From: Haladaptatus paucihalophilus DX253
GTDB lineage: Archaea > Halobacteriota > Halobacteria > Halobacteriales > Haladaptataceae
NCBI RefSeq assembly: GCF_000376445.1
Contig: NZ_AQXI01000001.1
Coordinates: 1,892,962-1,956,961, forward strand
Direction of reading: 5' to 3'
Length of the DNA: 64,000 nucleotides
A program made the position numbers and the translations under genes. Shown one piece after another: positions 1 through 64,000 of this stretch (the first letter of the stretch is position 1; every line of letters starts with the position of its first letter). The notes beneath the pieces are model-generated. The model had not been told where the DNA came from. It did no database searches and saw only the letters and a list, made by a program, of their open reading frames with translations.

Positions 1-878
1 AGGAACGAACCTCCGAAAGCGAAGCCGACGACGGGAACGGCCTGACGACTGCGGTGGAGGGAACCACGGCCCGGATGGCGTCGGTGTTCACGGAAGAGGA
101 GAAAACCGAGGACGACATCGGCGGCTACTACTACGACCTGCGGTTCGTCCTCGGAAGCCTTCGGAGCAAATCGTTCCGCCTCGCGGGGGTGTTCATGTCC
201 GTCGTCGCGCTGACGTTCACGTTCCTCTACGGGGGCGGCATCGGCGCGATAAAGCGGGATTTCCTGACGAAGCTTCCCGAAGGCGTGAATCCCGAGGCGT
301 TGAACATCGTCCTCCTGCATCCGGTCGAAGCCCTCGCGTTCGAGATGAAGGTGAGCCTCATCGCGGGTGCGGTGGCGGTGATGCCGCTGGTGCTGTACTA
401 CGCGTGGCCCGCCGTCGAAACTCGACTGGACGCGCATGCCGACCGAAACGTGTTCCTCGTTTGGGGCGGCGCGCTGGCGGTGGGGCTGTTCGGCGGGAGT
501 TTCGTCGGCTACCGCTACGTCGCGCCGGAAGTGATGTCCTATCTCGTAGCCGACGCCCGCGCCGCGGACATGATAATCGCCTACCGCACGGGGGCGTTCT
601 TCTGGTTGGTGTTCGCGCTGACCGTCGGGGTCGGACTGCTGGCCGAAATCCCGGTGACGATGCTGTTGTTCCATCACGGCGACGTCGTTTCCTACCGGAC
701 GATGCGGCGGCGCTGGCGTGAGGTTTCCATCGGCGTGCTGGTCGTCGCGGCGGTGCTTCCGGGTGGGCTGTTGTTGATGCTGTTCGTCGGAACCGCGGTG
801 ATGGTCGCCTACTGGTTCGGGTTGGCCGTGCTCTGGGTCGATTCGCTCGGCGAGCGGTTGCGTCGCGTGGCGACGTAG
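1..878 (+). CDS. tatC: Sec-independent protein translocase TatC, C-terminal part (5' end outside window)
   Basis: TatC is the membrane receptor of the twin-arginine pathway, which exports folded proteins and carries most secretion in haloarchaea. About 290 residues are visible. An acidic, Asp/Glu-rich linker leads into a domain with about five or six hydrophobic segments and the TatC-like stretch [16 protein letters not shown]. The reading frame has no stop codon back to base 3, so the GTG at 54 is probably internal and the gene starts before the window. A TatC domain preceded by an open linker fits the haloarchaeal double-domain TatC (TatCt type), of which this would be the second half. That fusion is inferred from the open frame. 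Confidence 0.85.
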
Positions 879-943
879 GGCGTCCGGACCGCGACCGGAA
901 TCGTTCAGAAACCCCTTTACCGACCGCCCCGGAACGAACGGGT

Positions 944-2695
944 ATGTTCCTGACGTTCAGGGAAGAAGTCGAGGACGCCCTTCTCGCGGCGCTTTCCGCC
1001 CTCGACCTTCCGACCGACGACCTCGGAATCGAGACGCCCCCGGAAGGCGTGGACGCCGTACTCGCTTCCAGCGCGGCGTTCCGACTCGCGGGGGAAGTCG
1101 GCGCACCGCCACCGAAAATCGCGGCCGACATCGCGGACGAAATCGACGCCGACGGCTACGACCACCTCGCGGCCGCGGTGGGACAGGGGCCGTACGTCAA
1201 CTTCCTCCCCAGCGACACCTACTACGACGAGACTGTCGAGACGGCACAGGACGAGGAGTACGGCCGCCTCGAACCCACCGGCGAGAACGTCGTGGTCGAG
1301 CACACGAGCGCGAATCCGACCGGCCCGGTGCACGTCGGCCGCGCTCGCAACCCGATTACCGGCGACGCCATCGCGCGCATTCTGGACTTCGCGGGCAACG
1401 ACGTGGACCGTCACTACTACGTCAACGACGCGGGTCGCCAAATCGCGGTGTTCACCTGGGCCTACGAGACGTTCGACGAGGAGGACCTACCGAAACCCGA
1501 GCGCGAACGCGCCGACTACGACCTCGTGCGCTACTACCGCAAGGGGAACGCCTACCTCGAAGAGGCCGACCCGGAGGACGCGGACGAGGCCGAGACGAAA
1601 ATCGCGGCAATCCTGCAAGGCCTCGAAGAGAACGACGAGGAGACCTACGAGCGCGTCAGCGAAGTCGTCGATACCGTCCTCTCCGGCATGCGCGTCACGT
1701 TGGACCGCCTCCCGGCCGAGTTCGACGAGTTCGTCAAAGAGACGCAGTTCATGTTCGACGGCAGCACCGACGACGTGGTGTCGCGCCTCAAGGAGGACGA
1801 ACACGCCGTCTACGAGGAGGACGCGTGGCAACTCGACCTCTCGGAGTTCGGCTTCGAGAAGAACCTCGTCTTCCTCCGTTCGGACGGGACGAGCCTCTAT
1901 ACGACCCGCGACTTGGCCCACCACGAGTGGAAACTCGACAACTACGACCGCGCCGTGACGGTCATCGGCGAGGACCACAAGCTACAGGCCGACCAACTCG
2001 CTCAAGCCCTCGAAATCCTCGGGAACGACACGGACAAACTGACCTCGTTCCACTACTCGTGGGTCAACCTCCCCGAAGGTGGCATGAGCACGCGTGAAGG
2101 GACGGGCATCGACATGGACGACCTGCTCGACGAGGCCGAGAAACGCGCCCGCGAGGAAGTCGAGAGTCGGATGGACGACCGCATCCGCGACGACGACCTC
2201 ACCGAGGCGGACGTAGACCGCATCGCCCGGCAGGTCGGCATCGGCGCGGTCCGCTACGACATCATCTCGAAACAGCCGACGAAGACCATCACGTTCGAGT
2301 GGGAGCGCGCGCTGGATTTCGAGGCCCAGAGCGCTCCCTACGTCCAGTACGTCCACGCGCGCTGTTGTGGAATTCTCGCGGAAGGGGATGGGGAGATTCC
2401 GACCGATATCGACCCGTCCCTCCTCGATTCCGAATCCGAGCGCGACCTCATCGAGGTCATCGCTCGCTTCCCGAACGTCATCGAGGAGGCCGCGGACGAC
2501 CTCGAACCGCACGCGGTCGCCACCTACACCCGCGAGTTCGCGGAGACGTTCAATGCGTTCTACCGCGAGTGTCCCGTCCTGACCGCCGAGGACGAGGAGG
2601 TCCGCGACGCCCGGCTCGCGTTGGTCGCCGCCGCGAAGCACACCATCGCGAACGCGTTGGGCGTCATCGGCATCGAAGCGCCGGAGTCGATGTAG
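944..2695 (+). CDS. argS: Arginyl-tRNA synthetase
   Basis: Class I aminoacyl-tRNA synthetase that charges tRNA-Arg with arginine in the cytoplasm. The 583-residue length is normal for ArgS. The N-terminal additional domain is followed by the nucleotide-binding signature HVGR (from about residue 130) inside the ArgS-type [17 protein letters not shown] context. The KMSKS-equivalent loop is GMSTREG near residue 380, the divergent form seen in ArgS enzymes. The C-terminal helical anticodon-binding domain ends in the typical [12 protein letters not shown]. The ATG at 944 is the first start after the tatC stop and gives a full-length N-terminal domain. Codon use matches the neighbours. Confidence 0.97.
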
Positions 2696-2817
2696 GCGGC
2701 CCCCGCCGCTCCGGAGAGGCTTCCGCCGACGTACAGTATCCCGGCGTACGCCAACCCGAGCGCGACGAGCAGGAACAGGACGATCCACCAGAACGGAACC
2801 GAATTACCATCCGCCAT
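2560..2817 (-). CDS. Possible small membrane protein, 3' end antisense to argS
   Basis: An 85-residue frame starts with an ATG at 2817. The first 40 residues lie outside argS and contain one clear hydrophobic helix ([23 protein letters not shown]) after a short polar N-terminus. The second half runs antisense through the argS 3' end and is low-complexity Ala/Ser. The hydrophobic part looks like a real single-span membrane protein. The tail may be translated only because no stop codon occurs earlier. I do not recognise a family. The call is tentative. Confidence 0.4.
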
Positions 2818-2930
2818 TTCGTACTAGGGACCACCGCTGGCTACTTGGTTATTGGCCGCGTTATGAATGAATTCGAGACGATAGGGACAGCACGCGCGGG
2901 ACGAGGGGAAAATCGGGATTCGAAAGGTGA

Positions 2931-4679
2931 CTACCGGAACAGGGAACCGATTCGACCGAACAGGCCGTTCGTTTCCTTATCGGCGTCCTCGTCCTCGTTA
3001 CCCTCGTCCTCGTCGACGTCGTCGTTCAAGTCCGGGCGAACAGGCTCGCCCTGAAACGGGACGGCCTCCACCTCGTCATCATCGTTCGGTTCGGCTTCGA
3101 CGATTTCGTCCGGCAGGTCGGGCGACGATTGTGCGGCGTCCTTGCTCGTCGTTTCGGCTCGCGTCTCATCGTGGTCGGAAAGGACGGTATCGAACTCGTT
3201 CGAACCGTCACGGTCCGTTGTGGTGGAATCCGCCGTGGTGGAATCTTCCGTAGTAGCGTCCGCGGCACCGGGGTCCGCCGGGGTCGCGTCGTCCGCCGCG
3301 GGACCGTTTTCCCCGTTCGCGGGTTCGAGCGGGTCGTCGCCGGTTTTGATGACCCGTCGGTCGATGAGGTCGTGAACAGGGTCGGTTTCGGGAGCGGACG
3401 TTTCGGAACTCGATTCCGTGGGTTCGGGTCCGGAATCGGACGGTGTAGATTCGGGTTCGGGTTCGAGGGTTGAATCGGACGCCGTGGATTCGGAGGCGGA
3501 CTCGGACGCCGCGGGTTCCGGTCGGGAATCGGAACGGGAGTCGGAGTCGGCGGCGGGTCCGGAATCCGAGGATGACGATTCGCGTTCGTCGGTCGAAACG
3601 TCCATCCCCAACTCGGCGGCCTTCAGGTCGGGTTCGACCGGTGGCTCGAAGTCGGTGTCGGGGTCGTCGTTCGAGACGGGAGCGTCGGGGGAGGTGGATG
3701 TAGCGTGCGAAGCAGGCGTCGCGTCCGAGTCGGATTCGGCAGTAGGGTCGGATTCCGCGCTCGGCGGGTCCGGTTTGGCCGGGTCCGATTTCGACGAGTC
3801 CGCGTTCCACGGGGTCGCTTCGTCGGCCTCCTCCGACGACGTTTCCGGGCCGGGATTCGACGCCGCGGCCGACGGCTCTTCATCGGGGGCGGTTCCGAGT
3901 TCGAATTCGGCGTCGGCGAGCGATGGGACGGCGGCCTCGGCGGTGCTGGGTTCGCCGGACAGTTCCGGGGTTTCGGTCTCTCCGGTGAGGATATTCGCGA
4001 GTTCGCGGTAGGCCGTCGCGGCGGGGCTGTTCGGCGAGAAGGCGGCCAGCGGCCGACCGGCGTCGATTCCCATCGGAACGGTTTCGTCGTCCGGGACGAC
4101 GGTGAGGACCTCGGCGTCGAGCGTTCCCTCCACGTTGTCCGCGTTCAGGATGTCGTTTCCGCGCTGGGTGAGCACGGCACCGCCGACCGTTCCCTCGACG
4201 CGGTCGGTTAGTTCCGCGGTTTTGGCGGTGTCGCGCACCGCGGCCACGTCGGGCGTGGTGACGAGCAGCACCTCGTCCGCGAGCGAGAGCGGGAGGATGG
4301 TGTCGTAGCTGATACCCGCGCCGGTGTCGAGCAAGACGTACTCGTAGTCTTCCGTGAGGTCGGCGACAACCCGCTGCAACTGTGCCGTCTGTGATTGTGC
4401 GAACGTGTAGATGTCGGTGCTGCTCGGAAGGACGTCGATGTCACCCGGCGCGTGGTACACCGCGTCCTCGACGTCCGCGTCGCCGGAGAGAACTTCGTGG
4501 AGCGTCGCACCGTCCACCTCGAAGTCGAGGTAGCCGCCGACGTTCGCCATCCCGAGGTCCGTGTCCACGACGATTACCTCGTGGTCCGCCGCCGCAAGCA
4601 TCGCCCCGAGGTTGATTGCGGTCGTCGTCTTCCCCACACCTCCCTTCCCGCTTGCAACCGCGAATACTGTCCCAGTCAT
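2931..4679 (-). CDS. MinD/ParA-family ATPase with long acidic C-terminal extension
   Basis: Residues 1 to about 240 are a complete MinD-type SIMIBI ATPase: deviant Walker A GKGGVGKT at 11-18, VVDTDLGMANV, and LLDTGAGIS for the second nucleotide motif. MinD proteins use ATP-driven dimerisation on membranes to position other complexes. After the ATPase come about 320 residues of Asp/Ser/Glu/Pro/Thr-rich low-complexity sequence, expected to be disordered. The protein then ends abruptly in NGLFGRIGSLFR, an amphipathic helix like the membrane-targeting tail of bacterial MinD. From memory, a haloarchaeal MinD with an extended C-terminus (MinD4 of Haloferax) affects polar placement of archaella and chemoreceptors. 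Orthology is not tested. The gene is monocistronic with its own TATA box. Confidence 0.9.
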   Translation of the reverse strand: MTGTVFAVASGKGGVGKTTTAINLGAMLAAADHEVIVVDTDLGMANVGGYLDFEVDGATLHEVLSGDADVEDAVYHAPGDIDVLPSSTDIYTFAQSQTAQLQRVVADLTEDYEYVLLDTGAGISYDTILPLSLADEVLLVTTPDVAAVRDTAKTAELTDRVEGTVGGAVLTQRGNDILNADNVEGTLDAEVLTVVPDDETVPMGIDAGRPLAAFSPNSPAATAYRELANILTGETETPELSGEPSTAEAAVPSLADAEFELGTAPDEEPSAAASNPGPETSSEEADEATPWNADSSKSDPAKPDPPSAESDPTAESDSDATPASHATSTSPDAPVSNDDPDTDFEPPVEPDLKAAELGMDVSTDERESSSSDSGPAADSDSRSDSRPEPAASESASESTASDSTLEPEPESTPSDSGPEPTESSSETSAPETDPVHDLIDRRVIKTGDDPLEPANGENGPAADDATPADPGAADATTEDSTTADSTTTDRDGSNEFDTVLSDHDETRAETTSKDAAQSSPDLPDEIVEAEPNDDDEVEAVPFQGEPVRPDLNDDVDEDEGNEDEDADKETNGLFGRIGSLFR

Positions 4680-4709
4680 GGTTGTTGTGTCAAACCGAAC
4701 AACAGCACG

Positions 4710-4717
4710 TATATAAA
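4710..4717 (-). promoter_or_regulatory. TATA box of the MinD-like gene
   Basis: On the minus strand this reads TTTATATA, about 31-38 nt before the ATG at 4679, in an otherwise GC-rich region. That spacing predicts a very short or absent 5' leader, the usual haloarchaeal arrangement. Confidence 0.6.
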
Positions 4718-4784
4718 GTTAGTCCGTCCAGCAGGGAAATCGCGGGTCACAACTGATAGTACGAATCGGTCCTAAGGGCGCATC

Positions 4785-5579
4785 ATGAACGAACCGGGTA
4801 TCGACGTGCTGATGGACCAAACCACCATCAGGCGTCGCATTGACTCCGGTGTAGTGCCGGACTGGGGCGTCGAACACTACGAGAGCTTTCGGAACGGCCT
4901 GCTCGGAGAGCGAAACGACACCCCGTTTCCGTGTTACTTCGGCATCGAAACAGAACAGCGAGGTGACTCGTTGTACACCTTCTGTCCGTCGATGACGGAC
5001 AAGGACGCGCTGCTCTCGCTCGGTGAAACCCTCCTGGAGTACCACGAAGTCTACGAGGACCACAGCGAACGCGCGCCGCTGACCGTGTTCTTCAAGCCGT
5101 CGGCGGAGACGGTCACGGAAGTCGAGTATCACGAGGCGATGTGGCACATTCTGCAGTTCCTCCACGTCCACGACCCGGAACCGTGGCCGGAGGATATCCC
5201 GACCGACCCGGACGACAACGAGTGGGAGTTCTGTTTCAACGGCGAGCCGATGTTTCCGACCTGTCGCGCGCCGTTTTACGAGGACAGGAAGAGCCGCTAC
5301 TGTCCCGTCGGCCTCGAAATCACGTTCCAACCGCGTGCCCTGTTCGAGGGCGTTACGGCGGACACGGAGCGCGGACAGCGGGCCCGCGAAATCATTCAGG
5401 GGCGACTGGAGGAGTACGACGGCGTGTGCCCGCACGCACAGCTCGGCGACTGGGGCGTCGAAGGCGACCGCGAGTGGCCCCAGTACCTGTTTTCCGAGGA
5501 CGAGGAGCAGGCACCGGACGAGTGCCCGATTCGAACCACCCGCGAACACCCGAAGAGCACGATTCTCATCGACGCATGA
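4785..5579 (+). CDS. YqcI/YcgG-family protein of unknown function
   Basis: A soluble 264-residue protein. Its pattern of FFKPSAET, a tryptophan-rich segment ending in LQFLHVHD, and the stretch [13 protein letters not shown] recalls the bacterial and archaeal YqcI/YcgG family, which has no established activity. Several conserved-looking cysteines and histidines (CPVG near residue 177, [11 protein letters not shown] near 217) would suit metal or haem binding, but nothing shows this directly. Its last codon overlaps the ATG of the isochorismatase-like gene (ATGA), so the two are translationally coupled and probably act together. The start at 4785 follows a 105-bp divergent promoter region shared with the MinD-like gene. 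Confidence 0.75.
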
Positions 5580-6148
5580 CGTCCGACTTCGACCTCCCGA
5601 CCGACGCCGTACTGCTGGCAATCGACTTCCAGCAGGGCTTTTCCGACCCCGCGTGGGGCGAGCGCAACAACCCCGACGCCGAGGAACGGGCGGAAGAACT
5701 CCTCCGCGCGTGGCGCGAGGCGGACCGCCCCGTCGTTCACGTTCGACATAATTCGACGGAGGAGAACTCGCCACTCCGCGGCGATTCGGACGGCTTCGCG
5801 TTCATCCCGGAGCTGGAACCGACCGACGACGAAACGGTCTTCGAAAAGCGCGTCAACAGCGGCTTCATCGGGACGGAACTGGAGACGTGGCTCCGCGACG
5901 GCGGGTACGAAACGGTCGTCGTCGTCGGATTGACCACGGACCACTGCGTTTCGACCACGACGCGGATGGCCGAGAACCTCGGCTTCCGCCCCGTCCTCGT
6001 CTCGGACGCGACGGCGACGTTCGACCGGATAGCACCCGATGGAACGGAAATATCGGCCGAGACGAACCACCGCGTCGCGCTCGCACACCTCGACGGCGAG
6101 TTCGCGGCGGTCGTCGGGACCGACGACCTGCTTTCGGCGATGGCGTGA
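5576..6148 (+). CDS. Isochorismatase-like cysteine hydrolase
   Basis: A 190-residue alpha/beta hydrolase of the isochorismatase/nicotinamidase superfamily. The catalytic triad is visible: Asp in [10 protein letters not shown], Lys in VFEKRVNS, and Cys in [11 protein letters not shown]. The loop [12 protein letters not shown] with its cis-peptide region is typical. Members hydrolyse amides such as nicotinamide, ureidoacrylate or N-carbamoyl compounds, and the substrate cannot be read from sequence. The ATG at 5576 overlaps the stop codon of the upstream YqcI/YcgG-like gene. An alternative start far upstream lies inside that gene and is not credible. Confidence 0.9.
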
Positions 6149-6233
6149 TGCTTCGGGACGGCGAAATGTCGCGCTAACACGCCGCAAGCGAGGTCAAAGG
6201 TTACTTACCAGTTGGAGCGGCTAGAAGGGAGTA

Positions 6234-7475
6234 ATGAGCCAGCAGGACGGAGAACAGTCCGACAGGAAAAAGTACGAGTTCCAGAAGGTCATCGAGGACT
6301 TGAAGCAGTACGAAGGCTCGGGGACCCAACTCGTCACCATCTACATCCCGGAGGACAAGCAGATAAGCGACGTGGTTGCGCACGTCACCCAAGAGCACAG
6401 CGAAGCGAGCAATATCAAGTCGAAGCAGACGCGAACTAACGTGCAGGACGCGCTCACGTCCATCAAGGACCGGCTGCGTTACTACGACACCTTCCCGCCG
6501 GAGCGGGGAATCGTCATCTTCAGCGGAGCCATCGACACCGGCGGCGGCCAGACCGACATGGTGACGAAGGTGCTCGAAAGCCCGCCGGACCCGGTGGAGT
6601 CGTTCCGCTACCACTGTGACTCCCAGTTCCTCACGGAACCGCTGGAGGAGATGCTCGGCGACAAGGGGCTGTACGGTCTCATCGTCCTCGACCGACGCGA
6701 GGCGACCGTCGGGTGGTTGAAGGGCAAGCGAATCGAGCCGGTCAAATCCGCCTCGTCGCTCGTCCCCGGCAAACAGCGCAAAGGTGGTCAGTCCGCCCAG
6801 CGTTTTCACCGACTGCGCCTCGAAGCCATCGACAACTTCTATCAGGAGGTCGCGGGGATGGCGGACGACCTGTTCGTCCCGAAGCGACACGAGTTGGACG
6901 GCGTGCTCGTCGGCGGTCCGTCGCCGACGAAGGACGAGTTCCTCGACGGAGACTACCTCCACCACGAACTCGACGGGAAGGTACTCGGGAAGTTCGACAT
7001 CGCTTACACCGACGAGTCCGGCCTGTACGACCTCGTGAACGCGGCGGAGGACACGCTCGCCGACGCGGAGGTCATGAAGGACAAGCGGGAGATGAACGAG
7101 TTCTTCCGCGAACTCCACGAGGGCGACCTCGCGACCTACGGGTTCGAACCCACGCGCCGGAACCTCGTCATGGGGTCCGTGGACCGCCTGCTCCTCTCCG
7201 AGGACCTCCGCAAGGACGTCGCCGTCTTCGAGTGCGGCGACAAGGAGGAGTACGAGTTCATCGACCGCCGAAAGGGCGACCCGGAACACACCTGCGAGAA
7301 CGGTTCCGAGGCTGAGATGACCGAGCGCGAGGACGCCATCGAGTTCCTCATGAACATCGCCGAACAGCGCGGCACCGAGACCAAGTTCATCAGCACCGAC
7401 TTCGAGAAGGGAGAACAACTGATGAACGCGTTCGGCGGCGTCGCTGGCATCCTCCGCTACTCGACCGGCGTGTAA
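6234..7475 (+). CDS. prf1: Peptide chain release factor aRF1
   Basis: Archaeal class I release factor that recognises all three stop codons in the ribosomal A site and triggers peptidyl-tRNA hydrolysis. Domain 1 carries the stop-codon motif NIKS at residues 60-63. Domain 2 carries the catalytic GGQ at 184-186 (KGGQSAQRF). Domain 3, with a small zinc-binding-like insertion (CGDKEEYEF and later HTCENG), completes a protein of 413 residues, the expected archaeal length. A TATA-like sequence (GGTTACTTAC) lies about 30 nt before the ATG. The gene stands alone, with a convergent unknown gene downstream. Confidence 0.97.
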   Translation: MSQQDGEQSDRKKYEFQKVIEDLKQYEGSGTQLVTIYIPEDKQISDVVAHVTQEHSEASNIKSKQTRTNVQDALTSIKDRLRYYDTFPPERGIVIFSGAIDTGGGQTDMVTKVLESPPDPVESFRYHCDSQFLTEPLEEMLGDKGLYGLIVLDRREATVGWLKGKRIEPVKSASSLVPGKQRKGGQSAQRFHRLRLEAIDNFYQEVAGMADDLFVPKRHELDGVLVGGPSPTKDEFLDGDYLHHELDGKVLGKFDIAYTDESGLYDLVNAAEDTLADAEVMKDKREMNEFFRELHEGDLATYGFEPTRRNLVMGSVDRLLLSEDLRKDVAVFECGDKEEYEFIDRRKGDPEHTCENGSEAEMTEREDAIEFLMNIAEQRGTETKFISTDFEKGEQLMNAFGGVAGILRYSTGV

Positions 7476-7516
7476 ACCGTCGGGTCCGTTGCTGCTGTCT
7501 TCTCGATTGTTCTTCG

Positions 7517-8305
7517 CTACTCTTCGTCCCGTTTCGGCATCGTCGAGTAGTGCGGCGTGGCGTCGATGTCGGGTCTGTCGTCCGGCATCGTGGAGTACGA
7601 AAACGTGACCTTCATGTCCGGGCGGTCTCCCGGTCCGCCCCCGGCACTGTCGTCTCCCCGCTCGCCACCGGAACCTAGCTCGCTTTGGGCGATTTGGTCC
7701 TTTAACCGGTCGCGGGCGGCGTCGATTTGCTCCCGGAACTGCTCTGCGTTCTCCTCCAGTTCGGACTGGAGTTTTCCTTCCGTCGCCTTCGAGGCCATCT
7801 CGGCCGTGTCGCCGGTCATATCTCCGAGGCCCGAACCGTCTTCGTCGTCGTCGGAATCGCTGTCGGAGAGGGAATCGATGGCGTCCGTCAATTCCGTTCC
7901 CTCTTCCCACAGGCTCTGCATTTCCTCGGAACTCCAGAACTCGCGGAAGTTGACGGCCTTCACGAGTTCCGTCGAGTCGAGCGCGTCCCGCAGATTTCCG
8001 CTTTCGACCGCATCCGGGACGTTTTCGAACTCGATTGCGTTCGGTAACTGCCCGACATCGACGGTTTTCAGGAACGGGTCGGCGTCGAAGCCGTCGAACA
8101 CGTCCTCCGCTTCGTCGAGGAGGGTCCAGAGAGTGTCGGCTCGCTCGGAAACCTCCTCGAAGGAGTCGGCCGATTCGAAGGCGTCTTCGAGTCGCGCCAG
8201 CGCCCGCTGTATCCGCGTCGTGAGTTTCGTTCGGGAGTTCTCGTCGTCGAACTCCTCGATGGACTGTCCCAGCCGGTTCGAAAGGTCGGCGAAGTCGGTT
8301 GACAT
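7517..8305 (-). CDS. Haloarchaeal protein of unknown function with C-terminal YSTMP repeats
   Basis: A 262-residue, highly acidic, mostly helical protein with no recognised domain. Residues 1-75 are predicted helical/coiled-coil (MSTDFADLSNRLGQSIEEF onward). A central segment is rich in Asp/Ser, and a further helical region (LQSELEENAEQFREQIDAAR) follows. The C-terminus has a Gly-rich linker and then two copies of a short motif, FSYSTMP and PHYSTMP, each followed by Asp/Arg residues. This looks like a repeated peptide-binding or modification site. No signal peptide or membrane segment is visible. The gene converges with prf1, leaving 41 bp between stops. Confidence 0.7.
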   Translation of the reverse strand: MSTDFADLSNRLGQSIEEFDDENSRTKLTTRIQRALARLEDAFESADSFEEVSERADTLWTLLDEAEDVFDGFDADPFLKTVDVGQLPNAIEFENVPDAVESGNLRDALDSTELVKAVNFREFWSSEEMQSLWEEGTELTDAIDSLSDSDSDDDEDGSGLGDMTGDTAEMASKATEGKLQSELEENAEQFREQIDAARDRLKDQIAQSELGSGGERGDDSAGGGPGDRPDMKVTFSYSTMPDDRPDIDATPHYSTMPKRDEE

Positions 8306-8499
8306 GGTGTATCACCTGTTGGACGGCAAGCCGTCTCGGAAGGACGGTCGTTCCGGGAGTACGGGTTCCGACACGCACGGGGATAAACGCAGTCGCTAGT
8401 AGCGAACGGTCGGGGCGGGTTAGGTTCCATTACTTCCGTACCGATTCTCACTCTGCGGTCGCACGGCGCGCCCGAAGTTCGAGATACGAGACGGCCGAT

Positions 8500-8913
8500 T
8501 CATGCAATCTCCGGAAGTCGTCCGTATCGGCGTCGGTAAACGAGGAGATACGTGATGAAAAGTAGAATCACGAAGTAGACAGGTGTGTAGAGGATTTGCG
8601 TGAACACGTCGGGGGGTCCGAGTACGAATCCGAGAACCATCGCGCCGACATAGCTGATGGTGAAGGTTGCCGCGAGACCCTGCCACGGCGTCGGTGGGTA
8701 TCGTCGCTCGTTCGCCCGTCGAACGACGAGGAAGTAGTAGAGGGCGGCAGGCCAGAATATCGGTCCCAAAACCGCCCAATAGGAAGGGGATGAACTGCCG
8801 CGGGCGGTCGCGTCACTTCGCATCCAGTACGAAAACGACACGATTCCGAAGAGGATTACCAGCAGAATGGGGATGGAGGCGAGATAGGTAACAATGGGAA
8901 TAGACATAACCAT
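8500..8913 (-). CDS. Small four-helix integral membrane protein, unknown function
   Basis: About 137 residues with four hydrophobic segments (starting near IPIVTYLASIPILLVILFGI, YWAVLGPIFWPAALYYFLVV, ATFTISYVGAMVLGFVLG and YTPVYFVILLFITYLLV). It ends in a short basic cytoplasmic tail, RRRYGRLPEIA. ATGs at 8913 and 8907 are both possible starts. The frame stays open to 8991, but that extension runs through the AT-rich promoter region and is unlikely to be translated. The gene is divergent from ileS. I do not recognise the family. Confidence 0.65.
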   Translation of the reverse strand: MVMSIPIVTYLASIPILLVILFGIVSFSYWMRSDATARGSSSPSYWAVLGPIFWPAALYYFLVVRRANERRYPPTPWQGLAATFTISYVGAMVLGFVLGPPDVFTQILYTPVYFVILLFITYLLVYRRRYGRLPEIA

Positions 8914-9066
8914 CGATTCACGTTGGAATACAAATATTTTCTGCCGTTGTTTACGATAACTGGCAAGCCAAGGACGACGCTCGTCGAGCAATCCCCGCCG
9001 GACGGGTCGTACTGGTCGGACTGCACAACCGAACTCACTTTATTGCCGGGAGCACTCACATCGCAC

Positions 9067-12000
9067 ATGAGCAGGTTCGCCGAAGTAGACGACCAGTACG
9101 AACCGCACTCGGTGGAAGACCGGGTGTTCGACTACTGGGACGACGTGAACGCCTACGAGAAGACGAAGCAGGCGCGAGAGGGCGCAGAGCGGTTCTTCTT
9201 CGTGGACGGGCCCCCGTACACCTCCGGGGCGGCGCACATGGGCACGACGTGGAACAAGTCGCTGAAGGACACCTACATCCGCTACAAACGGATGCGGGGC
9301 TACGACGTGACCGACCGACCGGGATACGACATGCACGGCCTGCCCATCGAGACCAAGGTCGAGGAGCGACTGGGCTTCGAGAACAAGAAGGACATCGAGG
9401 AGTTCGGAATGGAGAACTTCATCGAGGAGTGCAAGGAGTTCGCCAACGACCAACTCGATGCGATGGACGAGGACTTCAAGTCCTTCGGCGTCTGGATGGA
9501 CTGGGACAACCCGTACAAGACGCTCAGCCCCGAGTACATGGAGGCGGCGTGGTGGGGCTTCCAGCGCGCTCACGAACGCGGACTCGTGGAACAGGGCATG
9601 CGCTCCATCAGCCAGTGTCCGCGCTGTGAGACGGCCATCGCCAACAACGAAGTCGAGTACGAGGACGTGGACGACCCGTCCATCTACGTGAAATTCCCCT
9701 TGCGCGACCGAGAGGGAAGCTTAGTTGCATGGACGACGACGCCGTGGACCGTTCCGGCGAACACGTTCGTCGCCGTCGATGCCGACGGGGAGTACGCCGA
9801 AGTTCGAGCGACGAAGGACGGCGAGACCGAGACGCTCTACGTCGGCGCGCCGAAAGTCGAGGAAGTCCTGAAGGAAGGTCGCTACGACGACTACGAAGTC
9901 GTCGCGGAGCTGACCGGCGAGGAGATGCTCGGCTGGGAGTACGAACACCCGCTCGACGACGAGGTGCCGAACCACCCGAGCGGCGACGGGACGCTACAGG
10001 TCTACGAGGCCGACTACGTGGACGTCGAGGGAGACGGTACCGGACTCGTCCACTCCGCGCCCGGACACGGTGAGGAGGACTTCAACCGGGGTCGAGAACT
10101 CGGTCTCGACATCTTCTGCCCCGTCGGCGGCGACGGCACGTACAGCCAGGAAGCGGGCAAGTACGAGGGGCAGTTCGTCAAGGACGCGGACGATGATATC
10201 ATGGCCGACCTCGAAGCGAGCGGGCACCTGCTCGCGTCCGGCACCGTCCACCACAGCTACGGCCACTGTTGGCGGTGTGACACCGGCATCCTGCAAATCG
10301 TCACCGACCAGTGGTTCATCACGGTCACGGACATCAAGGAGGAACTGCTCGACAACATCGACGACAGCGAGTGGCATCCGCAGGAGGCCCGCGACGAGCG
10401 CTTCCGCAACTTCGTGGAGAACTCGCCGGACTGGAACGTCTCGCGTCAGCGCTACTGGGGAGTTCCGATACCCATCTGGACACCCGAAAATTGGGATGGG
10501 AGCATGGACGACGTGGTCGTCGTCGGCACGCGCGAGGAACTCGCCGAGGCGGTCGATCAGGACGTTGACCCCGAAGACGTGGACCTGCACCGTCCGACGG
10601 TGGACGACCTGACCATCACGAAGGACGGGACGACGTACACCCGCGTTCCGGACGTGTTCGACGTGTGGCTCGACTCCTCCGTGGCGTCGTGGGGCACGCT
10701 CGACTACCCGAGCAACCCGGACGACTTCGAGGAACTGTGGCCCGCCGACCTCATCATGGAGGCCCACGACCAGACGCGCGGGTGGTTCTGGTCGCAACTC
10801 GGCATGGGAACCGCCGCACTGGACGAAGTGCCGTACGACGAGGTGCTGATGCACGGGTGGGCGCTCGCCGAGGACGGCCGCAAGATGTCGAAATCCATCG
10901 GGAACATCGTCTCGCCCGAAGAGGCCATCGAGCGCCACGGCGCGGACCCGATGCGCCTGTTCCTGCTCTCGCAAAACCCGCAGGGCGAAGACATGCGCTT
11001 CTCGTGGGACGAGATGCAGAACATGCAACGGAGCCTGAACATCCTCTGGAACGTGTTCCGGTTCCCGCTGCCGTACATGCGCCTCGATGGATTCGACCCG
11101 GATGAGGTGGACGTGCAGGATGCCGAGACAGAACTCGTGGACGAGTGGTTGCTGTCGCGGTTGCAGACCGTGACGACCGAGATGACCGAGGACTGGGACG
11201 ACTTCCGGCAGGACAAGGCGCTCCGCACGCTGCTCGACTTCGTGGTCGAGGACGTCTCCCGGTTCTACATCCAGGTCGTCCGCGAGCGCATGTGGGACGA
11301 GGCCGACAGCGCGAGCAAACAGGCCGCCTACGCGACGTTTTACCACGTCCTGAAGGAACTGGTCGCCCTGCTCGCGCCGTTCGCGCCGTTCGTGAGCGAG
11401 GACATCTACCAGAACCTCACGGGCGACGAGGGCGAGGAGAGTGTCCACATGCTCGACTGGCCCGAAGCCGACGAGTTCTGGCAGGACGAGCAGTTGGAAG
11501 AAGACGTTGCCGTTCTCCGCGCCGTCGAGGAAGCGGGTGCGAACGCCCGCCAGCAGGCCGAGCGAAAGCTCCGCTGGCCCGTCTCACGAATCGTCGTGGA
11601 CGCGCGCGACGATTCGGTCGTCCACGCCGTCGAGAACCACGGCGACCTGCTGGCCGACCGCCTGAACGCCCGGGAGGTCGAGTTGGTCTCGCCCGACGAG
11701 GGGTGGGGCGAACTCGCCTACAGCGCCGAGGCGGACATGAGCGTCCTCGGACCCGCATTCGGCGGCGACGCGGGGCGGGTCATGAACGCGCTCAACGAGG
11801 CGCGCGTCACGGAACAGAACCTGTCCGCGCTCGAAGACGCGGTTTCGGATGCGCTCGGCGAGGACGTGGAACTCGCCGACGAGATGGTCGAGTTCGTCAC
11901 GAAGACGCCCGACGACGTGTCCGGCGCGACGTTCGACGTCGAAGGGACGGACCTCGGCGTCGTCTACGTCGATACCGCCCTCACCGAGGACATCGAGAGC

Positions 12001-12264
12001 GAGGGCTACGCCCGCGAAGTCATCCGCCGCGTACAGGAGATGCGAAAGGAAGAGGACCTCGACATCGAGGAGACTATCGACCTCGAACTGGACGTGCGTG
12101 ACGAACGCGTCGCCGAGTTGGTCGAGCGCCACATGGACCTCGTGAAAGAGGAGGTCCGCGCGGAGAGCGTCGGCGAGGTCGAGGACGGCTACCGCAAGAC
12201 GTGGGACGTGGAAGGCGTGGAGATGGAAATCGCCATCTCGCCGTTGGCGGAAGCGGAAGCGTAG
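9067..12264 (+). CDS. ileS: Isoleucyl-tRNA synthetase
   Basis: Class I synthetase that charges tRNA-Ile and edits misactivated valine. It is 1065 residues long, as expected for the archaeal/eukaryotic-type enzyme. The HIGH-equivalent is HMGT at residue 57 in PPYTSGAAHMGTTWN, followed by the editing CP1 domain. KMSKS is at residues 606-610. The C-terminal anticodon-binding and junction domains follow. I place the start at the ATG at 9067, because MSRFAEVDDQYEPHSVEDRVFDYW matches the normal IleS N-terminus. The frame is open upstream to 8923, but that part crosses the promoter. The 3' end lies in the first copy of a 70-bp duplication. Confidence 0.97.
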   Translation: MSRFAEVDDQYEPHSVEDRVFDYWDDVNAYEKTKQAREGAERFFFVDGPPYTSGAAHMGTTWNKSLKDTYIRYKRMRGYDVTDRPGYDMHGLPIETKVEERLGFENKKDIEEFGMENFIEECKEFANDQLDAMDEDFKSFGVWMDWDNPYKTLSPEYMEAAWWGFQRAHERGLVEQGMRSISQCPRCETAIANNEVEYEDVDDPSIYVKFPLRDREGSLVAWTTTPWTVPANTFVAVDADGEYAEVRATKDGETETLYVGAPKVEEVLKEGRYDDYEVVAELTGEEMLGWEYEHPLDDEVPNHPSGDGTLQVYEADYVDVEGDGTGLVHSAPGHGEEDFNRGRELGLDIFCPVGGDGTYSQEAGKYEGQFVKDADDDIMADLEASGHLLASGTVHHSYGHCWRCDTGILQIVTDQWFITVTDIKEELLDNIDDSEWHPQEARDERFRNFVENSPDWNVSRQRYWGVPIPIWTPENWDGSMDDVVVVGTREELAEAVDQDVDPEDVDLHRPTVDDLTITKDGTTYTRVPDVFDVWLDSSVASWGTLDYPSNPDDFEELWPADLIMEAHDQTRGWFWSQLGMGTAALDEVPYDEVLMHGWALAEDGRKMSKSIGNIVSPEEAIERHGADPMRLFLLSQNPQGEDMRFSWDEMQNMQRSLNILWNVFRFPLPYMRLDGFDPDEVDVQDAETELVDEWLLSRLQTVTTEMTEDWDDFRQDKALRTLLDFVVEDVSRFYIQVVRERMWDEADSASKQAAYATFYHVLKELVALLAPFAPFVSEDIYQNLTGDEGEESVHMLDWPEADEFWQDEQLEEDVAVLRAVEEAGANARQQAERKLRWPVSRIVVDARDDSVVHAVENHGDLLADRLNAREVELVSPDEGWGELAYSAEADMSVLGPAFGGDAGRVMNALNEARVTEQNLSALEDAVSDALGEDVELADEMVEFVTKTPDDVSGATFDVEGTDLGVVYVDTALTEDIESEGYAREVIRRVQEMRKEEDLDIEETIDLELDVRDERVAELVERHMDLVKEEVRAESVGEVEDGYRKTWDVEGVEMEIAISPLAEAEA

Positions 12265-12304
12265 AACACCGAACCGCGAACGGTGCGAGGCGCGAAGCGC
12301 CTCG
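12235..12304. repeat. 70-bp direct repeat, copy 1 (spans ileS 3' end)
   Basis: This copy contains the last codons and stop of ileS and then GAACGGTGCGAGGCGCGAAGC. It matches 12437-12506 with a single A/G difference. Each copy carries a perfect hairpin, GAGGCGC-GAA-GCGCCTC. Copy 1 is the original, since it holds the in-frame end of ileS. Confidence 0.9.
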
Positions 12305-12378
12305 GTGAGTGAGCGGGGCGAGGAACCCCCGACGGAGTGCCGAAGGCACGACGGACGGGGGTGACGACGTGCTTTTGG

Positions 12379-12431
12379 TCCAGCTTTTACCAGCGAGTGA
12401 ACGACGGTGAGCGAGTGCAGTAAAAGGTGGA
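12379..12431. repeat. Imperfect inverted repeat (stem-loop) TCCAGCTTTTAC/GTAAAAGGTGGA
   Basis: Arms at 12379-12390 and 12420-12431 are complementary except for one position. They flank a 29-nt loop containing GCGAGTGAACGACGGTGAGC. The arms sit between the two copies of the 70-bp direct repeat. If transcribed, this would form a 12-bp hairpin with one mismatch. Confidence 0.6.
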
Positions 12432-12436
12432 TTGCA

Positions 12437-12506
12437 ATCTCGCCGTTGGCGGAAGCGGAAGCGTAGAACACCGAGCCGCGAACGGTGCGAGGCGCGAAGC
12501 GCCTCG
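12437..12506. repeat. 70-bp direct repeat, copy 2 (intergenic, contains ileS 3'-end remnant)
   Basis: This copy lies 202 bp after copy 1 and has one mismatch in 70. It begins with the ileS terminal sequence although no gene precedes it, so it is a recent local duplication. It keeps the hairpin GAGGCGC-GAA-GCGCCTC. Confidence 0.9.
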
Positions 12507-12678
12507 AAATTCGGGCGACAAGGGAGCGGAACGGTGGGATTCGCACAGACGGCCCCCCGGTTCGATGCACCTCTCGTTCGAGATATTTCACGGTGAGAAG
12601 TGACCAAAGCTATTACCGAGAAGTGAGTAGCAACGTTCGTCAGACGGAGCTATAGAACGGAACACAGTTCTCACAATC

Positions 12679-14778
12679 ATGATACTGGAAGCGTTTTCGG
12701 ATTCGAAGGGAATCGAAATCACGGATCCGGTCGAAAAGACACGATTCCCGATCCGTACGCCGACGCGGGTGTCACCTGCGGACGTGGCGGTCGACGACCT
12801 CGACTTCCCCGTCGAAACGGCGGTCGAAATTCGGACCTCGGCCATCGAAATACCGTTGAGTCGCGGAATCTTCGTTCGGGATTTCGACGGACGGCTTCGT
12901 TTCGAGAGCGGCGAAAATAGCGATGGAGCAAGGTTGCCGAGCGACGACTACGTAGTCGAGATCAGCAACGCGCCGATGAAAGTGTACTTTTCAGTTTCCG
13001 GGTCGGTATCGTTCGAGCGAAACCATTCGGAGTCGACGTTCTCGTTCGAGCGTGAGCGTCGTATCGTTATCGGCGCTCGCTCACAGTTTCAGAAGCCGCC
13101 AGGAACCATCACGGTGACCGACGATGCCGACGACATCATGCGAGCGATGTCGGTGTTCGGGTCGGCGTTGAAAACCACGAGTCCGGAACGGTCGTATCCG
13201 ACGCTCCGCGGACATCCGCCGCTCATCGAACGCGGCGAGGAGTTCCACGTGTCGTCCTCGATACCGTCATCGGCGACGGAGACCACGCTCGTGCTTCCGC
13301 CGGAGCGGGAGTATCTCTATCCGGCGACCTCGCTCGCCTACTATCTCAATTCGTCGGTCGTCCCCGGAAAACAGCCGCGCCTCGTTGCCGATAGCTTCGA
13401 GTACGAGTTGGACGGTGACGATGGCTACGAGGCGACGGTCGAACGCGTCCTTCGGCAGGTGTTCTTTCTCGATTGTCTCACGCGGACGAACGGGTTTTAT
13501 TCGGTTCAGCTCCACGAGCGGGAGGTGGTCGAACCGCGGCTCGACATCGATTTGGATGCGCTCTTCGACGCACCGGTGGCAGAGCGCCTCCCGGCGTATC
13601 TCGGTGTGCCGTTCGAGACGCTCGAACCCGCGATTTCGCCGTGGCATCTCGCCGTCGATATGGTGCCGTCCGAGCACAACGTCGAGTATCTCCCGTTTCT
13701 GGCCAACAAGCTCGCATTCGTTCGGACGGCACGGTTGCCATCCGAAGCGACGGAGAAATCGCCGGAGCTAATGCACGAATTTTATCGGGCCGGGGTCACG
13801 GATTCACCCATCAGTACGGACATCGAATCGAAGACGCGACCGGAGATATTCGAGTTGAAGGGCGAACCGGACACGATAGAGCGTGCATGGGTCGGCCCGG
13901 GGTACCCGCTTCGGTGGAGCAAGTTGACGTACGATGGGCTGCACGCGGAAGCGACCCGAAATAAGACGACTGAGAACGCATCTACCCCAACTATCGATGT
14001 CACTATCGTCTGCAACGACACCGCGATGCAGGATGAAAGCGATGTCGTTCGCTACTACGACCTCCGCGAACTGCCACGGTTCGACATCTCCGTTCATCAC
14101 CGAACGACGAAAGCTGAGCTGGAAAAACACCTCACCGAGCAATCCGACTTTTTCCACTACATCGGCCATATTTCGGATGACGGAATACAGTGTGAGGACG
14201 GCTATCTCGATGCAAGGGGTTTCTCTGAGGTAAACGCGACGACGTTTCTGCTCAACGCGTGCAATTCTTACAGACAGGGAACTGCACTCATCGAGCGTGG
14301 CTCGACGGCGGGTATCGCCACCCTCTCCAAGGTCAGCAACACGACCGCGACGGACATCGGTCGGTCACTCGTTCAGTTGCTGAGCATCGGGTTTCAGCTC
14401 CAGACCGCGCTAACGGTGCTAAACCGGGTGAAATTGACAGGTTACCGATATATAGCTCTCGGGGACAGCAGTAAAACGCTGTGTCAAAGTGAGAGTATTG
14501 TAACTCCCGTTATCCGGGTCAAAGACGTCGATTCGGGAATATTTAAAATTGAAGTGGATATACATCCGACAAGGAACACCCATCGAGGTACGATTTTGGA
14601 GACCGCGGCAGAAAATGCATCCCGGTATCATCTTTTAGCCGGCAAAGTGGGGACATTCGAGTTCACTCCGGACCGGTTGGAAGAATATTTCGCAATGGAG
14701 CGGTCACCGGTCGAAATCGACGGCGAACTGTACTGGAGCGACGAACTGTCGGCGGAAGAAGTTACGGAGTTACTGTAG
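12679..14778 (+). CDS. CHAT-domain (caspase-like) protein
   Basis: The 699-residue protein has a C-terminal CHAT domain, a clan CD peptidase fold related to caspases and separase. The catalytic dyad pattern is visible: His in FFHYIGH (H493 or H497, the latter in the usual His-Gly-like position) and Cys528 in FLLNACNSYRQG. The hydrophobic strand TFLLNAC and the following segment ALIERGSTAGIATL fit the family. Residues 1 to about 440 form a large beta-rich region I cannot assign. It may sense or bind a partner. No signal peptide or membrane segment is seen. CHAT proteins in bacteria and in some CRISPR systems are proteases set off by partner signals, and no such partner adjoins this gene. The ATG at 12679 follows the repeat-rich intergenic region. 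Confidence 0.75.
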   Translation: MILEAFSDSKGIEITDPVEKTRFPIRTPTRVSPADVAVDDLDFPVETAVEIRTSAIEIPLSRGIFVRDFDGRLRFESGENSDGARLPSDDYVVEISNAPMKVYFSVSGSVSFERNHSESTFSFERERRIVIGARSQFQKPPGTITVTDDADDIMRAMSVFGSALKTTSPERSYPTLRGHPPLIERGEEFHVSSSIPSSATETTLVLPPEREYLYPATSLAYYLNSSVVPGKQPRLVADSFEYELDGDDGYEATVERVLRQVFFLDCLTRTNGFYSVQLHEREVVEPRLDIDLDALFDAPVAERLPAYLGVPFETLEPAISPWHLAVDMVPSEHNVEYLPFLANKLAFVRTARLPSEATEKSPELMHEFYRAGVTDSPISTDIESKTRPEIFELKGEPDTIERAWVGPGYPLRWSKLTYDGLHAEATRNKTTENASTPTIDVTIVCNDTAMQDESDVVRYYDLRELPRFDISVHHRTTKAELEKHLTEQSDFFHYIGHISDDGIQCEDGYLDARGFSEVNATTFLLNACNSYRQGTALIERGSTAGIATLSKVSNTTATDIGRSLVQLLSIGFQLQTALTVLNRVKLTGYRYIALGDSSKTLCQSESIVTPVIRVKDVDSGIFKIEVDIHPTRNTHRGTILETAAENASRYHLLAGKVGTFEFTPDRLEEYFAMERSPVEIDGELYWSDELSAEEVTELL

Positions 14779-14913
14779 TCACATCGTCGCGGCACGTCGG
14801 CTCCGTCGGTGGCGAAAACTGGACTGCGATTACCGGCGGCGAAAGAGAGGAAACCGACCGCGGAAGTCGAAGGTGACCGGAAAGATAGAGGTGCCCTAAA
14901 AGGTCGAACGTAG

Positions 14914-15684
14914 TTACGCCGACGAATCGTTCAGGAAATCCTCGACGCCGGTGCGCATGAAACTCAAATCGGCACCGAGGAGGAAGAACCGAAAGCCGCG
15001 CTCGGTTCGCTCGGATTTGATTTCCGGTGTCCGTCCCGCGATTCCCGGATACACGTCGTTGGCTTTCGCCGCCTCGAACACTCGCTCGACTGCCGTCGTC
15101 ACGTCGGGATGGTCCTTCTCGCCCGGATGGCCGTACGCCGCGGACAAGTCGTTCTCGCCGATGAACGCGACGTCGATGCCATCGACTGCGAGTATCTCCT
15201 CGACTCGCTCGACGGCCGCCGGCGATTCGATTTGGACGGTGAGGAGCGTTTCCTCGTTCGCCGTGGTCACGTAGTCGTCGAACTCCTCGCCGTACGTGTT
15301 GGCCCGCGTAGTGCCAGCGACGCCGCGCTCCCCGACTGGTGGGAAGTGGGTCGCTCGGACGACGGAATCCGCGTCTTCGGGCGTCTCCACGCCGGGGACG
15401 ATGACGCCTTTCGCGCCGGAGTCGAGGGCGTGTTTCGCGCCGCCCGAAACGGCTGTTTCGACGGACGGAAGTCGAACGAGCGGCGTGGCGTGTGGTTCGA
15501 CCGCTCGAACGAGCGCTTCCACGCGTTCGGGCGAGTGGGGTGCGTGTTCGGTGTCGATAGCGACCCAATCGACCGACGTTCGGGAGAGTACCTCCGCCGC
15601 TCGCGTGCTCCCCGACAGAAGCCACGCACCGGCGACCGCATCACCGCAGTCGAGTTTTCGCATCGAACGGTTCACGATTGACAT
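14914..15684 (-). CDS. HpcH/HpaI aldolase family protein
   Basis: Divalent-metal-dependent class II aldolase of the HpcH/HpaI (2-keto-3-deoxy-sugar or hydroxy-oxo-acid) family. It is 256 residues from the ATG at 15684. Signatures include VAIDTEHAPHSPE, LVRLPSVE, GAKGVIVPGVETPEDA, the substrate/metal segment TVQIESPAAVERV, and FIGENDLSAAYG. Members cleave 2-keto-3-deoxy acids to pyruvate and an aldehyde, and the substrate is not evident here. An in-frame ATG at 15705 would add seven residues without similarity to the family. The gene is followed by the convergent CHAT gene and preceded by prs on the same strand. Confidence 0.88.
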   Translation of the reverse strand: MSIVNRSMRKLDCGDAVAGAWLLSGSTRAAEVLSRTSVDWVAIDTEHAPHSPERVEALVRAVEPHATPLVRLPSVETAVSGGAKHALDSGAKGVIVPGVETPEDADSVVRATHFPPVGERGVAGTTRANTYGEEFDDYVTTANEETLLTVQIESPAAVERVEEILAVDGIDVAFIGENDLSAAYGHPGEKDHPDVTTAVERVFEAAKANDVYPGIAGRTPEIKSERTERGFRFFLLGADLSFMRTGVEDFLNDSSA

Positions 15685-15754
15685 ACGCGTCCCTTCGGCG
15701 GACACGTAATAAAAGGGGGGACGTGATTAGAGAGTGTGTTCGGAGCGAGCGGAT

Positions 15755-16603
15755 TTACAGCGCGTCGGCAATCGTCGGCGCGACGGACACCTGACTGACC
15801 GCCCGCTCGATGGTGTCGGTGCCGAACACCGCTTCGACGCCCGCCTGTGCGAGTTTCGTTCGTGCGTTCCGCGCGAGCATCGGGTGGACGCAGGTGACGA
15901 AGACGCGGCCCACGTCGCGCTCCTGGAGGAGGGAAACGGCCTCGCTCATGGTCGAACCGGTGGCGATGATGTCGTCTGTGACGACCACGTCGCGGCCGGT
16001 GACGTCGGTATCGCTGGGCGTGATTTCGACCTCGGAGCCGGAGATGCGTTTCTTCTCGAAGTAGTCGATAACGCCGTCGCCGTACGTGTCACGGACCGTT
16101 TCGGCGATGTCGAGCGCGCCGTCGTCCGGGGAGAGGAAAACGGGGTCGGTCAAGTCGTCCGGGAGAGGTTCCGCGAGACGACCTGCGGCGTCGATAGATT
16201 CGGCGGGAACGTCGAAGAAGTCACAGATGGCCTCCTCGTGCGGGTTGACCGTGAGCACGCGGTCGGTTCCGGTGCTGATGGCGCGAGCGACCGCTCGGGC
16301 GGAGATGGGGTGGCCGCGGTCGAACGCCCTGTCCTGCCGTGCGTAGCCCATGTAGGGGAGGACGGTGACGACCTCCTCGGCACCCCACTCGCGGGCGGCG
16401 TCCTGCAGTTGGAGCAGTTCGAGGTGGGCGTCGCTGGAGACGGTCGAGGCGACGACGACGGCACGACCACCCTCGAATTCGGGAGCGGTTGCGAGCAGTT
16501 CGCCGTCCGGGAACGATTCGTACTCCACGAACCCGAGAGGTTCGTTCGATTCGTCGGCGAGAGTGGCCGCCAGAGATTGCGAGGCGGACCCACTGAGTAT
16601 CAT
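15755..16603 (-). CDS. prs: Ribose-phosphate diphosphokinase (PRPP synthetase)
   Basis: Makes PRPP from ribose 5-phosphate and ATP, feeding histidine, purine and pyrimidine synthesis. The matching users hisA/hisB, pyrE, upp and purO all lie in this window. The protein is 282 residues, close to the short archaeal class. The pyrophosphate/ATP loop appears as YMGYARQDRAFDRGHPISARA, and the PRPP-binding motif as VVVTDDIIATGSTM. The ATG at 16603 gives MILSGSASQSLA, the normal archaeal start. The upstream open frame to 16750 is rejected because it is Arg-rich and family-unlike. Confidence 0.95.
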   Translation of the reverse strand: MILSGSASQSLAATLADESNEPLGFVEYESFPDGELLATAPEFEGGRAVVVASTVSSDAHLELLQLQDAAREWGAEEVVTVLPYMGYARQDRAFDRGHPISARAVARAISTGTDRVLTVNPHEEAICDFFDVPAESIDAAGRLAEPLPDDLTDPVFLSPDDGALDIAETVRDTYGDGVIDYFEKKRISGSEVEITPSDTDVTGRDVVVTDDIIATGSTMSEAVSLLQERDVGRVFVTCVHPMLARNARTKLAQAGVEAVFGTDTIERAVSQVSVAPTIADAL

Positions 16604-16822
16604 ACGCGGACACTGGATATGCCGGGTTAAACCGGTTTTCACTCGTCGGCACGTGTGCCGAGTCAAGCCCTCACAGTCACCCGTCAACCACGCCGATTTC
16701 GAACGTCGCTCGCCGATGATTGGGGCACGGCGGGAAGGAAACGGAAGCATCGGTCGGGAGTCGTCGAGAACGGTTCACGATTCTAAATATACGTATGAAT
16801 TCACCATATTCCAATATACTAT

Positions 16823-16832
16823 TTTATTTATA
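16823..16832 (+). promoter_or_regulatory. TATA box of the tandem winged-helix gene
   Basis: TTTATTTATA centred about 28 nt before the ATG at 16856, inside an unusually AT-rich stretch (about 16781-16855). The spacing implies a leaderless transcript. Confidence 0.65.
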
Positions 16833-16855
16833 CAATGAAATGGTAGTGTCACACA

Positions 16856-17341
16856 ATGGTTTCGGTAACCCGGTTGAGCATCGAGACATCGCTTCCGGTA
16901 GACGAAAACGAGTTGACCCCCGCGGAAAAGGGGGTCCTGAATCTCCTCGCGGAAGGTCGGTGCACGCCAGCGTACGTCGGTAGCGAACTGGCTATCGGAG
17001 CGGACACGGCGCGGTCGGTTCTCGACGGGTTCCGCGATGTCGATATCGTCGGGAAACCGTACCGTGGTCTCTACGAGTTACAGGTCGGGGAAGAAACGGA
17101 CCACGAAAAGTATCGAAATACGGAGGCGGTTCTCTTCGACGTCCCGTTCGACGACGACCAATTCAGGCCGACCGAGCGGGGTATTTTGAATCTGCTCGCC
17201 GAAGGCAGAGCGATACCCGCATACCTCGCGCAAGAACTCGACGTGACGCAAGAATGGGTGAAAAATCGGCTCCACGAACTCACCCGTCTCGGCCTCGTTC
17301 GACGGCGGTATCGGGGGCTGTACGAACTCGACGTGGACTAG
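16856..17341 (+). CDS. Tandem winged-helix (wHTH) DNA-binding protein
   Basis: 161 residues made almost entirely of two homologous modules. Module 1 (about residues 20-77) starts LTPAEKGVLNLLAEGR and ends YRGLYELQV. Module 2 (about 101-161) starts FRPTERGILNLLAEGR and ends YRGLYELDVD. Each has the helix-turn-helix spacing of a MarR/PhiH1-like winged helix with a conserved RGLYEL wing. A single chain with two matched domains could bind DNA as a pseudo-dimer. It has a strong promoter of its own and is unlinked to an obvious target gene. The stop overlaps the 3' end of the convergent beta-propeller gene by four bases. The regulator role is inferred. Confidence 0.75.
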   Translation: MVSVTRLSIETSLPVDENELTPAEKGVLNLLAEGRCTPAYVGSELAIGADTARSVLDGFRDVDIVGKPYRGLYELQVGEETDHEKYRNTEAVLFDVPFDDDQFRPTERGILNLLAEGRAIPAYLAQELDVTQEWVKNRLHELTRLGLVRRRYRGLYELDVD

Positions 17342-18105
17342 CGGACGGAAAGCCCCGTCACGCCCGTCAACCCGAGATGGCGACTCCGCCAGCCGTCTCC
17401 GACGGTCGCCAGAACGGTCCCGGATTCGGTCGCGGCGTACACGCCGTCGCCGAACGCGATGTCCGCGATAGGGTCATCGACCGGAAGCGAAACGTCCGTC
17501 CACTCGTTGCCCGCTCGGGAAACCACTTGGTCGGCGGTTGCGGCGTACGCATCCCCGTCCGTCGCGCTCACGACGCGGAAATCGCCCGCCAAGACGTCCA
17601 TCCAGCCGTTGCCGAGTCGATAGAGACCGTCGGCGGTCGCGGCGAGCGGAACACCCGACGCGGAGACGTCCCGAACGTCGGTCAACCCGGCGTGTTGCAC
17701 ACCTTCAGACGAAACGCGGTAGACGCCCTCGGCGGTGGCGACCAGATTGCCGTCGATGGCTCGCACGGCGTCGAGCGTCGCCAATTCGTGCCACTCACCG
17801 TTGTAACGCGCGAGTCGGCCGTCCTCCCCCGCCGCGAGAAGGTCGTCGCCGTCGAATCCGACGGTGACGGCGGGGCCGAATTCGAGCGGCGAAAACGCCG
17901 CGTCGAGCACGTCCTCGTCGGTCGCAACGGCGAGGGTTCCGTCGATCGCGGCGATGTCGCGGGCGGCACAGCGGTGGGCCAGCGAGAACTCGCCGATGAT
18001 GTCACCGGAGACTTCGACGCGAGCGACGCCCAGTTCGGTGGCGACGAAGACCGTCGTCGTTCCCTCCCGGTCGCTGTAGACTCGCTTCTCGTCGATGGTG
18101 GTCAT
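17338..18105 (-). CDS. Haloarchaeal beta-propeller-like protein
   Basis: A 255-residue soluble protein built of repeated short beta units (such as TVFVATELGVARVEV, GNLVATAEGVYRVSS, VPLAATADGLYRLGN and DGVYAATESGTVLATVG). In each, an (A/V)ATxxGVYR-like motif recurs about every 40 residues. This is the pattern of a six- or seven-bladed propeller. I associate it with a haloarchaeal beta-propeller family of unknown function. No signal peptide is seen, so it is probably a cytoplasmic binding scaffold. It converges with the tandem winged-helix gene. Confidence 0.7.
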   Translation of the reverse strand: MTTIDEKRVYSDREGTTTVFVATELGVARVEVSGDIIGEFSLAHRCAARDIAAIDGTLAVATDEDVLDAAFSPLEFGPAVTVGFDGDDLLAAGEDGRLARYNGEWHELATLDAVRAIDGNLVATAEGVYRVSSEGVQHAGLTDVRDVSASGVPLAATADGLYRLGNGWMDVLAGDFRVVSATDGDAYAATADQVVSRAGNEWTDVSLPVDDPIADIAFGDGVYAATESGTVLATVGDGWRSRHLGLTGVTGLSVR

Positions 18106-18181
18106 ACACGAGTGAAGGACGCAACTCGGGGAAAACGTTCGGATTCCCGCCTACCGAAGTCCGGTCGAAAACCGCCGTCGT

Positions 18182-18862
18182 TCACGAGAAGTCGCCGAGT
18201 CCCGTCTGTGTATCCTCTTCGGCGGCGACTTCCGCGACGATTTCGGGGGAATCGTTGTCCGGGCTGTTCACTTTCGTCGAAACCGGATAGGCTCGCATTT
18301 CTCCTGCGGGGAACGGGTCGAGCACGGCCCGTCGTTCGTCCGCGTCGCCCGTGAGCCACGTCGTCTCCTCGTCGGGGTCGAGGATGACGGGCATCCGGTG
18401 GTGAATCTCGCCGACGACGTCGTTGGGTTCGGTGGTGACCACGGTGAACGACGTTTTCCGCTCCCCGTTCTGCCACGGTTCCCACAGGCCAGCCATGGCG
18501 AACGGCTCGCCGTCCGTTCTGGTCATCCGGTAGGGCTGTTTACCCGTCGGGGTCTTCTTCCAGTCGTAAAAGCCGTCCGCGAGGACGAGACACCGGCGGT
18601 CGCGGTAGGCGTCCCGAAAGCTCGGCTTGTCGGCCAGCGTCTCGGCGCGGGCGTTGATGTGCCCGCCGCCGAACTCGTCGGCCCAGTGGGGGACGAGTCC
18701 CCACGTCGGGAAGCGAATCTCCTCGGGCGCGTCGTTGCGAACGACCGGGTGTTCCTGACCGGGCGCGACGTTGTACCGCGGACGAAGCGGACGGACCGGT
18801 TCGGCGTCGAACCGGTCGGTGAGTTCGTCCTGCGGTGCGAAGAGCGAAAGGCGGCCACACAT
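18182..18862 (-). CDS. SRAP-family protein (YedK/HMCES-like abasic-site sensor)
   Basis: SRAP proteins crosslink through Cys2 to abasic sites in single-stranded DNA and shield them during replication. The ATG at 18862 gives MCGRLSLF, placing the essential Cys at position 2 after Met removal. Other family marks are RYNVAPGQ, the WGLVPHWA strand, Asn in HINARAET, and His in EIHHRMPVIL. The usual catalytic Glu in GFYEW is Asp here (GFYDWKK), a conservative but notable change confirmed in the nucleotides. The length of 226 residues is normal. The longer frame to 18937 would put residues before Cys2 and is rejected. Confidence 0.92.
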   Translation of the reverse strand: MCGRLSLFAPQDELTDRFDAEPVRPLRPRYNVAPGQEHPVVRNDAPEEIRFPTWGLVPHWADEFGGGHINARAETLADKPSFRDAYRDRRCLVLADGFYDWKKTPTGKQPYRMTRTDGEPFAMAGLWEPWQNGERKTSFTVVTTEPNDVVGEIHHRMPVILDPDEETTWLTGDADERRAVLDPFPAGEMRAYPVSTKVNSPDNDSPEIVAEVAAEEDTQTGLGDFS

Positions 18863-18994
18863 ACTCGATACTCCGCGACGAAGAGGAATAAACGCGAGGG
18901 CAAACGGGTTCGACGGGTCGGAATCGGAGGTCTCCACTGGGAAGTCGGAGGTACCGACAGAGCAAATCGGAGGTACCTTCGGATTGCGACCTGT

Positions 18995-20161
18995 TTACGA
19001 CGGCTGTTCGTGCGGGGCGAGTTCGTCTTCCGTGCGCCCGCTGCTGTTGATGATGTTGAACGCCGTCATCAGGTCGGTGCGGGAGATGATGCCCGTGACG
19101 TTCCCGTCGGCATCGATGACCGGGAGACGGCCGATGTTGTGTTGTTGAATCGTTTCGAGCGCGTCCATCGCGTCGCTGTCGGCGGGAATCGTCTTGACGT
19201 CGGTGGACATCACTTCCCGGACGGTGTAGGCGTCGCGTTCGACCTGCCTGACGCTCCGAGCGTCGTCCAGCGTTATCATGCCGACGAGTTCGCCGTCGTC
19301 GATCACGGGATAGCCGGTGTGGCGCTGTCGGAACATGGTTTCGAGGAGGTCGGCAATGGACATGTCCGACGAGACGGTGTGTAAATCCTCGGCACCGGTC
19401 ATCACGTCCCGGACGCGGACGTTTCGGAAGGTCGCCGAGAGGACCGACTGTTGGGCCTCGCTGCTCGCGCCGATGTAGATGAAGAAGGCGATACCGATGA
19501 GCAACAAGTTGCCGCCGAGGAGGCCGAACAGCCCCAGGAGGATGGCGAACACTTTACCGACCTCGGCGGCGGTCTGGGTGGCTTGCGCGAACGGGCGCGT
19601 CCGGGCGAGGAGCGCCCGGAGGACGCGCCCCCCGTCCATCGGGAAGCCGGGGAGGAGGTTGAACGCGGCGAGGACGAGGTTCATCAGGGCGAGGTAGCCG
19701 AAGACGAACCGAACGGCCTGCAGGTTCGTCGGGACGACGAAGAGCACGGCGAACGAGAGAACGCCGAGGACGATACTGACGACGGGACCCGCGACGGCGA
19801 TGAGGAGTTCCTCGGACCACTCCTCCGGCTGGTCGGTGAGGCGAGCGATGCCGCCGAATATCCACAGCGTGATGGAGTCGATGGGGAAGCCGAAATGCAT
19901 CGAAACGACGGAGTGGCCGAGTTCGTGGAGGACGACACCGACGAACAATCCGATGGCAGCGGCGGCACCGAGATAGAGCGGCATCATCCCCGACGAGAGG
20001 GGACCGGCATCTAACCCGAGACCCCAGAGATCGTTCATTATCTGGACCCATTGTTCGACCTGCGTTCCGATGAGCCACGCAAACACGGGCAGAATGAACA
20101 GGAAAGTGAGGTCGAGTTTTATCGGGATGCCGAGCACGCTCCCGATTTTGAAGCTTCGCAT
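18995..20161 (-). CDS. Site-2-type metalloprotease (M50) with two CBS domains
   Basis: An intramembrane zinc protease of 388 residues. The zinc ligands are in HELGH (His79, Glu80, His83), and the third ligand is Asp176 in NLLPGFPMDGGR. About six transmembrane segments cover residues 10-245. The C-terminal half has two CBS motifs (VRDVMTGAEDLHTV and VREVMSTDVKTIPA) that usually bind adenine nucleotides, so proteolysis may respond to energy state. The ATG at 20161 gives MRSFKIGSVLGIPIKL, the usual N-terminus. Substrates are unknown. It is divergent from the TnpB-like gene, with 90 bp between starts. Confidence 0.93.
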   Translation of the reverse strand: MRSFKIGSVLGIPIKLDLTFLFILPVFAWLIGTQVEQWVQIMNDLWGLGLDAGPLSSGMMPLYLGAAAAIGLFVGVVLHELGHSVVSMHFGFPIDSITLWIFGGIARLTDQPEEWSEELLIAVAGPVVSIVLGVLSFAVLFVVPTNLQAVRFVFGYLALMNLVLAAFNLLPGFPMDGGRVLRALLARTRPFAQATQTAAEVGKVFAILLGLFGLLGGNLLLIGIAFFIYIGASSEAQQSVLSATFRNVRVRDVMTGAEDLHTVSSDMSIADLLETMFRQRHTGYPVIDDGELVGMITLDDARSVRQVERDAYTVREVMSTDVKTIPADSDAMDALETIQQHNIGRLPVIDADGNVTGIISRTDLMTAFNIINSSGRTEDELAPHEQPS

Positions 20162-20251
20162 GGTTAGCTGTAGCACCGGAACCGCCTTAAACCTCGTCGC
20201 GGTGAGCGGCGTCCCGAAGTATTCAAGGGGGCGCTCTGGGGAGAAAATAGC

Positions 20252-21463
20252 GTGAGCGGTCCCGAATATTTCAGACGGACGGCGGTGACGCGCCTGGCGG
20301 TGGAGGACGAGGACCACGAGCGGCTGCTGTCCATGGTACGCGAGTGGAAACGCGGGTGCCAAATCGCGGTCAACGCCGCGTGGGGTGTCTGTCACACCCG
20401 AAACGAGGTGCAAAAACTGGCGTACGAGAAGTTGCGCGAGCGTACCAGCCTCGGAAGCCAGCACGCCGTTCTCGCCACGCACCGCGCCGCCGAAGCGATA
20501 AAACGTGCCCTGGAACGGGACGACGATGCGGCAAAACCAGAGTTCACCAGTCCGACCGTGGTCTACGACAGTCGCACGCTAACGCTGTTTGACCATCGGA
20601 ACATCAGCCTGACGACGACCGGCGACCGGGTTCGCTGTCGTCTCGTGTTTCCCGACCACGGCTACCAATCGCGGTATCTGGACGACGACCGCTGGGAGCC
20701 AGCGAAGAGCACGCTGCACTACCGTGACGGCGAGTTTCACTTCCATCTCGGATTTCGACGCCCCCGCCCGGACGTGGACCTTCCGACCGAAGACGCCACC
20801 GTCCTCGGCGTCTCGCTCGGCGTCGAAAACCTCGCCGTGACGAGCACGGCCCGCTTTTTCTCCGGCGCGGAACTCACCCACCGACACGCCGAGTTCGCCG
20901 ACCTCCGCGAGGACCTCCGCGAGACGAACACCCGGAGCGCACGACGAACGCTGCGGCAAGCCGGGGAACGAATCGAGAATTTCACCCGCAATACCCTCCA
21001 CGAAGTTGCCGGTGGAATCGTCTCGGAAGCGGAGCGACACGGCTGTTCCGTCATCGCGTTCGGCGAACTCGAAGGCGTACAGGAGATGCTCACGGAAGCG
21101 GCCCCGTTCCACGGGCAAGCGTTCAAGCGATTGTTCGAGTTCGTCGCGTATCGGGCGGCCGAGCGGGATATCACGGTGGTACAGGTGAACCCTGAGTACA
21201 CGAGCCAGCGCTGTACGTCGTGTGGGTTCACGCATCCGCAGAATCGGGACGTGGAGAACAACCGGTTCGAATGTCTGAAATGCGGCAGCGAGGCCAACGA
21301 CGATTACAACGCGGCAAAGAACGTCGGGTTCCGCTGTATCCGGCGCGGGCCGCTGTCGTCGCGGGGCGTCGGTGCGAAATACTGCGCGCTCGGTTCCGGG
21401 CGGGTGACGCCGGACGGGGAGTTCGTCCCGAACGAAGAACTCGAAGCGGTGGGAAAACCTTAG
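20252..21463 (+). CDS. TnpB-family protein with altered RuvC catalytic residues (likely nuclease-dead)
   Basis: 403 residues related to IS200/IS605 (IS1341-type) TnpB, the RNA-guided RuvC nuclease ancestral to Cas12. The RuvC-I motif normally reads GVDLGVENLA. Here it is GVSLGVENLA, with Ser188 in place of the catalytic Asp (codon TCG). The RuvC-II motif, usually F-E-x-L, reads FGEL, putting Gly271 at the catalytic Glu and Glu272 next to it. RuvC-III keeps Asp351 in DYNAAKN. The zinc ribbon (CTSCG and CLKCG) and the C-terminal SGRVTPDGEF are intact, so the frame is maintained rather than decaying. The start is GTG. No TnpA transposase or transposon end is seen, and the cupin gene begins 24 bp downstream. 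It could be a TldR-like RNA-guided repressor or another domesticated TnpB. This is inferred. Confidence 0.85.
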   Translation: MSGPEYFRRTAVTRLAVEDEDHERLLSMVREWKRGCQIAVNAAWGVCHTRNEVQKLAYEKLRERTSLGSQHAVLATHRAAEAIKRALERDDDAAKPEFTSPTVVYDSRTLTLFDHRNISLTTTGDRVRCRLVFPDHGYQSRYLDDDRWEPAKSTLHYRDGEFHFHLGFRRPRPDVDLPTEDATVLGVSLGVENLAVTSTARFFSGAELTHRHAEFADLREDLRETNTRSARRTLRQAGERIENFTRNTLHEVAGGIVSEAERHGCSVIAFGELEGVQEMLTEAAPFHGQAFKRLFEFVAYRAAERDITVVQVNPEYTSQRCTSCGFTHPQNRDVENNRFECLKCGSEANDDYNAAKNVGFRCIRRGPLSSRGVGAKYCALGSGRVTPDGEFVPNEELEAVGKP

Positions 21464-21487
21464 CACGTCGGCTTCGAATGGAAACGT

Positions 21488-21850
21488 ATGTCCAAACCAA
21501 TCGTACGAAACGCGGACGACATCGAATACGAGGCCGTCGGAGCGGCCGACGGCATGGCGAAAGGGGTTCTCATCGGCGACGAACAGGACGCGCCGAACTT
21601 CGCCATCCGTCGATTCACGCTCGACCCCGGCGCGACGGTGCCCGAACACACGAACGAAGTCGAACACGAGCAGTTCGTGCTCGAAGGCGAGTACGTCGTC
21701 GGCATCGGCGACGAGGAGTACGAAGTCAGCGCTGGCGATTCACTGTTGATTCCGGCGGGAACGGTTCACTGGTATCGAAACGAGAGCGACGAACCGGGAG
21801 CGTTCATCTGTGCGGTGCCGAACGGGGACGACGAGATTCAGCTCGTCTAA
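21488..21850 (+). CDS. Single-domain cupin protein
   Basis: 120 residues forming one cupin barrel. Motif 1 is PGATVPEHTNEVEHEQFVLEGE, with two His and one Glu as likely metal ligands. Motif 2 is GDSLLIPAGTVHWYRN, with the third His. Small cupins of this sort bind metal and often act on small organic acids or as sensors, and no substrate can be inferred. It starts 24 bp after the TnpB-like gene on the same strand and may be co-transcribed with it. The stop overlaps the convergent 58-residue gene by four bases. Confidence 0.88.
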   Translation: MSKPIVRNADDIEYEAVGAADGMAKGVLIGDEQDAPNFAIRRFTLDPGATVPEHTNEVEHEQFVLEGEYVVGIGDEEYEVSAGDSLLIPAGTVHWYRNESDEPGAFICAVPNGDDEIQLV

Positions 21851-22023
21851 CGACACTCGGAGAGCGAGACAACGGAGTCGATAGACGAGGAAACCCACGC
21901 CGCGTCTTCGCGGGTATCGGTGATTCGAACGAGCGGTCGGTCTCGGTCGGACCCGTCCTCGATTTCGAGGATAACGTTGTCGTCGAAGCGCCGTGGAAGG
22001 TCTTCTTCTTGCGTGCCTTTCAT
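21847..22023 (-). CDS. Small acidic haloarchaeal protein, unknown function
   Basis: 58 residues from the ATG at 22023 (MKGTQEEDLPRRFDDNVILE). It has an acidic N-terminal segment, then RITDTREDAAWVSSSIDSVV. The pattern of a short peptide ending in a DAAW(V/I)SS-like stretch is one I associate with small uncharacterised haloarchaeal proteins. The frame is open to 22218, but the extra part is basic and of low quality. It converges with the cupin gene. Confidence 0.55.
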   Translation of the reverse strand: MKGTQEEDLPRRFDDNVILEIEDGSDRDRPLVRITDTREDAAWVSSSIDSVVSLSECR

Positions 22024-22264
22024 TATGCCACCATGCAGCGCTACCGTGCGCTGTCCACCGCTAGCGGTCGAACCGGCTTTGTTATGTGCCGGTTGCGGAG
22101 CGGTAGTGGCGGAATAACGACCGCTCGAAGGTGTTAGGCCGAGATTTCCGTTTTTCAACGTCGGCTTTCCACGAACGGTGACATCACCTACCACGGTCGA
22201 AAAGTGGCGATTCACCACCGTCTCGTTCGAATCGCTGAAATAGCTCCGGTGTGTAGCACGTCTC

Positions 22265-24319
22265 GTGTCGAAGCAGGCCCAGCAGGTGGAGACGCTCTTC
22301 TGCCACGAAACGGACAGGGGCTATCAGGTCGCCGCCCAGCGGGGCGGTGAGCGGCAGTTCCGTGCCATCCTCGAATTAAAGGAGACGGACGCCGGACCGC
22401 GACCGGGACGGTTTCTGTTGAAGGACGGGTCGAGCGAGAAACCGCGCAGTCCCGACGAGTTCGTCGAACTCGCACGGAACGCGAAGCGGATTCGAATCTC
22501 GCAGCAGACCTCGCCCGAGGCGCGCGAAGAGCTGAAGGAGATGCTCGACGGCTACCAACTCGACGCGAAAACGGTTCGGACGTGTCGGTTGTGCGCTAAC
22601 AAGGGACGGTATTCGCCCATCAACGGCGACACGGCCATCGATACGGGCGACGAGTACATCTGTCCCGACTGTGCGACGCGGGAACTGGAGCGGGAACTCT
22701 CGTTCAGGGGTAACCTGACGAGCGCCGCCCAGGACCGACTCGAAGACCTCCTGCTGGAAGTACAGGATTTGAAGCGAATCACGAACCTGCTCAAGGGGCG
22801 ACTCGACCCCGACCTGACGAAGTTCGACGAAATCAGCGCGAACGTCGAGGACATCGAGATGGAGCGGGTGGATTCGCTGAACCTCCACCCCGGAATCCAG
22901 AACCTGCTGGAATCGCGGTTCGATACCCTGCTCCCCGTACAGAGCCTCGCGGTACAAAACGGTCTCCTCGACGGTGACGACCAACTCGTCGTCAGCGCGA
23001 CGGCGACCGGGAAGACGCTCGTCGGCGAGATGACGGGGCTGGACCGAATGCTGAACGGGAAGGGGAAGATGCTCTTTCTCGTTCCCCTCGTGGCGCTGGC
23101 GAACCAGAAGCACGAGGATTTCGAGGAAGAGTACGGTGACCTCGCAAACGTCACCATTCGCGTCGGTGCGAGTCGGGTCCGCGACGACGGCAATCACTTC
23201 GACCCGAACGCGGACATCATCGTCGGGACCTACGAGGGTATCGACCACGCGCTCAGGACGGGGCGCGATTTGGGCGATATCGGAACGGTCGTCATCGACG
23301 AGGTTCACACCCTGCAAGAACAGGAGCGTGGCCACCGCCTCGACGGCCTCATCTCGCGGCTAAAATACTACTGCGAGGAGCGCGCCAAAGAGCGGAACGA
23401 GTACGGCGGCGCACAGTGGGTGTACCTCTCCGCGACCGTCGGGAATCCGAAGGATTTGGCGCAGTCGCTGGAGGCGAATCTCGTGGAGTTCGAGGAGCGA
23501 CCCGTCGCACTGGAGCGCCACGTCACCTTCGCCGAGGGGCACGAAAAGCCCGTGACGGAGAACAAACTCGTCAAACGCGAGTTCGACCGCGAATCCTCGA
23601 AGGGGTATCGCGGCCAGACCATCATCTTCACCAACTCGCGGCGGCGCTGTCACGAGATTTCCAGAAAACTGGAGTACAACTCCGCGCCGTACCACGCTGG
23701 GTTGGACTACGGACGGCGAAAGAAGGTCGAACGCATGTTCGCCGAGCAGGACCTCGCGGCGGTCGTCACGACCGCCGCACTCGCCGCCGGGGTTGACTTC
23801 CCGGCCTCGCAGGTCATCTTCGACTCGCTGGCGATGGGCATCGAGTGGCTGACCGTACAGGAGTTCCACCAGATGCTCGGCCGCGCGGGTCGGCCCGACT
23901 ACCACGACCGCGGGAAGGTGTACGTCCTCGTCGAACCCGACGGCAGCTATCACAACAGCATGGAAATGTCGGAGGACGAGGTGGCGTTCAAACTCCTCAA
24001 AGGCGAGATGGAGGACGTTCGAACCCTCTACGACGAGAGCGCCGCCATCGAGGAGACGCTGGCGAACATCACCGTCGGTGGGAAGGCCGCGAAGCGCCTG
24101 AACGACCGGATGATAGGCGACGTGCCGACGAAACACGCGCTCGGCAAACTGCTCGAATACGAGTTCATCCACGGCTTCTCGCCGACGCACCTCGGGCGCG
24201 TCGTCACGAGTCACTTCCTCGCGCCGGACGAGGCGTTCCGGATTTTGGACGGCATCCGGAAGGACAAGGACCCGTTCGAAATCGTCGCGGACCTCGAACT
24301 GTTCGGCGAGGACGAGTGA
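22265..24319 (+). CDS. Ski2-like superfamily 2 DEAD/DEAH-box helicase with N-terminal zinc domain
   Basis: A 684-residue SF2 helicase. The first about 200 residues form a haloarchaea-type N-terminal domain with a zinc-binding pair, CRLCANKG and YICPDCAT. The motor follows: Q-like region LLPVQSLAVQNG, Walker A SATATGKT, motif II DEVH, motif III LSAT, motif IV/V IIFTNSRRR and TTAALAAGVDFP, and motif VI QMLGRAGRP. This order places it with Ski2/Hel308-like enzymes that act on RNA or DNA, and the exact substrate is not known. The start is a GTG preceded by a TA-poor region. tRNA-Pro lies immediately downstream. Confidence 0.9.
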   Translation: MSKQAQQVETLFCHETDRGYQVAAQRGGERQFRAILELKETDAGPRPGRFLLKDGSSEKPRSPDEFVELARNAKRIRISQQTSPEAREELKEMLDGYQLDAKTVRTCRLCANKGRYSPINGDTAIDTGDEYICPDCATRELERELSFRGNLTSAAQDRLEDLLLEVQDLKRITNLLKGRLDPDLTKFDEISANVEDIEMERVDSLNLHPGIQNLLESRFDTLLPVQSLAVQNGLLDGDDQLVVSATATGKTLVGEMTGLDRMLNGKGKMLFLVPLVALANQKHEDFEEEYGDLANVTIRVGASRVRDDGNHFDPNADIIVGTYEGIDHALRTGRDLGDIGTVVIDEVHTLQEQERGHRLDGLISRLKYYCEERAKERNEYGGAQWVYLSATVGNPKDLAQSLEANLVEFEERPVALERHVTFAEGHEKPVTENKLVKREFDRESSKGYRGQTIIFTNSRRRCHEISRKLEYNSAPYHAGLDYGRRKKVERMFAEQDLAAVVTTAALAAGVDFPASQVIFDSLAMGIEWLTVQEFHQMLGRAGRPDYHDRGKVYVLVEPDGSYHNSMEMSEDEVAFKLLKGEMEDVRTLYDESAAIEETLANITVGGKAAKRLNDRMIGDVPTKHALGKLLEYEFIHGFSPTHLGRVVTSHFLAPDEAFRILDGIRKDKDPFEIVADLELFGEDE

Positions 24320-24342
24320 CACGGGTACCGAGCAAACGAAAC

Positions 24343-24350
24343 GTTTTACA
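24343..24350 (+). promoter_or_regulatory. TATA-like box of tRNA-Pro
   Basis: GTTTTACA lies 26-33 nt before the mature 5' end of tRNA-Pro, the normal archaeal distance for transcription starting a few bases before the tRNA. Confidence 0.5.
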
Positions 24351-24375
24351 CGGGGAGTGCGCTACTGAAGTGTAC

Positions 24376-24448
24376 GGGATCGTGGGGTAGCTTGGTATCC
24401 TTTCGGCCTTGGGTGCCGATAACCTCGGTTCAAATCCGAGCGATCCCA
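24376..24448 (+). tRNA. tRNA-Pro (anticodon TGG)
   Basis: The 73-nt gene folds as a cloverleaf. The acceptor GGGATCG pairs with CGATCCC, with discriminator A. The D arm is GGGT...ATCC. The anticodon arm is TCGGC/GCCGA with loop CTTGGGT, so anticodon TGG. The T arm is CTCGG-TTCAAAT-CCGAG. No intron is present and CCA is not encoded. Confidence 0.96.
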
Positions 24449-24512
24449 TAGATTTTGCGACGAACATCCTCGTGAGTCGCAAATCTATTCTGAGCTCGAA
24501 TTTGAATCAGAC

Positions 24513-24573
24513 GAGACGCAAGCGCCTCGCGGTGCTCACGGCTTCGCCGTTCGCATCGAGGCGCTTGCGTCTC
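24513..24573. repeat. 17-bp perfect inverted repeat with 27-nt loop
   Basis: GAGACGCAAGCGCCTCG at 24513-24529 is exactly complementary to 24557-24573. The loop (CGGTGCTCACGGCTTCGCCGTTCGCAT) holds a second small hairpin, ACGGCTTCGCCGT. It lies in the 227-bp gap between tRNA-Pro and a convergent small gene. It may end transcription in both directions or be part of a dispersed palindromic element. Confidence 0.8.
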
Positions 24574-24675
24574 GGCGGGGTTCACAATCCGGGCGATTTC
24601 ATTCTTGGACGACTACACCGCGAGCGACGCGTCAGCGGCACACAGCGCGTGCAAACAAAAATCGAAGGAGAGAAC

Positions 24676-24885
24676 TTACGCCGCTTCGTCGCCTTCCGCG
24701 GTCCCGTCATCCGACGAACTGTCGTCGGTATCGCCCGCCATCATCGACTTCACTTTCTTTCTCAGCACGACGTAGCCGCCGACGGCACCGATGCCGAACG
24801 CGACGGCCCCGGCTTTGCCGAAGCGCCGGTAGCCGACCTTCGCGGCCTTTTTGCCGACCGTGAGTGGTCCGAGTGGTCCGAACAT
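24676..24885 (-). CDS. Small membrane-associated protein with acidic tail, unknown
   Basis: 69 residues from the ATG at 24885. A basic N-terminus (VGKKAAKVGYRRFGKAG) leads into one Gly/Val-rich hydrophobic segment (AVAFGIGAVGGYVV), then RKKVKSMM and an acidic Asp/Ser/Glu tail. This looks like a one-span membrane protein with the basic residues inside. A GTG at 24906 is an alternative start. It is divergent from mcm, with 170 bp between starts. Confidence 0.6.
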   Translation of the reverse strand: MFGPLGPLTVGKKAAKVGYRRFGKAGAVAFGIGAVGGYVVLRKKVKSMMAGDTDDSSSDDGTAEGDEAA

Positions 24886-25054
24886 GCCTGTGGGTATTGC
24901 GTTCACGGGGATGTCCGGGATGTGGTTGCAGGTGCAAGTCGTTTATTCTACCGTGTGGGTGGAAATCGAAAGCAGCGGGGAATCGCGTTCGGTGGCGCGA
25001 GGGTCTGGACGCTTTGCGAAAGTTCTTACCTGATCGGGAACCAATGACCCATGA

Positions 25055-27151
25055 ATGGCTCGCGCGGAAAACACGGAACTGATAGACAGGTTCGAGCAGT
25101 TCTATCGGAACTATTACCGAAACGAAATCGGGGAGCTCGCCCAAAGCTACCCGAACGAAAAGCGGTCGCTGTACATCAACTGGAACGACCTGTATCAGTA
25201 CGACGCGGACATCGCGGACGATTATCTCGCGCAACCACAGCAGTTACAGGAGTACGCCGAGGAGGCGCTCCGCCTGTACGACCTCCCCGTGGACGTGAGC
25301 CTTGGGCAGGCTCACGTCCGTCTACAGAACCTGCCGGAGCACACGGATATCCGCGCGATCCGTGCCCGGCACGTCAACACGATGGTGAGCGTGCAGGGGA
25401 TCATCCGCAAGGCGACCGGCGTGCGACCGAAGATTCAGGAGGCGGCGTTCGAATGCCAGCGCTGTGGAACCTTGACTTACATTCCGCAGTCGGGCGGGGA
25501 TTTTCAGGAACCCCACGAGTGTCAGGGCTGTGAGCGACAGGGACCGTTCCGCATCAACTTCGACCAGTCGGAGTTCATCGACTCACAGAAGCTCCGCGTA
25601 CAGGAGAGTCCCGAGGGACTCCGCGGCGGCGAGACGCCACAGAGTATCGACGTGCACATCGAGGACGACATCACCGGCCACGTCTCGCCCGGCGACCACG
25701 TGACCGTGACGGGCGTCCTCCACCTCGAACAGCAAGGGAGCGGCCAGGAGAAATCCGCCGTCTTCGACGTGTACATGGAGGGCGTGTCCGTGGAAATCGA
25801 GGACGAGGAGTTCGAGGACATGGACATCACGGACGAGGACAAAGAGCAAATTATCGAACTCTCGAACGAGGGGAACATCTACGAACAGATGGTCGATTCC
25901 ATCGCCCCGGCCATCTACGGCTACGACCAGGAGAAACTGGCGATGATTCTGCAGTTGTTCTCCGGCGTGACGAAACACCTCCCGGACGGGTCGCGGATTC
26001 GCGGCGACCTGCACATGCTCCTGATCGGGGATCCGGGTACGGGTAAGTCCCAGATGCTGTCCTATATACAACATATTGCGCCGCGGTCCGTCTACACCTC
26101 CGGGAAAGGGTCCTCCTCCGCAGGGCTGACGGCTGCGGCGGTACGCGACGACTTCGGCGACGGGCAGCAGTGGACGCTCGAAGCGGGTGCGTTGGTGCTC
26201 GCGGACAAGGGTATCGCGGCGGTGGACGAACTGGACAAGATGAGTCCGGAGGACCGGTCCGCCATGCACGAGGGGCTGGAACAGCAGAAAATCAGCGTGA
26301 GCAAAGCGGGGATCAACGCGACGTTAAAGTCCCGCTGTTCGCTTCTCGGCGCGGCGAACCCGAAGTACGGGCGATTCGACCAGTACGAGTCCATCGGCGA
26401 GCAGATCAACCTCGAACCCGCGCTGATCTCCCGATTCGACCTCATTTTCACCGTGACGGACAAACCGGACCCGGATCACGACTCGCAACTGGCAGAACAC
26501 ATCCTCCAGACCAACTTCGCGGGCGAGTTGAACACGCAGCGGACGGAAATCAACGCGCCGAACATCACGGAAGAACAGGTCAACAGCCAGACGGAGGAGG
26601 TGGCACCGGCGATAGATGCCGAACTCCTCCGGAAGTACATCGCCTACGCGAAATCGAACGTCTATCCGACGATGACCGAGGAAGCCCGCGAGGCGATTCG
26701 TGATTTCTACGTCGATTTGCGCTCGAAGGGGACGGACGAGGACGCCCCGATTCCGGTCACGGCCCGGAAGCTGGAGGCGCTCGTTCGTCTCGCCGAAGCG
26801 AGCGCTCGCGTTCGACTGTCGGATACGGTCGAACGGAAGGATGCGGACCGCGTTATCGAAATCGTTCGGTCGTGTCTACAGGACATCGGCGTGGACCCGG
26901 AGACCGGACAGTTCGACGCCGACGTGGTGGAAACGGGGACCTCGAAGTCCCAACGAGACCGCATCAAGAACATCAAACAACTCATCGCGGACATCGAGGA
27001 GGAGTACGACGACGGTGCGCCCGTGGAAGTCGTCCTCGACCGAGCGGACGAGATCGGCACGGACCCCTCGAAAGCCGAACACGAAATCGACAAGCTGAAA
27101 CAGAAAGGCGAGGTGTACGAGCCGTCGACAAACCATCTTCGAACCACCTGA
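25055..27151 (+). CDS. mcm: Replicative DNA helicase MCM
   Basis: Homohexameric helicase that unwinds DNA at replication forks. It is 698 residues long and without an intein, which many haloarchaeal mcm genes carry. The N-terminal domain has a zinc ribbon (CQRCG and CQGCER). The AAA+ domain has Walker A GDPGTGKS at 325-332, Walker B AVDELDKM, the sensor stretch LGAANPKYG, and the arginine finger in SRFDL. A C-terminal winged helix ends the protein. The gene for a 94-residue protein begins one base after the stop, so the two are in one transcript. Confidence 0.97.
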   Translation: MARAENTELIDRFEQFYRNYYRNEIGELAQSYPNEKRSLYINWNDLYQYDADIADDYLAQPQQLQEYAEEALRLYDLPVDVSLGQAHVRLQNLPEHTDIRAIRARHVNTMVSVQGIIRKATGVRPKIQEAAFECQRCGTLTYIPQSGGDFQEPHECQGCERQGPFRINFDQSEFIDSQKLRVQESPEGLRGGETPQSIDVHIEDDITGHVSPGDHVTVTGVLHLEQQGSGQEKSAVFDVYMEGVSVEIEDEEFEDMDITDEDKEQIIELSNEGNIYEQMVDSIAPAIYGYDQEKLAMILQLFSGVTKHLPDGSRIRGDLHMLLIGDPGTGKSQMLSYIQHIAPRSVYTSGKGSSSAGLTAAAVRDDFGDGQQWTLEAGALVLADKGIAAVDELDKMSPEDRSAMHEGLEQQKISVSKAGINATLKSRCSLLGAANPKYGRFDQYESIGEQINLEPALISRFDLIFTVTDKPDPDHDSQLAEHILQTNFAGELNTQRTEINAPNITEEQVNSQTEEVAPAIDAELLRKYIAYAKSNVYPTMTEEAREAIRDFYVDLRSKGTDEDAPIPVTARKLEALVRLAEASARVRLSDTVERKDADRVIEIVRSCLQDIGVDPETGQFDADVVETGTSKSQRDRIKNIKQLIADIEEEYDDGAPVEVVLDRADEIGTDPSKAEHEIDKLKQKGEVYEPSTNHLRTT

Positions 27152-27152
27152 G

Positions 27153-27437
27153 ATGGACCGAATTTCCGCACTCAGAAACATCGAGGACGCCCTCTCGGAC
27201 TTCGAGTCGGGAGCGGACGAGCTACGAGAGACACAACGTCGAGTGTTGACGGTGCTACAGACGTACGCCACCGAGTTCGAAACCGAGCGTGACTTGTTCG
27301 CCTACCGAGCATATGGAGATGAGCGGGCGGAAGGTATCGTCGTCGTCGCGGAGTCGGCGGAGGACGCGCGTGGACGGGTCATCGAATTGCTCGGCGATGA
27401 AGCGGTAGAATTTCACGTCGAGAACATCAGTAAATGA
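27153..27437 (+). CDS. Small haloarchaeal protein co-transcribed with mcm
   Basis: 94 residues. The first half is a helical segment (MDRISALRNIEDALSDFESG), and the second half is alpha/beta (FAYRAYGDERAEGIVVVAES, VIELLGDEAVEFHV). It starts immediately after the mcm stop, so it is very likely translated from the mcm mRNA. I know no function. Linkage suggests a role with DNA replication or only shared regulation. Confidence 0.75.
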   Translation: MDRISALRNIEDALSDFESGADELRETQRRVLTVLQTYATEFETERDLFAYRAYGDERAEGIVVVAESAEDARGRVIELLGDEAVEFHVENISK

Positions 27438-27650
27438 CAGCATTCTGGAGATGGAAAACTAGATAAACATGCCCGGAATAGAGTAGAAGTATAACGACAG
27501 CGTGCGTAGGTGTATCAAATGCGACAAAGCCGACAAAACCTCCGGGATTTATCAGGCCCATAATAATGCAGGTGGCTAAATGATACACGAGGGATGGTAC
27601 GGGATGGACGACACAGCGAGCACGTGCGACGTTGCCGAGGGACGACCGAG

Positions 27651-28256
27651 ATGAGCGGTCTTTCGGCGGCTCTCGACGGCGAATCTAGCGTTCTCGTTCT
27701 CTCGCCTTCTATGAGTTCGGAAACCGACGAGGCGTGCGTCGGTATGTTGACGGATTCACCACCAGCGGAGGAAAACGTACTATGGGTGACGTTTACGCGG
27801 TCGCCGGACGCGTGTATTCAAGATTGGCTCGCGCATGCGAACGGTCGGCCAGCGAACTTGCGATTCATCAGTGTCGGTGAGACGGTTCGGTCGGTGGCGA
27901 CATCGGCACCGATGCAGGAGACATCGACGGATGCCGTCGTCGATACGCTCTCGAATCCCGGCGATTTGACGGGGCTCGGAATCAAAATCAGCGAAGTGTT
28001 ACAACAGTGGCACGGAAACGGCAACCGAACCGTCGCGTGTTTCCACTCGTTGACCGCGCTACTCCAATACTCGGACGTCCAGACCGTCTATAAGTTCCTG
28101 CACGTCCTCACCGGACGCTTTACTACCGCCGACGTGACCGCACACTTCCATCTCGACCCCGAAGCACACGACTCACAAACTATCAACACCCTCAAAACGC
28201 TGTTCGACGCTGTTGCCGAGTTCGACGGGAACGAGTGGAACGTGAAAACGCGGTAA
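27651..28256 (+). CDS. KaiC/RecA-like domain protein lacking a P-loop
   Basis: 201 residues with alternating strands and helices in the order expected for a KaiC/RecA core (SVLVLSPSMSSETDEACVGM; ENVLWVTFTRSPDACI; RTVACFHSLTALLQYSDVQTV; ADVTAHFHLDPEAHD). The usual GxxxxGKT loop is replaced by LSPSMSSETDEA, so ATP binding is unlikely. Such degenerate RecA-fold proteins are common in haloarchaea, often near signalling genes. The ATG at 27651 follows GAG; an earlier in-frame start would add basic, unrelated residues. Confidence 0.65.
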   Translation: MSGLSAALDGESSVLVLSPSMSSETDEACVGMLTDSPPAEENVLWVTFTRSPDACIQDWLAHANGRPANLRFISVGETVRSVATSAPMQETSTDAVVDTLSNPGDLTGLGIKISEVLQQWHGNGNRTVACFHSLTALLQYSDVQTVYKFLHVLTGRFTTADVTAHFHLDPEAHDSQTINTLKTLFDAVAEFDGNEWNVKTR

Positions 28257-28291
28257 TTAATTTTAAAATACATCGTTTCGAACGAACGTCT

Positions 28292-28630
28292 GTGCTGTTG
28301 ATAATCACCTACTCCAGCGGTGCCCGACAGACGCTTCGGAACATCTGCACGACACACGAGGAGTGTGTCGTTCGACGGTTCGGACGGGCCGCCTTGCTGC
28401 AGCAGACGGAACTGGGTGCGTTTCTCGCGCTTCGTCTCTACGAGAAACACGGAGCAGACGTGCAACTCGAACGCACCGAACCGCTGAACGAGTTCCGTGA
28501 CGTACCGGATGCGGTTCGGGAGGCCGCAAAAGCGTACGAGAACCGTGAACGGCCGAGCACGCCCTACGACAAGTTCGCCGTGGGGACGAACCACCCGGCA
28601 CCGGATTCGATGCGAAACGCGGATTTATGA
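28292..28630 (+). CDS. Conserved haloarchaeal protein, first gene of a coupled four-gene operon
   Basis: 112 residues from a GTG at 28292. An upstream in-frame ATG at 28235 lies inside the preceding gene. Recognisable segments are LLIITYSSGARQTLRNIC, HEECVVRRFGRAALLQQTELGAFLALRL and STPYDKFAVGTNHP. The Arg/His-rich core could bind nucleic acid or phosphate, but this is a guess. Its stop overlaps the next start (ATGA at 28627), giving translational coupling to the coiled-coil gene. No known domain is recognised. Confidence 0.75.
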   Translation: MLLIITYSSGARQTLRNICTTHEECVVRRFGRAALLQQTELGAFLALRLYEKHGADVQLERTEPLNEFRDVPDAVREAAKAYENRERPSTPYDKFAVGTNHPAPDSMRNADL

Positions 28631-29457
28631 AGGTAAAAACGCGAGAAAAGACGTTTCGGGGGCGCGCAATCGACCTGCGTGAGGAGTCAGTTGCGGCGGC
28701 AGATGTTGTCGCAGCGATTCGGTCGGACGCCGAATCGAGCGCGCTCGATATCGAGTGTGCCGACCCGCACCCGGTTCACGACTACGTGGGATACATCGAG
28801 TCGGAGACGTCCGTTCGTGTCCGCGCGGCAGTGGCCGCCGCCGCGCGGTCGCTCGGGATGGACGCACCGCAGGACGAGGAAATAGCGAACCTAGAGGTAT
28901 CGTTGCGGTCGCTCGACGTGGAAGCGATTTCGATTCGTTCGGAGCGGCGGCGCGTGGCCGAGGTGAGCGGGTCGGAAACGGAACTTCGGGAGGAAGTCGC
29001 GGCACTACGTGGCAGGGTACAGGCAATCCGGGACTCGGGAGGGTACGTAGAAGATGCCGAGTCGAAACTACGGAGCGCAACGCGGGAGTTGGCCGAGAGG
29101 GAGACGGAACGAATCGCCGCGGAGCAAGCGTTGGAAGCGGCGCGAAAACGCCAACGGTCGGCGAGGAATGACCGAGAGCGACGGTTACGACTGCGTGACC
29201 GGAAGGAGAACCTCGAACGAACAGCGCGCGACTATTTAGCTCGACAGGTGCACGCGAGGTTCGTCGCGGCGGTCGAAGCGGTGCCGGGTCGCGGACGAGT
29301 CCCGGAACCGGGGACGTTCGAAGGCGATTCGACGACCGCGGCGCTCGCAATCGCTCGTTTGGCGCGGGGTCGAGCGCCGGTCGTGCTGGCGTGTGAGCGA
29401 TTCGAGACGCCGTGTGCCGCCGTCGATTGCTTGAACGCACCCGTGCTACAGGTTTAA
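28627..29457 (+). CDS. Coiled-coil protein of the MinD-linked operon
   Basis: 276 residues. Residues 1 to about 85 are a small alpha/beta domain ending in GMDAPQDEE. Residues about 85-210 are a long Arg/Glu-rich coiled coil (LREEVAALRGRVQAIRDSGG, AERETERIAAEQALEAARKR). A C-terminal domain contains RFVAAVEAVPGRGRVP, STTAALAIARLARG and VLACERFETPCAA. This architecture suits a structural or scaffold partner of the ParA/MinD ATPase encoded two genes later. No family is known to me. Confidence 0.75.
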   Translation: MKVKTREKTFRGRAIDLREESVAAADVVAAIRSDAESSALDIECADPHPVHDYVGYIESETSVRVRAAVAAAARSLGMDAPQDEEIANLEVSLRSLDVEAISIRSERRRVAEVSGSETELREEVAALRGRVQAIRDSGGYVEDAESKLRSATRELAERETERIAAEQALEAARKRQRSARNDRERRLRLRDRKENLERTARDYLARQVHARFVAAVEAVPGRGRVPEPGTFEGDSTTAALAIARLARGRAPVVLACERFETPCAAVDCLNAPVLQV

Positions 29458-29483
29458 GACGGAAGACGAGCCCAACCCGGGGC

Positions 29484-30230
29484 ATGGTGACACTGCACTG
29501 GACGACGGACGAACGGACGGGGGCGGTCGAGACCGTCACGTTGGTCGCGCTGGTGGTCGAAAATTCTGCGGCGATGCCCGTCAGGATTCGGGTCGGAAAC
29601 CGACTCAACGGCGAACTCCGGGTACCGCGGCGGCACGGACTCACGGAAGCGGGATGGGACGAAGGGGGATTCGAGGGCGTCGTCGGCGCGGGTGAACGAC
29701 GCTCGCTCGGCTATGCGGTTGCGGCCGACGAGACCGAATCGCCGCCCGCCGAAATCGTCTGGACCGAACGAGCACCGGAGACGGAAGAATCGTCGGTCGG
29801 CGGTGCGACTCGGCACGATTCTCCCACCGGACTCGACATCGAACCGACGACCGCGGGTGTCGTTCGAGCGTTGGGAGACGCCCGGCCACCGGTGGACGCG
29901 GTTCCGACACCCGACCGGGTGGAGATACCCGATGCGGTAAAGTCGTGGCTATCGGCCGTCGAGACGCGAATCGAGCGGTACGAGACGGGGGACAAAGAGA
30001 CGAGAGGGGGAGAGATGGGAGGAGAAAAGATGGGAGAAAGGAAGTGCGAAGAGATGGGAAGCGGTAGGCCGGAAAAACGGACGGTCGCCGAGCAAGCGGA
30101 AGAACAGGAGTTGCGACGGAGAATCGCGGCGGACGAACGGACGCTCGAAGCGGTTGCAAACCGGGTGCAACGAGTACGAGAGCGGGTCGAATCGACGGAG
30201 AAATCGAACGCGGTCGGGAGAACGAAATGA
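29484..30230 (+). CDS. Two-part protein of the MinD-linked operon (beta domain plus helical tail)
   Basis: 248 residues from the ATG at 29484. The N-terminal about 95 residues are predicted beta-rich (VTLVALVVENSAAMPVRIRV, SLGYAVAADETESPPAEIVW), like an immunoglobulin or C2-like sandwich. The middle is polar and low-complexity, with a Gly/Glu/Lys stretch (ETRGGEMGGEKMGERK). The C-terminus is a coiled coil (EEQELRRRIAADERTLEAVA). The low-complexity stretch is purine-rich in the DNA (about 29987-30060), where it may have expanded recently. Its stop overlaps the ATPase start at 30227. Confidence 0.72.
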   Translation: MVTLHWTTDERTGAVETVTLVALVVENSAAMPVRIRVGNRLNGELRVPRRHGLTEAGWDEGGFEGVVGAGERRSLGYAVAADETESPPAEIVWTERAPETEESSVGGATRHDSPTGLDIEPTTAGVVRALGDARPPVDAVPTPDRVEIPDAVKSWLSAVETRIERYETGDKETRGGEMGGEKMGERKCEEMGSGRPEKRTVAEQAEEQELRRRIAADERTLEAVANRVQRVRERVESTEKSNAVGRTK

Positions 30231-30889
30231 TCGTGGCCGTTACGGGTGGGAAAGGTGGCGTCGGAAAATCGACCGTTGCGCTCAATCTCGGGGCGGAACT
30301 CGGCGGCGTCGTCGTGGATGCGGACCTCGCAATGGCGGACCTGCCGAGGTCGCACGGACCCGATTTACACGACGTACTCGCCGGACGAGCGGATGCGATC
30401 GAAGCCGTTTCGAGCGTCGGAGACGTGCTGATGCTGCCGTGCGGCCGCACGTTAGCCGGTGCGCGGGCGTGTGACGTGACCGAGTTCGCCGATGCGATAG
30501 CGCGGGTTGCGTCGGAGTACGACCACGTGGTCATCGACTGCCCGGCGGGGATGGCGGCCGATGCGGGACTCCCGCTGGTTGCGGCAGACAGCTACGTCCT
30601 CGTGACGATTCCGCGGCCGTTCGCGCTTGCGGACGCGGTGCGGACGAAGGCGCTCGCACGGCGACTCGATGCGGGATTGTGTCGAGTGGTACTGAACCGG
30701 GTCCGCGAGGACCCGCCGGTCGAAACCGTGGAGCGGACGCTCGGGGCACCGGTGACGACGCTACCGGAATCGACGACGATTGCCGACGCACAGCGGAACG
30801 GGTGTCCAGTCGCGACGCTGGCACCGGAGAGCGAGGCGAGAGAACAGTTTTCGGAACTCGGGCGGGCGGTTTACTCCTGCAGGTCGTGA
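30227..30889 (+). CDS. MinD/ParA-family ATPase
   Basis: 220 residues of a compact MinD-like ATPase. The deviant Walker A is GKGGVGKS at 8-15, then VVDADLAMADLPR and VIDCPAGMAADAGLPL. It lacks an obvious membrane-targeting tail, and the C-terminus is EQFSELGRAVYSCRS. The last gene of the coupled set 28292-30889, it presumably uses ATP to localise or regulate the coiled-coil partners. Its 3' end overlaps the convergent TFB gene by 19 bp, so the two could interfere transcriptionally. Confidence 0.88.
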   Translation: MIVAVTGGKGGVGKSTVALNLGAELGGVVVDADLAMADLPRSHGPDLHDVLAGRADAIEAVSSVGDVLMLPCGRTLAGARACDVTEFADAIARVASEYDHVVIDCPAGMAADAGLPLVAADSYVLVTIPRPFALADAVRTKALARRLDAGLCRVVLNRVREDPPVETVERTLGAPVTTLPESTTIADAQRNGCPVATLAPESEAREQFSELGRAVYSCRS

Positions 30890-31749
30890 TACGTCGAGCG
30901 GAGCGTCACGGGGGTGACGTCAGCGACTTCGGCGGCGGCGCGTTGGGTGACGCGTTCGTCGCAGTCGCGGGCCGCCGCGTAGAGACACGCGGCGGCGACG
31001 CCGCTGGGGTTGCGGCCGCTGACGAGGTTTTTCTCCTCCGCCCGTTCGACGAACCGTTTGGCACGTCGTTCGGTCGCCATCGAGAGGTCGAGTCGGCTGG
31101 CGAACCGGGGAAGGTACTCCCGCGGGTCGATGGGACCGATGGGAAGGCCGAGTTCGCGGTTCACTGCGTCGTAGGCGGCCGTCAGTTCGGCGCGCTCGGC
31201 GCGAGCGCGTTCGACGATTTCGTCGAGCGTTCGGGAGACGGCCGATGCCCGGCAAGTGGCGTACACCGCCGCCGCGGCGAATCCCTCTATCGACCGTCCG
31301 CGAAGGAGGTCCTCCGACTGTGCGGATTCGAACAGCACGCACGCCCGGTCGCGGACGTTTTCGGGCAGTTGAAGCGCGCCGACGAGACGGCGAATCTCGG
31401 TGAAGCCGTACACGCGATTTCGTTCCGCCTTGGACGAGAGTCTAGCGCGGTTGTGTTGGCGGCGCATCCGCATCACGCGGCGTCGTTTCCGGCCCGTGAG
31501 TCGAACGGTGCTGTTCTTGTAGCCGATTTCGGTCGTCAACCCGCGGTCGTGGCGCGAACGCGTCAGTGGTGCACCAGTTCGCTTACGGTCGGTGTCGTCG
31601 TCGCTGAACGACCGCCACTCCGGGCCGCGGTCCAAGCCGTCTTCCGCGACGACCAACCCGCACTCGGTACAGACTGCTTCGGTGCCGCGTGTGCGAACAC
31701 GACCGCGGCATTCGGGACACGTTTCGGTTGAGTTTTGTATCGCACTCAT
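30871..31749 (-). CDS. tfb: Transcription initiation factor IIB (TFB)
   Basis: Bridges TBP-bound promoters and RNA polymerase. The zinc ribbon has Cys 11, 14, 27 and 30 (CPEC...CTEC). The B-finger/linker region SFSDDDTDRKRTGAPLTR follows, then two cyclin folds (SKAERNRVYGFTEIRRLVGALQLP and PREYLPRFASRLDLSMATER). 292 residues is slightly shorter than many paralogues, which run over 300. Haloarchaea encode several TFBs with different promoter sets, and this one's set is not known. Its own TATA box lies at 31776-31783. Confidence 0.94.
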   Translation of the reverse strand: MSAIQNSTETCPECRGRVRTRGTEAVCTECGLVVAEDGLDRGPEWRSFSDDDTDRKRTGAPLTRSRHDRGLTTEIGYKNSTVRLTGRKRRRVMRMRRQHNRARLSSKAERNRVYGFTEIRRLVGALQLPENVRDRACVLFESAQSEDLLRGRSIEGFAAAAVYATCRASAVSRTLDEIVERARAERAELTAAYDAVNRELGLPIGPIDPREYLPRFASRLDLSMATERRAKRFVERAEEKNLVSGRNPSGVAAACLYAAARDCDERVTQRAAAEVADVTPVTLRSTYHDLQE

Positions 31750-31775
31750 TACAATTGAAACTTCGTCCGAGATGG

Positions 31776-31783
31776 TATTTAAA
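31776..31783 (-). promoter_or_regulatory. TATA box of the TFB gene
   Basis: Reads TTTAAATA on the minus strand, about 27-34 nt before the ATG at 31749, implying a leaderless or nearly leaderless message. Confidence 0.6.
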
Positions 31784-31921
31784 CGAGCGCCGAAATCGAA
31801 AAACGAGCCGGTGTTACGAGTGACGAGCGTACCGGTAACCGGTACGTTCTAGCCGTCGTCTAATTACCAACTATGATACTTGTCTAGAAGATTAAAGTCA
31901 GTGGGGAGACAAGCAGAACAC

Positions 31922-32437
31922 ATGGCGCTGTCGGATATCGCGGCCGGATTGGAGGTGACGGCCGAACAGCAAGAGTACGGTGTCGCAACCGTGGACGATA
32001 CCGGACGGGACCTCCGCGAACGGCTCGCACCGTTCGGCGACGCGTTACCCTGCGAAACGGACGCCGCGGTAACGATAGTCGAGACGCACGCGTCCGGGAC
32101 TTCGGTCGGCGAAAGCGCCCGCCGTGCAGGCGTCGCACCGATGACGGCCGCGAAGACGCTCCACCTGCTGGGTGTGCGCGGTATCTCGCCGCTTTCGTCC
32201 ATCGGTCACGAACTTATCGAGGACTGGCTCTCCGCGAACTGCTCGCGGTCCGAAGCGCTCGCGCTGTCCGGCGCGAACGAAATCGAGTTCGCGCTGGCGA
32301 CGTTCATCGAAACGCACGAGCCGCTGGACGGTGCGGCCGAAGTGCTCGAAAGCGCGTTGGCGATGAACGGGGACGCTGCCGTCGAAAAGCGAGACGCGCT
32401 GGCGGAGACGATGAGCGACGTGGGCGACCTATTGTAG
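31922..32437 (+). CDS. Helix-turn-helix-like haloarchaeal protein
   Basis: 171 residues from the ATG at 31922. A helix-turn-helix-like segment, TSVGESARRAGVAPMTAAKT, sits near residues 60-79, after a helical N-terminal part. The C-terminal half is helical and acidic (NEIEFALATFIETHEPLDGA). This would suit a DNA-binding regulator, but no target is evident. It lies between TFB and the lysine-less ParA-like gene, which converges with it 23 bp later. An ATG-less in-frame extension to 31880 is rejected. Confidence 0.65.
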   Translation: MALSDIAAGLEVTAEQQEYGVATVDDTGRDLRERLAPFGDALPCETDAAVTIVETHASGTSVGESARRAGVAPMTAAKTLHLLGVRGISPLSSIGHELIEDWLSANCSRSEALALSGANEIEFALATFIETHEPLDGAAEVLESALAMNGDAAVEKRDALAETMSDVGDLL

Positions 32438-32460
32438 CGAATTTCGAAACGCAGGGAAAA

Positions 32461-33237
32461 TCAGCTTCGAAGCGACTCCGGCAGATAGTCGTCGGGAAGG
32501 TACTCCTCCGGGTCGATATCCAAGAACCGCTCCTCCGGAAACTCGACGTCGAGCGAAACGTCGAACACAGTTTCGACGGCGGCGACGATGGCGGGAGAAA
32601 ACGACGCGTCGAGTTCGGGTGCGCTCGCCGGGACGTCCTCGACGGCAGTCTCGTCGCTCGTCGGAATCGGTACCGCGTCCTCCAGCGGATGCTCACCGTT
32701 CGCGCGATTGGCGAGAACGGTGTCCGCGTCCGTTCCGAGGTCGGCGAGGCGGCCGCGCATTCCCTGTACGGCGTCGGCACCGAGACGGGAGGCCGGTGCG
32801 ACCAACGTCACCGTGTCCGCGGCGTGGACGGCAGCGACGGCCTGATTCGCGGCGACGGGCGGCGCGTCGATGAGAACGTGGTCGAACTCGTCCGCGGTTC
32901 GTTCCACGAGCCGCTCGAAGGCTTCTGCGGCAGTTGCGGTTTTCGCCCGTGCGAGGCGCTCGAAGGGAGCGTACGCGGGACAAAGCGAAAGCCGTCCGGG
33001 GGTTGGGACCGGATGTTCGAGGAGCGCGTCGGCGAGGTCGTCCTCGTCGGTGAGCAGTGCGGTGATGTCGGTGTCGATGCGGCCCGGAACGTGGCGCGCC
33101 AACCCTTGTGTAGCGAAAGCGGCGTCCAAAATCGCCACGTCACGCCCGACGTGAGAGAGCACGGCGGCGGTTTCGAGACAGAGGCGCGTCGTTCCGGCCC
33201 CGCCGGTCGCACCGACGAGTGCGGCAGTTCGTTTCAC
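32461..33237 (-). CDS. ParA/MinD-like protein with a lysine-less P-loop
   Basis: 258 residues with the overall ParA/MinD order: loop GATGGAGTTR at 9-18, VAILDAAFATQGL, then VLIDAPPVAANQAVAAV and VTLVAPASRLGADAV. Both lysines that define the deviant Walker A (KGGVGK) are Thr here (Thr11 and Thr16), so ATP hydrolysis is probably lost or altered. Similar loops occur in CpaE-like proteins. The acidic C-terminus ends DPEEYLPDDYLPESLRS. The TATA-rich region upstream (about 33250-33285) is a likely promoter. Partner and role are unknown. Confidence 0.78.
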   Translation of the reverse strand: MKRTAALVGATGGAGTTRLCLETAAVLSHVGRDVAILDAAFATQGLARHVPGRIDTDITALLTDEDDLADALLEHPVPTPGRLSLCPAYAPFERLARAKTATAAEAFERLVERTADEFDHVLIDAPPVAANQAVAAVHAADTVTLVAPASRLGADAVQGMRGRLADLGTDADTVLANRANGEHPLEDAVPIPTSDETAVEDVPASAPELDASFSPAIVAAVETVFDVSLDVEFPEERFLDIDPEEYLPDDYLPESLRS

Positions 33238-33281
33238 GTGTTCGAATCTAAATAGATTCGTTCTGGTATAAAAATATACAG

Positions 33282-33707
33282 TTATCGACCGTCGCGGATG
33301 TCGTCCGCAATCGCGTCCAGTTCCTCGTCCGAGAGGTCGGGACGGTCCCCCGCGATGGCGTGAATCGGATGGCCGCCGTCGCCGTCGAAACGGGGGATGA
33401 TGTGGCCGTGAACGTGCGGGACTTCCTGTCCGGCAGCCCCGCCGTTGTTGAACGCGACGTTGCTCGCGTCGGCATCCACCGCGGTTTCGACGGCGGGCGT
33501 GAGGCCGTGCAGGACCGAGAACAGGTCCGCCGCGGCGTCGTCCGGGAGGTCGTCCAGCGTTTCGTGGTGGTCCTTCGAGATGACGAGCGTGTGACCCGGC
33601 GCGAGCGGGTTCACGTCGAGGAAGGCGAGGACGCTTTCGTCCTCGTAGACCGTTTTGCTCGGGATGTCTCCGGCAACGATTTGACAGAAGATGCAGTCGT
33701 TCGGCAT
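33282..33707 (-). CDS. HIT-family nucleotide hydrolase/transferase
   Basis: 141 residues. The histidine triad motif is HVHGHIIPRF, and the N-terminal CIFCQIVAGDIPS supplies the usual zinc/Cys pair of the Hint/HIT subfamily. HIT proteins hydrolyse adenosine phosphoramidates or related dinucleotides. The ATG at 33707 (MPNDCIFC) is the conserved start. The frame extends to 33782 into the overlap with the upstream zinc protein gene. It probably shares a transcript with that gene (33779-34174). Confidence 0.94.
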   Translation of the reverse strand: MPNDCIFCQIVAGDIPSKTVYEDESVLAFLDVNPLAPGHTLVISKDHHETLDDLPDDAAADLFSVLHGLTPAVETAVDADASNVAFNNGGAAGQEVPHVHGHIIPRFDGDGGHPIHAIAGDRPDLSDEELDAIADDIRDGR

Positions 33708-33778
33708 GTCAGTGTAATCGTGCGACTCCCAGATGAAAGTTGAGGGTCCCGCGGTAGTTCGAGGGGGGACTTTCGAAA

Positions 33779-34174
33779 TCAATCGCGCAGTTGGAGCAGT
33801 TGCCGTCGCCGCGATTCGATGTCAAAATTCGGGTCGAGGTTCGGGTCGGCGGCCAATCGGTCGAGAACGAGCAGGGGGTCGACTCCGGCCGCTTCGACGC
33901 GATCGAACAGCGCATCGACGTGTTGGCGATAGAGCGCGAGCGACGAGAGGAGCGCGGTGGCGAGAACCATCCCGGCGGCGGCGTCCGGTTCGTCCGGGAG
34001 TGCGTCGCTTATCGTGGCGAAGTTCGACGGTTCGACGTCCGGGTTCTCCACCGGTTCGAAGGCGAGACACCGCGTGCAGAGGAGAATCGACGACGGTCGG
34101 TCCGGGACGTCCGCACGGAGTTCGGACGGAACGGCGAACGTCCGTCGTTCGCCGCCGCATTCGGGACATTCCAT
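33779..34174 (-). CDS. Zinc-ribbon haloarchaeal protein (DUF6276-like)
   Basis: 131 residues from the ATG at 34174. It starts MECPECGGERRTFAVPSELR and has a second pair in LLCTRCLAFEPV, together one zinc ribbon. The rest is a helical region (AAGMVLATALLSSLALYRQH) and a basic end. I recall such proteins as a haloarchaeal domain of unknown function, DUF6276. That name is from memory and unverified. Its stop is 72 bp before the HIT gene start. Confidence 0.72.
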   Translation of the reverse strand: MECPECGGERRTFAVPSELRADVPDRPSSILLCTRCLAFEPVENPDVEPSNFATISDALPDEPDAAAGMVLATALLSSLALYRQHVDALFDRVEAAGVDPLLVLDRLAADPNLDPNFDIESRRRQLLQLRD

Positions 34175-34237
34175 ACGAAAGTAGAGCGGCGCAAGCCTCA
34201 AAAAGATGGTATAGTTTCGTCAGCAGCGGGCGGGAAC

Positions 34238-34891
34238 TCAGGTCGATGGCGGCGTTTCCGTGCGGTCGTCCGCCTCGTCGGTGACGTTGATGGGAATCCC
34301 TTCCTGGTCGCTCTCACCGAACCCGGCGCTGAGGATTCGGGTCAAGGCGTCTTCGACGCTCTCGTCGGTTTCCGTTATGTCGTCCGATTCGACTTCGATG
34401 ACGAATCCGGTGGTGATGTTCGGTGCGGTCGGCAAAAAGAGAAGTTCGCGGCCGTCCTCGGCCTGCTTGCCGGTTTTGAAGGCGGTCATCCGAAGGCCGT
34501 TCCACGTCTCGATTTTGACGGGCTTCTGGAGTTGGTTGGTGTCGGAGAGGGCGGTTTCCGCGGCCATCTTCGACGCGTTGTACACGATTCGAAGGCCGGG
34601 CAATCGGTTCATGGACCCGTCGATGGCGTTCTCGACGACGCTGCCGAGCGTCGTCCGCATGAGGTAGCCGATGCTGAAGACGAGCGCGGTGAACACCGCG
34701 AGGACGATACCGACGCGGATGAGAGCGGCGGGGATTGTGATCAGTCCGCCGAAGAGGACGTATTTCGGCAGGTCCTCCAAGAACGGCAGCCCGGCGATTT
34801 TGAGGAACAACCACGCGATGATGTACGCAGTAACCAGTAGAGGGGCCAAAACGATGAGACCGCTTCCAGCATCGCGTTTCCACGAAGACAT
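34238..34891 (-). CDS. DUF502-family membrane protein
   Basis: 217 residues. Two transmembrane helices (SGLIVLAPLLVTAYIIAWLF and IPAALIRVGIVLAVFTALVF) flank a short loop. A soluble domain follows with the family stretch NRLPGLRIVYNASKMAAETA and FLPTAPNITTGFVIEVESDD. DUF502 proteins are widespread and unassigned, with possible envelope or trafficking roles. The C-terminal tail is acidic, as in haloarchaea. The gene sits alone between the zinc-ribbon gene and proline dehydrogenase. Confidence 0.85.
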   Translation of the reverse strand: MSSWKRDAGSGLIVLAPLLVTAYIIAWLFLKIAGLPFLEDLPKYVLFGGLITIPAALIRVGIVLAVFTALVFSIGYLMRTTLGSVVENAIDGSMNRLPGLRIVYNASKMAAETALSDTNQLQKPVKIETWNGLRMTAFKTGKQAEDGRELLFLPTAPNITTGFVIEVESDDITETDESVEDALTRILSAGFGESDQEGIPINVTDEADDRTETPPST

Positions 34892-34941
34892 TTAGGTGTA
34901 GCGTCTGGTTGCAGGAATATAAACTAGTTGCAATATTTTTG

Positions 34942-35772
34942 CTACCTGCCGAGGACGGCGCGGGCCGCGAAGAGGAGGTTCTCCTTGCGCTCCATCGCGC
35001 GACGATAGAAGTACGACATCCACTTGCCGCCGTAGGGGACGTACTGCCAGACTTCGTACTCCTCCGCCAGTTCCATCTGTGCGTCCTCGCGGACGCCCAT
35101 CAGCATCTGGATTTCGAAGTCGGTTCCGTACTCGTCGTGGAGTTCCGTCGCGTACTCTATCATCGCCGGGTCGTGGCTGCCGACCGCGATACCGCCGTCG
35201 AACTCCTCAAACATGAATTCGAGATACTCACGGTAGGCGGCGTTGACGCGCTCTTTTTCCTTGTACGCGAGTTCCGGGGGTTCGTCGTAGGCACCTTTTA
35301 CCAGTCTAACCTTGCCGGGGAGGTCGGCGAGTCGTTCGAGGTCCTCTTTCGTGCGCTTGAGGTTCGCTTGGACGCAGACGCCGACGCCGCCGTCGTGTTC
35401 GAGGGTGAGTTGTTCGAAGAGGTCGAGGGTCGCGTCGGTCGTCGTGTGGTCCTCCATGTCGATCCAGACGAAGGTGTCGTCGGCCGCGTCCGCGATTCGC
35501 TCCATGTTATCGCGGTAAACGTGCGTGCCCACGTCCAAGCCGACCTGTGAGGGTTTCACCGAGACGCACGCCGAGAGGTCGGAGCGCTCGATGTCTTCGA
35601 GCAACCGAAGGTACACCTCGGCGTCCTCGTCTGCCGGTCCTCGCTCGTGGTAATGCTCGCCGAGAAGGTTGAGGATGACGTTGACGTTGCGTTGGTTCAA
35701 ATCCCGCGTGTACTCGAGCGCTTCCGCCGGGGTTTCACCCGCGACGAACCGACTGGCAATCGGTGGTATCAT
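34942..35772 (-). CDS. Proline dehydrogenase
   Basis: FAD enzyme that oxidises proline to pyrroline-5-carboxylate and passes electrons to the respiratory chain. 276 residues, a single-domain beta/alpha barrel like the short monofunctional ProDHs. Motifs are VSVKPSQVGLD, WIDMEDHTTTDATL, LVKGAYDEP, GSHDPAMI, FEIQMLMGVR and the C-terminal YVPYGGKWMSYFYRRAMER that contacts proline. The ATG at 35772 (MIPPIASRF) is conserved. A further 21 upstream codons are not. It is divergent from carS. Confidence 0.93.
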   Translation of the reverse strand: MIPPIASRFVAGETPAEALEYTRDLNQRNVNVILNLLGEHYHERGPADEDAEVYLRLLEDIERSDLSACVSVKPSQVGLDVGTHVYRDNMERIADAADDTFVWIDMEDHTTTDATLDLFEQLTLEHDGGVGVCVQANLKRTKEDLERLADLPGKVRLVKGAYDEPPELAYKEKERVNAAYREYLEFMFEEFDGGIAVGSHDPAMIEYATELHDEYGTDFEIQMLMGVREDAQMELAEEYEVWQYVPYGGKWMSYFYRRAMERKENLLFAARAVLGR

Positions 35773-35888
35773 GCATCTTCTTTCACACTCCCGCGTCTTA
35801 TCATTGTATATTGCACCCGTGACAGTCATCGGCATATATTCCGGGCCAGACCGCTGGGTCTTAAGACCCGGAGGGTATCTATCCCCAT

Positions 35889-36452
35889 ATGAATCTTCTC
35901 GGTGCGGACGTGTTCGAAACCGTGGCCGTCGCGGTGTGGGCGATGTTGCCCGCGTACGTCCCGAACAATTTCGCGGTGCTCGCGGGGGGCGGCACGCCGA
36001 TAGACGGCGGACGGACGTGGAACGGCAAGCGCATTCTCGGTGACGGGAAGACGTGGCGCGGGACGGCGGCCGGAATTCTGGCCGGAGCGATACTGGCCCT
36101 GCTACTGAACGCGATTCGTCCGACGGCGGCGGGCGCGCTGGGCGTCACGCTTCCCGACCCGTTTCCCGCCATCGTGGTTTTCACCCTGCCGGCGGGCGCG
36201 ATGCTCGGCGACATGACCGCCTCGTTCCTGAAGCGGCGCACCGGCCGGGAGCGCGGCGCGGCGTTTCCCGGCATCGACCAACTCGATTTCGTCGTGATGT
36301 CGCTCCTGCTCACCCTGCTCGCCGCGCCGGGGTGGACGCTCGAGACGTTCGAGCTGCCGGTCGTCGTCGTCGTGCTCGTGGTGACGCCCCTCCTGCACAT
36401 CGTGACGAACGTCATCGCGTACGTCCTCGGACTCAAGAACGAACCGTGGTAG
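35889..36452 (+). CDS. carS: CDP-archaeol synthase
   Basis: Transfers CTP to 2,3-di-O-geranylgeranyl-glycerol phosphate, an activation step for archaeal membrane phospholipids. 187 residues and five or six membrane helices. The family motif is seen in [17 protein letters not shown], where Lys and Asp bind [31 protein letters not shown] is the second conserved site. The ATG at 35889 directly follows a promoter region shared with proline dehydrogenase. pyrE lies 62 bp downstream. Confidence 0.95.
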
Positions 36453-36513
36453 AACGCCGCGGTACCGGCGGCAAAGAACTACTTTTAACCCGCCTCGCCA
36501 CCCCGACTCGCAC

Positions 36514-37047
36514 ATGGCGAATCAGGAACTCATCGAGGCCTTGCGCGCGGCGGATGCCGTCCAGTACGGCGAATTCGAACTCTCCCACGGTGGGACGAGC
36601 GACTACTACGTGGACAAATACCTCTTCGAGACGGACCCGCACTGTCTGTCGCTCATCGCGGAAGCGTTCGCGGAGCGGTTGGACGGGACGAAGCTAGCGG
36701 GCGTGGCCCTCGGTGCGGTTCCCCTCGTCGCGGTGACGAGCGTCGAGACCGAGACGCCCTACGTCATCGCGCGGAAGCAACAGAAGGAGTACGGGACGGC
36801 GAACCTCATCGAGGGACGACTCGACGACGGCGAGGAGGTCATCGTCCTCGAAGACATCGTGACGACCGGACAGAGTGCGGTGGACGCGGTGGAGGCCCTC
36901 CGCGACGCGGGTGCGGACGTGAACAAAATCTTCGTCGTCGTGGACCGAGAGGAGGGCGGCCGCGAGAATCTGGCCGACGCCGACGTCGAGATGGAGGCGC
37001 TGCTTTCGGCCTCCGACCTCCTCGCCGAGAACGACGCCGACGAGTGA
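36514..37047 (+). CDS. pyrE: Orotate phosphoribosyltransferase
   Basis: Joins orotate with PRPP to give OMP in pyrimidine synthesis. 177 residues. The PRPP motif is [14 protein letters not shown], and the orotate-side flexible loop is [16 protein letters not shown]. The start ATG follows TTTTAAC about 28 nt upstream. The substrate PRPP is made by prs in this window, and the salvage enzyme upp lies 0.3 kb away on the other strand. Confidence 0.95.
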
Positions 37048-37144
37048 TGGCTCGGGGCGGACGGTCCGCCGCGTTCGGGGTGCCACTTGAATTGCTTTCG
37101 TGTTGTGCCAGCCGATTTTTTACGGCTATCGCCGATGAAATACC

Positions 37145-37294
37145 ATGTCGCTTCGAAGCCACGCAAGCATCTCGCTCATCGTCTCTGGTATCGTTTCGTT
37201 TCTCATCGGCGTCGCCCCCGGGAGTTCGACGCTCTGGGGGGCGGGCCTCGTGGGCGCGGGGTTAGCCATCGGGGTGCTTCGAGTTCTGCTGTAA
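37145..37294 (+). CDS. 49-residue membrane protein, unknown
   Basis: MSLRSHASISLIVSGIVSFL begins a peptide with two short hydrophobic segments: SLIVSGIVSFLIGVAP and STLWGAGLVGAGLAIGVLRVLL. Between them is a Gly/Ser turn, so it would form a helical hairpin in the membrane. A T-rich box (GATTTTTTACGG) lies about 25-30 nt before the ATG. The gene is too short for ordinary gene finding and lies between pyrE and the convergent upp. Confidence 0.6.
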   Translation: MSLRSHASISLIVSGIVSFLIGVAPGSSTLWGAGLVGAGLAIGVLRVLL

Positions 37295-37312
37295 AAGGAC
37301 GCGACCGGGACG

Positions 37313-37990
37313 TTACGTCGTTCGGAAGGCGCGGTCGCCAGCGTCGCCCAGACCGGGGACGATGAAGCCGTCGTCGTTCAGGTGGTCGTCGATGCTGACC
37401 GTCAGGAGGTCGGCCTCGGGGAACTGGTCGTGGACGTGAAGCAGGCCGTCGGGTGCGCTGACGGCCGAGAGGACGAAGAAGTTCTCCGGGTTCGGTTGCT
37501 CGTTGAGCACCTCGTCGAGGACGGCGCACATGGTGCTACCCGTCGCGAGCATCGGGTCGGCGACGATGACGGTATCCTCCTCCGTGATTTCGGGGAGTTT
37601 GACGTAATCGATGGTGATGGGGAACTCGCCGTCGTCGTTCATTCCGGCTTCCTCGTCGCGTCCGGCGCTGATGACGCCCTGTTTGGCGCGGGGGAACGCC
37701 TTCAGCAGACCCTCCACGAACGGCGTCGCGGCGCGAAGCACGTTGATGATAACCACGTCGTCCAACCCTTTGACGCGCTCGCCCGTCGTCTCGGTCAGCG
37801 GCGTATCGATGGAGACGTACTCGGTGTCCATCGCGCCGTCGATGATTTCGTAACCACAGATGCGGCCGAGTTTTACGAGTCCCTTGCGGAAACCGACTTG
37901 TTCGGTCTCCTCGTCCCGAATCTTCGAGAGGGTGTCCTTCGCCATCGCGTGCGTGATGAGGTGGGCGTCACCTCGTTTTTCGATAGTCAT
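37313..37990 (-). CDS. upp: Uracil phosphoribosyltransferase
   Basis: Salvages uracil with PRPP to make UMP. 225 residues. The PRPP-binding stretch is [15 protein letters not shown], and the substrate region near the C-terminus is [20 protein letters not shown] followed by [12 protein letters not shown]. An N-terminal [18 protein letters not shown] matches Upp of archaea and bacteria. The gene ends 18 bp after the small membrane gene on the opposite strand. Confidence 0.95.
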
Positions 37991-38083
37991 ATGCGATTCG
38001 TGCGCGGGAAGGGGCTATAAGCTAACGATACGAGCGAAGCCGCGGGACGCGGTGACAGGCCTCGCTGGGGCATCGAAACGCGA

Positions 38084-39313
38084 CTATTCGCCGACTATCA
38101 ACAGTCCGCCCTCGTCCTCGGGAAACGGGTTGTCGAACGTGTCCCAGTCCTCGTCCATCTCCGCGTCGGTCAGCACGCAGTCGTCGAGTGCGGCGGTGAT
38201 GGCCGCCTCGTCCACGTCGCTTCCGATGAAAACGAGTTGGGTCCGGCGGTCGCCCCACTCCTCGTCCCAGTAGGTCGCAGAGCGGTTGCTCCGGTAGAGG
38301 TCCTGGTCGATTTCGGGAAGGCTGGCGATCCACGGCCCCGCGACTTCCACGCGGGCGGCGGCCCCGGCCTGTCCGTACTCCAGTTTCACGTCGTCCCGTC
38401 CGGCGACCCAGAACGTTCCCTTGGCGCGGACGATGCCGTTCGGGAGCGACTCGAAGAAGTCGTGAAGTCGAGCGGGATGAAGCGGTCGGGGGCTTCGGTA
38501 CGAGACCGACGAGATACCGTAGGCCTCCTGCGGATGACGGTGGTCGGAATGGTCGTGAACGTCGTGGGCGTGAGTCCCGTGTTCGTCGTGGTCGGCGTGG
38601 TCCATCGCCCGTTTCCATCCGGCGGAGTCGGTCACGTCGCCGAGGTCGAACAGTCCGCGGTCGAGGATGCGGTCGGGGGATACCCTACCGTGTTCGGTTC
38701 GAATCAGTTCCGCGCGCGGTTGCAGTGCGCGTAAGGTGGCCTCGATTTCGTCCAGACGGTCCGCGTCCACGAGGTCGCATTTGTTGAGCAACAGCACGTC
38801 ACAGAACTCTATCTGTTCGATAACGAGGTCCGAGAGGGGGCGCGTATCGCCGTCCTCGGTTTCCGTGCGCTCGACCGGCGCTCCGTCGGCGAAGAACTCG
38901 TCGAACTGCCGCGCGCTGACGACGGTGACGGTCGTATCGACGTCGTAGCGCGCCGCGACGCGGGATTCGGTCGTAAACAGTCGGGCGATGGGAGCGGGTT
39001 CGCTGATGCCCGAGGACTCCACGACGAGCGTGTCGAACTCCCATTCGCGCGCGAGGCGGGTGACTTCGGTTCGGAGGTCGTCCTGTAGTTCACAGCAGAT
39101 GCACCCGTTCGAGAGCTCCGCGACGCCCTCGTCGGCGACGAGTTCCGTCCCGCCCTGGAGGAGTTCGGCGTCGATGTTTATCTCACCCATGTCGTTGACG
39201 AGCACTGCGATGTCCATGTCGTCGCTCTCGCGGAGGAGGTGGTTGAGCGTCGTCGTCTTGCCCGCACCGAGGTTGCCGCTCAGAATCGTGACCGGAATGG
39301 ACCCCTGATTCAT
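38084..39313 (-). CDS. CobW/COG0523-family metal-chaperone GTPase
   Basis: 409 residues of a G3E P-loop GTPase that delivers a metal (zinc or cobalt classes exist) to client proteins. Walker A is GNLGAGKTT at 13-21. The metal motif is CICC in LSNGCICCEL. The GTP base motif is LLLNKCDLV. A His/Asp-rich loop near the middle (MDHADHDEHGTHAHDVHDHS) would bind zinc. The C-terminal CobW domain includes AKGTFWVAGRDDV. The identity of the metal is not fixed by the sequence. The gene is divergent from a small gene coupled to the ArsA-like ATPase. Confidence 0.9.
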   Translation of the reverse strand: MNQGSIPVTILSGNLGAGKTTTLNHLLRESDDMDIAVLVNDMGEINIDAELLQGGTELVADEGVAELSNGCICCELQDDLRTEVTRLAREWEFDTLVVESSGISEPAPIARLFTTESRVAARYDVDTTVTVVSARQFDEFFADGAPVERTETEDGDTRPLSDLVIEQIEFCDVLLLNKCDLVDADRLDEIEATLRALQPRAELIRTEHGRVSPDRILDRGLFDLGDVTDSAGWKRAMDHADHDEHGTHAHDVHDHSDHRHPQEAYGISSVSYRSPRPLHPARLHDFFESLPNGIVRAKGTFWVAGRDDVKLEYGQAGAAARVEVAGPWIASLPEIDQDLYRSNRSATYWDEEWGDRRTQLVFIGSDVDEAAITAALDDCVLTDAEMDEDWDTFDNPFPEDEGGLLIVGE

Positions 39314-39411
39314 TCGTTATCGTGGCACAGACATTCCAGCGTGTTAAGTGGCCACAATCGAACCGCGGGCTGACCGCCCCGCTTAAATAGCGAGGACGTC
39401 ACTGTGTGGGT

Positions 39412-39708
39412 ATGTCTCTCGCGGACCAAATCGAGACGTTCCGTCGCTCCGTCGAGGAGTGGCTTCGGGGGCTCTATCACGGGATGATTTCGCATCCCGC
39501 GTACGAACTGATAGAGAAGGAGGCCGAGGATTTGGAGGACGAATTCATGCTCGCGTGCTTCCCCGACGTCTTCGGGGTGCCGAGTCCCGTTTCGTACTAC
39601 ACCGCCGAACTGCTCCCCTACTTGACCGACGAGTTCGAGGCGTGGGAGCGTCGGATGTGGGACCGCGAATCGCTCGTCGAACGCAAGGGCCAACAGTACC
39701 ACTTCTAA
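39412..39708 (+). CDS. Small helical partner gene upstream of ArsA/Get3-like ATPase
   Basis: 98 residues from the ATG at 39412. A GTG at 39406 is the alternative. It is helical and acidic (SLADQIETFRRSVEEWLRGL, EKEAEDLEDEFMLACFPDVF) with conserved-looking Pro and aromatic residues (GVPSPVSYYTAELLPYL). Its stop ends one base before the ArsA-like start, so it is very likely co-translated and may be a functional partner. I do not recognise a named domain. Confidence 0.75.
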   Translation: MSLADQIETFRRSVEEWLRGLYHGMISHPAYELIEKEAEDLEDEFMLACFPDVFGVPSPVSYYTAELLPYLTDEFEAWERRMWDRESLVERKGQQYHF

Positions 39709-39709
39709 C

Positions 39710-40678
39710 ATGCGAAAGTTCGTGTTTTTCGGCGGCAAAGGCGGCGTGGGAAAAACCACGGTTTCCAGCGCGTACAGCCTGAAATGCGCCCGTTCGGGGC
39801 TGAGGACGCTCGTCGTTTCGACCGACCCGGCACACAGCACGTCGGACGTGTTCGACCAGCAGTTCGACGACGACCCGCGGTCCGTGGACGGCATCGAGAA
39901 CCTCTGGGCGATGGAAATCGACCCCGAGACGGAGGTCGAAAACCACCTGATGGAGATAAAACGCTCGCTGGGCGACCACGTGAGCGCGGGGTTGGTGAAC
40001 GCCATCGACCGGCAGGTCGAGATGGCCCACCAGACACCGGGTGCCCACGAGTCGGCGCTGTTCGACCGGTTCATCGACGTGATGCGGAACTCGGACGACT
40101 ACGACCGCGTGGTCTTCGACACCTCGCCGACCGGCGGAACGCTCCGCCTCCTCTCGCTTCCCGAGTTCCTCGAAGGGTGGATAGACCGTCTGCTTCACAA
40201 ACGACGGCGGAGCATCGACCTGTTCGAGAAGGCCGCCATCGGCGACCGGGAACCCCGCCGAGTGGCGGAGGGCGACCCCATCATCGCCCGCCTGCAGGAG
40301 CGAAAGGAGAGCTTCGAGTTCGCGGGCGAGGTGTTGCGAAACGACGCGGCGTTCTTCCTCGTCCTCAATCCCGACGAGTTGTCGATTCGAGAGACCGGCA
40401 GGGCGGTCGAGGAACTGACGGAATCCGGGTTGCCCGTGTCGGGACTCGTCATCAACAAGGTGACGCCGGAACCGGACGAGGACGAGACGGGACGGGGCGC
40501 GACGTATCTCCGCGACCGCTGTCGGACCGAACGTGAACGAATCGAACACATCCGCGAGTCGTTCGACGAACCGGTGGTCGCGGTTATCGAATCGAGGGTG
40601 TCGGAAGTGAAAGGAACGCTGTTGGAAGAGGTCGCGGACGAATTGAACGTCGAGGTCGAAGCGGCGGCGGCCGAATAA
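39710..40678 (+). CDS. ArsA/TRC40 (Get3-like) ATPase
   Basis: 322 residues. P-loop GKGGVGKT at 9-16, switch I with DPAHST, and the second nucleotide segment VVFDTSPTGGTLRLLSLPEF. In Get3/TRC40 this family delivers tail-anchored membrane proteins, while ArsA drives arsenite export. Residue changes tell against arsenic use: no ArsA tandem duplication is present. The CxxC zinc pair of many Get3 proteins is also absent, so dimer stability must differ. The small gene just upstream is the likeliest partner. Confidence 0.85.
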   Translation: MRKFVFFGGKGGVGKTTVSSAYSLKCARSGLRTLVVSTDPAHSTSDVFDQQFDDDPRSVDGIENLWAMEIDPETEVENHLMEIKRSLGDHVSAGLVNAIDRQVEMAHQTPGAHESALFDRFIDVMRNSDDYDRVVFDTSPTGGTLRLLSLPEFLEGWIDRLLHKRRRSIDLFEKAAIGDREPRRVAEGDPIIARLQERKESFEFAGEVLRNDAAFFLVLNPDELSIRETGRAVEELTESGLPVSGLVINKVTPEPDEDETGRGATYLRDRCRTERERIEHIRESFDEPVVAVIESRVSEVKGTLLEEVADELNVEVEAAAAE

Positions 40679-40763
40679 TCGAAATTTCACCTGTCAAAAA
40701 CAACGATACATCGTTCCGAAAACGACGATTTGAGGCGTACCACACCGCCGAGAGTAAAGGAAC

Positions 40764-40770
40764 ACTTATT
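40764..40770 (+). promoter_or_regulatory. TATA-like box of cstA
   Basis: ACTTATT lies about 26 nt before the ATG at 40793, after an otherwise GC-rich sequence. It supports initiation close to 40793 and a leaderless start there. Confidence 0.4.
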
Positions 40771-40792
40771 GTGCATCATCAATCCATTTGTT

Positions 40793-42556
40793 ATGAGGCA
40801 CAATACCATGGCGACTGCAATCATATGGCTAGTACTCGGCGTACTGGTACTTTTCAGCATAGGGTATCTAACCTATTCACGATATCTCGCACAGTTCGTA
40901 GAATTGGATGACAGCCGGGAGACACCGGCGCACAAATACGAAGACGGGCAGGAATACGTGCCCGCGAAGAAGCCCGTGTTGTTAGGGCATCACTATTCCA
41001 GTATTGCAGGAGGCGCACCAATCGTCGGGCCGATAACGGCGGGCGTGATTTGGGGTTGGATTCCGGCGTTGTTGTGGATCGCCATCGGGAATCCGCTGCT
41101 CGGCGCGACGCACGACTTCATCGCGTTGTCGAGCAGTCTCCGCCACGAGGGGAAGTCCATCGGGTACATCATCGGGGAGTACGTCGGCGAGCGCGGCAAG
41201 AACATGTTGCTGTGGTTCGCGTTCCTGACCATCATCCTCGTCGTCGGCGTATTCGCGTTCGTCGTCGGCGTCGTGTTCGAGGCGTACCCGAGCGCCGCGA
41301 CGGCGAGCATCCTGTACATCGCGCTGGCCGTCGTGTTCGGGGTGTACCTGTACCAACTCAACCTACCCTTCGGGCCGGGAACCGTCGTCTTCGTCATCGG
41401 CGTGTTCGCCAGCGTCTTCGTCGGGCAGGCGTATCCGCTCGAGCTTACGGCGGAAACGTGGGTACCCATCATTTTGGTCTACGCGTTCATCGCCAGCGTC
41501 CTGCCGGTGTGGACGCTCCTGCAACCGCGTGACTACCTATCGTCGTTCCTGCTGTACGCGGGCGTCGGCGGCGCGCTGTTGGCGGTCATCGTCGGAACCG
41601 TCGGTGGCTGGCTCGGTATCGGCGCGATCACGCCGGCGGAACCGCTCACCGTGAACATTTCCGGCTACAACGGATTCATGGGCGTTACCGGCCAACCCCT
41701 CTTCCCGCTGCTGTTCATCACCATCGCGTGTGGTACCATCAGCGGCTTCCACTCGCTCGTCTCGTCCGGGACGACTTCGAAACAGCTCAACCGGGAATCG
41801 GACGCACGAGTCATCGGCTACGGTGGCATGCTCGGTGAGGGCCTTCTCGCAACGCTCGCACTCTCGACCGTCGCACTGGTCGGATTCACCAAGGCTGGCG
41901 GCGGTGTCGGCCAAGCGCTTCCCAACTTCGCGGAGGGTGGCGGCATCATGCTCACGAGCTTCGGTATCGACCCCGGCTTTGGCGGTCCGTTCATGGCGCT
42001 CGTCATGGTGAGTTTCCTGCTCACCTCGACCGACACGGCGCTTCGCCTCGGTCGCTACATGTTCGAAGAAATCGTCGGAACGCCCGAAACGCAAGTGCAG
42101 AGCGTCGCGTCGAACCGGTATTTCAACGCGTTCGTCCAGTGCGGAATCGCGTACGCGCTGGTCGCGTCCGGCACGTGGTCGGACCTCTGGCCGCTGTTCG
42201 GCGGCGCGAACCAACTGCTCGCGGCGCTGGCGCTGCTGACCGCGACGGTCTGGCTGGCGAACTGGAACAAGAGCAAACAGCTCATCAGCACGGGCGTCCC
42301 GATGGCGCTGATGACGTTCGTCACCATCCTCGGCCTGCTGTATCTCGCGCTCTACCAGAACGTCTGGCAGAAGTTCGTCAAGGGTGGGGATATGGCGCTC
42401 GGCAGCGCGCTGTCCGCGGGGGTACAGACGGTAATCGCCTTGGTACTCATCGCCCTCGCGCTCTCGCTGGTTCGTATCGGATACGAAAATATCACGTCGG
42501 CGCGGAGCGAACCGGGTGGCACACCGGTGACGGACGGCGGTGAATCGGACGACTAA
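40793..42556 (+). CDS. cstA: Carbon starvation protein A family transporter
   Basis: 587 residues with 15 or more hydrophobic segments, as in the CstA family, which takes up peptides or pyruvate during carbon limitation. The CstA signature LLGHHYSSIAGGAPIVGPIT is near the N-terminus. Other family regions are LGATHDFIALSSSLRHEGKS and FHSLVSSGTTSKQL. The C-terminus is acidic. Both ATGs at 40793 and 40808 (MATAIIW) are plausible. The TATA spacing favours 40793. The gene ends convergent with a gene of unknown function, overlapping by four bases. Confidence 0.93.
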   Translation: MRHNTMATAIIWLVLGVLVLFSIGYLTYSRYLAQFVELDDSRETPAHKYEDGQEYVPAKKPVLLGHHYSSIAGGAPIVGPITAGVIWGWIPALLWIAIGNPLLGATHDFIALSSSLRHEGKSIGYIIGEYVGERGKNMLLWFAFLTIILVVGVFAFVVGVVFEAYPSAATASILYIALAVVFGVYLYQLNLPFGPGTVVFVIGVFASVFVGQAYPLELTAETWVPIILVYAFIASVLPVWTLLQPRDYLSSFLLYAGVGGALLAVIVGTVGGWLGIGAITPAEPLTVNISGYNGFMGVTGQPLFPLLFITIACGTISGFHSLVSSGTTSKQLNRESDARVIGYGGMLGEGLLATLALSTVALVGFTKAGGGVGQALPNFAEGGGIMLTSFGIDPGFGGPFMALVMVSFLLTSTDTALRLGRYMFEEIVGTPETQVQSVASNRYFNAFVQCGIAYALVASGTWSDLWPLFGGANQLLAALALLTATVWLANWNKSKQLISTGVPMALMTFVTILGLLYLALYQNVWQKFVKGGDMALGSALSAGVQTVIALVLIALALSLVRIGYENITSARSEPGGTPVTDGGESDD

Positions 42557-43158
42557 GGTTTGAGTCGCCGCACGACGCGGTGTAGCAATCCCGATTTTTC
42601 GGACACCAACGGTTGCCAGAGAGCGAACGCCTTTCCGACGTCGGCGTTCTCGCTGGCTGCGAGCGTTTCGTTCTCCGGGGCGACGACGGCGAGGTTGACT
42701 TCGTACTGACCGTGCAGTCCGTATTTGAGGAGCGTTCGGTCGCTGAAATCGGAGACGAACTCGTCCACTTCGGTCGGGACGTCGGGGGCGATGACGACGA
42801 AGGTGAACGTCGTTCCGAAGTGTTCCTCGTCGGCCTCTATCCAGTCGTCGGCGAGTTCGTGGCCGAGGTCGACGAGCGCTTCGAGGTCGCTGACGCGGAC
42901 CGAATTCGCGCGCCGGACGAACAGGTGCTCTTCGGCGCTGTGGTTGGCGTAGTTGATGGAGCGGTGGAGGAACTGCTTCTGTGTCTCTATCAACAGCCGT
43001 CCGTAGAGCGTGAACGATTCGCCGCGAGTGGCGTACTCCTTTTCGAGGTCGTAGTTGACGAAGAGGCGGTCGCTCACCCGGTCTACGTACTCGTCGTCCC
43101 AGTCCGGGACGGGATTCGATTGTCGTTCCGAGTCGTGAGACTCGATACCGCTATCCAT
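42553..43158 (-). CDS. Haloarchaeal protein of unknown function
   Basis: 201 residues from the ATG at 43158. An N-terminal polar segment is followed by a domain with PDWDDEYVDRVSDRLFVNYD, then helical DLEALVDLGHELADDWIEAD and beta-rich TTFTFVVIAPDVPTEVDEFV. The basic C-terminal HRVVRRLKP stands out. No transmembrane segment is seen. The frame upstream of the ATG is of low quality and Cys-rich. It converges with cstA, and the two stop codons overlap. Confidence 0.65.
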   Translation of the reverse strand: MDSGIESHDSERQSNPVPDWDDEYVDRVSDRLFVNYDLEKEYATRGESFTLYGRLLIETQKQFLHRSINYANHSAEEHLFVRRANSVRVSDLEALVDLGHELADDWIEADEEHFGTTFTFVVIAPDVPTEVDEFVSDFSDRTLLKYGLHGQYEVNLAVVAPENETLAASENADVGKAFALWQPLVSEKSGLLHRVVRRLKP

Positions 43159-43260
43159 ACTGATTCGGTTGTGAGCGAGCGATAAATATCCGTTGTTGGC
43201 ACGGGAGTCGGTACCGAGCCTCGTTATCATTTTATTACATTTGATACACTGTGACAGAGT

Positions 43261-43986
43261 GTGATAGAGGCAGACCCACTCGGTCGAGCGATACTCGATT
43301 ACCAGCGCGGCGGACTGCGCGGTGACTGTGTGTACCGGGACGGCGCGGAGACGCGGGACGGAAATATCGAAGGGCACTACTTCGCCTCACGGGAGGACTG
43401 GCGTGACGAGTGGCGAACCCTCCTCGCGTCGCTCGAACCACCCGTCGTCGATATCGGCTGTGGCTCGGGACAGCACGCCGAATTTCTCCAAGAGCGAGGC
43501 GAAGTCGTCGCCATCGACGTGAGTCCGGGCGCAGTCGAAGCCACCCGTAACCGCGGCGTCGAGGACGTTCGCGTGATGGACATGTTCGAGATGGACTTCC
43601 GACCGGACAGATTCCGTTCCGCCCTCCTGAGCGGGACCCAACTCGGACTCGCACACTCCCTCGCCGGGGTACGTCGATTCCTCTCGGAACTCGCTCGAAT
43701 CACGGACGAGGAGGGCGTCGCCGTCGTGGACAACTACGACCCGACGGACCTCGCTCCGGACGACTTGCTCGGCTACGGGTCCGACCCGCGCCGCGGAATC
43801 GCCCACCGAACGTTTCACTTCGAGTACGACCGGGACGGCGAACGGGAGGTCGGACGAACCCTCCACTTCGTCCTCTTTTCGCCCGAGCGACTGCGGGACG
43901 TAACCGTCGGAACGCCGTGGCACGTCGCCGAGGTTCAGTCGAGAGAGGGATTCTACAAAGCCGTCCTTCGAAAGGAAACACGGTGA
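43261..43986 (+). CDS. Class I SAM-dependent methyltransferase
   Basis: 241 residues starting at a GTG. The SAM-binding motif I is VVDIGCGSGQHAEFL, followed by VVAIDVSPGAV (motif II) and later ELARITDEEGVAVVDNYDPT. An N-terminal extension of about 55 residues precedes the Rossmann core. The acceptor is unknown. Transcripts probably start within the 100 bp shared with the divergent gene ending at 43158. Confidence 0.85.
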   Translation: MIEADPLGRAILDYQRGGLRGDCVYRDGAETRDGNIEGHYFASREDWRDEWRTLLASLEPPVVDIGCGSGQHAEFLQERGEVVAIDVSPGAVEATRNRGVEDVRVMDMFEMDFRPDRFRSALLSGTQLGLAHSLAGVRRFLSELARITDEEGVAVVDNYDPTDLAPDDLLGYGSDPRRGIAHRTFHFEYDRDGEREVGRTLHFVLFSPERLRDVTVGTPWHVAEVQSREGFYKAVLRKETR

Positions 43987-44021
43987 GAGTGGGAGGCTAG
44001 TATTTCGGGGTAACACATAAC

Positions 44022-44267
44022 ATGGATGCGTCCGTACGCCGTAACATGGGTGGCAAACGGACGGAAGCGTGTGGTCGGTGCGGTCTTTCGACCGTCGTCG
44101 ACGCGACCAGTGACGGTGAGACGCGTGACATCTACGGCGACGACCGAATCGAGGTGTCCGAGGACGAGATGCGGTCGGTGAGCGGACACGTCGAACTGCT
44201 CGGGCGCGCGAAAGACCGACTGAACGCGTTCGCGGAGCGGGTAACGTACGGAAACATTGGAGACTAA
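44022..44267 (+). CDS. Possible small protein with CxxC motif
   Basis: 81 residues from the ATG at 44022, or 73 from 44046 (MGGKRTEACGRCGLSTVVDA). One CGRCG motif is followed by polar, charged sequence (YGDDRIEVSEDEMRSVSGHV) and a basic end. Codon use is typical of coding DNA, but no homologue is known to me and the second metal pair is missing. It may be a small zinc-dependent dimer or a non-coding frame. Confidence 0.42.
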   Translation: MDASVRRNMGGKRTEACGRCGLSTVVDATSDGETRDIYGDDRIEVSEDEMRSVSGHVELLGRAKDRLNAFAERVTYGNIGD

Positions 44268-44377
44268 TAATTCTACGCTCGAAACGGTAACCCCCGAGAA
44301 AAGGCGCATGGGAGCCGCTGTCACGGACATTAGCGGTAAAAGATAAAACCCTGTGGAACTTACGAGCGAGTAATCGA

Positions 44378-45067
44378 ATGGAAGAGAGCATCTCTGGCTT
44401 CAAACTTCGAGGTAGCTGGGGAGATATCGTCGAGCACGGAGAGCGCATCACGCAAGCGCTCCGTGAGGCGAACGTGTCGGGTAGCGCGTTCGAGGAATGG
44501 GACGAGTGGCGGCCGAAATCGCACGAACGGCTCGGCGAAGACGTGGCTGAGAAGACCGCGGAACAGGCCCACGTCAGCGAAGGGAAAGGCGAGCAAGCGG
44601 GCGAGTCCCCCGACGACGACCTCCGAACAGCGGGCGAAAAACTGACCGAATCGTACGAGAAACTGGAAGAGGACGACACGGAAGGTGCCGTAGACAGGTG
44701 GCAGGACTCGGTGAACTACGTCGCTCGGGCCGCCGACTCGGCGGGGCGGAAGGCCATCAGGAAGGTCGAGGATACGGTGTATCAGAAGGTGATGACGCAA
44801 CTCGCACCGTACTACTTCGACAACGAACTCGTTAGTGCCAACATCCAGCAGACGAGTCGGATGGAGGACGGCGAGGAGGGATTCATTTTCGAGGTGAACG
44901 TCAACGACGACGAGTTGAAAGGAGAAGTGTCGGAGTCGCTCACGTCCTACGAGGACGAAATCGACCGCTGGCACGTCGAGACGGAGAAGGAAACCGAGAC
45001 GGTCGAAGCGGCAGAAGGCGTGGAACCGCCGAAACGGAGCGGCGGTCCGCGGGCCGACAGGACGTGA
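44378..45067 (+). CDS. Haloarchaeal DUF5828-like protein
   Basis: 229 residues, strongly acidic. It starts MEESISGFKLRGSWGDIVEHG and has a conserved-looking FEEWDEWRPKSHERLGEDVA, then a helical region (AGRKAIRKVEDTVYQKVMTQ) and a C-terminal beta segment with EGFIFEVNVNDDELKGEVSE. I recall this order in haloarchaeal proteins listed as DUF5828. The name is from memory. The cell location is probably cytoplasmic. Confidence 0.75.
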   Translation: MEESISGFKLRGSWGDIVEHGERITQALREANVSGSAFEEWDEWRPKSHERLGEDVAEKTAEQAHVSEGKGEQAGESPDDDLRTAGEKLTESYEKLEEDDTEGAVDRWQDSVNYVARAADSAGRKAIRKVEDTVYQKVMTQLAPYYFDNELVSANIQQTSRMEDGEEGFIFEVNVNDDELKGEVSESLTSYEDEIDRWHVETEKETETVEAAEGVEPPKRSGGPRADRT

Positions 45068-45125
45068 CCAGTCGTTTGCTTTCGAGTCGGTACACTATTG
45101 GCGTGAGACGGTATACCGGATAGAT

Positions 45126-46313
45126 ATGGCTGGAGGGTTGCTGACGGTGATTATCGCCGGGGTCGCGAGTCTGTTCATGGCGTGGGCCATCGGCGCGGGG
45201 TCGAGTGGGTCAACTCCGTTCGCCCCAGCCGTGGGTGCGAACGCCCTCTCGGTGATGCGTGCGGGGTTTCTCGTGGGCATTCTCGGATTTTTAGGGGCGG
45301 CGCTCCAAGGCGCGAACGTCTCGCAAGCGGTGGGACGGGAGCTGATTCACGGCGTCCAACTGTCGCCCCTCGCCGCGACCACGGGACTCCTCACGGCGGC
45401 GATACTGGTGGCAATCGGCGTGTTTACGGGGTATCCCATCGCCACGGCGTTCACCGTAACGGGGGCCATCGTCGGCGTCGGGTTGGCGCTCGGTGGAACC
45501 CCCGCGTGGCCGAAATACCAGCAGATAGTCTCCCTCTGGATACTCACGCCGTTCATCGGCGGCGGCATCGCCTACGCGACCGCTCGCGTGCTCCGGCGCG
45601 ACGACGTGGCGGAGGAAACCTCGATTCCGCTTCTCGCCGGACTCGTCGGCCTCATCATCGCCAACGTCGGGTTCGTCTTCCTCGGACCGCCCCATCAGAG
45701 CGCCTCCATCGCACAGAGCGTCGGCGAGCACCTGTCGCTTCCCGCCGTCGCCGGTCTCGACCTCGGCGTCGTCGTTACCTCGCTCGTTCTGGCCGGTCTG
45801 GTCGCCGTCGCACTCAAGCGGGAACTCGACGCCGACGTGAGCCGCGGCCAGCGTCGGTTTCTGCTCGCGCTCGGCGGACTCGTGGCGTTCTCGGCCGGTG
45901 GGAGTCAGGTCGGTCTCGCAATCGGGCCGCTGCTCCCGCTGTTGGACCCCTATTCGATACCCGTGGTTCCGGTGCTCATCGGCGGCGGCCTCGGCCTGCT
46001 CGCCGGGTCGTGGACGGGTGCACCGCGGATGATAAAGGCGCTCGCACAGGACTACTCGGCGCTCGGACCGCGCCGGTCCATCGCCGCGCTCATCCCGGCG
46101 TTCGCCATCGCACAGAGCGCCGTCTTCTTCGGTATCCCCGTCTCGTTCAACGAAATCATCGTGAGCACCATCATCGGGAGCGGCTACGCCGCGAGCGGTG
46201 GCGGCGTCAGCGGCAAAAAGATGATTTACACCATCCTCGCGTGGGTGCTCTCGTTGGCGCTCGCGCTCGGCGTCGGATACGGCGTCTTCACCGCCGTCGA
46301 CGCCGTGCTCTGA
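45126..46313 (+). CDS. PiT-family inorganic phosphate transporter-like protein (copy 1)
   Basis: 395 residues and about 10-11 transmembrane helices in two inverted halves, as in Na+ or H+/phosphate PiT carriers. The signature regions are WAIGAGSSGSTPFAPAVGAN and, in the second half, FSAGGSQVGLAIGPLLPLL. In bacterial and eukaryotic PiT the pattern is GANDxAN. The Asp is not seen here, so the substrate and coupling may differ or vary by clade. It resembles copy 2 (50320-51507) in length and layout. No phoU is adjacent. Confidence 0.85.
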   Translation: MAGGLLTVIIAGVASLFMAWAIGAGSSGSTPFAPAVGANALSVMRAGFLVGILGFLGAALQGANVSQAVGRELIHGVQLSPLAATTGLLTAAILVAIGVFTGYPIATAFTVTGAIVGVGLALGGTPAWPKYQQIVSLWILTPFIGGGIAYATARVLRRDDVAEETSIPLLAGLVGLIIANVGFVFLGPPHQSASIAQSVGEHLSLPAVAGLDLGVVVTSLVLAGLVAVALKRELDADVSRGQRRFLLALGGLVAFSAGGSQVGLAIGPLLPLLDPYSIPVVPVLIGGGLGLLAGSWTGAPRMIKALAQDYSALGPRRSIAALIPAFAIAQSAVFFGIPVSFNEIIVSTIIGSGYAASGGGVSGKKMIYTILAWVLSLALALGVGYGVFTAVDAVL

Positions 46314-46322
46314 ATACGCGAC

Positions 46323-46967
46323 TTACCCGTCTTCGATGTCGGCCCGACCACTCGTCGCGCTCCGAAGTCGGTCGCACAGCGCGTCGGTTTCCTCGACCGG
46401 TACGCGAACCGAAAAGCCGACGGTTTCGCCGTAGTCGGCGTCGAACTCGACACCTTCGCTCTCCAAAATCCCCCTGACAGTCCCCGAGTCGTCGTATTCG
46501 ACGGCGATGGCGAGACGGCGGTGCGGCCGTTCCTCGACGACGCCCGCCTCGTCCACCGCTTCCTTGACCGCGCGGGAGTACGCCCGGACGAGGCCGCCGA
46601 CGCCGAGGTTCGTTCCGCCGTAGTACCGCGTGACGACGGCGACCACGTTCTCGATGTCGCGCTGTTGGAGGACGTTCAGGGCGGGTTTCCCCGCGCTGCT
46701 CGTCGGTTCGCCGTCGTCGCTCGACCATTCTCGGACGAACCCGCCGACGTCAGCGCTCCCCTCAGAAGTGGCAGTTCGACCATCCTGCACGCGGTAGGCG
46801 GGCACGTTGTGGGTCGCATCCGCGTGTAGGTCTTCGATTTCGGCGATGAACGACTCGGCCGCTTCGACGCTCTCTGCAGGCGCGACGTACCCGATGAACT
46901 CCGAACCGCGAACTTCGAACGCCGACTCGCCCCGACCAGCCACGGTTCGATACGTCGTACCACCCAT
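46323..46967 (-). CDS. IMPACT/YigZ-family protein
   Basis: 214 residues. N-terminal IMPACT domain (UPF0029) with SEFIGYVAPAESVEAAESFI, HNVPAYRVQDGRTATSEGS, SSDDGEPTSSAGKPAL and VAVVTRYYGGTNLGVGGLVR. The C-terminal domain has an EF-G-like fold (ETVGFSVRVPVEETDALCDR). The eukaryotic relative inhibits GCN2; the archaeal role is unclear. The ATG at 46967 (MGGTTYRT) gives the proper length. It lies 9 bp past the convergent phosphate carrier. Confidence 0.9.
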   Translation of the reverse strand: MGGTTYRTVAGRGESAFEVRGSEFIGYVAPAESVEAAESFIAEIEDLHADATHNVPAYRVQDGRTATSEGSADVGGFVREWSSDDGEPTSSAGKPALNVLQQRDIENVVAVVTRYYGGTNLGVGGLVRAYSRAVKEAVDEAGVVEERPHRRLAIAVEYDDSGTVRGILESEGVEFDADYGETVGFSVRVPVEETDALCDRLRSATSGRADIEDG

Positions 46968-47033
46968 TGGTCGAGATTCGATGGGGAGCACCGAAAAGGC
47001 GTGGATTTGCCGCGACGAGAGAACGAGGGAGAT

Positions 47034-47537
47034 TCAGCTGAGTTGGATGCGGTGAACGAACTCCAAGTTCTTCAGTTCGTTGAGCACGTCGCCCGGTACG
47101 TCCTCGTCCGTAACGAGGTAGAGCCGCGGGTCGTCGGTGAACTCCGGGTCCTCGCTGATGGTTTGGCGGATGGAGATGTCGTTGTCCGCCAACAGCGACG
47201 TGACGGTCGCCACGATGCCCGGAACGTCCGCGTCGCGCACTTCGACGGTCAGAACGGACAGGTCGAGGACAGGGGCCAAATCCATCAGGCTCGGAATCGA
47301 GGAGATGTTCTGGAAGATGCGACGCAGTTCCTCGTCCTTCAGAATCGCGTCCGTGGTCGAATCGACCACCCGCCGGTCCACGCCGATTTCGCGGGCGATC
47401 TGCGTGTTGGGAATCTCGATGCTCCCGGAGACGACGCGTCCCTCGTCACTCACCGAGAACCCGCGTTCGAGGAGGAGTCTGATGACCTGTTGTTGGCTCG
47501 GACTGCCCTCGAACTTCTGCATGATTCTGTCGAACAT
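47034..47537 (-). CDS. HTH-ACT domain regulator
   Basis: 167 residues. The N-terminal half has a winged-helix-like region (QQVIRLLLERGFSVSDEGRV, NTQIAREIGVDRRVVDSTTD). The C-terminal about 70 residues are an ACT domain (LTVEVRDADVPGIVATVTSL, ADNDISIRQTISEDPEFTDD) that typically binds amino acids. The likely job is an amino-acid-responsive regulator, but the target is not near. The ATG at 47537 follows a promoter region that also contains a doubtful small frame on the other strand. Confidence 0.82.
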   Translation of the reverse strand: MFDRIMQKFEGSPSQQQVIRLLLERGFSVSDEGRVVSGSIEIPNTQIAREIGVDRRVVDSTTDAILKDEELRRIFQNISSIPSLMDLAPVLDLSVLTVEVRDADVPGIVATVTSLLADNDISIRQTISEDPEFTDDPRLYLVTDEDVPGDVLNELKNLEFVHRIQLS

Positions 47538-47789
47538 CCTTGTCGGATAGACGTGCCCGACGGTTTAGTCCTGTTGGGGTTCGTCTCGGGACGAGAGGGT
47601 TCATCACGCCACACGGTGACGCAAAGCCACGGAACGACACGCCGTTAGGGAATCGGTGGATGCCGTCGGGAGCGCACCTCACGGTCGGGTTCGCGGAGGA
47701 ATTCGACGCCGACGGAACGGTGGTCGGGACCGCTCGGTGCTAGAGAATACATCCGAAGTATTTTTGACACGAACGGAGTGACAACGGAT
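47538..47789. other. Intergenic region between HTH-ACT and methyltransferase genes
   Basis: Outward-facing promoters for the two flanking genes are expected here. A 67-codon frame on the plus strand (47540-47743) has a GTG start, a basic first half and an uninformative sequence, so I do not accept it as a gene. An A/T-rich patch (TATTTTTGACAC, about 47758-47770) is the best TATA candidate for the methyltransferase. Confidence 0.4.
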
Positions 47790-48545
47790 ATGAACGATGC
47801 CAATCGGTTTTCGGACGAGGTAGCGGCCTTTTACGACGCGTCTCACGAGTTCGGTGATATCGGCGACGAATCGTTCTATCTCGAAGCGGCGATGGGTGCG
47901 GACGGGGCAGTGCTGGAAGGTGCGTGTGGCGCGGGACGGCTTTACCTCGAACTCCTCCGTCGAGGCGTCGATGCCGACGGATTCGACGTCTCACCCGCGA
48001 TGCTGGACATCCTCCGCGAAAAGGCCGCTACCGAGGATGTGGAGCCGACGGTTTGGGAAGCCGACCTTCGGTCTATCGGCGCTGACAGAACCTACTCGTT
48101 GGCAATAGTCCCGTACAACTCGTTCTGTAATCTTCGCAGAGTCGATGACCAACTCGCGGCACTCGAAGCCCTTTACGGCGTCCTCGATTCCGGCGGCCGT
48201 CTCCTGTTCGACGTGTACGTTCCGCGGTACGACACTATCGCCGAATCGTTCGGCGAGTGGCAATCGGTCCGGGAAGTGGAGTACGAAGGGAGGCAACTGA
48301 GAGGACGGTCCCGAGCGACCATCGAGGACCAAGTGAAGCAGACCTACAGTACGGAACAAGAACTCGTAGACTCGGACGGTGACGTCCTGACCCGCGACGA
48401 GTTCGTCCTCTCACATCTCCCGCCACAACAAGTCGAGTTGCTTGCGCGCCACTCCCCGTTCGACCGATGGTCGGTTTCGGGCGGGTTCGACGGGGAGTCG
48501 CTCACGGACGGGGACGGGGTTCAGGTCTGGCAACTGGTGAAATAG
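47790..48545 (+). CDS. Class I SAM-dependent methyltransferase
   Basis: 251 residues from the ATG at 47790. A GTG at 47778 would add four residues. The SAM core has LEGACGAGRLYLELLRRG, FDVSPAMLDILREKA and ADLRSIGADRTYSLAIVPYN. The substrate side includes RRVDDQLAALEALYGVLDSG and FDVYVPRYD. It resembles small-molecule methyltransferases rather than RNA enzymes. The catalysed reaction cannot be assigned. Confidence 0.85.
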   Translation: MNDANRFSDEVAAFYDASHEFGDIGDESFYLEAAMGADGAVLEGACGAGRLYLELLRRGVDADGFDVSPAMLDILREKAATEDVEPTVWEADLRSIGADRTYSLAIVPYNSFCNLRRVDDQLAALEALYGVLDSGGRLLFDVYVPRYDTIAESFGEWQSVREVEYEGRQLRGRSRATIEDQVKQTYSTEQELVDSDGDVLTRDEFVLSHLPPQQVELLARHSPFDRWSVSGGFDGESLTDGDGVQVWQLVK

Positions 48546-48634
48546 ACCGAACGGGATTCGACGGAAGAGAATTGCTTTCGAGAGAGTGTAAATCGCGGGA
48601 ACGACGGCGACACCGGTTCGATTCCCCGTCGAAA

Positions 48635-49222
48635 TTACAACGACTCTTTCGTACTCGCCACGTCGCTCCTCCTCTCATCGATTTGCGTCGCGTCGTCCAT
48701 CGCTCGCGCGGTGGCCTTGAACAGCGCCTCGATTTCGTGGTGGGCGTTCTCGCCGACGACGCCCGCGTGAAGCGTCAATCCGGCGTTCATCGCCAGCGAG
48801 CGGAGGAAGTGTTTCGCCATGTGGCTGGTCATGTCACCGACGCGCTCCTGTGAGAACTCGCCGTCAAACCGGAAGAGCGGACGGCCGCTCACGTCCACGA
48901 CGATGTCGCCGACGGCCTCGTCCAGCGGGACCTTTCGGTCGGCGAATCGCTGGATTGCCCGGCGGTCGCCGAGGGCCTCGTCGAACGCCTCGCCGAGGGT
49001 GATGGCCACGTCCTCGACGGTGTGGTGGTCGTCGATGTGCAGGTCGCCGTCGGCCCTGACGGTCAGGTCGAACAGGCCGTGGCGGGCGAAGCTGTCCAGC
49101 ATGTGGTCGAAAAAGCCGATACCCGTCTCGACGGTGGACTCGCCGTCGCCGTCCACGTCGAGCGTCACCTCGATGGTCGTCTCCGCCGTCTCGCGCGTCA
49201 CGGCGGCGGTGCGGTCGCTCAT
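48635..49222 (-). CDS. hisB: Imidazoleglycerol-phosphate dehydratase
   Basis: Step six of histidine synthesis: imidazole glycerol phosphate to imidazole acetol phosphate. It is monofunctional at 195 residues, with the two manganese-binding His motifs [14 protein letters not shown] and [17 protein letters not shown]. The repeated halves contain [14 protein letters not shown] near the end. A small plus-strand gene (49361-49525) separates it from hisA, which has the same orientation, so the two his genes are not directly adjacent. Confidence 0.96.
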
Positions 49223-49314
49223 ATCGGGGTAATTCGGCCGGAGCTACAAGGTGGTTCCGTTCAGGGAGCTACAGGGTGGTTCCGGTCGGGAAGCTAGACA
49301 GGTGTCTGACGCAG

Positions 49315-49322
49315 TTATATTT
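49315..49322 (+). promoter_or_regulatory. TATA box of the 54-residue membrane gene
   Basis: TTATATTT is about 40 nt before the ATG at 49361, so a leader of about 10-15 nt is expected. Another A-rich patch (GTTAAAACGAGAT) directly precedes the start. Confidence 0.5.
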
Positions 49323-49360
49323 ACCTCGAGCTCCAAAGAGAACATGTGTTAAAACGAGAT

Positions 49361-49525
49361 ATGCTCAGCGTCCTGTTGGTCGCCATCGGGGTCCTCCTCT
49401 CCGGGACGGTGCCCGGTCTCGTCATCGGCGCCCCCATGGCCGCTCTCGGGGCCTACGCCATCGTAGACCCCCGACTCGGCGATACGCCGGACGTGCTTGG
49501 TCACCTCGCCGGACAGACCCGCTAA
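49361..49525 (+). CDS. 54-residue membrane protein between hisB and hisA
   Basis: MLSVLLVAIGVLLSGTVPGL starts a two-helix peptide. The second hydrophobic segment, VIGAPMAALGAYAIV, is followed by DPRLGDTPDVLGHLAGQTR. It has its own TATA box and its stop codon overlaps the end of hisA by four bases. Codon choice is like neighbouring genes. The function is unknown, and its size keeps it out of usual gene lists. Confidence 0.55.
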   Translation: MLSVLLVAIGVLLSGTVPGLVIGAPMAALGAYAIVDPRLGDTPDVLGHLAGQTR

Positions 49526-50244
49526 TCGAGCGCGTCCACTGCCTCCGACAGCGAGAACGCGCCCTGATAGAGCGCACTCCCGACGACCACGGCGCTCGCA
49601 CCCGCATCGCGGAGCGTCCGAATGTCGTCCACGGACGCGACACCACCGCTCGCCACGACCGGTATTTCGACTGCCTCGGCGACTCGCCGAACAGGACCAG
49701 TCTGAACCCCCTCCATCCGACCCTCCACGTCGACGTCGGTGAACAGGATAGCGCCAGCGCCGAGTTCCTCGTATCTGGTCGCGGCCTCGGCCGGGTCGAG
49801 TCCGGTCGATTCCGTCCACCCCGAGACGAGAACTTCCCCGTCTTTGGCGTCGAGACTCACCATAACCGAGCCGGGGTATTCCTCGCTGATTTCGGCGACG
49901 ATATCCGGATTTTCTATCGCGGCGGTGCCGAGGATAACGCGGTCGACGCCGCGCGACAGGAGGTCGGTGGCATCGGTGGCGGTGCGAATGCCGCCGCCGA
50001 GTTGCACCTCGACGTCGACCGCACCCAAAATCGATTCGACGGCGGCCGCGTTCTTTCGCTCGCCGTCGAACGCGCCGTCCAAATCGACGAGATGGAGGGT
50101 TTCCGCGCCGCCCTCGACCCATTTTTCCGCGGCGTCCACGGGGTCGCCGTAGGTCGTTTCCGTGCCTATCTCGCCCTGAACGAGTTGAACGACTTCGCCA
50201 TCCTGCATATCCACCGCCGGGACGACTTCGAACGTCGGGAACAT
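49522..50244 (-). CDS. hisA: ProFAR isomerase (HisA)
   Basis: Histidine step four, an Amadori isomerisation of ProFAR in a beta/alpha barrel of 240 residues. The catalytic Asp lies in PAVDMQDG near the N-terminus, and the second is in LFTDVDVEGRMEGVQ. Phosphate-binding loops are QLGGGIRTATDA and VVASGGVASVDD. Haloarchaeal HisA lacks clear traits of PriA dual activity, and TrpF function is not shown. The gene begins where it meets the divergent PiT gene (76 bp between starts). Confidence 0.96.
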   Translation of the reverse strand: MFPTFEVVPAVDMQDGEVVQLVQGEIGTETTYGDPVDAAEKWVEGGAETLHLVDLDGAFDGERKNAAAVESILGAVDVEVQLGGGIRTATDATDLLSRGVDRVILGTAAIENPDIVAEISEEYPGSVMVSLDAKDGEVLVSGWTESTGLDPAEAATRYEELGAGAILFTDVDVEGRMEGVQTGPVRRVAEAVEIPVVASGGVASVDDIRTLRDAGASAVVVGSALYQGAFSLSEAVDALD

Positions 50245-50319
50245 ACTCTGCTTTAGGCGGGGTGGTGTCTAAACCCAACGAGTCGGTACCGTTTAAGACG
50301 TTCAGACGAATGTACGTGT

Positions 50320-51507
50320 ATGGTCGCGATTTTACTCCTCGTCGGTCTGGCCGTGGCGATGTTTGTCGGTTTCAATATCGGCGGTTCTTCGACCGGCGTC
50401 GCGTTCGGTCCCGCGGTCGGGAGTAACACCGTCTCCAAACTCGGTGCGGCCGGGTTGATGACGGCCTTTGCGCTCCTCGGCGGGTGGACGGTCGGTCGGA
50501 ACGTCATCAAAACGATGGGTGGGGAGATCGTCCCGAGTTCGCAGTTCACGCTCGCCGCCAGCGTCGGCGTCCTCTTTTTCGTCGGGTTAGCGCTGCTCAT
50601 CTCGAACCTGTTCGGCGTGCCCGCCTCCACCTCGATGACGGCCGTCGGCGCAATCGCGGGACTCGGAGTGGCAACGGGAACCCTCGATGAGGCGGTCATG
50701 TTTCGAATCGTCTCGGCGTGGCTCCTCGCCCCCATCACCGCCTTCTGGATTTGTGCCGTCGTCGGACGGTATCTCTACCCGTATCTCGACGTGTGGTTCC
50801 ATCTCGAACAGTCGGAAGGGCCGCTGTTCGAATTCAATCGCGTCGGTTCGGTGCCGTACCCGACCGTCTCCGCGAACGCGTCGGCGAAGGAAGTCTTGGT
50901 CACCATTCTCGTCGTCGGCATCGGCTGTTACATGGCCTTCTCGGCGGGTGCGTCGAACGTCGCCAACGCGGTCGCGCCGCTCGTCGGAAGCGACGTGATT
51001 ACGGGGAGCGAAGGCGTCCTGCTCGCGGGCGTCGCTATCGCACTCGGAGCGTTCACCATCGCCCGCCGAACGCTCGATACCGTCGGAAACGACCTGACGG
51101 ACCTGCCCCTGTTGGCGGCGCTCATCGTCGAAGTCGTCAGCGCGAGTCTCATCACGTTCCTCTCCGCGATCGGCATCCCCGCCAGTCTCGCGGTGAGTGC
51201 GACGATGTGCATCGTCGGACTCGGCTGGGGACGGGCGACGCGAACCGTTCGAATCTCCGATGCGGCCGCCGCCGCGGTCCGCGGCGACGACGGAGAAAAG
51301 CATTCGGAAATGGCGGTTAACGTCCTTCCGGAGGAGCAAGAGGAAGTGGCGAAAATCGGTGAGGAAGAGCCACAGACCTTGAAAGCGAGGGACCTGTTCG
51401 ATCCGTCCACGACCGGCCGCGTCATCGTCCTCTGGATTCTGACGCCCTCTATCTCCGCCGTCGCGTCGTATCTCCTGTTCGCCTTCGTCCCGCTTTCACC
51501 CGCCTGA
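50320..51507 (+). CDS. PiT-family inorganic phosphate transporter (copy 2)
   Basis: 395 residues and about 10 transmembrane segments in two halves. The half-repeats start [20 protein letters not shown] and [20 protein letters not shown]. The second keeps most of the GANDVANA pattern but has Ser-Asn for Asn-Asp. The hydrophilic loop between helices 9 and 10 ([20 protein letters not shown]) is cytoplasmic and acidic. It is of the same size class as copy 1 but differs in sequence, so they are paralogues, not a recent duplication. A coupling role with phosphate starvation is inferred from the family. Confidence 0.88.
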
Positions 51508-51607
51508 CGACGTTAATCTCGGTCAGCAGGCCAAATCGTTCCCGATTCATCACTATAGGCGGACGAAACAACAACTACTAACCATCCCCCGGACGAAACC
51601 CCGAGTG

Positions 51608-51997
51608 ATGCCTACCGTAGAATACCTCAACTACGAAGTGCTGGACGACCAGGGCTGGGATATGGACGACGACGACCTGTTCGAGAAGGCCGAAGACGCC
51701 GGTCTCGACAGCGAAGACTACGGCTCGCTCGACGTCAACGAAGGCGAATACATCCTCGAGTCCGCCGAGGCACAGGGCTACGACTGGCCCTTCTCGTGCC
51801 GCGCGGGTGCCTGTGCGAACTGCGCCGCCATCGTCAAGGAAGGCGAAATCGACATGGACATGCAGCAGATCCTCAGCGACGAGGAAGTGGAAGACAAGAA
51901 CGTCCGCCTCACCTGCATCGGTAGCGCGGCGACGGACGAAGTTAAAATCGTCTACAACGCCAAGCACCTCGACTACCTGCAGAACCGCGTTATATAA
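51608..51997 (+). CDS. fer: 2Fe-2S ferredoxin, halobacterial type
   Basis: 129 residues from the ATG at 51608. A GTG at 51605 is read in the same frame. The [2Fe-2S] ligands are in CRAGACANC (three cysteines) with a fourth in RLTCIGS. The N-terminal acidic insertion before the plant-type ferredoxin fold ([20 protein letters not shown]) is the haloarchaeal salt adaptation. It carries electrons for oxoacid:ferredoxin oxidoreductases and related enzymes. Strong expression would be expected; codons are G/C-ending throughout. Confidence 0.96.
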
Positions 51998-52077
51998 TCG
52001 AATCTGGGGTTTTAGGGGTTTCCACACGCCGAAAAGCGGTGCGTTCGCCGACTAATCCTCGTGGAATTGCCAGTCGC

Positions 52078-52668
52078 TCAGAGGCGTCGCTCGAACTCGT
52101 AGTCCATCGGCCCGGCCAACGCGAGCGGTTCGTCGCCGGTTTCACGGAAGTCGTGACGGTACAGCGGCCGGAAGTCACCGAAATCCGTCTGGACGTAGAA
52201 CTCGAAACACGGGAACCCATCGTGGCGGCCACGGATATCCACCGCTCCGTCGCGCCACACGGTGGCTTCGAGGTGGTAGTCAACCGGGTCCGCGTGCGAC
52301 GACAGCGGATTGCTCGCGCTCGCGTGCATGTCGAATTCGACGTATTCGTCGTGCCAAAGCGGGTCGGTACAGGCGATGTCGTCACACGATGCCTTGCCGC
52401 GACGAAGGTTCACGGTTCCGTCGGGGTCCGTGATTCGTTCGACCGACGTACCCGTGTCGGCGTAGGAGACGAGACTGTCGTCCGTGAAATCGACGACCGC
52501 TTCCTGTTCGACGCGACAGCGACCGGTGTTGACGGCGTGGGGCGTAAACTCGCGGGCATCGCCCTTGTATTCGAGCGTTCCGTCGCCGTCGCTGGGACGC
52601 GAAATCCACGCCGACGGGATGAAGGTAGCGCCTCGTATCTTCACGAGGGCGACGTCCTGCGTACTCAT
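52078..52668 (-). CDS. Haloarchaeal protein of unknown function
   Basis: 196 residues from the ATG at 52668 (MSTQDVALVKIRGATFIPSA). A five-residue longer start (ATG 52683) is possible. It is beta-rich with a Cys pair (CDDIACTDP) and aromatic segments (FYVQTDFGDFRPLYRHDFRE). No membrane segment is present. An AT-rich stretch (about 52690-52715) upstream contains a probable TATA box. I do not recognise the family. Confidence 0.65.
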   Translation of the reverse strand: MSTQDVALVKIRGATFIPSAWISRPSDGDGTLEYKGDAREFTPHAVNTGRCRVEQEAVVDFTDDSLVSYADTGTSVERITDPDGTVNLRRGKASCDDIACTDPLWHDEYVEFDMHASASNPLSSHADPVDYHLEATVWRDGAVDIRGRHDGFPCFEFYVQTDFGDFRPLYRHDFRETGDEPLALAGPMDYEFERRL

Positions 52669-52772
52669 ATCTTCTGTGAACACATAGGGTCAAAATAAAA
52701 TTTATGTAAAACTTCCAATTTCCATCACATATATCGCAACAGCTAAAACATCTCACCGAGGGCTACCGTTTG

Positions 52773-53756
52773 GTGCATACTTCGATTCCCGACCTCCTCC
52801 GACTGCTTGCCCTGCCCGTCTTCGGATGGGCCGCGTGGCGTGACGTGAAGACTCGGCGAGTGCCTAACAAGACGTGGTATCCACTGGCGGCGCTCGCCGT
52901 CGTTCTGCTCGTTTGGGACGGCGTGACCGCGATGGGGGCACCGCCGCTGCAACGCAAGTTGTTCCTCTTTCACGTCGCGGTGAGTCTCGGGTTCGTCGCG
53001 CCGCTCGTCATCGCCTTCTGGTGGTTCCGGGCGTTCGGCGGCGCGGACGCGAAGGCGTTTCTCGTCATCGCTCTCCTGTTCCCGTCCTATCCGACCTATC
53101 ACCTCGGAGAATGGGCGTTGCCGATACAGGGAACCGTTTTGGGCGTGTTCTCGCTGACGATTCTGACCAACACGGTCCTGCTCGGCGCGCTCTATCCCGC
53201 CGCGCTGTTGGTGAGGAATCTCCTCACCGGACGGATTTCGTCGGTGATGTTCGTCGGTCGGGTCATCAACTGGGACGCCGTTCCGACGGCCCACGGGCGA
53301 CTGCTCGAAACTCCCGACGGGGTGGCCCGCAACGGCGTGGATTTGGACGCGCTTCGGATGTATCTCCGATGGCGAGGGACGACACTGGCCGAACTTCGAG
53401 CGCGGGCAACCGACCTGCGCGACCCGGAGAGCCTGCCCGAAACGCCGAATTCGCCGACGGACGGGATGGTGACGGACGGCGGAGCGGTCGTCGCACAACG
53501 GTCGGCGACGGAATCGACGGGATACGAGGACCCGTGGGGGGCCGCACAGTTCCTCGACAGCATCGACCGCGGTGCCTACGGGACGACGCCGACACAGCTC
53601 CGCGAGGGACTGGACGTGCTGGTGACGAAAGACGAAGTGTGGGTGTCGCCGGGAATCCCGTTTATCGTTCCGATGTTCCTCGGGATGGTCATCGCGGTCG
53701 GGTACGGCGACCTGCTGTCGGGGGCGCTGTCGGTCCTCGGCCTGGCGACCATCTGA
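52773..53756 (+). CDS. pibD: Archaeal prepilin/prearchaellin peptidase
   Basis: Membrane aspartate protease (A24) that cleaves class III signal peptides of archaellins and pilins before assembly. Both catalytic Asp sites are visible: Asp24 in [11 protein letters not shown] and Asp92 in GGADAKAF. There are six to seven helices, with the haloarchaeal soluble loop near residues 160-260 (rich in Arg/Asp). The start is GTG at 52773. A TTG just before it is less likely. At 327 residues it is longer than PibD of Sulfolobus, as in other haloarchaea. Confidence 0.9.
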
Positions 53757-53765
53757 TTGTCACGC

Positions 53766-54620
53766 TCACAGCGTTTCCCGAACGAATCGGGTGAGCCGCG
53801 GCCGAATTCCGACCTCCCGACGAGTGATGATGACGGTCGTATCCGCGCGCCGTCCGACCGCCTGTGGGACCGACCCGACGAGTTGTCGTCGGAGCATCCC
53901 CTGTCGGGTCGAACCGAGGACCGTGATGTCGTGGTCCGACGCTCGCTCGACGACGGTTTCGGTGACGGAGCCGCTTCTGACCTCCTGTTCGACGGTCGCG
54001 GGAGCAACGCGAGCCGCGATGCTGGCGAGCAGCCGTTCGGTGGTGGCGTCGTCCTCCCCCACCCGGAGCAAGTTGATTTCGGAATCGTTCGCCAGTGCAA
54101 TCGCGCGCGCGACGTCTGCCGCGAGTTCCGCGTGAGGACCCTCGGCGACGGGGACGAGAATGGTGTCCGCCGTCTCCGCCGGGCCGATTTTCTCCACGAG
54201 AACGTCACACGGTGCGCGCGCCACGATGCGGTCGATGTTACTTCCGAGGACGATTTCGCTCGGGTGTTCGCGCGCCTGCCACCCGACGACGAGGGCGTCA
54301 CAGTCGAACTCGACAACGGCGTTCGTGAGCGCGCGGGCGACGTCGTACGAGACGAGCAACTGCCCGCTCACCGGAACCGCCCCCTGTGCGGTTTCGACAA
54401 CTCGGTCGAGGATTTCCTGTTCTTCGCCACCGAACTCGCGGATTATCACCTCGTCGGTGTAGAGTGCGAACGGCGACTGGCGCTCGGTCACGAGAACGCG
54501 CAAGACGAGGACGTCACCGTCCCGTTCGCGTGCGATATCGACCGCGGTTCGGGTCAACTGGGCGGCGTTTTCGGGGTCGGCCACCGCCACAGCGATACGA
54601 TAGTCACTCGTTCCCCCCAT
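53766..54620 (-). CDS. Tandem universal stress protein (UspA) domains
   Basis: 284 residues forming two UspA modules. The first (residues 1 to about 140) has YRIAVAVADPENAAQLTRTA and CDALVVGWQAREHPSEIVLG plus the ATP-loop-like GSNIDRIVARAPCDVLVEK. The second (about 145-284) has DTILVPVAEGPHAELAADVA and VLGSTRQGMLRRQLVGSVP. The usual G-2x-G-9x-G(S/T) of ATP-binding Usps is approximate in module 1. It is a cytoplasmic stress-linked protein and the partner is unknown. It faces the convergent pibD gene 10 bp away. Confidence 0.9.
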   Translation of the reverse strand: MGGTSDYRIAVAVADPENAAQLTRTAVDIARERDGDVLVLRVLVTERQSPFALYTDEVIIREFGGEEQEILDRVVETAQGAVPVSGQLLVSYDVARALTNAVVEFDCDALVVGWQAREHPSEIVLGSNIDRIVARAPCDVLVEKIGPAETADTILVPVAEGPHAELAADVARAIALANDSEINLLRVGEDDATTERLLASIAARVAPATVEQEVRSGSVTETVVERASDHDITVLGSTRQGMLRRQLVGSVPQAVGRRADTTVIITRREVGIRPRLTRFVRETL

Positions 54621-54698
54621 TTTCGGTAAGTACGGCGTCGGTCAGCAAAAGCGTTGGCTCCCCGTAGTGTTTTCGTCGCGCGGGTCGGTTCGGAAAGT

Positions 54699-54872
54699 TT
54701 GGACACCATCACACGATGGGTAGTCGGTGAACTCGTCGGGTCAATGGTCGGCGCGTTGCTCAGCGGCATCGGATACGCCGGGATGACGGTCGGCATCGCT
54801 GCCGCTATCGAGAAGGGCACCGTTTCGGGTGGAAACGGTACGCCTTCGACAGGCGTCGCTGAAGTCAACTGA
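54699..54872 (+). CDS. Possible small membrane protein
   Basis: 57 residues from a TTG start at 54699 (MDTITRWVVGELVGSMVGAL). A single Gly-rich hydrophobic region (VGELVGSMVGALLSGIGYAG plus MTVGIAAAIEKG) ends in a polar tail. The non-ATG start and absence of a family make it tentative. The frame is open 15 codons further upstream, to a TTG at 54654. Confidence 0.4.
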   Translation: MDTITRWVVGELVGSMVGALLSGIGYAGMTVGIAAAIEKGTVSGGNGTPSTGVAEVN

Positions 54873-54876
54873 CGTT

Positions 54877-55467
54877 TCAGTCCAGTTTCGAGAAATCGGT
54901 ATCGACGTTGCCGTCCCGGTCCAAGTCGACCACGGCGTCGAACAGACCGAAGAATCGCTCTATCTGCACTTCGTCGTGAACCCCCTTCGAGAGGTGGAAC
55001 AGTCCGACGGCATCGTGTTCTTCGAGCAGTTCGAGCACCTGCTCGACGGTGTTGTACACCCGCTGTTCGTCCGCGTAGTAAGCCATCTCGGTGATGGAGT
55101 CGAAGCTGATGCGGCGTTTGCCGTCGGTCTTCGTCAGGAACTGTTCGGTGACCGAGAGGATTCCTTCGAGGTCGTCAGGGGCGGAGACGTAGTGAACGTC
55201 GTTCGTGCTTCGGCGGGAGTAGCCGCGTTCGATGCTCAACGTGTCGAGAATGTCGGCCTTGTTCTCGTCTACGTCGTAGTGGTCGAGTTTCTGTTTTACC
55301 TCGCGGGCCGTCGTCCGTGTCGAAATGACGAGGAAGCGGTCGGTATCCGTTTTCAAAAAGTCGGTGTCGATTCGGTCGGTTTCTCCCGTGCTCGGATGTA
55401 AAAGGAGGACGCCAGTGCCGCCCGGTATCGAATTTGGCGTGTTCTCTATATCGAGTTGGTAATCCAT
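54877..55467 (-). CDS. KaiC/RecA-like protein without a P-loop
   Basis: 196 residues. Alternating strands and helices (GGTGVLLLHPSTGETDRIDT, RFLVISTRTTAREVKQKLDH, RISFDSITEMAYYADEQRVY, HDAVGLFHLSKGVHDEVQIE) follow a KaiC-type core. The Walker A is lost at GGTGVLLLHPST, which has no GKT. The gene shares this feature with 27651-28256. A conserved DSITEM-like segment replaces the Walker B area. It is probably a degenerate regulator of a partner ATPase, by inference only. Confidence 0.65.
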   Translation of the reverse strand: MDYQLDIENTPNSIPGGTGVLLLHPSTGETDRIDTDFLKTDTDRFLVISTRTTAREVKQKLDHYDVDENKADILDTLSIERGYSRRSTNDVHYVSAPDDLEGILSVTEQFLTKTDGKRRISFDSITEMAYYADEQRVYNTVEQVLELLEEHDAVGLFHLSKGVHDEVQIERFFGLFDAVVDLDRDGNVDTDFSKLD

Positions 55468-55649
55468 ATCATCCGGTAACTAGCGGAAGCGACTTAAAAT
55501 ATACGGGAATGCGGGTCGGAACACCACGTTAGCACCGAACACGTCCGAGGGAGACGTGGCTGTTCAACCGGTGAACCGGACCGTTTCGTCACCAAAAACA
55601 CCGGTTGGTGCCACGATACGTTCGGTCAATAGTCAGTTTGCAGACTATC

Positions 55650-55841
55650 TCAAAGGTGCGACTGGATAGTTCGGCCCTTGTACGAAACCACCACGAACGC
55701 AACGCCAGCGAAGGCGGTCAACCCGCCGAACAGAAGGGAGTCCAGCGGACCGAACGACATGAAGGCGCCGAAAACCAACAACAACAATCCGCCGATAACG
55801 AGGCGCAGCCGTGCTCCGAACGATAGTCGTGAGTTTGCCAT
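55650..55841 (-). CDS. 63-residue two-helix membrane protein
   Basis: MANSRLSFGARLRLVIGGLL begins a hairpin of two hydrophobic helices (LVIGGLLLLVFGAFMSF and LLFGGLTAFAGVAFVVVSYK) with a Gly/Pro loop. The ATG at 55841 is preceded by an AT-rich promoter region (TTATTAACATTTTTGTTACT). The longer frame up to 56786 is the antisense shadow of other genes. Confidence 0.65.
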   Translation of the reverse strand: MANSRLSFGARLRLVIGGLLLLVFGAFMSFGPLDSLLFGGLTAFAGVAFVVVSYKGRTIQSHL

Positions 55842-55939
55842 CGAGGAAACGTTACTATTCTCTATTATTAACATTTTTGTTACTGATATAATATTCTGAC
55901 ACATTCGGGCGGGGGTTTGCTTCCGAACGACGGATTCCG

Positions 55940-56380
55940 TCAGAACACGCTGTCGGCGGTGGCCGCGCCGACGACGCTGAACACGGACCCCACGCTGACG
56001 GCCTTGACCGTCGTGAAGAGCGCCTGCCCGGACGTGTGGCCGTCGAACAAACCGTCGTGAAGGAACGTCTCCGGCGCGGCGAACACCACGGCGAGGATGG
56101 CGACGGACCCGAAGGAGACCACCATCAACGAGATGAAGCGGGTCGGGACACCGGCCACGTCCGCCTCGCGGTCGGGGTCGCGCTCGTGGTCCGCCTTGTA
56201 GAGCGCGCCGTATCCGATTCCGAAGACGATACAGACGGTCGCAAGCGCGTGGATGGTGGACATGTTTCCCGCGATGTCCCAGACCTCCTGCGTGACGACG
56301 AACGGACCAGCGAGGAGGAAGCCGCCGAGCACCTGCTGGGCCGTATCGGCGAGGGCGAATCGTTTTCTCGAACCGACCAT
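55940..56380 (-). CDS. DUF2391-family membrane protein
   Basis: 146 residues from the ATG at 56380. It begins MVGSRKRFALADTAQQVLGG, a segment I associate with the DUF2391 family. Four helices follow: FLLAGPFVVTQEVWDIAGN, HALATVCIVFGIGYGALYK, LMVVSFGSVAILAVVFAAP and LFTTVKAVSVGSVFSVVGAA. The function is unknown. It is divergent from a methyltransferase, with 77 bp between starts. Confidence 0.82.
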   Translation of the reverse strand: MVGSRKRFALADTAQQVLGGFLLAGPFVVTQEVWDIAGNMSTIHALATVCIVFGIGYGALYKADHERDPDREADVAGVPTRFISLMVVSFGSVAILAVVFAAPETFLHDGLFDGHTSGQALFTTVKAVSVGSVFSVVGAATADSVF

Positions 56381-56457
56381 ATCCCCGAGAAGGGGCCGAG
56401 AAATAAAGCCCTGTGCGTTCCGAACGGGTTTTGTCGGGGACGGCCGTTCCATCGTGC

Positions 56458-57138
56458 ATGAGCGTCCGCGAGGAGTTCGACGACTGGGCGGCGGATGGCC
56501 GCGACAAGGGAATGGAAGAGCGACACTGGCACACGGCGAAACACGTTCTCGCCCGGATGCCGGTCGAAGACGGCGACACGGTCCTCGATTTGGGATGCGG
56601 AAGCGGATACGCCGGACGTGCCGTGCGCGATACGAAGGGAGCGGGACGGGTGTACGGACTCGACGGTTCGCCCGAGATGGCGCGCAACGCGCGGGGGTAC
56701 ACCGACGACTCGAACGTCTCGTACCTCGTCGGCGACTTCGACCACCTACCGTTCGCCGACGACAGCATCGACCACGTGTTCACCATGGAAGCGTTCTACT
56801 ACGCGAACGACCCCCACGAGACGCTTCGGGAGGTGCGGCGGATACTTCGTCCCGGCGGCACGTTCTTCTGCGCCGTGAACTACTACGAGGAGAACGTCCA
56901 CTCCCACGCGTGGCAGGACTCGATTTCGGTCGAGATGACGCGCTGGAGCCGCGAGGAGTACCGCGACGCGTTCCATGAGGCGGGGTTGTACGTCGCCGAA
57001 CAGGACAACGTACCGGACCGCGAGACGGAGATACCCGCGGAAGACGCGTTTCCGACGGATAACTGGGAGACGCGCGAGGCGATGGTCGAACGCTACCGCG
57101 AGTTCGGCACCCTGCTGACCGTCGGCGTCGCGCCGTAA
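56458..57138 (+). CDS. SAM-dependent methyltransferase
   Basis: 226 residues from the ATG at 56458 (MSVREEFDDWAADGRDKGME). The Rossmann core has TVLDLGCGSGYAGRAVRD, GLDGSPEMARNARGY, YLVGDFDHLPFADDSIDHVF and RRILRPGGTFFCAVNYYEEN. The layout resembles small-molecule or quinone-type methyltransferases (UbiE-like), but the substrate is not known. Confidence 0.86.
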   Translation: MSVREEFDDWAADGRDKGMEERHWHTAKHVLARMPVEDGDTVLDLGCGSGYAGRAVRDTKGAGRVYGLDGSPEMARNARGYTDDSNVSYLVGDFDHLPFADDSIDHVFTMEAFYYANDPHETLREVRRILRPGGTFFCAVNYYEENVHSHAWQDSISVEMTRWSREEYRDAFHEAGLYVAEQDNVPDRETEIPAEDAFPTDNWETREAMVERYREFGTLLTVGVAP

Positions 57139-57267
57139 CCCCTTCGTTTCGGGTGGAACGACCCGACAAACTGTCGATTCTGGGGGATTCAGCCGAAGCG
57201 ACGATTCGGGGCAATAGCACACGCTACCGGAGGATTTAACCAAACAGCAGGGCGTCTTTTAGGTGAC

Positions 57268-58185
57268 ATGGTGAAAGTAAGCGTAGTTGGCGCGGCAGGC
57301 ACTGTCGGGGCCGCCGCAGGCTACAACATCGCACTGCGTGATGTCGCGGACGAACTCGTTCTCGTTGACATTCCGGACATGGAAGACAAGACGGTCGGGC
57401 AGGCCGCGGACGTGAACCACGGGGCCGCCTACGACTCGAACACGGTCGTCCGACAGGGGACCTACGAGGACACCGCCGGGTCCGACGTCGTCGTCATCAC
57501 GGCCGGGATTCCGCGTCAGCCGGGACAGACGCGTATCGACCTCGCGGGCGACAACGCGCCCATCATGGAGGACATCGGGGACTCGATCGCCGAGCACAAC
57601 GACGGTGACTTCGTGACGATCACGACGTCCAACCCAGTCGACCTCCTGAACCGCCACCTGTACGAGACGGGTGACCGCGCACGGGAGAAAGTTATCGGCT
57701 TCGGTGGCCGCCTCGATAGCGCGCGATTCCGCTACGTCCTGAGCCAACGCTTCGACGCGCCGGTCCAGAACGTCGAAGCGACCATCATGGGCGAACACGG
57801 CGACGCACAGGTACCCGTCTTCTCCAAGGTTCGCATCGACGGCGCGGACCCCGAGTTCTCGGACGACGAGAAAGAAGAAATCCTCGGCGAGCTCAAAGAG
57901 AGCGCGATGAACGTCATCGAGAAGAAGGGCGCGACCCAGTGGGGCCCGGCCACGGGCGTCGGCCACATGGTCGAGGCCGTCATCCGCGACACGGGCGAAG
58001 TGCTCCCCGGTTCCATCAAACTCGAAGGCGAGTACGGCCACGAAGGCGTCGCGCTCGGCGTCCCCGTCAAACTCGGCGCGAACGGCGTCGAAGAAGTCGT
58101 CGAGTGGGACCTCACCGAGTTCGAGCGCGAACAGCTCGGCGAAGCGGCGGACAAGCTCGCAGAGCAGTACGAGAAGATAGAGTAA
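57268..58185 (+). CDS. mdh: Malate dehydrogenase
   Basis: Reversibly oxidises malate to oxaloacetate with NAD in the TCA cycle. 305 residues of the haloarchaeal LDH-like MDH. NAD-binding loop [13 protein letters not shown], substrate arginine in RQPGQTR, active-site His in [10 protein letters not shown]. The acidic surface residues and the C-terminal [16 protein letters not shown] fit halophilic adaptation. The ATG at 57268 follows GTGACATG closely. A T6 run and a repeat lie downstream. Confidence 0.97.
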
Positions 58186-58218
58186 GCGCGTTTCCGAGCG
58201 ATTTCTAGTTTCAACCGA

Positions 58219-58224
58219 TTTTTT
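58219..58224 (+). terminator. T-rich terminator after mdh
   Basis: A run of six T lies 34 bp after the mdh stop, a typical archaeal U-tract stop signal. A hairpin (58232-58253) follows. Confidence 0.4.
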
Positions 58225-58231
58225 CGACGCG

Positions 58232-58276
58232 ACCGTCGTAGCGAGCCGACGGTATCGTCAGAAGCGAGCCGACGGT
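58232..58276. repeat. Hairpin with partial direct repeat between mdh and the phosphoesterase gene
   Basis: ACCGTCG (58232-58238) is complementary to CGACGGT (58247-58253). The segment AGCGAGCCGACGGT occurs twice, at 58240-58253 and 58263-58276. This sits between two convergent genes and could help end both transcripts. Confidence 0.5.
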
Positions 58277-58294
58277 CGAAACGTCTCTCCGGCC

Positions 58295-58954
58295 CTACCG
58301 CCCTTTCGTCAATCGCGCGCCGATTTTGTCCGGCAGTCCCGCCTCCCGCACCGCCTCCTGTACCGCTTCGATGTCGTACTCCACGCGTCGCTCCTCGACG
58401 CTCATATCGTCGAAGTCGAGAATCGCGTAGGCGGCGCGAGGGTCGCCGTCCCGCGGTTGACCGACGCTTCCGGGATTCATCACGACGCCCTCGTCGTACG
58501 TTTCGTGGTGTTGGACGTGTGTGTGACCCATGACGAGGACGTCCTCGTCACCCAGTTGGTCGGGGTCAAATTCCTCGGGATAGGTGTAGTGGTCGGGGTC
58601 GTCGGGGTGGCCGTGGACGATTCTGACTCGACCGTCGCACGCGAGACGCGAATCCGGGCGGTGAGAGAGCCAGTCGATCTGTAGGTCGTTGAGTTCATCG
58701 CGGGCGTGCTCGACGCCCGCGGCCGCCATGCTGTTGAATCGGAAGGCGGTGCCGGTGACGACCGCCCGGTCGTGATTTCCCATCACGCTCGCCGAAACGC
58801 GGTCGCGGAGGCTGTCGACGCACTCGCTCGGCCACGGGTTGTAGCCGACCACATCGCCCGCACAGAGGAGTTCCTCGACGGGCGGCATGTCGTCGAGAAC
58901 GGCATCGAGCGCGACGCGGTTCGAGTGAACGTCCGAGATGATACCGACCTTCAT
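58295..58954 (-). CDS. YfcE/MJ0936-type metallophosphoesterase
   Basis: 219 residues. The metal-binding motifs in order are IISDVHSN, CAGDVVGY, MGNHDRAV, VHGHPDD and MGHTHVQHH. These bind two metals in the calcineurin-like fold, and relatives hydrolyse phosphodiesters. The ATG at 58954 (MKVGIISDVHSN) is definite. The start lies 25 bp after purO, so they form one operon, which suggests nucleotide-related chemistry. Confidence 0.9.
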   Translation of the reverse strand: MKVGIISDVHSNRVALDAVLDDMPPVEELLCAGDVVGYNPWPSECVDSLRDRVSASVMGNHDRAVVTGTAFRFNSMAAAGVEHARDELNDLQIDWLSHRPDSRLACDGRVRIVHGHPDDPDHYTYPEEFDPDQLGDEDVLVMGHTHVQHHETYDEGVVMNPGSVGQPRDGDPRAAYAILDFDDMSVEERRVEYDIEAVQEAVREAGLPDKIGARLTKGR

Positions 58955-58979
58955 GTCGGTCGATACGTTCGGGAAAGCC

Positions 58980-59555
58980 TTAATTCCCGTTCTCGACCGC
59001 GAGCGAAAAGTCGTTCTCGTCGTTTCGAGCGACGCCGACGCCGCAGACGGGGTGTTCGAAATCAAGGTCGTAGGCCGCACTCGCCGCGGTTTCGGCGTCC
59101 GCGGCATCGAAGTCGAAGGCCTCGGGCGTGTCCTTCTCGTAGGTCGCCACGAGCGTCGGTTCCGTGACCTCCTTCACGAGCAGGGCGTCGCGGCGGACGA
59201 TACCGATGTAGGATTCCTCGCCGACGGTTCCCGCGATTCGCGGCGTGTCGTAGTCGTCCTTTTCGTAATCGAGCGCGAGAAGACTCTCCGCGAGGGCGTC
59301 ACGCGCGGGGTATCCGAGTTCTATCTTCTCGGCGATGGGGTCCACTTGCGAGCCGTTGCCGATGACCGCCGTGTCGCCGACGACGCGGGCGCAGTTGTAC
59401 GCGATGTAGGGGTTGTCCGTCTCCGGTGCGTCGTCGGTCGGGCCGACGGTGACGGTCTCACCGTGAGCGACCGCTTTTCGGTTGGGGAACGACCGCGAGG
59501 AAACTCGGTAGGCGCCGACGTCTGGACCGACGACGATGAAGCGTCCGATGTACAT
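58980..59555 (-). CDS. purO: IMP cyclohydrolase, archaeal type
   Basis: Catalyses the last step of IMP synthesis by closing FAICAR, in place of bacterial PurH. 191 residues from the ATG at 59555 ([12 protein letters not shown]). An ATG two codons earlier is possible. PurO marks are [50 protein letters not shown] and [13 protein letters not shown]. It is the first gene of the pair with the phosphoesterase. Confidence 0.95.
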
Positions 59556-59617
59556 ACACAAACATGCGTAATTGGGACTGAAATACGTGCTGGTTTGTGC
59601 ACGGTTACGGTGTCGTC

Positions 59618-60754
59618 TCAGATTTTGCTCGAAAGGAAGTCCCGGAAGTACTCCTCCATCCGTTCTTGGGAGTAGAACTTGACGCTCTTGTCGCGGAGTT
59701 CCGCGAGCAGGTGGTTTTGGACCATGACGAACGAACCGAGCCGACGCGATTTCTTCTGCACCGTATCAACCCGGTCACGGCGACGGGACACGTAGTGTTC
59801 GAGCCCCTGTTCGAGGTACTTCGAATCGGTTCGGGTCAGTTCGTCCGCGAGGACTGCCGCCGATTCCATCGCCATCGACGCACCGACACCGCCGGTCGGC
59901 AGTATCGCGTGTCCGGCGTCCCCGATGAGAACGACGCGGCCCTTCGTCCACTCGTCCATGTGCAGGTCGTAGAAGTCGTCGTGCCACATCTCCGCCGGGT
60001 CGTCCATCTCGCCGAGGATGTCCGGGACCAACCCACCCATGTCGTCGAACGTCTCACGAACGCGGTCGAGGCGCTCGTCCACGGGGTCGGGGGCTCCTTC
60101 GGGCGCGGTCGCGGCGAGGAAACACGCCAACTTGTCCTCCGTCGGGTACAGACCGGCGAACCGTCCCGCGCCCCAGTGCTCCTGCACTTCGCCCGACGTC
60201 GCCAACGAAGGGTCCACCCAGAACGCCCACCCGGTCATGTCGTGATACGTCAACTCCACCTCGCCAAACACGAGGTCCCGAACCTTCGAGTGGATGCCGT
60301 CCGCGCCGACAACGAGGTCGTAGGTGGCCGTCGTGCCGTCGGTGAAAGTGACGTCAACTTCGTCCGAGTGTTGGTCGATTTCGGTGACGGTCGTTCCCAT
60401 CCGGAGATTCTCCTCGGAGATGGTTTCCTGCAACACGTCGACGAGATTCGGTCGCCAGATGAGATACGTCTCGCCGTACTCGTCGGCGAGGCTGCCCATG
60501 TCGTAGCCGTGTAGGTGTGTTCCGTCGTGGTCGAGAACGTGGTACTCCTCGAACTGGTCCGCGTTATCGAGGAGTTCGTCGTACTTGCCGAGTCCCTTCA
60601 GGATGTTCGACCCCGCGGGCCACAGGCTAAGGGTGTAGCCGAGGCCGCCGTAGTTGCTCGATTTCTCCACCACGTCGGGTGAGAATCCGCGCTGTTCCAG
60701 CAGGCCCGCAAGCGTCAACCCGGCGATGCCGCCGCCGACCACGAGAATCCGCAT
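59618..60754 (-). CDS. FAD-dependent monooxygenase (aromatic hydroxylase class)
   Basis: 378 residues. N-terminal FAD motif [17 protein letters not shown], the second dinucleotide motif [15 protein letters not shown], and the C-terminal ribose-binding [20 protein letters not shown] of group A flavin monooxygenases. Substrates of relatives are aromatic acids, quinones or isoprenoids, so none can be chosen. The ATG at 60754 (MRILVVGGG) gives the family N-terminus. An ATG at 60784 is possible and would suit a leader of 35 nt. An HTH-10 regulator is divergent. Confidence 0.9.
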
Positions 60755-60911
60755 ATCGTTCCCGTATCGAATAGTAGTCGTCATCGTAGCTGCGTGTACA
60801 AAAGGGAGATTCGTTGCTCTATCCTCTAGCATGCCACAGGTATTTATTAGAGATTGCCGGCGATAATCGATTATCACTCCGGCGTCGGTCCGCCACGGAG
60901 GTCACGAAAAC

Positions 60912-61577
60912 ATGAGGTACGCAACGGTCACAGTCCGCTGGGACGAGGGGGAGCTTCACCCGCTCGACGATGCAGTGGCGCGCGCACCGGACGTTTCCAT
61001 CGAGTTGACGTACTACATCAATCCGGTTCGTGACGGGACGTACGCCGAACTGAGTCGAATTCGTGGGGAGCCAGCTCGGATACGAGCGGTGTTACAGGCG
61101 ACACCGGAGGTGTTAGACTACGACGTTCCGTCCGGAAGCGAGGGGATCACGTACACCCACTACGAATCCGCCCCGCTCATGGACGCGATGCTCGGGGTGC
61201 TTTTCGACCACGAAATCGTTCTCGAATGGCCGGTCGAGTTCGTCGATACCGCGACCGGCCGCGGGGTTCGAGTGACGTTTCTCGGAACGGAGCGGGCCTT
61301 GAGCGAAGCGCTCGGCGACGTTCCGGACGACTTCGGAATCGAACTCGAACGGATGGGCGACTATTCGTCGCGGATTTCCGACCCGGTTGCGACGCTCACC
61401 GACCGCCAACGGGAGGTGTTGGCGGTGGCAGTTCGGAAGGGGTACTACGAGATTCCCCGCGAGACGACGCATCGGGAAATCGCCGACGAACTGTCGGTCG
61501 CCCCCGGAACCGTCAGCAAACAGTTACAACGCATCGAAATCGAGCTAATATCGGCGCTTTCGACCCCGAACGGATAG
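60912..61577 (+). CDS. HTH-10 (bacterioopsin-activator type) regulator
   Basis: 221 residues. The C-terminal helix-turn-helix is LTDRQREVLAVAVRKGYYEI-PRETTHREIADELSVAPGTVSK, the standard HTH-10 module of haloarchaeal Bat-like regulators. The N-terminal about 150 residues form a sensor-like region (ATVTVRWDEGELHPLDDAVA, LMDAMLGVLFDHEIVLEWPV). The gene is divergent from the FAD monooxygenase, with about 157 bp between starts, so control of that gene is plausible. This is inference from position. Confidence 0.9.
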   Translation: MRYATVTVRWDEGELHPLDDAVARAPDVSIELTYYINPVRDGTYAELSRIRGEPARIRAVLQATPEVLDYDVPSGSEGITYTHYESAPLMDAMLGVLFDHEIVLEWPVEFVDTATGRGVRVTFLGTERALSEALGDVPDDFGIELERMGDYSSRISDPVATLTDRQREVLAVAVRKGYYEIPRETTHREIADELSVAPGTVSKQLQRIEIELISALSTPNG

Positions 61578-61697
61578 ATTCACAGCCGAATGCGTGACCG
61601 TGATACCGGGATGCAAGGGTCGGTCGGGTTCGAAACACTGAAATACGGAACTGTGCTACCGTTGAATGCAGATTCAGCGAATCGAATCGCTGAAGCA

Positions 61698-61770
61698 TAA
61701 CAGTCCCATGGGGTAGTGGCCAATCCTGTTGCCTTCTGGGGGCAACGACCGCGGTTCGAATCCGTGTGGG
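61698..61770 (+). tRNA. tRNA-Gln (anticodon CTG)
   Basis: Acceptor AGTCCCA pairs with TGGGACT, with discriminator A. The D arm is GGGT...ATCC. The anticodon stem is TTGCC/GGCAA with loop TTCTGGG, giving CTG. The T arm is CGCGG-TTCGAAT-CCGTG with a G-T pair. No intron is present. The genes downstream look foreign, so the 3' half may be an integration site. Confidence 0.95.
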
Positions 61771-61775
61771 ACTAT

Positions 61776-61783
61776 CAGAAATT
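61776..61783 (+). promoter_or_regulatory. TATA-like box of the zinc-ribbon gene cluster
   Basis: AATTTTAC starts six bases after the tRNA end and would place transcription near 61806, about 30 nt before the ATG at 61836. This leaves space for the SD site at 61822-61828. Confidence 0.45.
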
Positions 61784-61835
61784 TTACACTAATCCCTCCG
61801 AGATATAGTGGCTTCTCTCGCGGAGGTGGTGCTGC

Positions 61836-61964
61836 ATGAGCCGCACCTGTCCACGGTGCGGCGGACGAATCACATGGACGATAGTCAGTGGTCCGAGTAC
61901 CGCTCACGTCCATCCGTGCGGCTGTACCGTTGCTCCCGACCAGCTACAAGGAGGTGAGGAGTGA
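61836..61964 (+). CDS. 42-residue zinc-ribbon protein
   Basis: MSRTCPRCGGRITWTIVSGP is followed by AHVHPCGCTVAPDQLQGGEE. The pairs CPRC and CGC suit one zinc ion. The SD sequence GGAGGTG (61822-61828) lies 7 nt before the ATG. The TGA stop overlaps the next ATG (TGATG), so the reading is coupled. Very small zinc proteins like this are common in haloarchaeal plasmids and proviruses. The role is unknown. Confidence 0.7.
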   Translation: MSRTCPRCGGRITWTIVSGPSTAHVHPCGCTVAPDQLQGGEE

Positions 61965-62074
61965 TGTCCGGAACGCTGTGTTCGACGTGTGGAGAGCTAT
62001 CCTCGTGTTGCTATCGGTGTTCGGAATGCGGTGCGGACCTCGCCGGGAAAGGAGGTGACGGCAATGGGCGGTGA
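61964..62074 (+). CDS. 36-residue Cys-rich zinc-ribbon protein
   Basis: MSGTLCSTCGELSSCCYRCS begins the peptide and ECGADLAGKGGDGNGR ends it. It has the cysteine pairs CSTC and CSEC with extra Cys between. The SD sequence AAGGAGGTGA (61948-61957) lies 6 nt before the ATG. Its end overlaps the next gene start (62064) by 11 bases in another frame. The function is unknown. Confidence 0.65.
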   Translation: MSGTLCSTCGELSSCCYRCSECGADLAGKGGDGNGR

Positions 62075-62735
62075 GGTACTGCTCGAACAGCTCGCGGAAC
62101 GCGTCGCCGACCTCGAAGCGAAGGTCGAAGCGCAGGAGGAGCGAGGCGACCGCCTCGAAGCACGCGTCGAGGAACTCGAAGACGAGAACGAACAGCTCCG
62201 CGCGAAACTCGACGAACAGGAAGAACAGAACCAACGCGTGCGCGCGTCAGTTTCGCGTATCATCAACGACGTCCGCGAGTATTCGTCGGAGGACGGGAGC
62301 AGCGTCGACGCAACTTCGCCGAACCTCGTGGCGGAAGCGGCGAACGTCGGCGGAGAGCTGTACGACTGCATCGAGCGGTCGAAGGAGAACGCCGGACTGC
62401 TGAACTTCAAGACGAAGCGTCCCGAGTCGGCAACAGTTCAGGAAAAATATCTGAACGTCCTCGGTCGAGCGGAGGAGAAAGCACAGGAGTCGGGTGAGGA
62501 CGTCGTGTATCTGAACTACCGCGAGGTAGCGACACACTACGGCTGTGCGTACAACACGGATGGGTACCGCGTGATGGAGGAAATGGACGAACGAGTGCCG
62601 GGCGTTCACTACGTCGACGGCCACCTCGCTAACCCGGAGATCGACCCGACGACGAAAATCAAGGAGAAGAGCATCCGCGTCGAGTGGAACCACCCCGACC
62701 TCCGCGGGTGGGTCCGCGCTCACCGGGAGGGATAG
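62064..62735 (+). CDS. Coiled-coil protein of haloarchaeal mobile elements
   Basis: 223 residues from the ATG at 62064, preceded at 5 nt by the SD GGAGGTGA (62051-62058). Residues 1 to about 60 form a strong coiled coil (LAERVADLEAKVEAQEERGD, LEARVEELEDENEQLRAKLD). A globular C-terminal domain follows with FKTKRPESATVQEKYLNVLG, YLNYREVATHYGCAYNTDGY and HYVDGHLANPE. I associate such proteins with integrated plasmids and proviruses of haloarchaea, where they may bind DNA. No exact name is known. Confidence 0.7.
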   Translation: MGGEVLLEQLAERVADLEAKVEAQEERGDRLEARVEELEDENEQLRAKLDEQEEQNQRVRASVSRIINDVREYSSEDGSSVDATSPNLVAEAANVGGELYDCIERSKENAGLLNFKTKRPESATVQEKYLNVLGRAEEKAQESGEDVVYLNYREVATHYGCAYNTDGYRVMEEMDERVPGVHYVDGHLANPEIDPTTKIKEKSIRVEWNHPDLRGWVRAHREG

Positions 62736-62751
62736 ACTAGGATATCATAAT

Positions 62752-62777
62752 ACGGGGGGTCCCGGCGGACCCCCCGT
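62752..62777 (+). terminator. Perfect 11-bp hairpin after the coiled-coil gene
   Basis: ACGGGGGGTCC (62752-62762) and GGACCCCCCGT (62767-62777) pair fully across the CGGC loop, 16 bp past the stop. No T tract follows, so it could be a factor-assisted stop, an mRNA 3'-end protector or a binding site. Typical archaeal ends are T tracts. Confidence 0.5.
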
Positions 62778-62968
62778 GAGCCACACCACACCAACCACAG
62801 GCTAAAACATTCACGCTAGCCACCCTCTGTAAGCATCTATCGACTACTGCTGAGTGCGGTTGTTTCTGCGGTGTTTCTGCGGTGTGAACGAGAGATAACT
62901 GGACGTTCCTCGTGTTCTTACAACGTTATAATCGCTCGACGAATTTCAACAGTTCTCGAGTAGTATCT
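62778..62968. other. Non-coding region with an 11-bp tandem repeat
   Basis: No gene is seen. The stretch has a CCACACCACACCAACCACA segment at its start and an 11-bp direct repeat, TGTTTCTGCGG, at 62861-62871 and 62872-62882. Such short iterons could be a site for element functions, but two copies are too few to tell. Confidence 0.4.
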
Positions 62969-63391
62969 TCAAAACGGGTCGCTCGCGGTATTGAGTCGTC
63001 GAATGTCTTCGACCACATCGAAGTCGTCGTCGAAACTGTAGACGTACTCGATACCCTCGCGTTGCATATAGGCCGTCGTCAGAGCATCGACGAACGTGAG
63101 TGACGGATACTGTCGGTAGAGCGCTTGACCGCTCGTGAAATCCGCTTTTGGCGAGCGAACGATTTCGAATCCCGCGCTCTCGATGAGAGTGTCGAGCGTA
63201 GCGATAGCGGCATCGTGTCCTGCACGCCGTCCGAGAATGTTCAAGACTTCACCGAGAACGTAGTCCGTGACGTGAGCCACCGGAAGGTCGCCGTGGTCGA
63301 TGGCCCGGACAATTTCGTTTGCTCGGTCGTGGTATTGGTCGCGGGCTAATCGCTGTCCGATGAGAATATTCGAATCGACGACAACCGGCAT
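62969..63391 (-). CDS. PIN-domain toxin (VapC-like)
   Basis: 140 residues of a PIN ribonuclease. Acidic residues of the active site are in VVVDSNILIG (Asp6), VLGEVLNIL (Glu), FVDALTTAYM (Asp) and YVYSFDDDFD (Asp). Such toxins cut RNA, often initiator tRNA. The ATG at 63391 overlaps the stop of the AbrB-like gene upstream, as in VapBC operons. Confidence 0.9.
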   Translation of the reverse strand: MPVVVDSNILIGQRLARDQYHDRANEIVRAIDHGDLPVAHVTDYVLGEVLNILGRRAGHDAAIATLDTLIESAGFEIVRSPKADFTSGQALYRQYPSLTFVDALTTAYMQREGIEYVYSFDDDFDVVEDIRRLNTASDPF

Positions 63392-63639
63392 TAGAACGCC
63401 CCGAACTCCTTCTCCAATTCGACTGCATTCGTCTCTTCGCCGATGTCTACCGGTTCGAGGTCATCAAACGCTCCAAATCGCTGCTTTACCACTTCGACAG
63501 TCAGGTTTTCCTCGTCGTCGAGTCGCCATCGAAGTTTATCGCCGGGTTCGTTGTACACTGCTTCCCGAATCTGGGACGGCACGGTCACCGAATGACCGTC
63601 ATTAACCGTGGTCTCGTCGGTGACTTGGTTGCTTGCCAT
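63391..63639 (-). CDS. AbrB/MazE-type antitoxin
   Basis: 82 residues. The N-terminal DNA-binding swapped-hairpin motif is in DGHSVTVPSQIREAVYNEPGDKLRW, the typical AbrB/SpoVT fold. The acidic C-terminus (LEPVDIGEETNAVELEKEFG) would bind and block the PIN protein. It precedes the PIN gene with overlap, and the repression of this operon by the pair is the family rule. Confidence 0.88.
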   Translation of the reverse strand: MASNQVTDETTVNDGHSVTVPSQIREAVYNEPGDKLRWRLDDEENLTVEVVKQRFGAFDDLEPVDIGEETNAVELEKEFGAF

Positions 63640-63688
63640 AACAGAAGATTATCTTTCGTAGTCAAAAAGTCTATTGCAGACCGTAGAC

Positions 63689-63937
63689 TCACTCGTTGAC
63701 TTGTACTCTCGATTCGACCCGGTATTCGAGCGTTACCCGTGGTGTACTCAGAATCTCCGCTAGTTCTGCCGTCATATCTGGGTGGTCGGCAGCTCGTTCG
63801 AGATTCTTCATCATCCGTCGGGTAAACTCCGCACTCGCATCGAGGCCTTTGCTCCTCGTCGATTCGCCGAGTAATTCACCAGCTTGGTCGTAGAGATCTT
63901 TCCGATACTCGTACTTTCCATCCGACTTGATTCGCAT
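63689..63937 (-). CDS. Short haloarchaeal protein common near mobile elements
   Basis: 82 residues from the ATG at 63937. It has MRIKSDGKYEYRKDLYDQAG, then AEFTRRMMKNLERAADHPDM and STPRVTLEYRVESRVQVNE. I recall this ordering (a DGKYEYR start, HPDMT(A/P)ELAE, LEYxV end) from plasmid and element genes of haloarchaea. No function is known. It lies upstream of the AbrB-like gene with 49 bp between, and may share its transcript. Confidence 0.65.
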   Translation of the reverse strand: MRIKSDGKYEYRKDLYDQAGELLGESTRSKGLDASAEFTRRMMKNLERAADHPDMTAELAEILSTPRVTLEYRVESRVQVNE

Positions 63938-64000
63938 AGCTGATATTGCACATCGGGGTGACAAAGACGTTCTGCTGGGGGTACTGAAACCGCGTCAGTA

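What the first reader, a model, noticed from the sequence alone, without database searches (positions are those of the whole stretch)
20252..21463. TnpB homologue with two of three RuvC catalytic positions replaced
Direct reading gives GVSLGVENLA in RuvC-I (Ser188 for Asp) and FGEL in RuvC-II (Gly271 at the Glu site), while RuvC-III Asp351 and the zinc ribbon are kept. The rest of the frame is intact over 403 codons, so this is not decay. Nuclease-dead TnpB proteins (TldR) are known in bacteria as RNA-guided repressors. An archaeal version with this pattern would be a new case and a possible RNA-guided regulator.
Basis: partly seen in the sequence, partly recalled or inferred. Interest (0 to 1): 0.85.

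Follow-up and report, generated by a model that had tools for sequence, protein, structure and literature searches.

The report
Domesticated nuclease-dead TnpB in haloarchaea
A gene taken from a jumping DNA element has become a fixed host gene in one family of salt-loving archaea: it has lost its DNA-cutting site and its own guide RNA but is still under strong selection, so it now does some other, probably regulatory, job.

Summary
In detail: window 20252-21463 (+) is an intact TnpB-family gene with Ser188 and Gly271 at the RuvC-I and RuvC-II acid sites and Asp351 kept. It is not a lone mutant. A single chromosomal orthologue is present in 27 of 28 held genomes of the family (Haladaptatus, Halomicrococcus and a third genus); the one miss is 62% complete. 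Gly271 is invariant (27/27). All nine Haladaptatus copies have Ser/Ala at 188, and four also have His at 351, so the triad was lost stepwise. dN/dS is 0.07-0.15. The gene sits exactly in the gap between an M50 protease and a cupin gene that is empty in other families. Relatives at 53-56% identity are mobile D-E-D TnpBs whose omega-RNA ends in a fixed hairpin just past the gene. That hairpin, its synonymous constraint and any conserved downstream sequence are gone from the orthologues, and no credible parental omega-RNA is found in the window's genome. So 'nuclease-dead and exapted' is supported; 'TldR-like RNA-guided repressor' is not, since TldRs keep an adjacent guide RNA. Best reading: a host DNA-binding protein that no longer uses the parental guide RNA. 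That last step is inferred.

The parts
20252..21463 (+). Exapted, nuclease-dead TnpB-derived gene (403 aa): WED/REC, RuvC, zinc ribbon and C-terminal tail all present
   Evidence: ORF; NCBIfam/Pfam; AF2 model pLDDT 82 with best PDB matches AsCas12f Z 25.1 and ISDra2 TnpB 8h1j Z 18.7
20813..20815 (+). Codon 188, Ser, in place of the RuvC-I catalytic Asp
   Evidence: Ser or Ala in all 9 Haladaptatus orthologues; Asp in Halomicrococcus, the third genus and all 22 mobile relatives
21062..21064 (+). Codon 271, Gly, in place of the RuvC-II catalytic Glu
   Evidence: Gly 27/27 orthologues, Glu 22/22 mobile relatives; aligns to residue 324 of AsCas12f1
21302..21304 (+). Codon 351, retained RuvC-III Asp (His in four Haladaptatus orthologues)
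   Evidence: aligns to residue 401 of AsCas12f1
21194..21196 (+). Glu315, new invariant acid one residue from the alternative-Glu (Ealt) position, which is Pro314
   Evidence: 27/27 in orthologues, mostly Ala in mobile relatives; Ealt definition from PMC10711439
21299..21301 (+). Asp350, new invariant acid next to residue 351
   Evidence: Asp 27/27 in orthologues, Ala 22/22 in mobile relatives
21203..21286 (+). TNB zinc ribbon with C321, C324, C341, C344
   Evidence: Pfam PF07282 and alignment; dN below that of mobile relatives
20217..20227 (+). AAGTATTCAAG, BRE/TATA-like promoter element about 25-35 nt before the start codon (leaderless transcript inferred)
   Evidence: present upstream of all 27 orthologues printed
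21464..21487 (+). 24-nt gap where the omega-RNA 3' end and guide would lie; neither is present
   Evidence: no motif, no model hit
18995..20161 (-). Divergent M50 metalloprotease with CBS domains (left neighbour of the ancestral site)
   Evidence: Pfam; synteny
21488..21850 (+). Cupin gene (right neighbour of the ancestral site)
   Evidence: Pfam Cupin_2; synteny
22265..24319 (+). DEAD-box helicase gene, conserved flank used to find the empty site

Best explanation
In the ancestor of this family a mobile TnpB inserted between an M50 protease gene and a cupin gene and became a host gene. It lost the RuvC-II Glu, then in Haladaptatus the RuvC-I Asp, and in one subclade the RuvC-III Asp, and it lost the omega-RNA that overlapped its 3' end. 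SHOWN: family-wide single-copy retention, empty site in other families, purifying selection, stepwise loss of the triad, loss of the omega-RNA at the locus, and retention of the WED/REC, zinc-ribbon and RuvC-III regions. INFERRED: it cannot cut DNA in Haladaptatus (about 0.93), and it works as a host nucleic-acid-binding regulatory protein through the retained WED/REC cleft, which reads the TAM duplex in TnpB, and the zinc ribbon, without a parental-type guide RNA (about 0.4-0.5 for this mode). Its targets and output are not known.
For: (1) Orthologue in 27 of 28 family genomes at 65% identity or more, then a drop to 56% or less outside; monophyletic with 100/97 support. (2) Conserved gene order in the family loci examined; M50 and cupin adjacent without the gene in 10 of 14 genomes of other families, eight of them with a 71-145 bp gap. 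(3) dN/dS 0.07-0.15. (4) Gly271 27/27; Ser/Ala188 in 9/9 Haladaptatus; His351 in four. (5) Mobile relatives end in GTAGGGTGGGGTWGTTGAC at or just past the stop, after which copies diverge; absent in orthologues; a covariance model finds it in dozens of family loci but at none of the 14 orthologue loci searched, with best E 0.23 in the own genome. (6) Raised 3'-terminal codon identity in mobile relatives (0.84/0.72/0.92 against mean 0.63) is not seen in orthologues at codons 361-400 (0.60/0.66 and 0.53/0.62). (7) Residues fixed in mobile relatives are kept at 68-89% in WED, REC, RuvC-I and TNB but 33-40% in RuvC alpha1-2 and RuvC-II/lid; dN shifts the same way.
Against: No expression, binding or phenotype data. 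Retained WED/REC residues may reflect folding rather than DNA binding. Net charge fell from about -4 to -17, which does not favour stronger nucleic-acid binding, though halophilic acidity is a confounder. A diverged guide RNA in trans cannot be excluded. The invariant E315 and D350 could be a shifted active site in the genera that keep Asp188.
Confidence: 0.5

Rival explanations
1. TldR-like RNA-guided repressor that uses a strongly diverged guide RNA encoded elsewhere in the genome.
For: TldRs are a proven fate of dead TnpBs (PMC13418256); WED/REC and zinc ribbon retained; full TnpB/Cas12f fold predicted.
Against: Adjacent omega-RNA lost in the orthologues; parental scaffold undetected in the own genome and in G002, G009, G014, G017, G026, which all keep the gene; RuvC alpha1-2, matching the omega-RNA stem contacts of ISDra2 TnpB, kept only 40% of fixed residues and 2 of 6 basic ones.
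Confidence: 0.2
2. Antagonist or sponge of active mobile TnpBs: it binds their omega-RNAs or TAMs and protects the chromosome.
For: Many family genomes carry dozens of related mobile omega-RNA ends.
Against: The gene is kept at full conservation in genomes without detectable parental omega-RNA, including the window's own; the omega-RNA contact region has lost conservation.
Confidence: 0.12
3. Re-registered nuclease: E315 and D350 replace the lost acids, so some orthologues still cut nucleic acid.
For: Both acids are invariant in 27 orthologues and mostly absent in mobile relatives; E315 is one residue from the Ealt site of Fanzors (PMC10711439), where the own-genome paralogues L006/L007 do carry Glu; Asp188 persists in two genera.
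Against: The Ealt position itself is Pro in 27/27; all Haladaptatus lack Asp188 and four also lack Asp351, yet E315 and D350 stay, so they are not tied to catalysis there; RuvC-II/lid dN is about twice that of mobile relatives.
Confidence: 0.07
4. Structural or protein-protein role with no nucleic-acid binding, for example an adaptor acting through the zinc ribbon and C-terminal tail.
For: Zinc ribbon, RuvC-III helix and C-terminal tail are among the slowest-evolving regions at protein level; net charge is more negative than in mobile relatives.
Against: REC and WED, the DNA-facing parts of TnpB, are also well kept.
Confidence: 0.11

Closest known systems
TldR (TnpB-like nuclease-dead repressors; PMC13418256 and the earlier report it cites)
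   Same: TnpB-derived, RuvC acids replaced, immobile and linked to non-transposon genes
   Different: TldRs keep an adjacent guide-RNA cassette and guide-RNA binding and are described there in bacteria and prophages; here the guide RNA is gone from the locus and the gene is a vertically inherited gene of an archaeal family
Mobile haloarchaeal TnpB clade of 53-56% identity (L064-L083)
   Same: Closest sequence relatives, same domain order, probable parent group
   Different: D-E-D catalytic residues, omega-RNA hairpin at the 3' end in most, often several copies per genome
sot0042-type haloarchaeal TnpB (Rfam RF02656; own-genome L006, L007)
   Same: TnpB family; Gly at the canonical Glu site
   Different: Carry the Ealt glutamate and an RF02656-like RNA at the 3' end; the finding has neither
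Inactivated Cas12 variants (types V-C, V-M and others; PMC12669027)
   Same: RuvC-inactivated members of the same superfamily that can block transcription without cleavage
   Different: Guided by CRISPR arrays; no array near this gene
Catalytically inactivated exapted TnpBs noted in the 2023 PNAS census by Altae-Tran and colleagues (from memory; paper not held)
   Same: The general kind: TnpB recruited with a dead site, suspected regulatory role
   Different: I could not check whether this haloarchaeal clade is listed there

Membership tests
TnpB / guided_TnpB family | Family profile above curated cut-off | tested here: met
   NF040570 126.4 bits against cut-off 100; PF07282 72.4 against 26.3
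TnpB / guided_TnpB family | WED-REC-RuvC-zinc-ribbon fold | tested here: met
   AF2 model pLDDT 82; AsCas12f Z 25.1, ISDra2 TnpB Z 18.7
Active TnpB nuclease | D-E-D catalytic triad | tested here: not met
   S-G-D here; Gly271 in 27/27 orthologues; A/S-G-H in four
Active TnpB nuclease | omega-RNA overlapping the 3' end of the gene | tested here: not met
   motif, covariance model and synonymous constraint all absent
TldR | RuvC nuclease residues inactivated | tested here: met
TldR | Adjacent guide-RNA cassette retained | tested here: not met
   24-nt gap to the next gene; no parental scaffold; downstream sequence unconserved in the third genus
TldR | Stable link to non-transposon host genes | tested here: met
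   fixed position between M50 and cupin genes
TldR | RNA-guided binding and repression of a target | not testable with these tools
   needs RIP-seq and ChIP-seq
Ealt TnpB / Fanzor-like active site | Glu six residues before the first CxxC (ExxxxxxCxxC) | tested here: not met
   Pro314 at that position in 27/27; Glu315 is one residue off; definition from PMC10711439
Type V CRISPR effector (Cas12) | Adjacent CRISPR array | tested here: not met
   no array-like repeats in window 16000-27500

The most novel reading that the evidence does not exclude
A TnpB turned into a guide-free, sequence-reading DNA-binding protein: an RNA-guided nuclease that lost both scissors and guide and was kept family-wide in an archaeal lineage as a transcription or chromosome factor using its TAM-reading lobe.
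Probability: 0.35. Interest if true: 0.85.

Novelty: new variant of a known kind. Interest (0 to 1): 0.64.

Why it matters
Exapted dead TnpBs are known as RNA-guided repressors in bacteria. This case is archaeal, conserved across a whole family, and shows the order of events: RuvC-II acid, then RuvC-I, then RuvC-III, with the guide RNA lost too. It offers a natural test of what the TnpB scaffold can do without a guide RNA, in culturable Haladaptatus species that can be compared with D-G-D sister genera.

Tried and rejected
Pseudogene or sequencing error: rejected, 27 intact orthologues with low dN/dS. Lone mutant: rejected. Compensating Glu at the Ealt position or at the GAENI-type position: not present (Pro314, Lys356). 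Rfam omega-RNA families at the locus: none; the controls L007 and (below the gathering score) L006 hit RF02656. CRISPR array nearby: none. Viral-contig search with the single protein found no relative; with a profile it found 13 distant TnpBs, nine of which went into the structure alignment. The structure tool gives no coordinates, so active-site distances could not be measured. The first strand-blind alignment was wrong because genome-search loci are not oriented; redone. The M50 gene was read in the wrong frame and is placed. The 2023 TnpB census and the 2024 TldR paper are not in the library. Literature searches found no report of this archaeal clade, which is weak evidence since most subscription papers are missing.

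Full report
OBSERVATION. It scores above the cut-offs for guided_TnpB and the Cas12f1-like zinc-ribbon domain. A phmmer alignment to AsCas12f1 puts Gly271 on residue 324 and Asp351 on residue 401, which I recall as its catalytic Glu and Asp. In 22 mobile haloarchaeal relatives the same columns hold Asp, Glu and Asp. An AlphaFold2 model (pLDDT 82, 14-sequence alignment) has the complete TnpB/Cas12f fold, with S188 and G271 at strand ends and D351 at a helix start.

CONSERVATION. Searching the 28 held genomes of the family found an orthologue at 65% identity or more in all but one, which is 62% complete. A sample of 293 genomes of the order showed no orthologue outside the family; the next relatives stop at 56% identity. 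Named records include Haladaptatus sp. DYF46, H. salinisoli, H. halobius and Halomicrococcus gelatinilyticus; the third genus is unnamed in the tool and is probably Halorussus (my inference). The 27 orthologues form one clade with 100/97 support on a long stem.

STEPWISE LOSS OF THE TRIAD. Gly271 is in all 27. Position 188 is Asp in Halomicrococcus and the third genus, but Ser or Ala in all nine Haladaptatus. Position 351 is His in four of these nine (L013-L016), which thus lack all three acids. Pairwise dN/dS is 0.07-0.15 throughout. A gene that loses its catalytic residues one by one while the rest stays under purifying selection has a function other than cutting. Two acids are new and invariant, E315 and D350. 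E315 lies one residue from the alternative-glutamate site of Fanzor-like TnpBs, defined in PMC10711439 as a Glu six residues before the first zinc-ribbon CxxC; that position is Pro in all orthologues. Since E315 and D350 persist in Haladaptatus that lack Asp188 and even Asp351, I do not read them as a catalytic replacement, but geometry was not measurable here.

ORIGIN. In the family the order is M50 protease (-), this gene (+), cupin (+), helicase (+), with 28 bp to 2.2 kb between this gene and the cupin; in Halomicrococcus the cupin is adjacent but the M50 gene was not found in the flank. In 10 of 14 loci from other families the M50 and cupin genes are neighbours and the gene is absent, in eight with a gap of only 71-145 bp. 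The gene therefore entered that gap. A conserved BRE/TATA-like element AAGTATTCAAG precedes the start.

LOSS OF THE GUIDE RNA. Copies of the mobile relatives within one genome stay alike up to GTAGGGTGGGGTWGTTGAC at or just past the stop and then diverge, which marks the omega-RNA 3' end and the start of the guide. Their last 40 codons show raised synonymous identity, as expected of an overlapping RNA. The orthologues show no such rise at codons 361-400, no motif, and no shared sequence after the stop in the third genus. A covariance model of the terminal hairpin found dozens of copies in family genomes (E down to 1e-17), none at the 14 orthologue loci searched and none credible in the window's genome (best E 0.23); G002, G009, G014, G017 and G026 also gave no match. 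The pattern search agreed, with zero hits for the reversed control. The first-look filter scored only 150 candidates per genome, so a strongly diverged RNA could be missed.

WHAT THE PROTEIN STILL KEEPS. Of residues fixed in the mobile group, the orthologues keep 83% and 68% in the two WED parts, 71% in REC, 76% around RuvC-I and 89% in the zinc ribbon, but 40% in RuvC alpha1-2 and 33% in RuvC-II/lid. In ISDra2 TnpB, WED/REC reads the TAM duplex and RuvC alpha1-2 holds the omega-RNA stem 1 and triple helix (PMC10097598). dN shows the same shift: RuvC-II/lid rose from 0.042 to 0.10 and 0.08, while the C-terminal tail fell from 0.053 to 0.031 and 0.018 and the zinc ribbon from 0.094 to 0.033 and 0.027. 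This fits a protein that dropped cleavage and omega-RNA binding and kept its DNA-facing lobe and zinc ribbon. It is an inference from conservation; no binding was measured.

COMPARISON AND NOVELTY. It belongs to the TnpB family by profile and fold. It works like a TldR in being a dead, immobile, host-linked TnpB, but fails the TldR feature of an adjacent guide RNA (PMC13418256). Exaptation of inactivated TnpBs is a known kind, so I file it as a new variant: archaeal, family-wide, and without its guide RNA.

Noticed in passing
L035, L036, L078, L081 (relatives at 50-56% identity): These D-E-D TnpBs lack the GTAGGGTGGGGTWGTTGAC end; several share a GATATC-containing stretch after the stop, and L035, L078 and L081 lie next to a tRNA gene. 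They may be a tRNA-associated TnpB group with a different omega-RNA end.
   Followed up: partly
Own genome G000:C2, loci L006 and L007: Two TnpB genes with Gly at the canonical Glu site but an Ealt-type Glu before the zinc ribbon, and a 3' RNA matching Rfam RF02656 (sot0042; L007 above the gathering score, L006 below it).
   Followed up: partly
Own genome G000:C4:248285-249055 (L005): A truncated TnpB with RuvC-I Asp kept but no aligned RuvC-II or zinc ribbon, probably a decaying copy.
   Followed up: no
G003, G004, G005 and other family genomes: Far more omega-RNA hairpin hits (up to 55 in G003) than TnpB matches of this clade (8 in G003), which suggests other TnpB groups share the hairpin or that guide RNAs without a gene are common.
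   Followed up: no
window 21194-21196 and 21299-21301: E315 and D350 became invariant acids in the orthologues although the catalytic acids were lost; their role is unexplained.
   Followed up: partly
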